32,001 bases of DNA, taken from assembly GCA_902806065.1 (NCBI GenBank), contig CADCVE010000062.1, positions 1-32,001 on the forward strand, written 5' to 3'. The notes under the pieces were generated by a model that made no database searches, was not told the origin of the DNA, and saw nothing but the letters and a program-made list of their open reading frames with translations. The position numbers and the translations under genes were made by a program. Origin of the DNA: an uncultured Rubrobacteraceae bacterium. GTDB lineage: Bacteria > Actinomycetota > Rubrobacteria > Rubrobacterales > Rubrobacteraceae. Below are positions 1 through 32,001 of this stretch, one piece after another; within the stretch, counting starts at the first letter, position 1; each line of letters starts with the position of its first letter.

Positions 1-643
1 GCACTCGCATCTGCTCGCGGTCGGTCCTCACGCGCTTGCGGACGTTCAGGCGCCCGGCCTCGCGCTCGCGAGTCCCGGCCGTAAGCTCCTCCTCGCTCCT
101 CTGTACACGGAGCTCGTCCTCGTCCTCGAGGTCGCTGCCGCGGGACTGGTGCACGCCCTCGTCGTCCTCCGAGTGGCCACGGAACTCGCCGGACTCGGTG
201 TCGCCCTCTCTCATACCGGGTCCGACCTTGCCGGCGTCCCCGCTATCCTGATGCTCCCCGTGATCGTTGCCGTAGTAGGAGCCGTACCCGCCACGCTGCT
301 CGGAGCCGCCTACGGCCGAAAGTCCATAGTAGCTGCGGACTTCGTTCTCGTACTCGGGAGTTATCTCACTGTCGTCATCGAACGCCGGTGCGTCCTTGAC
401 TACATTCTTCTCCTGGTTGACTACCAGTCCCTGACGCTCCTGGTCTTCGTGTACCGAGTCCATCGGGATCAGAGTTGACTTGAGCCCCAAAAGACCCATC
501 TTCACGCCTATGTACTCCGGCTGGTCGTTCTCGTCGAGAAAGAGATCGTCTACCTTGCCGATCTTATCCCCATCACGGTCGTACACGGTGTACCCCGCGT
601 ACTGGTCTTCCATCGCTGTGAACCTGTCGTTACGCTCTTCCAT
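1..643 (-). CDS. PRC-barrel / DUF2382 stress protein (3' end cut off by window edge)
   Basis: Read by hand on the minus strand from the ATG at 643, with a GAGGAGA ribosome site at 651-657. The frame stays open to base 1, so the gene is truncated by the window (214 codons seen). Residues about 8-85 form a PRC-barrel domain (YAGYTVYDRDGDKIGKVDDL, then PEYIGVKMGLLGLKSTLIP). A hydrophilic Gly/Asp/Glu-rich linker follows. From about residue 180 the start of a DUF2382 (YsnF/AvaK) domain is visible (ELRVQRSEEEL, GRLNVRKRV). Such proteins are usually described as general stress proteins; the molecular role is not established. A tandem 22-bp repeat lies about 250 bp upstream of the start and could regulate it. 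The domain call is firm, the function is not. Confidence 0.9.
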   Translation of the reverse strand, partial: MEERNDRFTAMEDQYAGYTVYDRDGDKIGKVDDLFLDENDQPEYIGVKMGLLGLKSTLIPMDSVHEDQERQGLVVNQEKNVVKDAPAFDDDSEITPEYENEVRSYYGLSAVGGSEQRGGYGSYYGNDHGEHQDSGDAGKVGPGMREGDTESGEFRGHSEDDEGVHQSRGSDLEDEDELRVQRSEEELTAGTREREAGRLNVRKRVRTDREQMRV

Positions 644-1057
644 AGTTCAATCTCCTCTATTTAGAGTTTCCCTGTAGTACCTTGGTTGCCCTTCTCTTCA
701 GGCCAGATTCAATCTTCCTACAGCCTTGTTCCATACCGGAACGCTAACTCTCCTCTCTATTGTGAATCCGTGTCAGAGAACAGCATGTCCAAAACAACCC
801 TTTCGTACTGGGTCTGCTGTATAAGACAGCAGCCGTAAGGTATTAGTTGCAATTTGAGGCCCTCGATAGACGTTTGCGGGCGAAAATGGGTCGCATTGTG
901 TAGTCGAGGTACATAAATTGTGTAGCCACTGTACATATTTAGCTGTACCAAAGTCGGACTTCATCTAGCACTGAGTTCGCAAGGTCCCTCGAATGAGGCT
1001 CGTGCTTAGAAAGTCTCTCATATTCTTGCGGCTTCTGATGATCGGTACGGTTGCCCG
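644..1057. other. intergenic stretch with a 22-bp tandem repeat
   Basis: This space lies between the 3' end of the MscS-type gene and the 5' end of the PRC-barrel gene, both on the minus strand. Short overlapping minus-strand frames of 63-64 codons (757-964) show no ribosome site or recognisable domain, and I treat them as chance. The only clear structure is the tandem repeat at 895-938. Confidence 0.5.
895..938 (-). promoter_or_regulatory. two tandem 22-bp repeats upstream of the DUF2382 gene
   Basis: The units at 895-916 and 917-938 each begin ATTGTGTAG and have GTACATA near the end, with a variable 5-base core (about 17 of 22 bases identical). Read on the minus strand they contain CTACACAA followed by TAC, a diverged form of the TACACACT-N4-TACAT element found five times elsewhere in the window, in the orientation of the downstream minus-strand gene. 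A protein-binding site is an inference. Confidence 0.45.
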
Positions 1058-1888
1058 TTAGCGATCCTCGTATGGCTGTGGCGTAGCCTCGTGCTTCTCT
1101 ACCACGTGCGTTAGGAAGTGCGAGTTGGGTACGAGGTAAACGCTTCCGTTGGGACCGCGAACGGTAGTCATAGTGTGGCCTATGCGCTCGACGGTTCCGG
1201 AGACGCCGTTGAGGCTGATCTCGTCTCCTTCGGTTATGCCTTCCGAGATATGCCGGCTGGCGGCCACGTTTCCGGAGATCTCTCTAAGTCCTAGCCCCAG
1301 AGCCAGGGCCGCCGCGAGGGCCGCCGCCCCGAGCCCGATGATGGTCACGACGATGAGGATGGTGACATCGATGCCCAGCACGGCCGCCGCCAGTATCGCC
1401 GCGATAAAGATGACGCTGAAGCGAACAAACGTCTTGAGCCCTCCGGTGCGGTTCACCCCCACCTCGGAGAGTACCCGTCCGGTCAACCGGGCCAACAAAC
1501 CCGCTGACGCGGCCCCGAGGATCAGGGTCATAACCGCGACCAAGGCTCGCGGAGCGTACAAGAGGAGCTGGTTTATGGTGCCGGCAAGGATGTCCAGCCC
1601 CAAGGACGCCATGGCAGTAACGACCGCGAGCGCGAGGACGGCGTAGAAAACCAGCGTGCCTGCTAACTGCGATGGGGTGCGATCTATACCGCCCTCGTGC
1701 ATCAGGTTCGTTACGCCGGCCTTCTCGCAGAGCTGGTCGAACCGTACCCGCCGGAGCAGGAAGGGCGTAAACCGCCCGGCGAGAACCGCCAGCAAGAACC
1801 CTAGCACCAGGAGCGTAAAGGCTCCCACTATTCGGGGAACATAAACAACGAACGCTTCTATCAGTTCATTCAAGGCAACCTCCCCCAT
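1058..1888 (-). CDS. small-conductance mechanosensitive channel, MscS family
   Basis: 276 aa. The N-terminal half has repeated hydrophobic helices of the 'conserved TM helix' type, at about residues 12-35, 80-100 and 105-130. The second half has the MscS signature: pore-lining Gly/Ala-rich TM (LGAAALAAALALGLGLRE, about 190-207), then a beta domain (ISEGITEGDEISLNGVSGTVERIG, with GPNGSVYLVPN). It should open under membrane tension and release osmolytes. It is the last gene of a three-gene operon: its ATG directly abuts the TAG of the anti-sigma-like gene, so translation is probably coupled. It is short for MscS, as expected for a version lacking most of the cytoplasmic cage. Its placement behind a sigma/anti-sigma pair suggests envelope or osmotic stress control. 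Confidence 0.9.
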   Translation of the reverse strand: MGEVALNELIEAFVVYVPRIVGAFTLLVLGFLLAVLAGRFTPFLLRRVRFDQLCEKAGVTNLMHEGGIDRTPSQLAGTLVFYAVLALAVVTAMASLGLDILAGTINQLLLYAPRALVAVMTLILGAASAGLLARLTGRVLSEVGVNRTGGLKTFVRFSVIFIAAILAAAVLGIDVTILIVVTIIGLGAAALAAALALGLGLREISGNVAASRHISEGITEGDEISLNGVSGTVERIGHTMTTVRGPNGSVYLVPNSHFLTHVVEKHEATPQPYEDR

Positions 1889-2200
1889 CTAAGCCAACCT
1901 CAGAAAATAGATAAGAGCCCTTCCGTAAGCTCCCAGAACGTTACCCAACAGATTTGCCGCCGCATCGAGATACGCATTCAGGGTGATCTGCACGGTTATC
2001 CGCGTCCGCAGGTCGGCCGGAACTCGAATCTCCTCGGTCGCAGCGGCCGACAGCAAGACGAAGAGCCGCTCATAACGCGAGAGTTCGGTCTGCAGGCGAG
2101 GAGATTCGACGAGAGCAGCCTCCACCCACTCATTTTCCTCCTCCGACAGCTCACCGGCGACATACGCGAGCAGAAGCTCTTCGACGTTCTCGACGTTCAT
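1889..2200 (-). CDS. anti-sigma-factor-like protein without zinc ligands
   Basis: 103 aa from the ATG at 2200, which overlaps the sigma gene's stop in an ATGA. A longer frame exists, but the overlap and operon position favour this start. The N-terminal fold (LLLAYVAGELSEEENEWVEA, then SPRLQTELSRYE) resembles the anti-sigma domain of zf-HC2 proteins, but the usual HxxxCxxC is absent: the SPRLQTEL segment stands where Cys-x-x-Cys would be. The C-terminal 25 residues (about 78-103) are Ala/Leu-rich and could be a membrane helix. Inferred role: sequester the upstream sigma factor at the membrane. Similarity is by pattern only, so the call rests mainly on context. Confidence 0.7.
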   Translation of the reverse strand: MNVENVEELLLAYVAGELSEEENEWVEAALVESPRLQTELSRYERLFVLLSAAATEEIRVPADLRTRITVQITLNAYLDAAANLLGNVLGAYGRALIYFLRLA

Positions 2201-2751
2201 GTCAGCAACTCTTTCAATTGTCCCCGGCCCCGATGAACCCAACTCTTGGCCGTACCTTCGGCTATCCCCAGCGACTCGGCGGTCTCCCGGTAGGTTAACC
2301 CCTCAAGGTCGCGCAGCACAACCGCGGCGCGGTGGTTAGGCTGCACGATTTGCAAGGCTTCGTGAAGCTGGGCCGCCGCTTCGGATTTCATCAGTTCGGC
2401 TTCGGGAGTTTCGAGACCGGAGATAGACTCTGCCAAGTCCATGCTCGCGCGCGGAAGTTCCCGCCGGCTGCGCTGGTTCAGGCTAACGTTCATCGCCAAG
2501 CGTAGCATCCAGGTCTTGAACGCGCTGCGCCCCTGGAAAGTATCCAGCTTTCTGTAAGCCCGGAGAAAAGCCTCTTGACTGGCGTCCCTGGCATCCTCTC
2601 GGTTACCGAGTACCCGGTAACATGCCCGGTACACAACCGCCTGGTGACGCCGGACCAACTCTGAGAAAGCCCTTCGGTCGCTGTCATTTTGAATCCGCTC
2701 TACGAGTATGCCATCGTCTGTATCTTTAAGATTAGACAAGCTGGGACTCAA
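2197..2751 (-). CDS. ECF (sigma-70 family) RNA polymerase sigma factor
   Basis: 184 aa when started at the TTG at 2751, chosen because a perfect AGGAGG (2760-2765) sits 8 nt upstream. The frame runs to 2958, but the extra 69 residues look non-coding. Region 2 spans about residues 28-95 (FSELVRRHQAVVYRACYRVL, DARDASQEAFLRAYRKL, FKTWMLRLAMN). Region 4 spans about 130-184 (LRDLEGLTYRETAESLGI, GTAKSWVHRGRGQLKEL). First gene of the sigma/anti-sigma/MscS operon. A palindrome at 2784-2797, about 33 bp upstream of the start, could be an operator. The family is certain; the signal sensed is unknown. Confidence 0.92.
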   Translation of the reverse strand: MSPSLSNLKDTDDGILVERIQNDSDRRAFSELVRRHQAVVYRACYRVLGNREDARDASQEAFLRAYRKLDTFQGRSAFKTWMLRLAMNVSLNQRSRRELPRASMDLAESISGLETPEAELMKSEAAAQLHEALQIVQPNHRAAVVLRDLEGLTYRETAESLGIAEGTAKSWVHRGRGQLKELLT

Positions 2752-2783
2752 ATTCGTTGCCTCCTGGGCCTTAACCGGATCTA

Positions 2784-2797
2784 CGTACCCAGGTACG
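2784..2797. promoter_or_regulatory. CGTACC-N2-GGTACG palindrome upstream of the ECF sigma gene
   Basis: A perfect 6+6 bp inverted repeat with a 2-bp spacer lies just upstream of the sigma gene's ribosome site. Its position suits an operator or a 5'-leader structure. It is short enough to occur by chance. Confidence 0.25.
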
Positions 2798-2936
2798 ATG
2801 CAACTTATGCGGTGTAGAGAAGGCCATAGGATAACCCCAAGCGCCACTTCAGTCCAGACAAGACGCCGTAAGAGAGCGTATAAGCTGAGAGGGTATTGGA
2901 AGAAGGCGCGATGGGTTTCGAAGAGGAGCGGAGGAG

Positions 2937-3453
2937 CATGAAGGGCAAAATGGCCCAACGGCCGGACTTGACCGGGCAGCGGATACGATAGAGGAGCGGT
3001 TCGGGAAGATCTTCGCGGACTACGAGCGCCGGTTACGCGAGGAGAACCGCCTTCTTGTCATCGGAGATAGTCCAACGAGGTAGCACCTAGAGATAAGCGC
3101 ACACGGTGTGTGTAGCACGCGTCGAAGGTGCTGCGAGGCGAGGAGAAGTCTCTGCTCACGATGGAAGAAGAGATCTACAGGAAAACCGGAGCCGCCAAGG
3201 AGCCCTTGAACCCGCACCCGGATGAGTCTTTCAGGGCGGGGTGGTGCTGTATCTGCTCCGACTGTTTTCGATCGGAGTGTATCGGGGTGCGTAGTAGAGG
3301 CACCATACAACGGCGGAGACTCCGGGTAGCCTGAGGAATACGGAGTCAGACGGGTGAGCGCCTCGCAAAGGGGCATACACACTCTGATACATTCTCGGTG
3401 GAAACCGCTAGATCCGAGGTTATTGCATGTAGAATAGCTCGTAATGTTCTATT
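2937..3453 (+). other. non-coding or decayed stretch with possible gene fragments
   Basis: Two plus-strand pieces look partly protein-like. At about 2955-3081 an open frame ends with IEERFGKIFADYERRLREEN and stops at a TAG, but it has no in-frame start; an ATG at 2939 behind GGAGG is out of frame with it, as in a frameshifted small gene. At 3161-3334 a 57-codon frame starting MEEEIYRKTG contains a Cys cluster (CCICSDCFRSEC). I recognise neither, and both may be remnants. The stretch ends with the regulatory element at 3376-3392. Confidence 0.25.
3376..3392 (+). promoter_or_regulatory. TACACACT-N4-TACAT element, copy 1
   Basis: TACACACT CTGA TACAT, 62 bp upstream of the GTG of the small protein at 3454. 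First of five elements with the same layout, each oriented toward the adjacent gene. The function (activator site or promoter part) is inferred from recurrence only. Confidence 0.5.
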
Positions 3454-3861
3454 GTGAGCGATTTTCATACGCTACGGCTCGTGTTCAGCGTTGCACGAGA
3501 AAGGAGCGTACGGATCTTGCGCATACTGATTGCCGTAAAGCCGCGCGTATATCGCGAAGTAGTAGCACTTTTACTCCACCAACAACGTCCGGACGCCGAG
3601 GTGTTGATCTCTCCTCCGGAGAGTCTTGACGGGGAGGTGGGGCGATTCAAGCCGCACGTGATCGTTTGCACCGAGGGAGCCGTGCCGGACATACCACCGG
3701 GTGTCCTGTGCCGGGTCGAGATGATGTTCAGCGACGGGCTGGACGCCAGGATCGGCCTTGACGGACAGGTTACGGAGGCGAAGGATGTCGGCACCAAAGA
3801 CCTACTCGCGCTCGTGGACCAGACGGCGGAGATGATCTCCGAGGGAGAGAATGTAGGCTAA
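3454..3861 (+). CDS. small protein, paralogue of the one at 6929
   Basis: 135 aa from GTG 3454. An alternative TTG at 3517 has AAGGAG 10 nt upstream and would remove 21 residues. I do not recognise a named family. The core begins RILIAVKPRVYREVVAL, an alternating beta/helix pattern like the first beta-alpha unit of a receiver or other Rossmann-like fold. Later come DAEVLISPPESLDGEVGRF and DGLDARIGLDG, shared with the paralogue 3 kb away. No signal peptide or membrane helix. It carries the recurring element 62 bp upstream and ends convergent with the YjdF-like gene. It is real coding sequence, because two diverged copies keep the same frame and motifs. Confidence 0.75.
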   Translation: MSDFHTLRLVFSVARERSVRILRILIAVKPRVYREVVALLLHQQRPDAEVLISPPESLDGEVGRFKPHVIVCTEGAVPDIPPGVLCRVEMMFSDGLDARIGLDGQVTEAKDVGTKDLLALVDQTAEMISEGENVG

Positions 3862-3925
3862 CCTGTCCCGCCGCCAGGTGGCACCTCCTCTTCGCATGCA
3901 TCGCCGAGCTTTGCGGCGAGGTTCG

Positions 3926-4357
3926 TTACCGAACCCGGGGACGGCGGGAGTTCGTGCGCGAGCGCCCGAAGAGCCGGTCGAGGTAGCGGTCGGCGATCCA
4001 GGCCCCCAACGCGCCGCCGAGGATGCCGAGGAAGATGTCGAAGAACGTATCGGGCAGGGCGCGGTCTATATGAATACCCATCAGGTCCATTAGTATCTCT
4101 ATCCCCTCCCACGCCGTCGCACCGACGAGGCCGATCACGGAACCCGTGATGATAGCGTGCCGCGGGGTATTAAAGAATTCGTCGTCGCCCCCGCCCCGAT
4201 AGACGATCTCGGCCACGATCGCGACGAGCACGAGTGGCGTGAGTATGTGAGCGACCTCATCGTAGAGCGGTACGGGCTCGAAAAGGTTCCACGCGAACCC
4301 GGCCCCGTTCAAGACCGCGCAGAAGACGACCAGCGTTACCACCCAAACGCGCGGCAC
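3926..4357 (-). CDS. YjdF-like (DUF2238-type) integral membrane protein
   Basis: 143 aa with about four membrane segments (residues about 5-25, 35-55, 70-90, 105-125). LYDEVAHILTPLVLV and DTFFDIFLGILGGALGAW carry the spaced acidic and His residues typical of the DUF2238/YjdF group. Biochemical role unknown. The start is GTG (MPRVWVV); the codon sits 5 bp after the stop of the AIM24-like remnant, so the two were probably one transcript. The C-terminus is short and basic. It ends 64 bp from the convergent small gene at 3454. The family call is by pattern and moderate. Confidence 0.7.
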   Translation of the reverse strand: MPRVWVVTLVVFCAVLNGAGFAWNLFEPVPLYDEVAHILTPLVLVAIVAEIVYRGGGDDEFFNTPRHAIITGSVIGLVGATAWEGIEILMDLMGIHIDRALPDTFFDIFLGILGGALGAWIADRYLDRLFGRSRTNSRRPRVR

Positions 4358-4362
4358 CTTCC

Positions 4363-4569
4363 CTAACCCCCCACCGAGCTACCGTCGAAAGCCAACGCAC
4401 ACACCCTTGTGAGCGAACCCCACCTCACCCTGTAGGCGGCCATCGAGCGCAGCTTCGCCTGGACCGATTCACCCTCCAACCTAACCTTCAGAAGCGGAGA
4501 GTTCTGCAGCGTGAACGTTCCGGTCGGGGGCACTTCCTCGAACTGGTTGAGATTCGTCTCACTCACCAC
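4363..4569 (-). pseudogene. truncated, frameshifted AIM24-like gene
   Basis: 68 codons from GTG 4569 behind AGGAGG. The N-terminal 45 residues (GTFTLQNSPLLKVRLEGES, VQAKLRSMAAYR) resemble the start of AIM24/TIGR00266 proteins, which have a conserved 'S-M-x-A-Y' segment. After AAYR the expected continuation (GEVGFAHKGVC) is in the next reading frame and stops after FRR, so the gene carries a frameshift and lacks the rest of a domain that is normally over 200 aa. AIM24 family function in bacteria is poorly defined. Adjacent to, and same strand as, the YjdF-like gene. Confidence 0.6.
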
Positions 4570-4641
4570 GCCACCTCCTGGTCGTAAGTCGTTACGGACA
4601 TATCGATGTTTGCACCTGTAATTCGTGTATCGTCAAACTTC

Positions 4642-4716
4642 TTAGAGCAGAAACAGGATAGCGTTCACAAGGAGGGTCAAGGTCACGCTCAAGACCACAC
4701 TGACCAGCACCCACAA
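4642..4716 (-). CDS. possible 24-residue single-helix membrane peptide
   Basis: TTG at 4716 with AGGGGG 7 nt upstream, stop TAA at 4642-4644. The product is almost entirely hydrophobic (LWVLVSVVLSV, TLTLLVNAILFLL), fit for one membrane helix. It precedes the AIM24-like remnant by 72 bp on the same strand. No family is recognised; coding potential rests on the ribosome site and the composition alone. Confidence 0.35.
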   Translation of the reverse strand: MWVLVSVVLSVTLTLLVNAILFLL

Positions 4717-4873
4717 TAAACATCCCCCTGGAATACGCAACTATGCGACCCACCTTTCCTCGTCAAGATAGACTATCTTATTCTGCTACCAGCCGCGTCG
4801 ATTCTACCCGCGGTTCCGGACGACTCACTTGGGAGACCGCCGGGACTCCAGGATCGGACCGAGGCGAAAACTT

Positions 4874-5353
4874 CTACAGTTCGACCTCGACGTACTTGTC
4901 GTGCCCCTCTCGACGCTCGCGTTCGGGCAGGTCGAGGCTGCGGAGCAGCTTCAGCATGCCCCTGTTTCCGTGCATGACCAGCGCGTAGAAGCGCCTAGCT
5001 CCGTTATCACGCGCGGTGGCGACCAGCTGGTGAGTCAGGCCGACGCCCACCCCACGTTCCTGCCAGAGGTCCTCCACGAGGGCCGCATACTCGGCCCGAT
5101 CGCTACCCACTTCGCGGTCGTAGCGTGCGACCGCGATAATTTCGTCCGATTCGCTGGGATCCAGCGCGACCAAGGCGTAGTGGTTCGTGTTGTCGGTGTG
5201 GGCGAAATACCTGGCCTTCTCATCGTTCAACTCTCTCATAGGACCGAAGAAACGCAGGTAGATCGAACGCTCGCTAAGCCGACCGTGGAACCGTTGCAGG
5301 GCGGAAGCGTCACCGGGCCGGATAGTGCGAACCGATAATGCTGTGCCATCTCC
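4874..5353 (-). pseudogene. GNAT acetyltransferase, 3' part, interrupted by IS630
   Basis: 159 codons downstream of the IS insertion encode a GNAT N-acetyltransferase: SVRTIRPGDASALQRFHGRL at the start, FFGPMRELNDEK, then the acetyl-CoA loop region LWQERGVGVGLTHQLV (about 70 residues from the C-terminus) and MLKLLRSLDLPE. The remaining frame has no start of its own before the IS (it reads on into the IS to an ATG at 5485). Joining this piece to 6432-6477, with one copy of the TA duplication, restores an uninterrupted 175-aa gene. GNAT enzymes transfer acetyl groups to small molecules or proteins; the substrate is unknown. Confidence 0.85.
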
Positions 5354-5380
5354 TAAGTACCTCCAACATATAATTGCCGA

Positions 5381-6417
5381 ATGCCACCAGCACGCTTCAT
5401 CCGACTGACCCAAGAACAAGACGCCCGCCTGCGAGAGATCGAGCAGGACCCCCACCTCAAGCCGAAGGTGCGTCTGCGCGCCCAAGTGCTACGCCTGTCC
5501 AATCGAGGGGAGCGCGTGGAGCAGATCGCCGTCTACACCGGGCGCAGCCCTACAAGCGTCCTGCGCGACTTCGACCGGTGGAAGGAGCGCGGTTCGGAAG
5601 GCCTAGCGGACGGAACCGCCCCAGGCAACCCGCCGCGTGTCACCGGGGAGGTGAAGGCTTTCATGGAGGAGAATCTCGCCGAGGAGAGAACCTGGAACGC
5701 CAAGCAGTTAGCCGAGGCCGTCGGAGAGCGTTTCGGGATCGTCGTGGGAGCCGAGGCCATTCGCCAGCATCTGGCGGCGATGGGCTACCGCTGGAAGCGT
5801 ACTCGCTACGCGCCATCTAAGCCACCGGACCCCGAAGAGGAGTGTGAAGCCCGGAAAGAGCTGGAGGCGCTAAAAAAGGGGCTTCGGAGGGCGAACTCGT
5901 TCTGAAGTACCTGGACCAGAGCGGGGTCTCGTTGTGCCTGCCCCCCGCGTACTGCTGGACGAGGAAGGGGCGAGAGCACCAGCACCGGGTGAGGACTCGG
6001 TGGGGAAAGCAAGGACGGATCAACCTGATCGGCACTCTCGCTCTGGCCTCTTCGGGGAACGAGCGGCTGGAGTACCGGATGTTGGAGGGCTCGTGCAGGA
6101 CGGGGGAGGTGCTCTCTTACCTGAACGATTTGGCCGAGAGGGCCGAGCGGGAGGGCAAGCCGGTCGTGGTGGTGCTGGACAATGCGCCGTTTCACAAAGC
6201 CGGGGCGGTGAGGGACGCGCGGACCGGGTGGGAGGCGAAGGGACTGAAACTCTACTATCTGCCGGCGTACTGTCCGCACCTGAACCTCATCGAGGGGGTG
6301 TGGCGTAGGCTCAAGGGCTTCCTGATGCCAAGGCGCTTCTACGACTCGTTGGCTGAGCTAAAGCAGGCCGTGGTGAGTGCCCTGAGGCTACTTGGTGCCG
6401 TGGAGCTTCAGTGTTAG
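5381..6417 (+). CDS. IS630 transposase, two frames joined by a -1 frameshift
   Basis: The first frame (5381-5905) encodes the helix-turn-helix part (RLREIEQDPHLKPKVRLRAQ, AVYTGRSPTSVLRDFDRW, ERTWNAKQLAEAV). The second ends at 6417 and encodes the DDE catalytic domain: LKYLDQSGV (first Asp), VVVVLDNAPFHKA (second Asp) and CPHLNLIEGVWRRLK (Glu). The frames meet at A AAA AAG (5872-5878), a classic slippery heptamer in the correct phase; a -1 slip gives a 345-aa protein, the usual size for IS630. Programmed frameshifting is therefore likely rather than mutation. The element may be active. Confidence 0.9.
5872..5878 (+). other. A AAA AAG slippery heptamer (-1 frameshift site)
   Basis: Zero-frame codons are CTA AAA AAG GGG. 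After a -1 shift translation continues as KKGASEGELVLKYLDQ into the catalytic frame. I did not identify a defined stimulatory stem-loop, though the downstream sequence is G-rich. Confidence 0.75.
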
Positions 6418-6431
6418 CTTGGAGGTACTTA

Positions 6432-6477
6432 AGGTAAGTGTTTTGTGTTCTTGCTTGGCCTCTGTTTGTCGACTCAT
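6432..6477 (-). pseudogene. GNAT acetyltransferase, 5' part, on the far side of IS630
   Basis: ATG at 6475-6477 with AAGGAG 8 nt upstream starts MSRQTEAKQEHKTLT. With the IS and one TA removed this continues in frame as L-GDGTALSVRTIRPGD into the piece at 4874-5353. The native promoter region and the recurring element (6650-6670, minus orientation) remain attached to this side, so the downstream part has probably lost normal expression. Confidence 0.82.
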
Positions 6478-6649
6478 TCTTTACACTCCTTGGTCTCGCC
6501 GTGCGTTTCCTGGACGGGTCGCTCGCTCGATAAGAAGCCCGGTACACATAGTAAGGGGAAAGGAGAAGTCGGTACCGGGCTGGAACACTACACAAAGATA
6601 GCCCACCCCCAGCTACCTCAAAAGCTGATCCGGGCGATTTCCGTTCAAA

Positions 6650-6670
6650 ATGTATCGAAATGTGTAGTGG
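6650..6670 (-). promoter_or_regulatory. TACACATT-N4-TACAT element, copy 3 (minus)
   Basis: On the minus strand: CCAC, TACACATT, TCGA, TACAT. It lies 173 bp upstream of the GNAT ATG and points toward it. It also shares the CCAC prefix with the copies at 8096 and 10139. Confidence 0.5.
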
Positions 6671-6823
6671 AGAACCATCGCGATGTATGTAACGTACGTG
6701 TTGGAGCTACATCGAAAGGCATACTCAACTACGAGAGGTTGCATTAGTGGAGGCTTCGGGCGGATAGCAGCGTACCGTGGCAGGCGAGGCTGACTGGATA
6801 GGGCGTGCACATACTTCTGCCCG

Positions 6824-6840
6824 TACATACTTTGATACAT
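6824..6840 (+). promoter_or_regulatory. TACATACT-N4-TACAT element, copy 2
   Basis: TACATACT TTGA TACAT, 89 bp upstream of the small gene at 6929. A further ACATACT half-site lies just upstream (about 6809-6815), so this copy may have three half-sites. Confidence 0.5.
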
Positions 6841-6928
6841 TTTACCTTGCATCGATCAAATGTGTCTTCTGCAAGGATATACTCTCTTCACAAAGCTATC
6901 TGTGGGCGGTTTGTGTACGTAGCGTTTC

Positions 6929-7354
6929 GTGTCGGGTTTTCCACAATTAAGGAGCGTACGTATCGCGCGCATACTGGTTGCCGTAAAGCCACGCGTGTAC
7001 CGCGAGGTGCTAGCACTTTCACTACACCAACGCCGCCCGGAGGCTGAGGTGTTGCTCTGCCCCCCGGAGGCTCTCGACGGAGAGATAGGGCGCTTCAGGC
7101 CGCACCTGGTAGTTCTCGACGACAACGGCGCCGCCGCGCCGGACGGGATGTCGGGGGCTCTATACCGGGTCGAGATACTGCTCGGCGCTAGCATGGACGC
7201 CAGGATCAGCGTGGACGGGCGGGCCCGGGAGGTAAAGAATATCTGTATGGAGGACCTTCTCGCCGTGGTGGACGAGGCGAAGAAGAGGCAGAGTAGCAAC
7301 CCGTCCTGCCTCCGGGCTACGCCTCTTCTTCCTCCTCTTCGCCTATGTCACTGA
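6929..7354 (+). CDS. small protein, paralogue of the one at 3454
   Basis: 141 aa from GTG 6929. The N-terminus MSGFPQLRSVRIARILVAV parallels the copy at 3454 (MSDFHTLR, then RSVRI) but lacks about nine residues. Shared motifs are AVKPRVYREVLAL, PEAEVLLCPPEALDGEIGRF and SMDARISVDG. Unrecognised family, soluble, with no membrane segment. There is AAGGAG within the coding start region but no good codon after it, so the start may be leaderless or mis-set. The last 38 bp overlap the convergent response regulator gene; the tail (NPSCLRATPLLPPLRLCH) is unlike the paralogue and may be an acquired extension. Confidence 0.75.
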   Translation: MSGFPQLRSVRIARILVAVKPRVYREVLALSLHQRRPEAEVLLCPPEALDGEIGRFRPHLVVLDDNGAAAPDGMSGALYRVEILLGASMDARISVDGRAREVKNICMEDLLAVVDEAKKRQSSNPSCLRATPLLPPLRLCH

Positions 7355-7994
7355 TGGTGATCCACTCATTAAGAAGGGCTTGCCTCACGGCCTCGCCTCG
7401 CGATCCGACCTCCATCTTGTGGTAGACGTTCGAGAGGTGGCGCTTGACAGTGCCTTCGGTAAGGTGGACCCTGGTGGCTATCTGGCGGTTGGAGAGCCCA
7501 CGGGCGGCAAGCAGCAGGATCTCTAGCTCCCTGGCGGAGATGACTCCCTCGGCCCCTCCCTCGGCCTCCTCCAGCATCTCACGCGGCATCCCCACGACCA
7601 CGTTCCCTTCCTTAGGGTCGAAGACCGCGGCGCGTACCGTGGCGATGAGGTGTGTCGATGAGGCGCTCTTCAAGACGTAGCCGCTGGCCCCCAGCTTCCA
7701 GAGATCCCGTATGAAGGCGGGATCTTCGAACATGGTGACGACCACCACCTTGGGCGTGGGCTTGACCGCGCGCATCCGGTCTAGGGCCTCCTTAGCCTTC
7801 TCAAAGGGCATCTGCACCTGCATGATTACCACGTCGGGCTTCAACTCGCGGGCCAGCGCCACGGCCCCTTTATCGTTGGTCGTCTCCCCGACCACCTCCA
7901 AGCCCCCGTAAGAGGTCAGAAGCCCCGCCAGTCCCTCGCGGAACAGGGCGTGGTCGTCGGCCAGCAGCACCGTTGTCGGACGTTCTTGAGCCAT
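7317..7994 (-). CDS. NarL/LuxR-type response regulator lacking the phospho-acceptor Asp
   Basis: 225 aa. Receiver domain residues 8-125: acidic pair D13-D14 (LLADDHALFREGL), Thr87 (VVVVTMFED) and Lys109 (SGYVLKSAS) are all present. At the phosphorylation position, however, the motif reads PDVVIMQVQMP, with Gln59 where Asp is expected. The C-terminal LuxR helix-turn-helix (about 150-205: ISARELEILLLAARGLSNRQIA, LTEGTVKRHLSNVYHKM) is intact. A Glu-rich tail ends the protein. It is thus probably a phosphorylation-independent regulator. No histidine kinase is adjacent. It is divergent from the PhaC-like gene and overlaps the 3' end of the small gene at 6929. Confidence 0.9.
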   Translation of the reverse strand: MAQERPTTVLLADDHALFREGLAGLLTSYGGLEVVGETTNDKGAVALARELKPDVVIMQVQMPFEKAKEALDRMRAVKPTPKVVVVTMFEDPAFIRDLWKLGASGYVLKSASSTHLIATVRAAVFDPKEGNVVVGMPREMLEEAEGGAEGVISARELEILLLAARGLSNRQIATRVHLTEGTVKRHLSNVYHKMEVGSRGEAVRQALLNEWITISDIGEEEEEEA

Positions 7995-8095
7995 TTAGCC
8001 TAATCTAGCTTAAATCGACGACAAGGATGAACTTCTCGCAAGTCACGCAATGCCTCCATACAGTCAGAACGAGCATCGCAAATCTTAACACGCCG

Positions 8096-8116
8096 CCACT
8101 ACACACTTCGGTACAT
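8096..8116 (+). promoter_or_regulatory. CCAC TACACACT-N4-TACAT element, copy 4
   Basis: CCAC, TACACACT, TCGG, TACAT, 152 bp upstream of the PhaC-like gene. The next about 35 bp resemble those after the copy at 10139 (CTTTG followed by a GG/CC-rich region and a CTTT-CCG segment), so the two regulatory regions may be duplicates. Confidence 0.55.
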
Positions 8117-8267
8117 CTTTGATCCGAGGCGGCCTTCCGCGCTTTTCGAATGGGTCGCACTCGGTTATAAAGTCCGCTGCGCTAATAACAACGCGCAACG
8201 GGGAGGGCGTAGGACTCTCTCATATTGCTGCTCTCCCCACGATCCCCACGAGAAAGGAAGAGCAAGA

Positions 8268-9506
8268 ATGCCGAACGACTCGATGACACTATCACCGCGC
8301 AAGACCGAGGACCACGAGCCGGTCGCCAGGAGGCGAGCCCAGGCGGGTTTCAGCCTTGGTCCTCTAGGAATCCTCGACTACGATGGCCCGGAAACGATCC
8401 GCGCAAGAAAATACGCTACGGGCACGCACGTGCTCTTGGAGGAGATCGGGGTCAAAACCGGAGCTACGCCTATGGAGGTAGTGTGGACCAAGAACAAGGC
8501 TCGTCTCTACCGCTACCGGCGCGCCGACGGCGATGGCGGCGGGAAGAGACGAGCGGTCCCGATACTCCTGATCTACGGCTTCGTACTCAAGCCCTACATC
8601 CTGGACCTGGTGCCGGGCAACAGCCTGGTGGAGTGCCTGGTAGAGGAGGGCTTTGACGTCTACCTGCTCGACTTCGGAATCTCCGGTCCCACGGACGCGG
8701 GGTTGTCGATTGGGGACCTGATCCTGGACTACATGCACGGCGTGGTGGAGAAGGTCCTCGCCACCTCTGGCGCCGCCGAGATTAGCCTCTTAGGGCAGTC
8801 CCAGGGCGGTACGCTGTGCGCCATGTACGCCTCCCTGTTCCCCGACGGACCCCTCAAGAACCTCGTCCTGCTCTCCGCGCCCACGGAGTTCGCCCCTCTA
8901 AACCCTGGTCCCTTCGGAATGTGGACGTACGCGAGCCGCAACAGCGGGGCATTCTTCAACCCTGCGATAGTGCCGCAGTTTTTGGGTAATTTGCCGACGG
9001 ACTTTGCCAGCCAGGTCATTAGCTCCGCGGCCTCCTTGCAGGCTACCACTGTCAGCATGGTCGCCCGGCCCTTCGGCCGCGGATTGAGCGTTTATGATCC
9101 GGCGCTGCGGGAGGTAAGGGAGTTGGCCGAGCGGGACGTTTCCATGCGTTCTTGGCTGGCGGTGAGCAAGTGGGTCGACGACGCAGCTCCCTTCCCGGGC
9201 GAGACCTTCCGAAAGTGGGTGGGAGACTTCTACCAGCGCGACAAGCTCGTCAAGGGGCGGGTGAAGCTGCGCGGGCATAGGGTGAACCTCTCGAACATCC
9301 GGTGCTCCGTGCTCAACGTTTCGGGCAAGTGGGATTACGTCGTCCCACCCTCCCAGACCAAAGCCACGACGGCTCTCGCCTACGGCCCGGATCAGGAGTA
9401 CATCTCCCTGGACGCAGGGCATGTGGGTATGCTCGTTGGGCCAGCAGCCGTGGGCAGTCTCTGGCCTCGCCTCCGGAACTGGCTCGAACCTCGCTCGGGC
9501 CAATAG
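8268..9506 (+). CDS. PhaC-like alpha/beta hydrolase with Ser nucleophile
   Basis: 412 aa, ATG preceded by AAAGGAAG. The layout is that of class III poly(hydroxyalkanoate) synthase: PILLIYGFVLKPYILDLVPG, SLVECLVEEGFDVYLLDFG, then the nucleophile elbow GQSQGG (Ser178), Asp356 (GKWDYVVPP) and His385 (DAGHVGM). True PHA synthases use Cys at the elbow (G-x-C-x-G). Ser here suggests a hydrolase or depolymerase, or another acyltransferase, rather than polymer synthesis. No PhaE partner, phasin or PhaB gene is nearby. It is preceded by copy 4 of the recurring element and divergent from the unusual response regulator. Confidence 0.85.
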   Translation: MPNDSMTLSPRKTEDHEPVARRRAQAGFSLGPLGILDYDGPETIRARKYATGTHVLLEEIGVKTGATPMEVVWTKNKARLYRYRRADGDGGGKRRAVPILLIYGFVLKPYILDLVPGNSLVECLVEEGFDVYLLDFGISGPTDAGLSIGDLILDYMHGVVEKVLATSGAAEISLLGQSQGGTLCAMYASLFPDGPLKNLVLLSAPTEFAPLNPGPFGMWTYASRNSGAFFNPAIVPQFLGNLPTDFASQVISSAASLQATTVSMVARPFGRGLSVYDPALREVRELAERDVSMRSWLAVSKWVDDAAPFPGETFRKWVGDFYQRDKLVKGRVKLRGHRVNLSNIRCSVLNVSGKWDYVVPPSQTKATTALAYGPDQEYISLDAGHVGMLVGPAAVGSLWPRLRNWLEPRSGQ

Positions 9507-9529
9507 AGAGGTGGGCACAACGGGAGGAC

Positions 9530-10019
9530 AACCAGTGACCGTGGCTCTACTACCAACCCTTTAGCTCCGACATCACGATGGATGGCGGCGGCGCGTGCCC
9601 GGGGGAGCAAGCGGACAGACCGCCTGTTCGACGAGAGAGCATGGAGTCCGCCGCACAGTAGGACGAGCCGGGACCGTACCCCGCGCGTGATCCGCACCCG
9701 CTTCTTCGACGACTTACCGCTGAACCCCTGGAGGAGATTGAGGGTGCGCCAGGTGGTCTTCAGGCCAGCCAGCCTGCATCGGCCGCGCCATTGCGTCTGG
9801 ATTGGACTGTGGCCAATGCCGGCCTCTCTCGCCCGGCGCGATACACTGGAACGGTTTGGGGCGAACGATCCAGAGATGCTGGTAACCCGCCACGGCTGGG
9901 AGGCAACGGTGACGCAGCCCAGCGAGGAGGGGCGAAATCCTGGCGTGGCCCAAGCCGATGTGCTCCGGCAGGTTCCGGGCTTACCACAAAGCTTCCTGGT
10001 AACAACGCTCCGCTCGTGA
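9530..10019 (+). pseudogene. remnant of a TIGR00027-type SAM-dependent methyltransferase
   Basis: The frame encodes pieces of the leucine carboxyl methyltransferase-like family in correct order: WMAAARARGSKRTDRLFDE (start), VIRTRFFDDLPL and RVRQVV (motif I region), a scrambled segment where another frame gives APLRLDW (the GLD-x-RA-x-R region), and the C-terminal RHGWEATVTQPSEEG and VPGLPQSFLVTTLRS with a natural stop. About 100 or more central residues are missing (the family is about 280 aa), and no convincing start remains. The identification is by my recall of family patterns, and I believe it sound because five segments match in order. Confidence 0.65.
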
Positions 10020-10138
10020 GAGGGTTCAGGCCTGCTCCTCCCGCGGATTGCGCCGGGAACATCAGGGCATTACTGAGTTCGATATCTCCACGCCCCCTGT
10101 CGTACCGTCGATACGAGCACCGTATAATCCGACGCGTA

Positions 10139-10159
10139 CCACTACACACTTCGGTACAT
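10139..10159 (+). promoter_or_regulatory. CCAC TACACACT-N4-TACAT element, copy 5
   Basis: CCAC, TACACACT, TCGG, TACAT, 147 bp upstream of the ATG at 10306. It is identical over the 21 bp to copy 4, and continues with the same CTTTG. Confidence 0.55.
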
Positions 10160-10305
10160 CTTTGGTCTAAGACGACCTTTCGGACTTTCCGAGACAGCAG
10201 CGGTGTATTAAGGTATTTCTTGGCACTAGTCACAATGCGGCGGCTGAAGTATTGGATAAGCCGTGATCCTCGCGGGACAATCGTCTCAGAGAAAGGCGAG
10301 CAAAG

Positions 10306-10526
10306 ATGCTGAAGAACAGGTTGGCGCGACCACCGTACCTCGCCGCCTCTTACTGGCTTATCGAGAAGCACGAGGCCGGAAGGACAAAGCTGCCCCCGTT
10401 CACCTGGAGAGCGGAGGAGAAGCCCTGCCAGTCTTCAGTTGGGCGGAAGAAGCCGGGATGTTCATCAGTTTCGGCGAGTTCGACGCGCCCGCGGCCAGGG
10501 CGGCGATGTCTCAGGAAGGGCCGTAA
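10306..10526 (+). pseudogene. frameshifted small protein gene upstream of the desaturase
   Basis: ATG 10306 follows GAGAAAGG and starts MLKNRLARPPYLAASYWLIE in one frame. From about 10385 the protein-like sequence continues in the neighbouring frame (KAAPVHLESGGEALPVFSWA, EEAGMFISFGEF) to a stop at 10526. The two halves read as one small soluble protein with a single-base shift in the run GGAAGGACAAAG. I cannot name the family. It stands between copy 5 of the recurring element and the desaturase and may once have been co-transcribed with it. Confidence 0.45.
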
Positions 10527-10632
10527 AGAGGCGTAGAGCCGACGTCCGGCGCTGCGCAATCAGATGGGCTACGTGCTCAAGAAAAGTACAAGCAGACGCC
10601 GGGCGGAGTCCGGCGCAGGCATTGGAGGTATA

Positions 10633-11454
10633 TTGAAGTATCTAAAGGCAGTGTTGGTGGGGTTGGGGCTTGCGCAGTTGGCTACCCTGATCACTACCAT
10701 CTACCTACACCGGGTCCTCTCGCACAAGGCCATCCGGCTCCACCCGGCGCTAACGATGTTCATGCGCGTGGGGACGTGGATGCTCACGAGCATATCGCCC
10801 CGCGAGTGGGTCGCCGTCCACCGCAAGCACCACAACTTTAGCGACGTAGAAGGAGACCCGCACAGTCCCCACGTCGAGGGGTACTGGAAGATAATGCTTG
10901 CCAACGTCTACTACTACCGTCGCGAGGCGAATCAGGACGATACCATGGAGAAGTACGCCGCCGACCTCCCCTTCGACCGCCTGGACGAGAAGCTCTTGAG
11001 AAACGGTACCCTCGGGTTCTCGCTGACCGGTGTGATCCTGACGCTCCTCATGGGCTTCAAGCCTGGTCTGGTGGCGTTGTCCACGCTAGCGAGCGTATAC
11101 CTGACACTGAACGCTGCGATCAACGGCGCGGGCCACACCTTCGGCTACAAGAGCTTCGAGAACGACGCGACCAACCTCAAGCTGCTGGCGCTCATCACCT
11201 TTGGCGAGGGACTGCACAACAATCACCACGCCCGCCCGGCCTCGCCCAAGCTCTCCGCCTTCGAGGGCGAGATCGACCCGGCCTGGCCCGTCATCCGGCT
11301 TCTGCAAAAGGTCCGGCTCGCCGAGGTCCTCACAAAGGCCAATGAGGGCTGGGAGAACCACCGCCGCCGCCTCCCCGAACCGACCATAGTGCGCCCCGGC
11401 GCCGGCATCGCCACCGCCGAGGCCAACTCTTCTACAAAGAAATCAGCTGCCTAG
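10633..11454 (+). CDS. membrane fatty acid desaturase (delta-9 acyl-CoA/lipid type)
   Basis: 273 aa from TTG 10633 (GGAGG at 10624-10628). An ATG at 10564 in the same frame adds 23 polar residues that family members usually lack. All three His boxes are present: HRVLSH, HRKHH and HNNHH. Hydrophobic helices lie at about residues 3-25 and 135-175. It should use a di-iron centre, with O2 and an electron donor, to introduce a cis double bond into acyl chains, adjusting membrane fluidity. No ferredoxin or reductase is adjacent. It probably belongs to the transcription unit headed by copy 5 of the recurring element. Confidence 0.9.
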   Translation: MKYLKAVLVGLGLAQLATLITTIYLHRVLSHKAIRLHPALTMFMRVGTWMLTSISPREWVAVHRKHHNFSDVEGDPHSPHVEGYWKIMLANVYYYRREANQDDTMEKYAADLPFDRLDEKLLRNGTLGFSLTGVILTLLMGFKPGLVALSTLASVYLTLNAAINGAGHTFGYKSFENDATNLKLLALITFGEGLHNNHHARPASPKLSAFEGEIDPAWPVIRLLQKVRLAEVLTKANEGWENHRRRLPEPTIVRPGAGIATAEANSSTKKSAA

Positions 11455-11539
11455 CAGCAAGTAAAGCAGCCCCTTCCAGCCGTGCATCCAGTTGCCCGCC
11501 TGGTCGAGACCTCGGCTCCGCGAGCCGTCCACAAGTCCA
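11455..11539. other. short spacer after the desaturase
   Basis: Nothing recognisable; it leads into the regulator remnant. Confidence 0.3.
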
Positions 11540-11683
11540 GCAGACACTTCTTGGCGCTCTCCCGCCGGGAAGTGCAGATCCTGCGACTGGTGGCCTGCGG
11601 AGTCGGTAACAGAGAAACTCGGGGGCAATACCCGGGGCGAGGCTGTAAACAGGGCGGTTTCGGAGGGTTGTATCTCCTCCTGA
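11540..11683 (+). pseudogene. remnant of a LuxR/NarL-type response regulator (HTH end only)
   Basis: One frame encodes LALSRREVQILRLVACGVGN, the first helices of a LuxR DNA-binding domain. One base later in phase another frame encodes EKLGGNTRGEAVNRAVSEG and a stop, the usual C-terminal end of such regulators (compare the gene at 7317). The recognition-helix segment between them (about 20 residues) and the whole receiver domain are gone, so this is a doubly broken fragment. Its parent gene is not in the window. Confidence 0.6.
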
Positions 11684-11792
11684 GAGATTGCCAAGGACGA
11701 GTAGAGCAGCCTTAGATCAGAGCGCCCTCACACGCGACCACAACGAACCCAGTAAGGTTTTTGGTTGGCGTTCTGGCGCTGTGCCGCGGACC

Positions 11793-13808
11793 TCAACCAC
11801 CTTCGTTTCGTTTGTCCCTGGCAACTCCCCCAGCGGGACCAAAGAGATCCAGCGCAATAGCCAGTACCTCTCGCGGATCCTGAATTATGCTGTCAGCCTC
11901 CTGTTTCTCCTCGCCGGACCCAGCCGCTCCCACCCCCCGCTCCGGCGCCGCCGCGAAATCTGGCCCTTCGGCCTCTAGCGGCGGCGCCTCCTCTAACAGC
12001 GGCGCCTCCTCGGGCCACGGCGCTTCCTCTGGATCGACTTCGACTGTGTCCGGCGGCGACGGCGACCGCTCACGGACGGGCATAGCGCTATCGTTAGCGC
12101 CCTCCGCGGAGATTCCCGCCGCAGAGACTTCCGTGACGGCCGGTCCATCCGTTCCAGCCACGTGGAACTCCAGCCGCGGGCGGGCACCGAGACGCTCTTC
12201 CAACACCTTTCCCAAAGCTTCCCTATGTTGCGGTTTGTCGACTTCTCTGAGGTAGAAGTCCTGTTCCTGAGAGAACGCGACCGTCAAGAGCCCACCTTCG
12301 AAACCGACCGGTCGAGCTCCACCCTCCTTCAGGTAAGCGGCGGTGAGGGCCTGCTTGCGGTCCTTCAAATCCTGCATAACCTGCTCCCACTGCGCTGCCA
12401 CGGTCCTGACCGTCCTGTCGCGCCCATCTCCGCGCTCCGGACCATGCTCCAGTCCGCTCTCCTCCGGCTCTCCGTCTCCGAGATCCCCTCCAGCATGACG
12501 CGCGGCTTCCGGCGCCACGGCTTCCGCGGGTGTGGCCTGTTTTGCGGTCTCGGAATCTCTCTCTCCCGCGTGTAACGGCACAATTGCGGCCTGTCTGGCG
12601 TCCGGGAACCCTGCCTCTTCCGTGCGCGGCGGCGGTACGACGGCAGCGGCCCCTCCGTTGGCGAGGGCGTTCTCCAGGGTTTCGAGACGGCTCAGGAGGA
12701 CGTCTATGGAGGGTTCGGTATAGTCGCGGGCGAGCTTCATGAAGGTCAGCTCCAGCTCCAGCTTTGGGTCGCCACCGCGTTTGGCGCGGGAGAGGGCGTC
12801 GCCTAGGGCTTCGATCACACGCACTACCTCGGCGGTCGGGATGCGCGAGGCCTGCTCTTCGAGGCCGGCCCGCTCCTCGTTTCCGACCTCGGCTAGCGCG
12901 ACCTCGGGGGCGTGCGGCAGGAGCATGAGGCGCCTGAGGTGTGAGATCAACTCGCCGGCGAAGCGCGAGAGGTCCTTCCCCTCATTCTGCAGCCTGTCCA
13001 CGACGCGCAGGGCGTCCGCCACCCGCCGCTGGTACAGCGCGTCCGTCGTCTCCAGAAGCGCCTCGGACCCGACACTGCCCAGTAGCTCCAGGACACGCGC
13101 GGCGGTTATAGGACCGTCGGCGAACGACGCCAGCTGGTCCAAAAGGCCCTCGGCGTCCCGGAAAGAGCCGCGAGCCTCGCGGGAGATCAGGGTGAGCGCC
13201 GCCGGCTCGGCCTCTATCTCCTCCGCGTCGGCGATCTCACGCAGCTTCTCCGACAAGAGCGCGACGCCGGGCCTGCGGAAGTCGAAGCTCTGGCAGCGGC
13301 TGATGATCGTGGGCAATACCTTGTGCTTCTCGGTCGTCGCCAGCACAAAGACTACGTGCTCGGGCGGTTCTTCGAGCATCTTCAGGAGAGCGTTGAACGC
13401 TTCGGTGGTGAGCATGTGGACTTCGTCGATAATGTAGACCTTCATGCGGCCCTGCGAGGGCGCGAGGTTCACCTTGTCTCTGAGGTCCCGGATCTCATCT
13501 ATCCCCCGGTTGGATGCCGCGTCCATCTCCAGCACGTCCATCGAGGAGTTGTTGACGATAGCCCGGCAACTCTCGCAAGTCCCGTCCGGCTCCGGCGTCG
13601 GCCCGTCGCTCGCCTGACAGTTCAGGCCCATCGCGAACACCTTCGCCGTGCTCGTCTTACCCGTCCCCCTGGGTCCCGAGAAGAGGTAGGCATGGGCGAC
13701 GCGGTTCGTCTCCAGGGCGCGGCGGAGGGTGCGTATCACCGGTTCCTGTCCGGCTACGGCATCGAAGGTACGGGGACGCCACTTGCGGTAGAGCGAGACG
13801 TGGCGCAT
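11793..13808 (-). CDS. dnaX: DNA polymerase III subunits gamma/tau
   Basis: 671 aa, clamp-loader ATPase. It begins HVSLYRKWRPRTFDAVAGQE. Walker A is GPRGTGKTS (45-53) and Walker B VYIIDEVH (124-131), followed by LLKMLEEPPEHVVFVLATTE and the arginine-finger motif SRCQSFDF. The zinc module has Cys64, Cys78 and Cys81, but the expected second Cys is Asp75. Domain III follows to about 370. Then comes a long, acidic Pro/Glu/Ala-rich linker and a tau-type C-terminal domain. No frameshift signal for a short gamma form was looked for in detail. The large SRP RNA lies about 80 bp upstream on the same strand, a conserved neighbourhood in Gram-positive bacteria. Confidence 0.96.
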   Translation of the reverse strand: MRHVSLYRKWRPRTFDAVAGQEPVIRTLRRALETNRVAHAYLFSGPRGTGKTSTAKVFAMGLNCQASDGPTPEPDGTCESCRAIVNNSSMDVLEMDAASNRGIDEIRDLRDKVNLAPSQGRMKVYIIDEVHMLTTEAFNALLKMLEEPPEHVVFVLATTEKHKVLPTIISRCQSFDFRRPGVALLSEKLREIADAEEIEAEPAALTLISREARGSFRDAEGLLDQLASFADGPITAARVLELLGSVGSEALLETTDALYQRRVADALRVVDRLQNEGKDLSRFAGELISHLRRLMLLPHAPEVALAEVGNEERAGLEEQASRIPTAEVVRVIEALGDALSRAKRGGDPKLELELTFMKLARDYTEPSIDVLLSRLETLENALANGGAAAVVPPPRTEEAGFPDARQAAIVPLHAGERDSETAKQATPAEAVAPEAARHAGGDLGDGEPEESGLEHGPERGDGRDRTVRTVAAQWEQVMQDLKDRKQALTAAYLKEGGARPVGFEGGLLTVAFSQEQDFYLREVDKPQHREALGKVLEERLGARPRLEFHVAGTDGPAVTEVSAAGISAEGANDSAMPVRERSPSPPDTVEVDPEEAPWPEEAPLLEEAPPLEAEGPDFAAAPERGVGAAGSGEEKQEADSIIQDPREVLAIALDLFGPAGGVARDKRNEGG

Positions 13809-13888
13809 ATCTATAGGGTGATCTCCCGAAAATTCCTCACGCCGTTAGTATAGCGGAGGCTCCTCCGAGAGAAACAGGCAAAAGCAAA

Positions 13889-14160
13889 TGCCGCGCACCC
13901 CGCCTTCGACGGGCTCGAACCCGGCGAACTCCCGGCCGTCGGCTCCGGTCCAGCTACCCCGATAGCACATGAGATAACCCGCTTAGTGCTGCTGCCTCCC
14001 GGCCCTGACACGATTCGCGGGGTCTCATTGCCCGAGACCAGACCATCAACGCTTTCGTCACCGGTTTCAACCGAACCCGGGCCGCCTCAGGCGGGGATCT
14101 AGGCCCTGGTATGCGAATTCCAGGTTACAGGGCATCGCCAGCTCCCCGCTTAGCGCGGCG
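13889..14160 (-). ncRNA. ffs: large bacterial SRP RNA with Alu domain (4.5S/scRNA type)
   Basis: On the minus strand the region matches the conserved parts of the Bacillus-type 270-nt SRP RNA in order: 5' GCTAAGCGGGGAG and TGCCCTGTAACCTG with ACCAGGGCC (Alu domain), then the apical S-domain loop GTCAGGGCCGGGAGGCAGCA followed by CACTAAGCGGG, TCTCATGTGCTATCGGGGT, and a 3' end GGTGCGCGGC. The 5' GCCGCGC pairs with the 3' GCGCGGC, setting the ends near 14160 and 13889 (about 272 nt). It binds Ffh to target nascent membrane proteins. Exact ends are inferred from pairing. Confidence 0.88.
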
Positions 14161-14623
14161 AAGCTTAGTTTACCAAAGGAAAATACAAAAGGAAGGATGT
14201 AGCCGACCACCCTCTTACTACGACTAGAGATCAGTACAAGATGCCCGAGAGAACCCCTGCTCTACTGCTCTGTATCGGATAATCGCAGCGATAGGGATTG
14301 CGAGGAAGCTAAAACGCGGTCACAGCGAAGAAAATCGCTTTCGAGCGATACTTCAATCCCGCCGCCGCTGCTCGGCTACTCGCCGACCTCACCCTCATCC
14401 CACCGCGAGATGGATACCGTCCGGTGGCCATCTCTTACCACCAGCAGAGCCGTGCCACACGAAAGAGCGAGTGCGTATCCAGGCTTCGGGAACCAAAACG
14501 AGGTCACTCACGGCGTCCTCCTTTGGCGCGGTTCCCAAATCCATTCCTCACTATCTCTTGCCCTCTTCCGTGAAGTCGACGGTCAGCCAGCGGTTGTCGT
14601 AGGTGGTGGTTGATCTACACACG
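14161..14623 (-). other. gap with SRP RNA upstream region and small coding fragments
   Basis: 14161-14300 is A/T-richer and should hold the SRP RNA promoter. On the minus strand a 38-codon frame (14395-14511) has GTG behind GGAGGA (MSDLVLVPEAWIRTRSF), and right after the MFS stop an open frame gives TTTYDNRWLTVDFTEEGKR with a TAG near 14551. The latter reads like the tail of a lost gene. I recognise neither. Confidence 0.3.
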
Positions 14624-16195
14624 CTAAACTCTCTCCTCGGGTATCTCGCGACCGTTCACCGAGGCGTCCGCCGGCATGTTCGGAGTGGGCCCAGTTCCGC
14701 TGACACCCGATACGGAAGGTGTGGTAGGCGTCTTCCCACCAACCTCGTTGCCGTCCTCGGCAAGCCTCAACAACACCGCTGCAAGAACGCCGGCAAGGGC
14801 GACAAAGATCGCGCTCAGGAGAAAAGCGGCGTGGTAGCCGCCATTTAGGGAAGCCACCGGCCCACTCCCCGCGCTGGCCAGACCCTCAGTCCGAGAGGCC
14901 GCGACACTGGCGAGTATCGCCAGGCCGAGCGCCCCACCTAGCTGCTGGGCGGTGTTGACGAGCCCGGACGCTAGACCGGCGTCACGCTCGGGCACGCCGC
15001 TGACGGAGGCCAGGATCACCGTGAGGAAGGCGAACGAGGCCCCAAACCCCAGCAGGAGCATCCCTGGCAAGACGTCCACAAGAAAGCTCCCCCCGACCGG
15101 AGCACGCGCGAAGAGCAGCAGCGAGACAGTGAGCAGCACCATCCCGCTCACCAGCATCGGCTTGACGCCGAAGCGGTTGACGATCTTCGCGGCGGCGCTG
15201 TAGGAGAGGGCTCCCAGGACGAGCGTCGCGGGCAGGAAAGCCAGGCCAGTCTGTAGCGAGCCGTAGTCCAACACCCGCTGTAGATAGAGGGCACCGAAGA
15301 AGAACCACCCGAAGATCCCCGCCACGGTAAGCACCATGGCTACATTGCTCACCGTGAGGTTGCGCGAGCGGAAGATGCCGAGCGGGACCAGCGGAACCCG
15401 CGTTCGCGCCTCGACGGCGACGAAGAGGCCCATTAGCAACGCGGCGACCACCAGGAGGATTATGGTCTGCGCCGACAACCACCCGACGGTGTTGGCCCCG
15501 ACGATGGCGTAGACGGCCGCCACGAGCGACGCGGTGACGAGCAGGGCGCCGGTGAGGTCAAATCCGCCCTCCGCGCTCTCGATGCGATCGGCGTCCAGCA
15601 GCGGCCGGCATAGGGCGAGGGCTACGATGCCGATGGGGAGGTTGACCAGGAAGATCCAGGGCCACCCGAGCGTACCCACGAGGACCCCACCCAGGAGCAC
15701 ACCGATAGTCCCCCCACCGGAGGCCACGAACCCCCAGATACCCATCGCCCTGGCCCGGTCGGCGGGCTCGGTGAACGTGGTTATGATGATCGAGAGTGCC
15801 GCCGGCGCGATGATCGCCCCACCCAACCCTTGCACCGCACGCGCCGCGACCAGCATCGCCTGAGAGCCCGCGAGCCCGCAAAAGAGCGAGGCGAGCGTAA
15901 AGAGAGCGAGCCCGACCATGAACACCCGTCTCCGGCCGAAGAGATCTCCGGCCCTGCCGCCGAGGAGAAGAAAGCCACCGAAGGTCAGCAGATACGCGTT
16001 GACTACCCACGAGAGCGAGACCTCGGAGAACCCCAGAGAGCTCTGGATAACGGGCAACGCCACGTTCACGATCGTGCCGTCGAGGACGATCATCAGCTGC
16101 GCCGCGCATACCAGCAGCAGCGCCAGCCAGCGCCTGCGGTCGTCCCTACCGGACGCCGGTGCTTCTTTGCTTTCGAAGGCGCGACTACCCCCCAC
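14624..16195 (-). CDS. MFS multidrug/exporter permease, DHA2 (14-TM) family
   Basis: 523 aa. GTG start at 16195 with AGGAG 6 nt upstream. Family features: MIVLDGTIVNVALPVIQ (TM1, motif D1), SWVVNAYLLTFGGFLLLGGR and AGDLFGRRRVFMVG (motif A), ARAVQGLGGAIIAPAAL (motif B) and GWPWIFLVNLPIG (motif C region). Hydrophobic segments number about 14, and the C-terminal 45 residues are polar. A proton-driven exporter of drugs or metabolites is expected; the substrate cannot be deduced. It is followed on the same strand by no related gene; upstream are two reductase-like genes that may form a unit with it (84-bp gap). Confidence 0.92.
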   Translation of the reverse strand: MGGSRAFESKEAPASGRDDRRRWLALLLVCAAQLMIVLDGTIVNVALPVIQSSLGFSEVSLSWVVNAYLLTFGGFLLLGGRAGDLFGRRRVFMVGLALFTLASLFCGLAGSQAMLVAARAVQGLGGAIIAPAALSIIITTFTEPADRARAMGIWGFVASGGGTIGVLLGGVLVGTLGWPWIFLVNLPIGIVALALCRPLLDADRIESAEGGFDLTGALLVTASLVAAVYAIVGANTVGWLSAQTIILLVVAALLMGLFVAVEARTRVPLVPLGIFRSRNLTVSNVAMVLTVAGIFGWFFFGALYLQRVLDYGSLQTGLAFLPATLVLGALSYSAAAKIVNRFGVKPMLVSGMVLLTVSLLLFARAPVGGSFLVDVLPGMLLLGFGASFAFLTVILASVSGVPERDAGLASGLVNTAQQLGGALGLAILASVAASRTEGLASAGSGPVASLNGGYHAAFLLSAIFVALAGVLAAVLLRLAEDGNEVGGKTPTTPSVSGVSGTGPTPNMPADASVNGREIPEERV

Positions 16196-16279
16196 GTACG
16201 GCTCCTGGCTTGGTCACCGATGTCGGGGCAAGAACCCGTCCCTTTGTAGGCTTCGAGCTCATTCGCCTCCCGTTTCCGT

Positions 16280-16843
16280 TCATACCTCCCCTGAACCTCC
16301 TGCCGGCTGGTAGGAAAGGACGACCACTCCCGAACCGAAAGTCTTTGTATCTAGGAGTTTCAGGGCCTTCTGCTCGCTCCTATCTCCAAAGAGACGCTTC
16401 CCGCTCCCCACGACGACGGGAAAGATCATGAGCCGGTACTCGTCGATGAGGTCGTGTTGCATCAGCGTGTTCACGAGATCGCCGCTGCCGAAGATCAAGA
16501 TATCCTTTCCGGGCTGTTGCTTCAGCCTGGACACCTCTTCCGCGACGTTCTCTTTGATAAGCGTCGAGTTGTTCCACTCAAGGGGCTCTTCCAGGGTCGT
16601 GGAAACCACGTACTTGGGGTAGCCGTTCATCCAGGTACCGTACTCGCCCGTCTGCTCTTCCATCTGGGGCCACGCGGCAGCGAAGCCTTCGTAGGTCACC
16701 CGCCCCAGCAGGAGAGCGTCGCTCGCGGATAATTCGTCGAACTTGAACTTATCCCGTTCTTCACTCGGGAACTGGAAGGTCCAGCTAGGCTCCTCCATTA
16801 CGCCGTCCAGCGACACGAACTCTGATGCGATTACTCTTCTCAT
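16280..16843 (-). CDS. DHFR/RibD C-terminal-like reductase (copy 2 of tandem pair)
   Basis: 187 aa. RRVIASEFVSLDGVMEEPSW at the start, DALLLGRVTYEGFAAAWP, KYVVSTTLEEPLEW, GKDILIFGSGDLVNTLMQ and EYRLMIFPVVVGSGKRLFG are the standard motifs of the dihydrofolate-reductase-like RibD C-terminal family (YwjB/YyaP group). NADPH-dependent reduction is likely, substrate unknown; these are not the essential folA. Its ATG follows the stop of the upstream paralogue by one base (TGATATG), so the two are translationally coupled. Confidence 0.9.
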   Translation of the reverse strand: MRRVIASEFVSLDGVMEEPSWTFQFPSEERDKFKFDELSASDALLLGRVTYEGFAAAWPQMEEQTGEYGTWMNGYPKYVVSTTLEEPLEWNNSTLIKENVAEEVSRLKQQPGKDILIFGSGDLVNTLMQHDLIDEYRLMIFPVVVGSGKRLFGDRSEQKALKLLDTKTFGSGVVVLSYQPAGGSGEV

Positions 16844-16844
16844 A

Positions 16845-17417
16845 TCAATTCTCCTTTACGACGCGGAACCTGAGATGCGTTGCGAACGGTGATTCGATCA
16901 CCCTGGTTCTCTCCAGCTTTATGCGCTCGGCTCCTGGATGCTCGAACAACCGGATGCCTTCACCGAGCAGCACGGGCACCAGGTGAATCTGTATTTCGTC
17001 AAGCAGTCCGGCTCTTATGCACTGCTGAGCTATACTCGCACCGCCTCCCACAGCGACATTTTTATCACCCGCGGCGGCCTTGGCTTCTCGAAGGACGCTC
17101 TCGATACCGTCGGTGACGAAGGTAAACGTCGTCTCTCCCCTGGCAACCTGCTCTGGAACATCGTGGGAAAGTACAAAATGCTCCACTCTATAGGGGGTAT
17201 GCACGAACCCGTCCACCTTGTCTCCAAGGTCGTACGAGCGTCTGCCCATCACGATTGCGCCCGTGGTCCTGATAGATTCATCAATAATCTCAGCGTCACC
17301 GGCGGTCACGCTACCGGAAGGTGGAAAGAACCAGTCGTGGAGCCCCGCAGGCTCATCGTTCGGCCCAGCGATAAAGCCATCCAGTGACATCGCCATGTCC
17401 AAGAGAATCTTTCCCAC
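16845..17417 (-). CDS. DHFR/RibD C-terminal-like reductase (copy 1 of tandem pair)
   Basis: 190 aa from the GTG at 17417, chosen because GGAGG lies 6 nt upstream and the family start is GKILLDMAMSLDGFIAGPND; the frame extends to 17480. Other motifs: GAIVMGRRSYDLGD, FVLSHDVPE, KNVAVGGGASIAQQCIRAG and EIQIHLVPVLLGEGIRLFE. It has the same fold as the next gene but is clearly diverged from it (VGGG rather than FGSG), so the pair is not a recent duplication. It is followed by the coupled gene at 16280. Confidence 0.9.
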   Translation of the reverse strand: MGKILLDMAMSLDGFIAGPNDEPAGLHDWFFPPSGSVTAGDAEIIDESIRTTGAIVMGRRSYDLGDKVDGFVHTPYRVEHFVLSHDVPEQVARGETTFTFVTDGIESVLREAKAAAGDKNVAVGGGASIAQQCIRAGLLDEIQIHLVPVLLGEGIRLFEHPGAERIKLERTRVIESPFATHLRFRVVKEN

Positions 17418-17508
17418 GACACACCTCCAGGTAATCGACGTTTCTTCACCACCAGTATGTAGAGCTCTTGACTGATCCATTTGAATTGCCTCAAACCTGT
17501 GAGTACGG

Positions 17509-17892
17509 TCAGCTCTCGTGCTTGCCGGTCAGGGCTTCGGTCCGCGGCCGTCGGCCGTAGGCGACGAACGCCGATAGGAGCCCTACCACCAGCGGGATCA
17601 GCGCCGGCATGATACCCAAGCCTGCCAGTAGTGTCAGCGCCGTAGCCCCGATCATAATGACCACCAGCCCGGCGGCGGCCAGCGGCGTCAGGCCCGGCCT
17701 GATGCCAAGGAGTCCGGGGAGGATCAGGCCGATCGCACCAAGCACCTCGGCCACACCAATGAACCGCAAGAACCAGCCCGGCATCGCCATCTGCTCGGTC
17801 ATCACCTCGACCGGCAGAATCAGCTTCATTCCGCCGGTGAACAGAAAGAGGAGCGCGAGCAGCCCCTGGACGATCCACAGTGCATAGTTCAT
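17509..17892 (-). CDS. DoxX-family membrane protein
   Basis: 127 aa from the ATG at 17892 (GAGGAG upstream, 8-nt spacing). The frame runs back to 18156, and an upstream in-frame ATG (METRATAEN) with TGGAG is possible but would add a polar leader unusual for the family. MNYALWIVQGLLALLFLFTG, GMKLILP, FIGVAEVLGAIGLILPGLLG and about four membrane helices match DoxX/DoxD-like proteins. Role unknown; members have been linked to thiosulfate oxidation or redox stress. It is probably in one minus-strand series with the reductases. Confidence 0.85.
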   Translation of the reverse strand: MNYALWIVQGLLALLFLFTGGMKLILPVEVMTEQMAMPGWFLRFIGVAEVLGAIGLILPGLLGIRPGLTPLAAAGLVVIMIGATALTLLAGLGIMPALIPLVVGLLSAFVAYGRRPRTEALTGKHES

Positions 17893-18168
17893 GGTCGGTC
17901 TCCTCTGCGATGACTCGTCGCCGTTTGAGTACGGGTGGGCGGAATACTTGCTGCCGTTTGCTTCGCTATTTTCTGCTGTCGCTCTCGTTTCCATTTCTTT
18001 CTCCACTTCCTCTCTTGCTGGCTGGTGAGATAAAGGACGCCCGTACTGAACCTCTGCAAATCTGCGAGCTTCAGAGCCCGTTCTGACCGCTCCTGTTTTC
18101 GATGAGGCACTTCCCTGTGTACAAGGTGATCGGGTGGACCGTGAGCCGAAGCTCATCGAGAAGGCCAG

Positions 18169-18543
18169 CTAATCTCGGGCCGGCAACTGCTGCACGGCCC
18201 AGCCGTTCCCGTCTGGATCGCTGAAGAAGACAAACGAGACCCCGCGGCCGGCCTCCCAGACCTCACTGACCTCTACCCCCCGCTCGGCGAGCTCCGCACG
18301 CGCGGCGTATATATCCGGGACGACCAGGTGAACGCCCTGAACAGAGCCCGGCTGCGCCTCCACGATGCCCGTCCCAAAGGCGATGGAGCAGGCCGACCCT
18401 CGGGGCGTCAGTTGAACAACGCGCATCTCATCGCTAACCTGAACGTCGTGATCCTCATCGAACCCGACCTTCTCGGTGTAGAAGGCCTTCGCACGATCCA
18501 CGTCGGAGACGGGAACCACTACCAACTCGATCTTCCATTGCAT
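18169..18543 (-). CDS. VOC (glyoxalase/bleomycin-resistance) superfamily protein
   Basis: 124 aa from the ATG at 18543 with AAAGGAAG upstream. A single VOC domain of two beta-alpha-beta3 modules: WKIELVVVPVSDVDRAKAFY, EKVGFDEDHD, MRVVQLTPRGSACSIAFGTG, QGVHLVVPDIYAARAELAER and GVSFVFFSDPDGNGWAVQQL. Such proteins are metal-dependent isomerases, dioxygenases or resistance proteins; a specific substrate cannot be given. The annotation is firm at superfamily level only. Confidence 0.88.
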   Translation of the reverse strand: MQWKIELVVVPVSDVDRAKAFYTEKVGFDEDHDVQVSDEMRVVQLTPRGSACSIAFGTGIVEAQPGSVQGVHLVVPDIYAARAELAERGVEVSEVWEAGRGVSFVFFSDPDGNGWAVQQLPARD

Positions 18544-18844
18544 GGTACGCTTCCTTTCGTATGCTGGTCTAAACGCGATCCTATGCGTGCATCCGTTTCT
18601 AAACTCGCGGTCGAGGGATTCCTGGAGCCGACGACATGTGTGCCGCAATCTGTCTGATTGCCGTCACTGACCGACTTAGCTGTTGTTGTATTTTCGGCCA
18701 TCAGGCACTCCTTAGAGTAGTGGTCTCTTCAGTTGCGGACGGGGTGCTCGACCAGAGGAAGTCTTGCGCAACCCCTGTGCCTCAATCGCTGCCATCAACT
18801 TGCCTCCTTCGCTCCACTCCCCGCGCTGCTGTGCGAGTTGGCTC

Positions 18845-19663
18845 TCAGTAGGTACCAAGCACCTCGTCGAGGCGCCTGGCAAAAGTCTCTGGGTGGCTAA
18901 GGAACCCACTGTGGTCGCCGGGAAAGACGGTGGGTTCCTTCCCTAGCCGCTCGGCCAACACCACGGCGGTGCGATATGCGAGTTGCCCCTCTGAAGCCTC
19001 GCCTACGGCCACCGTGATCGGCAGCGATCGGAGCCGAGAGATATCCGGCGTATAGCCGCCAAGCGGTAACCACATGTGCCCGAGGAAGAAGTCTAGATTA
19101 CCCTGCATCCGGGCCATCGCCTCGGCCATCTCCGGCGGCGGGTCGACAGGCGGCTGCGATGCACCCTGCTCTAGCCCAGCTGCGGCGAGGAACTTCCCCA
19201 TCGCCGGACCAACCCCTTCAGAGCGATAGGTATCATAGACTTCCCCTGCGAACCTGGCGTGCTCGTCGGCGTCGTCGAGCAGACGCGTCAGCGGCGGCTC
19301 ATGGGCAACCAGCGCTCGCACCTGCTCGGGGTACCGGGTCACCAGTTCGAGTCCGACCAAGGCGCCACCGCTGCTGCCGAGCACGTACGCCGGATCAGTA
19401 TTGATCGCCGCGAGCAGTTCATGCACGTCTTGCGCGAAGGTCTGGACCGTCGTGTCCTGGGGTTCGCCGTCCAATGAACTGCGGGACAACCCCCGTGGGT
19501 CGTAGGTGATCACTGTGTACCGGTCGGATAGTACGCTCCTGATAGGAGCGTACACGCCAGAATCAGCAGGCCCGCCCGGGATGAGCAGCAAGGCCGGGCC
19601 AGCACCAGAGACCTCGTAGTGTAGGGTCGCGCCCGGGACCCTCAGAGTGTCAGTAGTCGTCAT
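18845..19663 (-). CDS. alpha/beta-fold hydrolase
   Basis: 272 aa. The ATG at 19663 begins MTTTDTLRVPGATLHYEVSG. Oxyanion region LLLIPGGPADSG; ITYDPRGLSRS; nucleophile elbow VLGSSGGALVGLEL (Ser in G-S-S-G-G); PITVAVGEASEG near the acid; and the catalytic His in GDHSGFLSHPE near the C-terminus. Probably an esterase or similar small-molecule hydrolase. The gene is divergent from the HxlR regulator at 19807, whose usual habit is to control an adjacent enzyme gene, so it is the likely target. Confidence 0.9.
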   Translation of the reverse strand: MTTTDTLRVPGATLHYEVSGAGPALLLIPGGPADSGVYAPIRSVLSDRYTVITYDPRGLSRSSLDGEPQDTTVQTFAQDVHELLAAINTDPAYVLGSSGGALVGLELVTRYPEQVRALVAHEPPLTRLLDDADEHARFAGEVYDTYRSEGVGPAMGKFLAAAGLEQGASQPPVDPPPEMAEAMARMQGNLDFFLGHMWLPLGGYTPDISRLRSLPITVAVGEASEGQLAYRTAVVLAERLGKEPTVFPGDHSGFLSHPETFARRLDEVLGTY

Positions 19664-19806
19664 CGTGAGTTGCTCCTCCCCTGGTGGTTAGCATCGTCTG
19701 GTTGAAGCATACTGCATGATCCTAAAATCCAACCAGTAATTTTGAAAAACCATCTAAACAAGTGTGAATCCAGACTACGCATGCTAGACTCTTTACTGTG
19801 GTCACT

Positions 19807-20463
19807 ATGCGAACATATGATGATGGGTGCGCCGCCGCGCACGCTCTGGACCTCGTAGGCGAACGCTGGGCGCTGCTAATCGTGCGCGAGCTGCTGCTGG
19901 GTCCCAAGCGTTTCGCTGACTTGCGTACTGGCCTGCCCAACGCCAGTCCCGACGTCCTCTCCCGGCGCCTGCGCGGGCTGGAGGGGACCGGAGTGGTGCG
20001 GCGCCGAAAGCTTCCCCCGCCGGCGGCCTCCTGGGTCTACGAGCTGACCGACTGGGGCCTGGAGCTGGAGCCAGCGATCGTCTCGCTCGGCCGCTGGGGC
20101 GCCCGCTCTCCGACCAAGCCTCACGATGCCGAATTGGGTGTTGATTCCCTCGTTCTCTCCTTTCGGACGATGTTTGACCCGCACCTCGCGGACGGGCTCG
20201 GGGCGAGCTACGAGTTGCGGCTGGGCGAGGACCGTTTCCGAGCTGTGGTCGCCAACGGCCACTTCGAGATCTCTCGCGGGAACGCAGAGCGGCCCGACGC
20301 GATCATTGAGACTGACCCCGCTACCCTGGCCGCGCTGGTCTACGCTGATCGCCAACTCGCCGAGGCGTTACGCTCGGGTGACATGAAGATTGAAGGCGAC
20401 GAGTCGGTGGTAGCGCGCTTCCTCGACCTCTTCCCACTGCCCGAACCGGCCAACGGAGCGTAA
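19807..20463 (+). CDS. HxlR-family regulator with C-terminal SCP2-like domain
   Basis: 218 aa from ATG 19807; a GTG at 19798 is also in frame. There is no ribosome site, so a leaderless transcript is possible. Winged helix (residues about 5-90): CAAAHALDLVGERWALLIVR, ELLLGPKRFADL, DVLSRRLRGLEGTGVVRRR and YELTDWGLELEPAI. The second half (about 110-215) resembles a sterol-carrier/alkyl-sulfatase C-terminal ligand domain (FDPHLADGLGASYELRLGED, DATIETDPATLAAL-like motif). Such HTH-SCP2 proteins probably sense a hydrophobic ligand. It is divergently transcribed from the alpha/beta hydrolase. Confidence 0.88.
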   Translation: MRTYDDGCAAAHALDLVGERWALLIVRELLLGPKRFADLRTGLPNASPDVLSRRLRGLEGTGVVRRRKLPPPAASWVYELTDWGLELEPAIVSLGRWGARSPTKPHDAELGVDSLVLSFRTMFDPHLADGLGASYELRLGEDRFRAVVANGHFEISRGNAERPDAIIETDPATLAALVYADRQLAEALRSGDMKIEGDESVVARFLDLFPLPEPANGA

Positions 20464-20564
20464 GGCTAAAAGCTTGCAGGGCGCATCTGCGGAGATCAGG
20501 GTACCGGCGGTCCTCTCCCCGGTTTTTATGTTCCCACCCTCCGTACCTTGGTAGAGGCGGACCA

Positions 20565-20803
20565 ATTGATGTCGTGCATTCAATATTGATATAGTCGTCG
20601 TCGAAGCTGAAGCCTAGGTTTTGCAGCTTCTCAATACCCGCCTCGTCGGAGTTAACGGGGGTACGCGTGCTCTTGATGGCGTAGTCGAGCATGGTGCGGG
20701 CCTTCTCGTCGAGCCCGGCGCGACGGTAATCCTGGATGATGCGCTCGGAGAGGACCGGGTCGTCGGTGAGGCGCCGCAACTCAGCGCCGTGGTGCCAATT
20801 CAC
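20565..20803 (-). pseudogene. fragment of a peroxidase-related (carboxymuconolactone decarboxylase-like) gene
   Basis: The frame starting at 20803 gives NWHHGAELRRLTDDPVLSER, RAGLDEKARTMLDYAIKSTR and IEKLQNLGFSFDDDYINIE, matching the C-terminal half of AhpD/CMD-type peroxidase-related enzymes (after the C-x2-C-HHG site). The catalytic N-terminal half is missing, with HHG at the very start, and after IECTTS the frame wanders into non-homologous sequence. It is a dead remnant. Identification is by recalled pattern. Confidence 0.5.
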
Positions 20804-20895
20804 ACGACTCGACCTTCACGGCCCCTTACTGCTGAACTCATAGAAGTCGAGCCAACGTAGCACAAGCTCTAGCCGCCAGGCATGAATATACGCTA

Positions 20896-21006
20896 CTAGT
20901 TCGGGACGCCGAGCTTCTCACGCTGCCTGGCGACCAGCGCCACCACACGCGAGTCAAGGTCTTTTTCGTCGGGGACGGGGAACCAAATGATCCTCCCGGT
21001 AGGCTC
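20896..21006 (-). pseudogene. C-terminal tail of an unidentified gene
   Basis: An open frame of 36 codons between TGA (21007-21009) and TAG (20896-20898) reads PTGRIIWFPVPDEKDL and then DSRVVALVARQREKLGVPN. The amphipathic, codon-biased look suggests a real gene end. I cannot name the family, and there is no start. Confidence 0.3.
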
Positions 21007-21099
21007 TCATTTCGAGGCAGACTGGCTCTCGAAGCCAGGCAACTTCTAGCCCGAGTTGCCGGGGCCCCTCCTGATCGCTGAGCACTAATAGCTACAGAG

Positions 21100-21190
21100 C
21101 GGAGAGGGTGGGATTCGAACCCACGAGACGGCTTAACACCGCCTACGCGATTTCCAATCGCGCTCCTTCGGCCAACTCGGACACCTCTCC
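21100..21190 (-). tRNA. tRNA-Ser(GGA)
   Basis: 91 nt on the minus strand. Acceptor stem GGAGAGG/CCTCTCC with discriminator G; anticodon stem-loop CGCGA-TTGGAAA-TCGCG with anticodon GGA; a long variable arm (GGCGGTG...) as in class II tRNAs; T-arm GTGGG-TTCGAAT-CCCAC. It is complete and well paired. CCA is not encoded. It is divergent from mtnA. Confidence 0.96.
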
Positions 21191-21302
21191 AGAACGTCAG
21201 AATGTGAGTTTACCAAATCACCGCCACCGGAAAAGCTTCGAGGATGCCTTCTCTTCGGGCTTCGCGTTGTGCCGCCACCGCAATGAAGATATGCTCTCCG
21301 TC

Positions 21303-22370
21303 ATGGAGAGAAGCCAGGAGAGAGAAGCCGTGCGGACAGTGTGGTGGGAGCCTGGCGCGGTTTGCCTCATCGATCAGACGAAGCTGCCACGCGAGCAGGA
21401 GACCGTGCGTTGTACGACGGTCGCGGAGGTGGCCGCGGCGATCCGTGGAATGGTAGTGCGCGGCGCCCCGGCGATAGGCGTCACGGCAGCTTACGGAATG
21501 GCACTAGCGGCGCTGAACAGCCGCGCTACGGAGCGCGCCGGTCTACTCGACGATCTGGCGTTGGCGAAGACGACGCTCGATGCGGCGCGGCCTACCGCAG
21601 TCAACCTGAGCTGGGCCACGGAGAGGATGCTGCGGATGGCGCGGGCCTTCAGGTCCGGTGAGCCTGTGCGGGAGGTTGCCGCGAAGCTGTTGGAAGAGGC
21701 GCACGCTATCCACGATGAGGACGAGCGGGTGTGTCGCGCGATCGGGGACCACGGCGCGGCGCTACTGGATCACGGTTCGCGGGTCCTGACGCACTGCAAC
21801 GCCGGTGGTTTGGCGACCACGGGCTACGGCACGGCGCTCGCTCCGATCCGGACGGCTCACACTCAGGGCAAGAAGCCACACGTACTCGTGGACGAGACGC
21901 GACCGTTCCTGCAGGGCTCGCGCCTCACGGCCTGGGAGTTGCAGCAAGCCGGGGTGCAACAAACCTTGATCACCGACAGCATGGCCGGCCACTTCATGCA
22001 ACGCGGCGAGGTAGACTGCATTATCGTCGGCGCCGACCGCGTAGTGGCAAACGGCGACATCGCCAACAAGATCGGCACGTACAGTCTCGCGGTGCTGGCC
22101 CGAGCGCACGGCATCCCTTTCTACGTCGCGGCCCCAACCTCGACCATCGACATGTGCCTCGAAAGCGGGGGCGACATCGTTATAGAGCAGCGGGATGGCG
22201 ACGAGGTGACGCAACTCGCCGGCCAGTCGCTGGCACCAGCGGGTGTGCATGCCGCGCACCCGGCCTTCGACGTGACACCGCACAACTTCATCACGGCAAT
22301 CATTACCGAGAGAGGCATCATAGAACCACCCTTCGATAAAGAGCTGCGACGCGTGATGCAAGAAGCGTAG
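21303..22370 (+). CDS. mtnA: methylthioribose-1-phosphate isomerase
   Basis: 355 aa from ATG 21303. The frame runs back through the tRNA, and an ATG at 21291 is also possible; no clear ribosome site helps. Family motifs: VWWEPGAVCLIDQTKLP, MVVRGAPAIGVTAAYGMAL, TAVNLSWATERM, VLTHCNAGGLATTGYGTAL (catalytic Cys), VDETRPFLQGSRLTAWEL and IVGADRVVANGDIANKIGTY (catalytic Asp), ending AFDVTPHNFITAIITERG. It isomerises 5-methylthioribose-1-phosphate to the ribulose form in the methionine salvage pathway. No other salvage gene is adjacent. It could in principle act as a related eIF2B-like isomerase, but the motifs fit MtnA well. Confidence 0.95.
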   Translation: MERSQEREAVRTVWWEPGAVCLIDQTKLPREQETVRCTTVAEVAAAIRGMVVRGAPAIGVTAAYGMALAALNSRATERAGLLDDLALAKTTLDAARPTAVNLSWATERMLRMARAFRSGEPVREVAAKLLEEAHAIHDEDERVCRAIGDHGAALLDHGSRVLTHCNAGGLATTGYGTALAPIRTAHTQGKKPHVLVDETRPFLQGSRLTAWELQQAGVQQTLITDSMAGHFMQRGEVDCIIVGADRVVANGDIANKIGTYSLAVLARAHGIPFYVAAPTSTIDMCLESGGDIVIEQRDGDEVTQLAGQSLAPAGVHAAHPAFDVTPHNFITAIITERGIIEPPFDKELRRVMQEA

Positions 22371-22510
22371 GACGGCTCCGGAGTAGCTGGACTGGAGCGG
22401 GTTATAAAACGTAGCTTTTGTCGTAGATCGCCCTGTCAACTACCTGTTCTTGCTGACTGCTGATGGCGTATTTTGCGAAAGGCTCGAGCTTTCCGCGAAA
22501 CACTGTGTCG

Positions 22511-22913
22511 TTACCCGGCGGAGCGTTTTCGGAGCGTGCGTATAAGGGACCATATTCCCACCGCGCCGACGCCCAAGACCGCCCAGCCGTCGAAGCCGGC
22601 GTTCGTTTCACCGTACTCTTCCTCGTAGTCATCGTCGTCGAAGTCGTGGAAGATCCAGGCCCACAAGAAGAAGTTCGAGAAAGCGCCACGCCGCGGCGCG
22701 TACCCCGGATTGTATACACTGGACGATCCGCTCCTGGCGAAGTGTTTTTCGTCACGAAGCTATCCGAAGAGGGCTTGCTCGTGCCGCTACCGGAAGGCTT
22801 GCCTTCCCCACCGCCACCGCCTCTGCCACCACCACCGCGCTGTGCCTCGGCGCTGCCTGCCGCGAGACGACGGCGACGAGGAGCACCGGGATCACGGTGA
22901 GGGAGAGCGTCAC
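22511..22913 (-). pseudogene. Gly-rich exported or membrane protein gene with frameshifts
   Basis: Three consecutive frames encode parts of one protein. The GTG at 22913 starts a signal-like segment (MTLSLTVIPVLLVAVVSRQA). The next frame gives AGSAEAQRGGGGRGGGGEGK. From about 22745 a third frame gives SSSVYNPGYAPRRGAFSNFF, an acidic DFDDDDYEEEYGE stretch, a short hydrophobic helix (WAVLGVGAVGIWSLI) and a basic end with a stop at 22511. The last shift lies at GACGAAAAACAC, where one extra A would restore the frame. Family unknown. Sequencing or assembly error at homopolymers is an alternative to pseudogenisation. Confidence 0.5.
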
Positions 22914-22954
22914 ATCAGCATTTTTGCGTGGAGCGTATTAAGGTCAACGCGTGT

Positions 22955-23833
22955 TCACTCCTTTGGGGAGGTCTCGTCGAGGCGCTGTTTGATGCTCTTC
23001 AACTCCTGGAGTATTACTCTGTCGGTCTCCGAGAGGTTGCGAGCGTTCTGGAGGAGCTTGTCGACGTCCTCCTCGATGTCCTCGACGTCCTCTTCGATAT
23101 CCTCTACATCCTCGGAGACCTCTTCGACCTGTCCCTGGATCTCGCTTATCTCTCTATCGCTCCCCGCGGTACTTAGCAGCATGCGTTGAGCGGTTGCGGC
23201 GACGCCACCGATGAGGAGCGCCAGGATCACGTTCCCCGTCCACTGCACGACCATCGCGAGGACCTTGCCCAGGGTCGTCGAGGCCGTTACGTCACCGTAT
23301 CCCACGGTGTTGATGGTGGTATTGGCCCAATATATGCCGTCGAAGATGCTCACATTCTCGAACTCGGCGAACGCCAACCCCCCACCGAAGACTCCGATGA
23401 ACGCGAGAGCGACGGCGTAAGGGAGTAGCGTGATGGAGCCGAAACGCCCCAGGATCACCGGCAGCACATCAATGAGCCGCAGGAGCCGCAGAACGAAAAA
23501 GGCCTGCCACACGTCGGGCAGGATGGGGATGGTCGTCAGGAGCACGAGGAGGTCGAGCTTGTTGTGCTTGAAGTACTCCTTGTCGCTTGGGGCGAGGTAG
23601 AGCATGACCGCGAACTCGAAGGCGAACCAGCCGTAGATGAGCCAGTTGAGAACGTTGCTGAGGGTGCCTAGCCAGCCACCCAACTCCGAGAAGTGCAAGA
23701 GGAGCGCGGGGATCACCAGCAACACCACGATAAGAGTCGGCGCGTCGAGCATCCGCGCCTTCGCGGCCTGCTTCTCGGTCATACCCGGCAACACATGCGT
23801 GTTGCGCCCGTAATGCGGTCTGGATCCCTCCAC
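22955..23833 (-). CDS. voltage-gated-type potassium channel with C-terminal coiled coil
   Basis: 292 aa. Six membrane segments: about 33-50, 58-82, 92-108, 112-130 (S4-like, FFVLRLLRLIDVLPVI, only three Arg), 137-157 and 190-215. The pore loop has the K+ selectivity filter TVGYGD (176-181) within NTTINTVGYGDVTAS. The cytoplasmic tail (about 228-285) is strongly acidic and heptad-like, with the unit VEDIEED repeated, predicting a tetramerising coiled coil. It should conduct K+ with weak or altered voltage sensing, given the reduced S4 charge. Same strand as the lipoprotein and P450 genes, but separated by 46 bp or more. Confidence 0.92.
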   Translation of the reverse strand: MEGSRPHYGRNTHVLPGMTEKQAAKARMLDAPTLIVVLLVIPALLLHFSELGGWLGTLSNVLNWLIYGWFAFEFAVMLYLAPSDKEYFKHNKLDLLVLLTTIPILPDVWQAFFVLRLLRLIDVLPVILGRFGSITLLPYAVALAFIGVFGGGLAFAEFENVSIFDGIYWANTTINTVGYGDVTASTTLGKVLAMVVQWTGNVILALLIGGVAATAQRMLLSTAGSDREISEIQGQVEEVSEDVEDIEEDVEDIEEDVDKLLQNARNLSETDRVILQELKSIKQRLDETSPKE

Positions 23834-23879
23834 TACACCTCCGATCAGAGAAACGCTAGTGCTCCTAGAGCCGGCCCCC

Positions 23880-24248
23880 TTACCTGCTGCGACTCTTGCT
23901 GCTGGAAGAACTGGACTTGGGTTTCTTCTTCTTTTTCTTATCTTTGTCGTCCGCGCAGGCTGTATCGACCTCCAGCGTCACCGGCTGCGTCGGGACCACG
24001 CTGTCCGGGTCGTGGTCGCAGACGATGAGCTGGTTCGGGTCACCCTGGGGACCGTCTACGGTGATGTTACCGTCAGGTACCCCGGCGTCACGCAGGGCTT
24101 GCTGGGCCTGGGCGAGAGTCTGGCCCTCGGTGTCCGGCGTGGTCGAGCCTCCGCACCCGGCCAGCAAGAGGACCACCGAAGTACACACAACCACGCCCAT
24201 CACCCGCAACGCGCCACGTTTCACAGATCGCCTCCAGCCGTTAAACAC
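23880..24248 (-). CDS. lipoprotein with PASTA-like domain
   Basis: 122 aa. An N-terminal basic region and hydrophobic helix end at a lipobox (VVLLLAGC, Cys at about residue 32), so it should be lipidated and anchored outside the membrane. Residues about 40-95 (GQTLAQAQQALRDAGVPDGN and PVTLEVD) have the PASTA/DUF3558-like pattern. The tail is a run of Lys and Ser (KKKKKKPK, then SSSSSSKSRSR), probably a cell-wall or polyanion-binding tail. The start might be an internal Met (MGVVVCTSVV). The K+ channel gene follows 46 bp downstream. Confidence 0.8.
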   Translation of the reverse strand: MFNGWRRSVKRGALRVMGVVVCTSVVLLLAGCGGSTTPDTEGQTLAQAQQALRDAGVPDGNITVDGPQGDPNQLIVCDHDPDSVVPTQPVTLEVDTACADDKDKKKKKKPKSSSSSSKSRSR

Positions 24249-24290
24249 ATCTCGCCTCCACTATGATATACGCTCACGAGAAACGCGCCG

Positions 24291-24332
24291 TCAGCGATCA
24301 GCCCTCTGCAATTAGCAAGAGCTGATCGCTGA
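24291..24332. repeat. 12-bp inverted repeat TCAGCGATCAGC with 18-nt loop
   Basis: TCAGCGATCAGC (24291-24302) and its perfect complement GCTGATCGCTGA (24321-24332) lie between the P450 3' end and the lipoprotein 5' end. There is no T-run, so a classical terminator is unlikely. The 11-mer CTGATCGCTGA also occurs at 21071-21081, beside tRNA-Ser, suggesting an interspersed intergenic repeat. Confidence 0.6.
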
Positions 24333-24372
24333 AAGCGTGGGTTGCATAAGCATCGACCTTACGCAACCGCTA

Positions 24373-25809
24373 TTAGAACAACACCGGCAGGCATGCGAAC
24401 CCGCGCAGGAAGCTGTTGCCCCAGCGCAACTCCTCGTCGGGGACCGCCAGCCGCAACTCCGGGAACCTGCGAAACAACGCGGTGAACGCGATCTGACCTT
24501 CGACGCGCGCCAGCGGCGCCCCGAGGCAGACGTGAAGGCCCTTGCCAAAGGCAACGTGCCGGTTAGCGTCGGCGCGGGTGATGTCAAAGACGTCCGGGTT
24601 CGCGAACCGCTCGGGATCCCGGTTAGCCGAGGCCAGGCTGGCCGTCATCTGGTCGCCCGTTGGGATCACCGTCCCGCCTACCTCGACGTCTTCGGTGGCG
24701 ATACGCCGGCCGACGAAGTCTACCGGCCCCCAGTAACGCAGCGTCTCCTCGACCACTCCCCTGGCCAGTAGCTCGGGATTCGCTTTGAGTTTTGCCAGTT
24801 GGTCGGGGTGGGTCAGCAGGGCGACGACACCGTTGCCGACCAGGTTCACCGTGGTCACGTGCCCGGCAAGGAACATGAGCAAGACCGTCGCAAGCATCTC
24901 GTCCTCGTCGAGGGTGTCGCCATCCTCCTCGACGTGGACGAGGCGGCTGATCATGTCGTCGGTCGGGGTCCGGCGCTTGTGCTCGAAGAGGTCCTTTAGA
25001 TAGTCGATAAACTCCCGTAGCCCCGCCCGGGTCTCCTCATCCACCTCCCGACCCCGGAGACGGTCGACGCGCAGCAGGTTCTCCGTCCATCCCCGGATCG
25101 TCTCGCGGTCCTCCCGCGGGATGCCGAGCATGTCGCTGATAACCGTAACCGGAAACGGGTAAGCGAACTCCTCGATCAGGTCCATCCGCCGGTCGGGCGC
25201 CGTCTCGCCCCGCCCCGCGGTGTCATGCTCGACCTGGTCCAGAAGATCGTCTACGATCTGCTGAATGCTTCCCCGCAACGCCTCCATACCCCGTCCCGTA
25301 AAGCTCGGCTGGACCAGCTTGCGCAGCCGCGTGTGGTCGGGTGGATCTAGCGAGATGATGCTCCGAGAGAATATCCTGAACTCCTCCGGCATCGGAGGCT
25401 GCTCCTCCAACTGCTCCGGTGTCATCCCCGAGCGGGGATCGACCGAAAAGCGGTGGTCGAGCAGGGCCGCGATCACCTCATCGTAGTGGGTAACGAAGAA
25501 GGTGTCACGCCGCCCGAGGAGGTCAGCCGGCTCTTCCGCGCCGTCTTCAGACGCCTCCTCACCACCGACGGCGAAGCGGGCGCGAGACACCGGCCCCTTC
25601 GCCCTCAGGTCGGCGTAGAGGGCATAGGCATTGTCCATGAAGTGCGGATCACCTATGTTCAACTCCACTACTCGTTCCGCCGGGTTCGCCTCCTCCGCGT
25701 TGGCCGCTTTGGCCGCGTTCGTTCCGGCGTCTCTCTCGCTTGTCGATTGCGAGGCAGTACCATCTTTGTCTTCGGGATCAATGAAGTCTACGTGTGGTTT
25801 CTGAGTCAC
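24373..25809 (-). CDS. cytochrome P450
   Basis: 478 aa. Heme-binding loop FGKGLHVCLG with axial Cys428; K-helix ExxR as E355-R358 in VVEETLRYWGP; C-helix DPPDHTRLRKLVQPSFT; PERFANPDVFDITR. The I-helix reads LAGHVTTVNL, with Val318 where bacterial P450s usually have an acidic residue before Thr. The N-terminal 45 residues are polar and there is an acidic insert (EEASEDGAEEP). Soluble class I type, needing ferredoxin and reductase, neither of which is adjacent. Substrate unknown. Preceded by a 780-bp gene-poor stretch. Confidence 0.95.
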   Translation of the reverse strand: MTQKPHVDFIDPEDKDGTASQSTSERDAGTNAAKAANAEEANPAERVVELNIGDPHFMDNAYALYADLRAKGPVSRARFAVGGEEASEDGAEEPADLLGRRDTFFVTHYDEVIAALLDHRFSVDPRSGMTPEQLEEQPPMPEEFRIFSRSIISLDPPDHTRLRKLVQPSFTGRGMEALRGSIQQIVDDLLDQVEHDTAGRGETAPDRRMDLIEEFAYPFPVTVISDMLGIPREDRETIRGWTENLLRVDRLRGREVDEETRAGLREFIDYLKDLFEHKRRTPTDDMISRLVHVEEDGDTLDEDEMLATVLLMFLAGHVTTVNLVGNGVVALLTHPDQLAKLKANPELLARGVVEETLRYWGPVDFVGRRIATEDVEVGGTVIPTGDQMTASLASANRDPERFANPDVFDITRADANRHVAFGKGLHVCLGAPLARVEGQIAFTALFRRFPELRLAVPDEELRWGNSFLRGFACLPVLF

Positions 25810-26589
25810 GGAACTCTCCTTTTTGTCTCCCGGTAAATTTCAACCCGCGCAAATCCGATGATACTCTCTACAATGCCGTCGAGGCCGGATAACTCGTGAT
25901 CACTGCAGCTCCGAGGAACGATCCGTCGCCCTCGGGATGGTCCAGGTCGTCCTGGAGCGGCTCCTTCTCACTACTAAACACTCCCATTCGTACAGTCAGC
26001 GGCATCCTCGATCTTTCGCCGGGTCCTCTAGCCTCCGCTCCCCGTGGGTAGCCCGGCGTCCGTCCAGTCTTTCTTACCCCCGACGTACTCCCTGACGTTC
26101 CCGTAGCCCGTAATAGTTTTGTGGTCTTGTCGAGCAGGAGAGTGGAGATCCGCTTCGTATCGTGCATGTTGGTCCCGCGGGAAAGTTACTCGCGCCTCTA
26201 TGCCGTTTCGAGCATCGTCTCAACGAGGACGAACTCGTCTCCCCGGTCTACTTCTCCTTCAACTACTCACGCGTTATGGCTCTACCGCCTCCGCCATCGC
26301 TCCTCTCTACAGGTATCCGTTAGGCTGCCCACTAGCTAACCCGGTGTACATGTTTTCTTGATGAGTTAAGCGACGAACCGGAAGGGCTAGCGGATTAAAG
26401 CTTTCCTCTCCTTGTACCGACAATAGAACAACAAAACCTACAAACCGAAGCGCGAGCATCACGGAGCAGAGATAGAGAATCGGATGCGGAAGTAGCACAG
26501 TGGACATAGTTGCCGACAATACTCAAGCACATGAGGGTAGGCCTCGTGGTCCCGCCTGGCTGGCCTTCGCGTCGGCACTTCTTATTGTC
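25810..26589. other. 780-bp stretch without a convincing gene
   Basis: Two pieces look weakly coding. Minus 25868-25980 ends SSEKEPLQDDLDHPEGDG and SFLGAAVITSYPASTAL. A plus-strand frame at about 26113-26313 reads RIVHVGPAGKLLAPLCRFEH and LNEDELVSPVYFSF with no start. Both could be remnants. Otherwise it holds the promoter region of the P450 gene and the left flank of the IS982-like element. I see no tRNA or repeat. Confidence 0.3.
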
Positions 26590-27568
26590 CTAGATGAGTG
26601 TTGCGTGGATGATTGAGATAGAAAGAAGGCCATCCGTAGCCCCGACCAAAGGATCAGCGGATGGCCCAAGAGTACCATACTCCACGATTCCACCGAACGG
26701 AAGAGGCGATCATCACCCTGTTCTGTCTCGTAGACGACGTCTACGTACACCTCAACCCGAGAGGGCTCCGCTACGAGACCATCAAGAAGCTCTCCGACTC
26801 GGAGGTCATCGCGCTAGCGCTCTTCCAGCAGCTTCGGGGCATCGAGAGCGAGCGCTCGTTCTTGCGCGACGCCGAGCGATTCTTCTCGCACCTGTTCCCC
26901 GGGGTCATAGGGCTGCACCCTTCCTCCTTCCACCGGCGTGTGAGGAAGCTCAGGCGCTTCCTGGAGCCTCTGCGCCGGGAGATCCTCCCCGAGCTCGTCG
27001 GTCAGCCGGAGACCTTGATCGTCGACTCGACGCTGCTGGAGGTCTTGCATCCGCGCCAGGTCGCGCAGTCGGTGGGGTTCGACGGGGCGGCGTGGGTGAG
27101 GTGGGGCTCCTTCTCGGTCTACGGCATGAAGCTGCACCTCTTGTGCGCCGCCAACCGGGTGCCCCTCTCCTACGAACTCACCGCCGCCAACGTCGCGGAG
27201 ATGCGCCTGACCGAGGAGTTACTGGAGGAGGCGCGGTTGAGGGACGACGATCGGGCGCGCAGGCTCCTCGGGGACCTGGCCTACAGGAGCGAGGCGCTGA
27301 AGGAGACCTTGGCGGAATCCGGCGTCCTCCTGGTGACCGAACGCTCCCGGCAGGGCGGGGCGAGACAGCAAGTGGAGATAGCTTTCGCGAGCCTCAAGCG
27401 CGAGTTCCGGCTCGGGGAGACGCTGGCGAGTACCCTCGTGGGGCTGGTCACCAGGATCGCGGCGAAGATAGCGGCCTTCACTTACGGTTTCTACATCAAC
27501 CGGCTGTTGGGGCGCCCTCAAGGACGCATCAAGGAGTTGTGGGCCTGAACCTGACAACACTCATCTAG
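26590..27568 (+). mobile_element. IS982-like insertion sequence
   Basis: 979 bp with perfect 14-bp inverted ends CTAGATGAGTGTTG (26590-26603) and CAACACTCATCTAG (27555-27568) around a single transposase gene. Size, gene content and product fit IS982. I could not find a direct target duplication in the flanks, so one flank may have changed since insertion. The right flank opens with a hydrophobic coding-like tail, so the element may have cut a small membrane-protein gene. Confidence 0.85.
26661..27548 (+). CDS. IS982-family DDE transposase
   Basis: 295 aa, intact. IS982-type N-terminus: YVHLNPRGLRYETIKKLSDS, EVIALALFQQLRGIESERSF. RNase-H-like DDE residues in ETLIVDSTLLEV (D), RRLLGDLAYRSEA (D) and QVEIAFASLKREFRLGETL (E), followed by the usual AAFTYGFYINRLLGRP end. 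The frame is complete within the inverted ends, so the element may be mobile. The family choice between IS982 and IS5-like elements is by overall pattern. Confidence 0.88.
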   Translation: MAQEYHTPRFHRTEEAIITLFCLVDDVYVHLNPRGLRYETIKKLSDSEVIALALFQQLRGIESERSFLRDAERFFSHLFPGVIGLHPSSFHRRVRKLRRFLEPLRREILPELVGQPETLIVDSTLLEVLHPRQVAQSVGFDGAAWVRWGSFSVYGMKLHLLCAANRVPLSYELTAANVAEMRLTEELLEEARLRDDDRARRLLGDLAYRSEALKETLAESGVLLVTERSRQGGARQQVEIAFASLKREFRLGETLASTLVGLVTRIAAKIAAFTYGFYINRLLGRPQGRIKELWA

Positions 27569-27715
27569 TGCTCTAATCGTGGTCGTGCTGGTTCTAGTGC
27601 TGCTGCGCCTGGTGGGGCTGGTGGGGCTGATTTAATCTCGCGCTGGACTCCGCCGGCGACAGACAAGATCAAGGTGCTCAAGAGGCGCTAGGATTACAGA
27701 ACACCTGAGAACATC

Positions 27716-27759
27716 GGGAGGGCCGGGGCATAGCAGCAGCTCCGGCCCTCCCTCTTCTT
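27716..27759 (+). terminator. strong rho-independent-type terminator
   Basis: GGGAGGGCCGG (27716-27726) pairs perfectly with CCGGCCCTCCC (27742-27752), followed by TCTTCTT. It would end a plus-strand transcript such as the IS transposase or the truncated hydrophobic gene. Confidence 0.75.
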
Positions 27760-27908
27760 GCCTGCCAGCGGCGCGATAAGGCTGTCTCCCAGCCTCCGAG
27801 CCGGTCGGTAAGGGGGTGATTTCTACCCACTACGAACAACAAAGAAGAGCCGGGCTGGGCTTTTCAGGAGGGGGGTGATCTTCGCCAACCCGGGCCAACG
27901 AATACTCT

Positions 27909-27952
27909 ACGGAACCCCGGGACCTCGCACATCCCCCAATTGAGCTAGCTTT
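27909..27952 (-). pseudogene. tRNA-like fragment lacking an anticodon arm
   Basis: The minus strand reads TAGCTCAATTGG, the D-arm consensus, followed within a few bases by GAGGTCCCGGGGTTCC, like a variable loop and T-arm start. The anticodon arm and acceptor ends are missing or unrecognisable. Such fragments mark decayed tRNAs or attachment sites. The evidence is short and could be chance. Confidence 0.3.
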
Positions 27953-28001
27953 TCTTCTGCCGCAAAAAAGCCGGAGCCCTGAATGACCCCTACTCCCTGT
28001 T

Positions 28002-28571
28002 CTACTCAGGTAACTCCACCGTATCCCCTACCATGATCCCTCGTTCTCCAAAAAAGCCCTGATTAACCTCAAGGGCATACTGAGCGGGCGCAGCAGAAGG
28101 GTGGGAAGTTTCGTCTAGGGGCTGCATGTCCTGAATGTCTATGATGCGTCCTTGCGAGTCGATGAAGGCGATGGACAGTGGTATTAGAGTGTCCTTCATC
28201 CAAAACGATAGTGGCTGCTCCTGATCGAAAACGAAGAGCATGCCCGCATCCTCTGCCAAAGCGGTCCGTCCCATGAGTCCCGTTTGCCACTCGGCAACCG
28301 TGTCTGCTATGTCCACCTGAACAGGCACCCTTTCGCCTAAAGAAGTGTTGATCGTCAAGGTGGGTAGGGTTGTAACTTCGGGTTCCGTAGATGGTGCGGT
28401 GTTCTCGGTAGGCACCGCCAATTGCTCGCTCGGCCCTTGAACCTGCGCTTGGTCCACCGAGCTATATTGCTCCAAGGTGCTCCCCTCAGGGACGCTCTGA
28501 GCCGCACCGACAGCGGCGAACACCAACACAGCAACAGTTGAGAGCAAGGTTAGGTATGTCAGTCGCATCAT
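28002..28571 (-). CDS. exported DUF192 protein
   Basis: 189 aa. Signal peptide (residues 1-24, LLSTVAVLVFAAVGAAQS), a Ser/Pro/Glu-rich linker to about 65, then a DUF192 domain: GERVPVQVDIADTVAEWQTG, LMGRTALAEDAGMLFVFD, LSFWMKDTLIPLSIAFID and IIDIQDMQPLD. A single small beta-rich domain of unknown biochemical function. It is common in extremophile and halotolerant bacteria and archaea. It should act outside the membrane. ATG at 28571 with GGAGGGGC-type sequence upstream. Confidence 0.9.
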   Translation of the reverse strand: MMRLTYLTLLSTVAVLVFAAVGAAQSVPEGSTLEQYSSVDQAQVQGPSEQLAVPTENTAPSTEPEVTTLPTLTINTSLGERVPVQVDIADTVAEWQTGLMGRTALAEDAGMLFVFDQEQPLSFWMKDTLIPLSIAFIDSQGRIIDIQDMQPLDETSHPSAAPAQYALEVNQGFFGERGIMVGDTVELPE

Positions 28572-28641
28572 AAGCCCCTCCTCCTACATATACTTCTAAT
28601 TTCTTCACGAATTGTAACAAAATGCAAAAGACTAGACCCGG

Positions 28642-28890
28642 CTAGGGAGTGTCTAATTCCCGGAGGTGGAGAGGAAAAGAAGGCCGGAGTCCGGCAAAGC
28701 CAGGACCCCGGTCCGGCGTGCTTACTTCCTGGGCGTTGCCCATCCTTTCGAGTCCTGACCAAACCGCGTTGAGGTCGCGGGTACCCGGCAAGCAGCGGAC
28801 GTGGTAGAAGAGCCCGTTCGTGCGCCGGTCCCTCTGTACAGGGTTGATACCACGGGCGTCAATAACACAATACAGTCTATAGAGAACTGG
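28642..28890 (-). pseudogene. 83-codon open fragment, unidentified
   Basis: Open between TAG at 28891-28893 and TAG at 28642-28644 with no good start. It reads YCVIDARGINPVQRDRRTNG, LFYHVRCLPGTRDLNAVWSG, LERMGNAQEV. The composition is plainly protein-like, but I cannot name the family. Its 5' end runs into the hairpin at 28868-28905, so the gene may have been cut by a fold-back event there. Confidence 0.4.
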
Positions 28891-28905
28891 CTATAGACTG
28901 TATTG
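28868..28905. repeat. perfect 15-bp inverted repeat with 8-nt loop
   Basis: CAATACAGTCTATAG (28868-28882), loop AGAACTGG, CTATAGACTGTATTG (28891-28905). No T-run follows on either strand, so it is not a standard terminator. It could be a protein-binding palindrome, a mobile-element end or a fold-back duplication scar. Confidence 0.8.
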
Positions 28906-28972
28906 AAGGCGGGGAGTTAATTCGCTGCTTGTAAAAGCGCCTTGTGATGCTTAACCGCTCAGAATAAGATAA

Positions 28973-29143
28973 TCGGATGGTGAGGAAAAGAACAAAGCCG
29001 CTCAGGAACTCGGCAGGCTCGGAGGAAAGAAGGGTGGGAAAGCCCGCGCCGAAAAGCTCTCTGCCGAAAGAAGGAAAGAGATAGCCTGCAACGCCGCTAA
29101 GGCACGGTGGGATAAGAAGCGGCGGGAAGAAGAAAGTTCTTAG
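28973..29143 (+). pseudogene. small KGG-motif protein, start lost or frameshifted
   Basis: 56 codons open after a TAA: NKAAQELGRLGGKKGGKARA, EKLSAERRKEIACNAAKARW, DKKRREEESS. This is the well-known LGG-x-KGGKARA-x-L-ER-x-EIA...AARW motif of small basic, probably DNA- or RNA-associated proteins. No start codon is in frame; an ATG at 28977 with a GTG behind it is in another frame, so one base seems lost near the 5' end. Confidence 0.55.
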
Positions 29144-29197
29144 TAGCAGTAGGCCGCTAAACCAAGCTCCCGAAGAAGCGGGAGCAAAAGGAGTGTG

Positions 29198-29419
29198 TTG
29201 CAAAAGATGCTGCCGACTTTGGGTGCGGGCGACAACGCCTTAGTTCAATTCCCCCCTATCGAGACCACCTTCCTAGCAAGGATCACTTCCATAGAAAAGG
29301 ACGGCGTTGGCCCGCTTGGGATGGCGCTGTTTATAGGAGGCGTAGTTTTCCTGCTCGTGCTGCTCGCCGTGGTGGTGTTCTGGCGGATACGTAAGACCAG
29401 GCCAGACCGCACTAAGTAA
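29198..29419 (+). CDS. small single-span membrane protein
   Basis: 73 aa from TTG 29198 (AAAAGGAG, 4-nt spacing); ATG 29207 and GTG 29195 are alternatives. A polar N-terminus (about 40 aa) is followed by a strong membrane helix, GPLGMALFIGGVVFLLVLLA and VVVFWRIRK, with basic residues after it, so the N-terminus is probably outside. No family recognised. It immediately precedes the iteron-like array, which could contain its terminator or regulatory region. Confidence 0.5.
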   Translation: MQKMLPTLGAGDNALVQFPPIETTFLARITSIEKDGVGPLGMALFIGGVVFLLVLLAVVVFWRIRKTRPDRTK

Positions 29420-29429
29420 CCGTCTGTAA

Positions 29430-29713
29430 TTTTGGTTCAGAGTTTGTAGTTTTGAGTCATCTGCGAATTTTGGTGCAACGCCTGCAAGGCCGCCCGCCGT
29501 CTTGATCCGTAACTATCTGCTTTGCGTACAAATGAGAGTTCGGTGTCCACATTCCCTTACGTGATTGGACACCGGGCTTTTGGTTCAGAATGGGTTTTCC
29601 GCTGGTTTCATGTTGTGGGACTTTTGGTTCAGAGCGGTGGCTTTTGGTTCAAACGGCCTTTTTGGTGCAAGGCCCGTTTTCGCGCGAGTCAGCGGGAACA
29701 CTTTTTGGTGCAA
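29430..29713 (+). repeat. iteron-like repeat array, module 1
   Basis: Seven copies of TTTTGGTTCAGA or TTTTGGTGCAA: 29430, 29468, 29578, 29622, 29642, 29660 and 29703 (starts), plus a degenerate one at 29450. Copies at 29622, 29642 and 29660 are spaced about 20 and 18 bp, i.e. about two helical turns. The frames across it are unstructured, so it is probably a protein-binding array. Confidence 0.7.
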
Positions 29714-29744
29714 GGCAGGCAAGAGCCGGACTTAAAAGGCAAAC

Positions 29745-29769
29745 GAGGCTTTATGGGCAAAGCCTCTTT
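29745..29769 (+). terminator. possible terminator
   Basis: GAGGCTTT, 6-nt loop, AAAGCCTC, then TTTA. The stem is perfect but the T-run is short. Confidence 0.5.
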
Positions 29770-29816
29770 AGGCGACTGTTAGCAACACACTAACTAGAGC
29801 GAGGGTTACTCTTCTT

Positions 29817-29845
29817 AAGAGGGCGGGGGTTCCCCGCCCTCTTTT
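29817..29845 (+). terminator. strong rho-independent-type terminator between the two repeat modules
   Basis: AGAGGGCGGGG (29818-29828), GTT loop, CCCCGCCCTCT (29832-29842) followed by TTT and C. Perfect 11-bp GC-rich stem. Confidence 0.75.
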
Positions 29846-29854
29846 CATGCCCGC

Positions 29855-30040
29855 CTTCGTGATCCGCAACTACTTGTTCTGCGTAGAAAAAGAGTCCGGT
29901 GTCCTCCTTTCCTCACTTTTCTCACCTATAAGTGATTGGGCACCGGGTTTTGGTTCAGAACGCCATTCTGGAGGATTCTATGCTAGAGGGGATTTGGTTC
30001 AGAGCGGCGACTTTTAGTTCAGGAGCGACTTTTGGTGCAA
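29855..30040 (+). repeat. iteron-like repeat array, module 2 (duplicate of module 1)
   Basis: Four copies: TTTTGGTTCAGA at 29948, ATTTGGTTCAGA at 29992, TTTTAGTTCAGG at 30012 and TTTTGGTGCAA at 30030, with the same 20 and 18-bp spacing as module 1. The preceding about 90 bp (GATCCGCAACTACTTGTTCT, GTGATTGGGCACCGGG) also repeat the sequence before module 1 (GATCCGTAACTATCTGCTTT, GTGATTGGACACCGGG), so a unit of more than 100 bp has been duplicated and has diverged. Confidence 0.7.
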
Positions 30041-30102
30041 CGCCACCTGCGGTATTAATCAATGTCAGGCGCTGTAGGTGCGCATACTTCAAGCAAGAGA
30101 AA

Positions 30103-30129
30103 GGGCCGGGACTCTAATAGTCGCGGCCC
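30103..30129 (-). terminator. possible minus-strand terminator
   Basis: GGGCCGGGACT, 5-nt loop, AGTCGCGGCCC (10 of 11 bp paired). On the minus strand it is followed by TTTCTCTTG. It would end transcription through the remnant at 30242-30370. Confidence 0.45.
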
Positions 30130-30241
30130 GGTCGGTTAGGCACCCTTACTCGGTTGGTCGGCGCTTGCGTTCTTCGAGGGTATCTACTTTCCGCTCGTAA
30201 TCCTCCAGCGCGAACGCCAGTTGAGCCGAAGCACTTTCACG

Positions 30242-30370
30242 CTAGTACTCCAGGACCTCCACAAGACAGTCAGCGCCCTCCTCGTAGGCGAGACGCATCA
30301 GCTTGCACAGCAGGCGCCGGGCGTTAAACACCTGCGCCAGCGAGACGTGCCAGATCGCCGAGGACGGCCC
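30242..30370 (-). pseudogene. C-terminal remnant of an unidentified gene
   Basis: An open frame between two TAG codons reads AIWHVSLAQVFNARRLLCKL and MRLAYEEGADCLVEVLEY. A second piece just downstream (about 30150-30240) reads ASAQLAFALEDYERKVDTLE and ERKRRPTE in another frame. Both look like real but broken coding sequence, perhaps one gene with a shift. No family identified. Confidence 0.35.
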
Positions 30371-30536
30371 CTAGCTCTCGACTCTCCTCTCTCGTGCCTC
30401 TGGCCGGTTCCGGGTCGCAGATCGATGTCCACCGATGTACGGGCAGATCTCGCCATTGAAACGTTGCACATTCCCGTACCTCCGGTGGTGGGGTGGCGCG
30501 GCGAGCCCGGCCCTTGCCGCCGTCCTCTGGTTATAT

Positions 30537-30550
30537 CTGACCATGGTCAG
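30537..30550. promoter_or_regulatory. 14-bp palindrome over the start codon of the MarR-GNAT gene
   Basis: CTGACCATGGTCAG is a perfect palindrome whose centre is the ATG at 30543. TATATC (30532-30537) just upstream could be a -10 box, giving a leaderless mRNA starting at the ATG. An autoregulatory operator is a reasonable inference for a MarR protein. Confidence 0.4.
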
Positions 30551-31439
30551 GGAAATTCCCCCCGACGACGTGGCGCTGGTCCGCCGCTTCAACCGAACCG
30601 TGACCGAGCGGATCGGCGCCCTCGAGGAGTCGTTCCTGGGGCGAGACCGCCCGCTCGGCGCCTCACGTCTCCTGTGGGAGGTCGGGGAGGACGGCGCGGA
30701 CCTACACGAGCTGCGCGACCGGCTCGGGCTGGACTCGGGCTACGCCAGCCGCCTCGTGCGGCGGCTGGAGCGCGAGGGCCTCGTCGCTGTCGAGGCGCAC
30801 CCTGACGACCGGCGCAGGCGGCGGCTCCGCTTGACGGCCGCGGGGCTCGCGGAGGTGCGGGAGCTCGACCGCCTGTCCGACCTGGCGGCGGCCGAGATGC
30901 TCGGCGGGGTGCCGGCCGGCCGCCGCGGGCGGCTGCTCGCGGCCGTCGCGGAGGTCGAGCGCTCGCTGCGGGCGGCTTTGATGGACATCGACGTAAAGGA
31001 CCCCCGCCACCCGGACGTCGTGCGATGCTTCGCCCGGTACGCCGAAGAGCTCGACGCCAGGTTCGACGGGGGATTCGACGCCGGCAAGAGCATCTCGGCC
31101 GACCCGGAGGAACTGACCCCGCCGGCCGGCTACTGCGTGGTCGCGCGGCTGCGGGGTGTCCCCGTGGGGTGCGGCGCGCTGAAGCTTCACGGCACCGCGC
31201 CTGCGGAGCTCAAGAGGATGTGGGTCGACCCGAGTACGCGCGGGCTCGGTGTCGGCCTGCGCCTGCTCGAGAGCCTCGAGGCGCTGGCCCGCGAGAGCGG
31301 GGTGAGGGTGCTGCGCCTGGAGACCAACCACGCTCTTGGGGAGGCTATCGAGCTGTACCGCGGGGCCGGGTTCGCGGAGGTCGCCCCCTTCAACGACGAG
31401 CCGTACGCCCACCACTGGTTCGAGAAAGTGCTGTCCTGA
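30543..31439 (+). CDS. MarR-type regulator fused to a GNAT acetyltransferase
   Basis: 298 aa from ATG 30543; the frame extends to 30435, but the extra residues look non-coding. N-terminal winged helix (about 1-150): VALVRRFNRTVTERIGALEE, LGASRLLWEVG, LHELRDRLGLDSGYASRLVR, RLEREGLVAVEAHPDDRRRR. The C-terminal half (about 195-298) is a GNAT domain: YCVVARLRGVPVGCGALKLH, ELKRMWVDPSTRGLGVGLRL (acetyl-CoA loop R-G-L-G-V-G) and LGEAIELYRGAGFAEV. Such MarR-GNAT fusions are a known architecture; the substrate is unknown. It lies alone between remnant DNA on both sides. No ribosome site is seen, which supports leaderless translation. Confidence 0.92.
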   Translation: MVREIPPDDVALVRRFNRTVTERIGALEESFLGRDRPLGASRLLWEVGEDGADLHELRDRLGLDSGYASRLVRRLEREGLVAVEAHPDDRRRRRLRLTAAGLAEVRELDRLSDLAAAEMLGGVPAGRRGRLLAAVAEVERSLRAALMDIDVKDPRHPDVVRCFARYAEELDARFDGGFDAGKSISADPEELTPPAGYCVVARLRGVPVGCGALKLHGTAPAELKRMWVDPSTRGLGVGLRLLESLEALARESGVRVLRLETNHALGEAIELYRGAGFAEVAPFNDEPYAHHWFEKVLS

Positions 31440-31460
31440 GCGGCGGCAGCCAGCCGCCGC
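31440..31460. terminator. hairpin after the MarR-GNAT gene
   Basis: GCGGCGGC, AGCCA loop, GCCGCCGC directly after the stop codon. Perfect 8-bp stem but no T-run, so termination is uncertain. Confidence 0.4.
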
Positions 31461-31576
31461 GGTGTGTGCGCCAATGACGGGCGTCAGAGGGCCGTTGCGT
31501 AGGGGAACAGCGACTGCTGCAAGACCTGCGGGCGCCGTGGGCTCCTGCGGGCGTACCTCTCCAACCTCACCACCCT

Positions 31577-31845
31577 GATCCACCGGCGAGAGATCGGGCC
31601 GAGGGCAAAGGCGTCCGCAACGATCTCCTCTTCGCGGCCACGTTCGCCGCGTTCGTGGTGGTTCTCTCCGTGGATAGCAGGGGGCGATACCGCTGCTGGC
31701 ACTCTTGCCTGCGTTGGTGATGGCCCTCCTGTTCGCCCTGGCGACCGTCCGTAGGAGTCTCCTGCTGCGCATAGCCGGGCTCTCGCTGGGTATTCTCTAT
31801 GTGTTTGTCGGTTTGCTGTTTGAGTTGATGGGGACCTTTGGGTAG
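31577..31845 (+). pseudogene. frameshifted small membrane-protein gene
   Basis: One frame reads GKGVRNDLLFAATFAAFVVV and LSVDS; from about 31680 the next frame continues GAIPLLALLPALVMALLFAL, ATVRRSLLLRIAGLSLGILY and VFVGLLFELMGTFG to TAG 31843-31845. Together they give a plausible protein with three membrane helices. The base missing or added lies near the run of G at 31680-31686. No start codon is clear. Family not recognised. Confidence 0.45.
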
Positions 31846-31855
31846 TAGAAAGGCC

Positions 31856-31877
31856 GAGGCCCCGAAAGGCCCCGGAC
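31856..31877. other. imperfect GC-rich hairpin
   Basis: CCGAGGCC, CCGAAA loop, GGCCCCGG (7 of 8 pairs). It follows the broken membrane gene and lacks a T-run. Confidence 0.3.
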
Positions 31878-31950
31878 CGGACGGTAGGTACGCCGCTATC
31901 AGGGTAATAAGGCTCTCGACGACAAGCGCGCGAAGGGAAGGTAGTCTGAC

Positions 31951-32001
31951 GTGAGCCACAAGATGCAGAGGCGGCTGTTGACCTTGCTAGTCTTAACGAT
32001 A
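31951..32001 (+). CDS. start of a possibly exported protein (cut by window end)
   Basis: GTG at 31951 (or ATG at 31963, same frame) opens SHKMQRRLLTLLVLTI, a short basic region followed by a hydrophobic stretch, like a signal peptide or first membrane helix. A weak GGGAAGG lies upstream. Only 17 codons are visible, so nothing about function can be said. Confidence 0.4.
   Translation, partial: MSHKMQRRLLTLLVLTI

Follow-up and report, generated by a model that had tools for sequence, protein, structure and literature searches.

A conserved, oriented predicted operator clusters around a clade of response regulators lacking the phosphoacceptor aspartate in the Rubrobacteraceae

The window that we analyzed, a single stretch of 32,001 nucleotides of Rubrobacteraceae DNA, contains a gene for a response regulator (hereafter Q-RR), genes for two small paralogous proteins that we call half-receivers, a GNAT acetyltransferase gene interrupted by an insertion element, a gene for a PhaC-like hydrolase, and a small gene followed by a fatty acid desaturase gene. 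Copies of a short, oriented element lie among them (Table 1). The insertion element is bounded by inverted repeats at 5354-5366 and 6419-6431 and lies near codon 16 of the GNAT gene, which, if intact, would start at 6477 with MSRQTEAKQEH. Half-receiver B has GCG at the position where its relatives have their start codon, and an in-frame GTG is found at 6929. The break in the GNAT gene, the frameshift in the small gene, and the altered start of half-receiver B may reflect real decay or errors in the draft genome. The only Rfam matches in the window are tRNA and SRP RNA. We also considered whether the leader of the half-receiver gene forms a conserved RNA structure, and rejected this because folding gave only five weak pairs (-1.75 kcal/mol).

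Table 1. Sites and genes discussed in the text, in order along the window
Feature	Position	Strand	Remarks
Weaker sixth site	883..902	-	2 mismatches, 17.6 bits; PRC-barrel/DUF2382-like gene follows after about 250 bp
Predicted operator site 1	3376..3395	+	precedes half-receiver A; -10-like hexamer TAGAAT, 3430-3435
Half-receiver A	3517..3861	+	paralogous to B; 114 aa; start codon TTG, preceded by AAAGGAG
GNAT (Pat-like lysine acetyltransferase) gene	4874..6477	-	interrupted by the insertion element; frame continuous when flanks are joined
IS630-like element	5354..6431	+	13 bp inverted repeats, TA target; HTH ORF 5381-5905, second ORF 5932-6417
Predicted operator site 2	6647..6666	-	before the interrupted GNAT gene; -10-like TATCTT 66 bp from motif start
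Predicted operator site 3	6824..6843	+	precedes half-receiver B; -10-like hexamer TATACT, 6878-6883
Half-receiver B	6965..7354	+	start codon uncertain; 3' end overlaps the Q-RR gene
Q-RR, NarL/FixJ-type response regulator	7317..7994	-	Gln59 replaces the phosphoacceptor Asp (MQVQMP); proposed operator reader
Predicted operator site 4	8100..8119	+	before the PhaC-like hydrolase; -10-like hexamers TTATAA/TAAAGT, about 64-68 bp from the first base of the motif
PhaC-like alpha/beta hydrolase	8268..9506	+	resembles class III PHA synthases but scores under the curated cut-off
Predicted operator site 5	10143..10162	+	before the unit of YWLI and desaturase genes; -10-like hexamers TATTAA/TAAGGT, 63-66 bp from the first base of the motif
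YWLI family member	10306..10536	+	frameshifted; family conserved, about 130 aa
DesA-like fatty acid desaturase	10564..11454	+	part of the unit downstream of predicted operator site 5

The preliminary description of this DNA had reported five copies of TACAYAYT-N4-TACAT, and five exact copies are indeed present, at 3376-3392(+), 6650-6666(-), 6824-6840(+), 8100-8116(+), and 10143-10159(+), compared with 0.01 expected per window from 100 shuffles. The CCAC prefix that it noted at three of the five, and the 21 bp identity of two (8096-8116 and 10139-10159), can likewise be seen in the sequence. It had also called for a genome scan, which we carried out as pattern searches with set mismatch limits and a reversed-pattern control. 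The motif is rare: the whole 3.75 Mb genome holds six exact copies, the sole extra one being on contig C90, and the reversed pattern gave 0 matches across the same 3.75 Mb. The element proved to be 3 bp longer (TTT) than the 17 bp pattern, and its best form in the Rubrobacteraceae has the consensus TACAYAYTTYGRNNCATTTT, with about 20 bp conserved and a defined orientation. At up to two mismatches, this consensus occurs at 13 places in the genome (0 for the control); at up to one mismatch, we found about 73 matches in 25 Rubrobacteraceae genomes (again 0 for the control). A total of 2 matches came from 24 Actinomycetota genomes from outside the family. The element is conserved upstream of orthologous genes in many genera, at a near-constant distance. 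Rarity and conservation, the two points on which the preliminary description asked for a check, thus both favour its reading, as far as pattern searches can show. We therefore regard the element as a conserved, oriented predicted operator of the Rubrobacteraceae.

The proposal that the site is a direct repeat has modest support, but the spacing originally given (two TACA half-sites 12 bp apart) describes the matrix less well than a 10 bp direct repeat of ACAYTTY. An offset of 10 gave the top self-match score of the matrix, which was equalled in 55 of 2000 column shuffles when all offsets and all sites were considered, and in 22 of 2000 for sites with A at position 14. There is no inverted repeat in the matrix, the inverted-repeat score being negative. 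PadR operators are ATGT-N8-ACAT inverted repeats; the motif starts with TACA and has no ATGT arm, and so is not of this type.

When 77 nonredundant sites were stacked, a -10-like hexamer appeared 65-66 bp from the first base of the motif. The best hexamer fell at 63-69 bp in 32 of 76 forward sequences versus 8 of 77 backward ones, and the spacing signal was 31 against a shuffle mean of 5.8. The motif thus points toward the gene, as had been claimed, in that a -10 at fixed spacing is found mainly on the side to which it points. The spacing differs between target classes, which were grouped after inspection of the data: the -10 lies at 54/55 bp in 11 of 19 half-receiver promoters and at 65/66 bp in 19 of 29 promoters of other targets, and these two classes, one helical turn apart, hardly overlap. 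If the transcription start is placed about 12 bp after the first base of the -10 hexamer, the centre of the site would lie near -57 or -68. Because the two spacings differ by one helical turn and the site is well upstream, the arrangement has the geometry of an activator site, and we infer that transcription is activated through the predicted operator.

Q-RR contains a Response_reg domain (1.1e-19) followed by a GerE domain (2.1e-16), which is the NarL/FixJ layout of a receiver and a LuxR/GerE HTH, and its closest solved folds are VraR, LiaR, DesR (4ldz), and NarL. In alignments, MQVQMP in Q-RR corresponds to LDVEMP in sister regulators. The phosphoacceptor position is Gln in all aligned Q-RR orthologues, and a clade member in genome G036 has Glu instead. 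The receiver Asp pair, Thr, and Lys are kept. Q-RR therefore lacks the Asp at the end of beta-3 that marks a canonical, phosphorylatable response regulator, and it is an atypical or pseudo-receiver protein in the usual sense of a recognized receiver without one catalytic residue. Replacement of this Asp by Gln means that the normal phosphorylation switch should not work. None of the ten window proteins around the sites has a kinase domain. In a tree of 53 regulators, the Q clade stands apart from all Asp-bearing regulators with support of 98/98. Q-RR is not a member of the MadR family (NCBIfam NF047785), scoring 122 bits against a cut-off of at least 300.

The element clusters around the Q-RR clade. 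Q-RR, the likely regulator, is encoded within the window and was not named in the preliminary description. Exact sites adjoin Q-RR orthologues in four genomes (G001, G015, G026, and G039) and weaker ones flank them in five (G021, G028, G029, G035, and G037); a matrix scan found sites of about 20-33 bits around Q-RR orthologues in other genera. The complete chromosome of Rubrobacter marinus SCSIO 52915 encodes Q-RR as well as half-receivers, and one of the half-receiver genes has a site 143 bp upstream. Some Q-RR loci have no good site nearby (G003, G007, G009, and contig C24 of the home genome). Most loci of this kind come from a branch whose HTH turn differs (EAT, YPKM) and whose specificity may have changed.

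The half-receivers, of about 113 aa, have no Pfam or NCBIfam match. A half-receiver gene lies tail to tail with the regulator gene at every Q-clade locus for which the 3' flank is sequenced, and we found none near the closest Asp-bearing sister regulators. More distant half-receivers adjoin other LuxR-type regulators at 17 of 40 sampled loci. Of 40 Rubrobacteraceae genomes, 33 encode members of this protein family, at most 16 per genome, and in a phylum sample of 150 it was confined to members of the Rubrobacteraceae. In the predicted structure (pLDDT 87.5), the N-terminal half is a beta-alpha-beta-alpha-beta unit like the first half of a receiver, superimposing on RcsB at 1.9 A over 56 columns, and is followed by three strands and then a helix. 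Foldseek with this model gave no match reaching E 0.001, and we therefore describe the resemblance as a half match and not as receiver membership; the protein is not a full (beta-alpha)5 receiver with Asp pair, phosphoacceptor, Thr, and Lys. No sequence link to solved proteins was found, and comparison with a receiver profile gave a weak match (10.9% probability). The sequence likeness between Q-RR and the half-receivers is weak and centres on the first strand and helix, where the two read MYRExLA and MFREGLA. The N-terminal half of the model is thus the main reason to suggest, tentatively, that these proteins are receiver-like.

The genes for half-receivers are the most constant of the predicted targets. 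Most site-bearing copies have the site about 137-146 bp before the start, and in the home genome unlinked half-receiver genes on contigs C51 and C31 also bear it, which indicates a regulon and conservation that does not come from mere linkage. The operator is not universal for the family, as a site of at least 15 bits was found in 6 of the 53 matches (40 further loci). The preliminary description had placed each site in the window 62-173 bp upstream of a gene start. This is so for half-receiver A, which most likely starts at the TTG at 3517, 141 bp from its site, as in its relatives; it is not so for the GNAT gene, whose frame starts more than 1 kb away because the IS630-like element interrupts it. 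The start of the intact GNAT gene would lie 170-190 bp from the site. The unit of small gene and desaturase does have a site upstream, as described, but the small gene is a frameshifted member of the YWLI family, in which the site is about 126-176 bp from the start.

Across the genomes searched, predicted sites precede desaturase genes in four genomes (G000, G001, G028, and G035; in a further genome, G015, the desaturase is the second gene of a site-bearing unit, after a small PRC-like gene) and acyl-CoA dehydrogenase genes in three (G028, G035, and G037). Genes for PRC-barrel proteins and PadR genes are also preceded by sites. The PRC-barrel/DUF2382-like gene behind the site at 883-902(-) extends past the contig end.

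Two sub-motifs were distinguished after inspection of the data: the right half of the site is mostly nACATTTT near Q-RR and mostly GGGCCATTTT before PadR and other genes. Sites of the GGGCCATTTT type occur also in genomes without Q-RR, so that one or more further regulators, possibly including an Asp-bearing sister, would read a near-identical site and could read the Q-RR-type sites too. Genomes differ at position 14 of the site, where A is found in 30 of 68 sites in genomes with an EGT-type Q-RR, in 2 of 18 in other Q-clade genomes, and in 0 of 20 in genomes without a Q-clade regulator. The difference between EGT-type genomes and all others (Fisher p=1.6e-5) is only indicative, because the groups were formed after the data had been seen.

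An Asp-bearing LuxR-type sister might be the true reader of the site, with Q-RR acting as its competing antagonist or heterodimer partner. Asp-bearing sisters (LDVEMP) are present in many of these genomes, similar sites lie near some of them (G001-C258, G031-C100, and G035-C108), and the sites are retained in genomes in which the Q-RR frame is broken (G028 and G024, both assembled in few contigs, G015-C228, and G026). Against this, six genomes that have Asp-type sisters and lack Q-RR (G008, G016, G017, G022, G023, and G027) have no sites at the stringency used, G033 has sites but no close sister, and sites with A at position 14 were found only in genomes with a Q-clade regulator. We consider a sister as the principal reader to be rather unlikely.

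Binding of Q-RR as a repressor is improbable, as the activator-typical position of the sites argues against it and well-placed sites do not overlap the -10. The fixed position of the element relative to the -10 would also fit a part of the promoter itself instead of a regulator site, either a core element for an alternative sigma factor or an upstream promoter element. At 54-66 bp from the -10, it is too far away to be a -35, and on this distance we reject a sigma-factor core element; with about 20 bp conserved, few promoters per genome, and an association with a response regulator clade, an origin of this kind is very improbable. There is next to no chance that the copies are left over from a repeat or mobile element, or arose by local duplication. 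Two of them share at least 21 identical bp with partly similar sequence downstream, and the promoters at 8100 and 10143 may have a shared origin; as a full explanation such an origin is rejected, because the element is conserved at orthologous promoters across many genera whose flanks have diverged.

The regulon appears to be real and most likely belongs to an atypical response regulator. Our preferred interpretation is that the element, whose orientation, spacing, conservation, and linkage to Q-RR emerge directly from the computations, as does the loss of the Asp, is probably the operator of Q-RR, serving class I activation of a lipid and storage regulon with the half-receiver as a candidate partner. 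Q-RR would contact one face of the DNA at this asymmetric tandem site and, positioned about 57 or 68 bp before the transcription start, would activate in class I geometry. It would switch on the two adjoining half-receiver genes and at least two elsewhere in the genome, the fatty-acid desaturase, the PhaC-like hydrolase, and, before the insertion, the Pat-like acetyltransferase, which together would make up a membrane-lipid and carbon-storage regulon. As Q-RR should not be open to normal phosphorylation, its activity would be set by its own amount or by a partner. The obvious candidate is the half-receiver, which is conserved and convergently encoded, resembles Q-RR alpha-1 in its first helix, and lacks the phosphorylation residues; it may provide feedback by pairing at the dimer face of the receiver.

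DesR of the Bacillus subtilis DesK-DesR system is a NarL/FixJ regulator of the des desaturase, and its cognate membrane kinase DesK is encoded next to it. Q-RR resembles it in type and in having fatty-acid desaturases among its predicted targets, but differs in lacking the phosphoacceptor Asp, in its link to a half-receiver gene, and in its operator and regulon. RcsA carries an HTH, whereas the half-receiver has none. RcsA is the auxiliary protein that modulates the NarL-type regulator RcsB (PMC4125116). BldM and WhiI of Streptomyces are orphan atypical response regulators that use an asymmetric heterodimer operator (PMC4125116), and control of Q-RR by a receiver-containing partner is a proposed parallel. 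Unlike the half-receiver, which has no DNA-binding domain, WhiI is a complete regulator that carries an HTH, and the BldM sites TCACcCgnncGgGTGA and TGnnCCGnnCGGGTGA (PMC4125116) are unlike the operator linked to Q-RR. A 2025 review (PMC12632262) called the on and off switching of pseudo-receiver regulators a mystery. Q-RR shares with them a receiver without one catalytic residue; it differs from pseudo-receivers in general in that a single substitution is nearly fixed across its entire clade, which comes with a predicted operator and regulon and a conserved receiver-like neighbour.

The view of the preliminary description that motif and regulon are undescribed agrees with our literature search, which found no published description of the motif and no regulon in the Rubrobacteraceae lineage. 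The type of regulator is already known; its combination with the half-receiver family and the operator is new. Our results point to an undescribed, phosphorylation-independent control circuit in Rubrobacter-type soil bacteria. More tentatively, the family might possess a phosphorylation-free branch of two-component systems, in which dedicated half-receivers control Asp-less regulators and, for the Q clade, would be made as feedback partners under the operator of the regulator itself; we view this broader idea as possible but doubtful. If our interpretation is correct, this would be the first regulon for lipid genes in the Rubrobacteraceae lineage, and a clade that comes with an operator, spacing rules, a target list, and a receiver-like neighbour would make pseudo-receiver switching directly testable.

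The half-receivers, proteins of about 113 residues whose N-terminal half is modelled as half a receiver, have no family name in Pfam. In Rubrobacteraceae genomes they reach up to 16 copies per genome and often form tandem pairs immediately 3' of genes for LuxR-type regulators. At window 6929-7000, half-receiver B has GCG where its relatives have an ATG, GTG, or TTG start codon, and the ribosome site is conserved despite this GCG.

At four loci (L069, L045, L057, and L068), the reading frame of Q-RR, the proposed reader of the operator, is interrupted by a frameshift or a stop, yet the operator sites are retained. A further regulator of the Q-RR group (G000:C99:19165-20215) has a half-receiver gene upstream on the same strand and carries an internal TGA.

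Additional features of the window
Feature	Position	Remarks
IS630-like element	5354-6431	13-bp inverted repeats; TA insertion site within Pat-like acetyltransferase gene
Unnamed ~130-aa family member, frameshifted	10306-10536	YWLI motif, ALDPLPEM
Large bacterial signal recognition particle RNA	13891-14158	Adjoins dnaX
tRNA-Ser	21099-21190	

The operator in its GGGCCAT or a similar form was found repeatedly about 183-263 bp upstream of PadR-type genes (L207, L208, L230, L199, L225, and L056), and in three of these cases a YWLI-like gene follows the PadR-type gene. The YWLI family itself, conserved, unnamed, and about 130 residues long, recurs often among the operator's targets.
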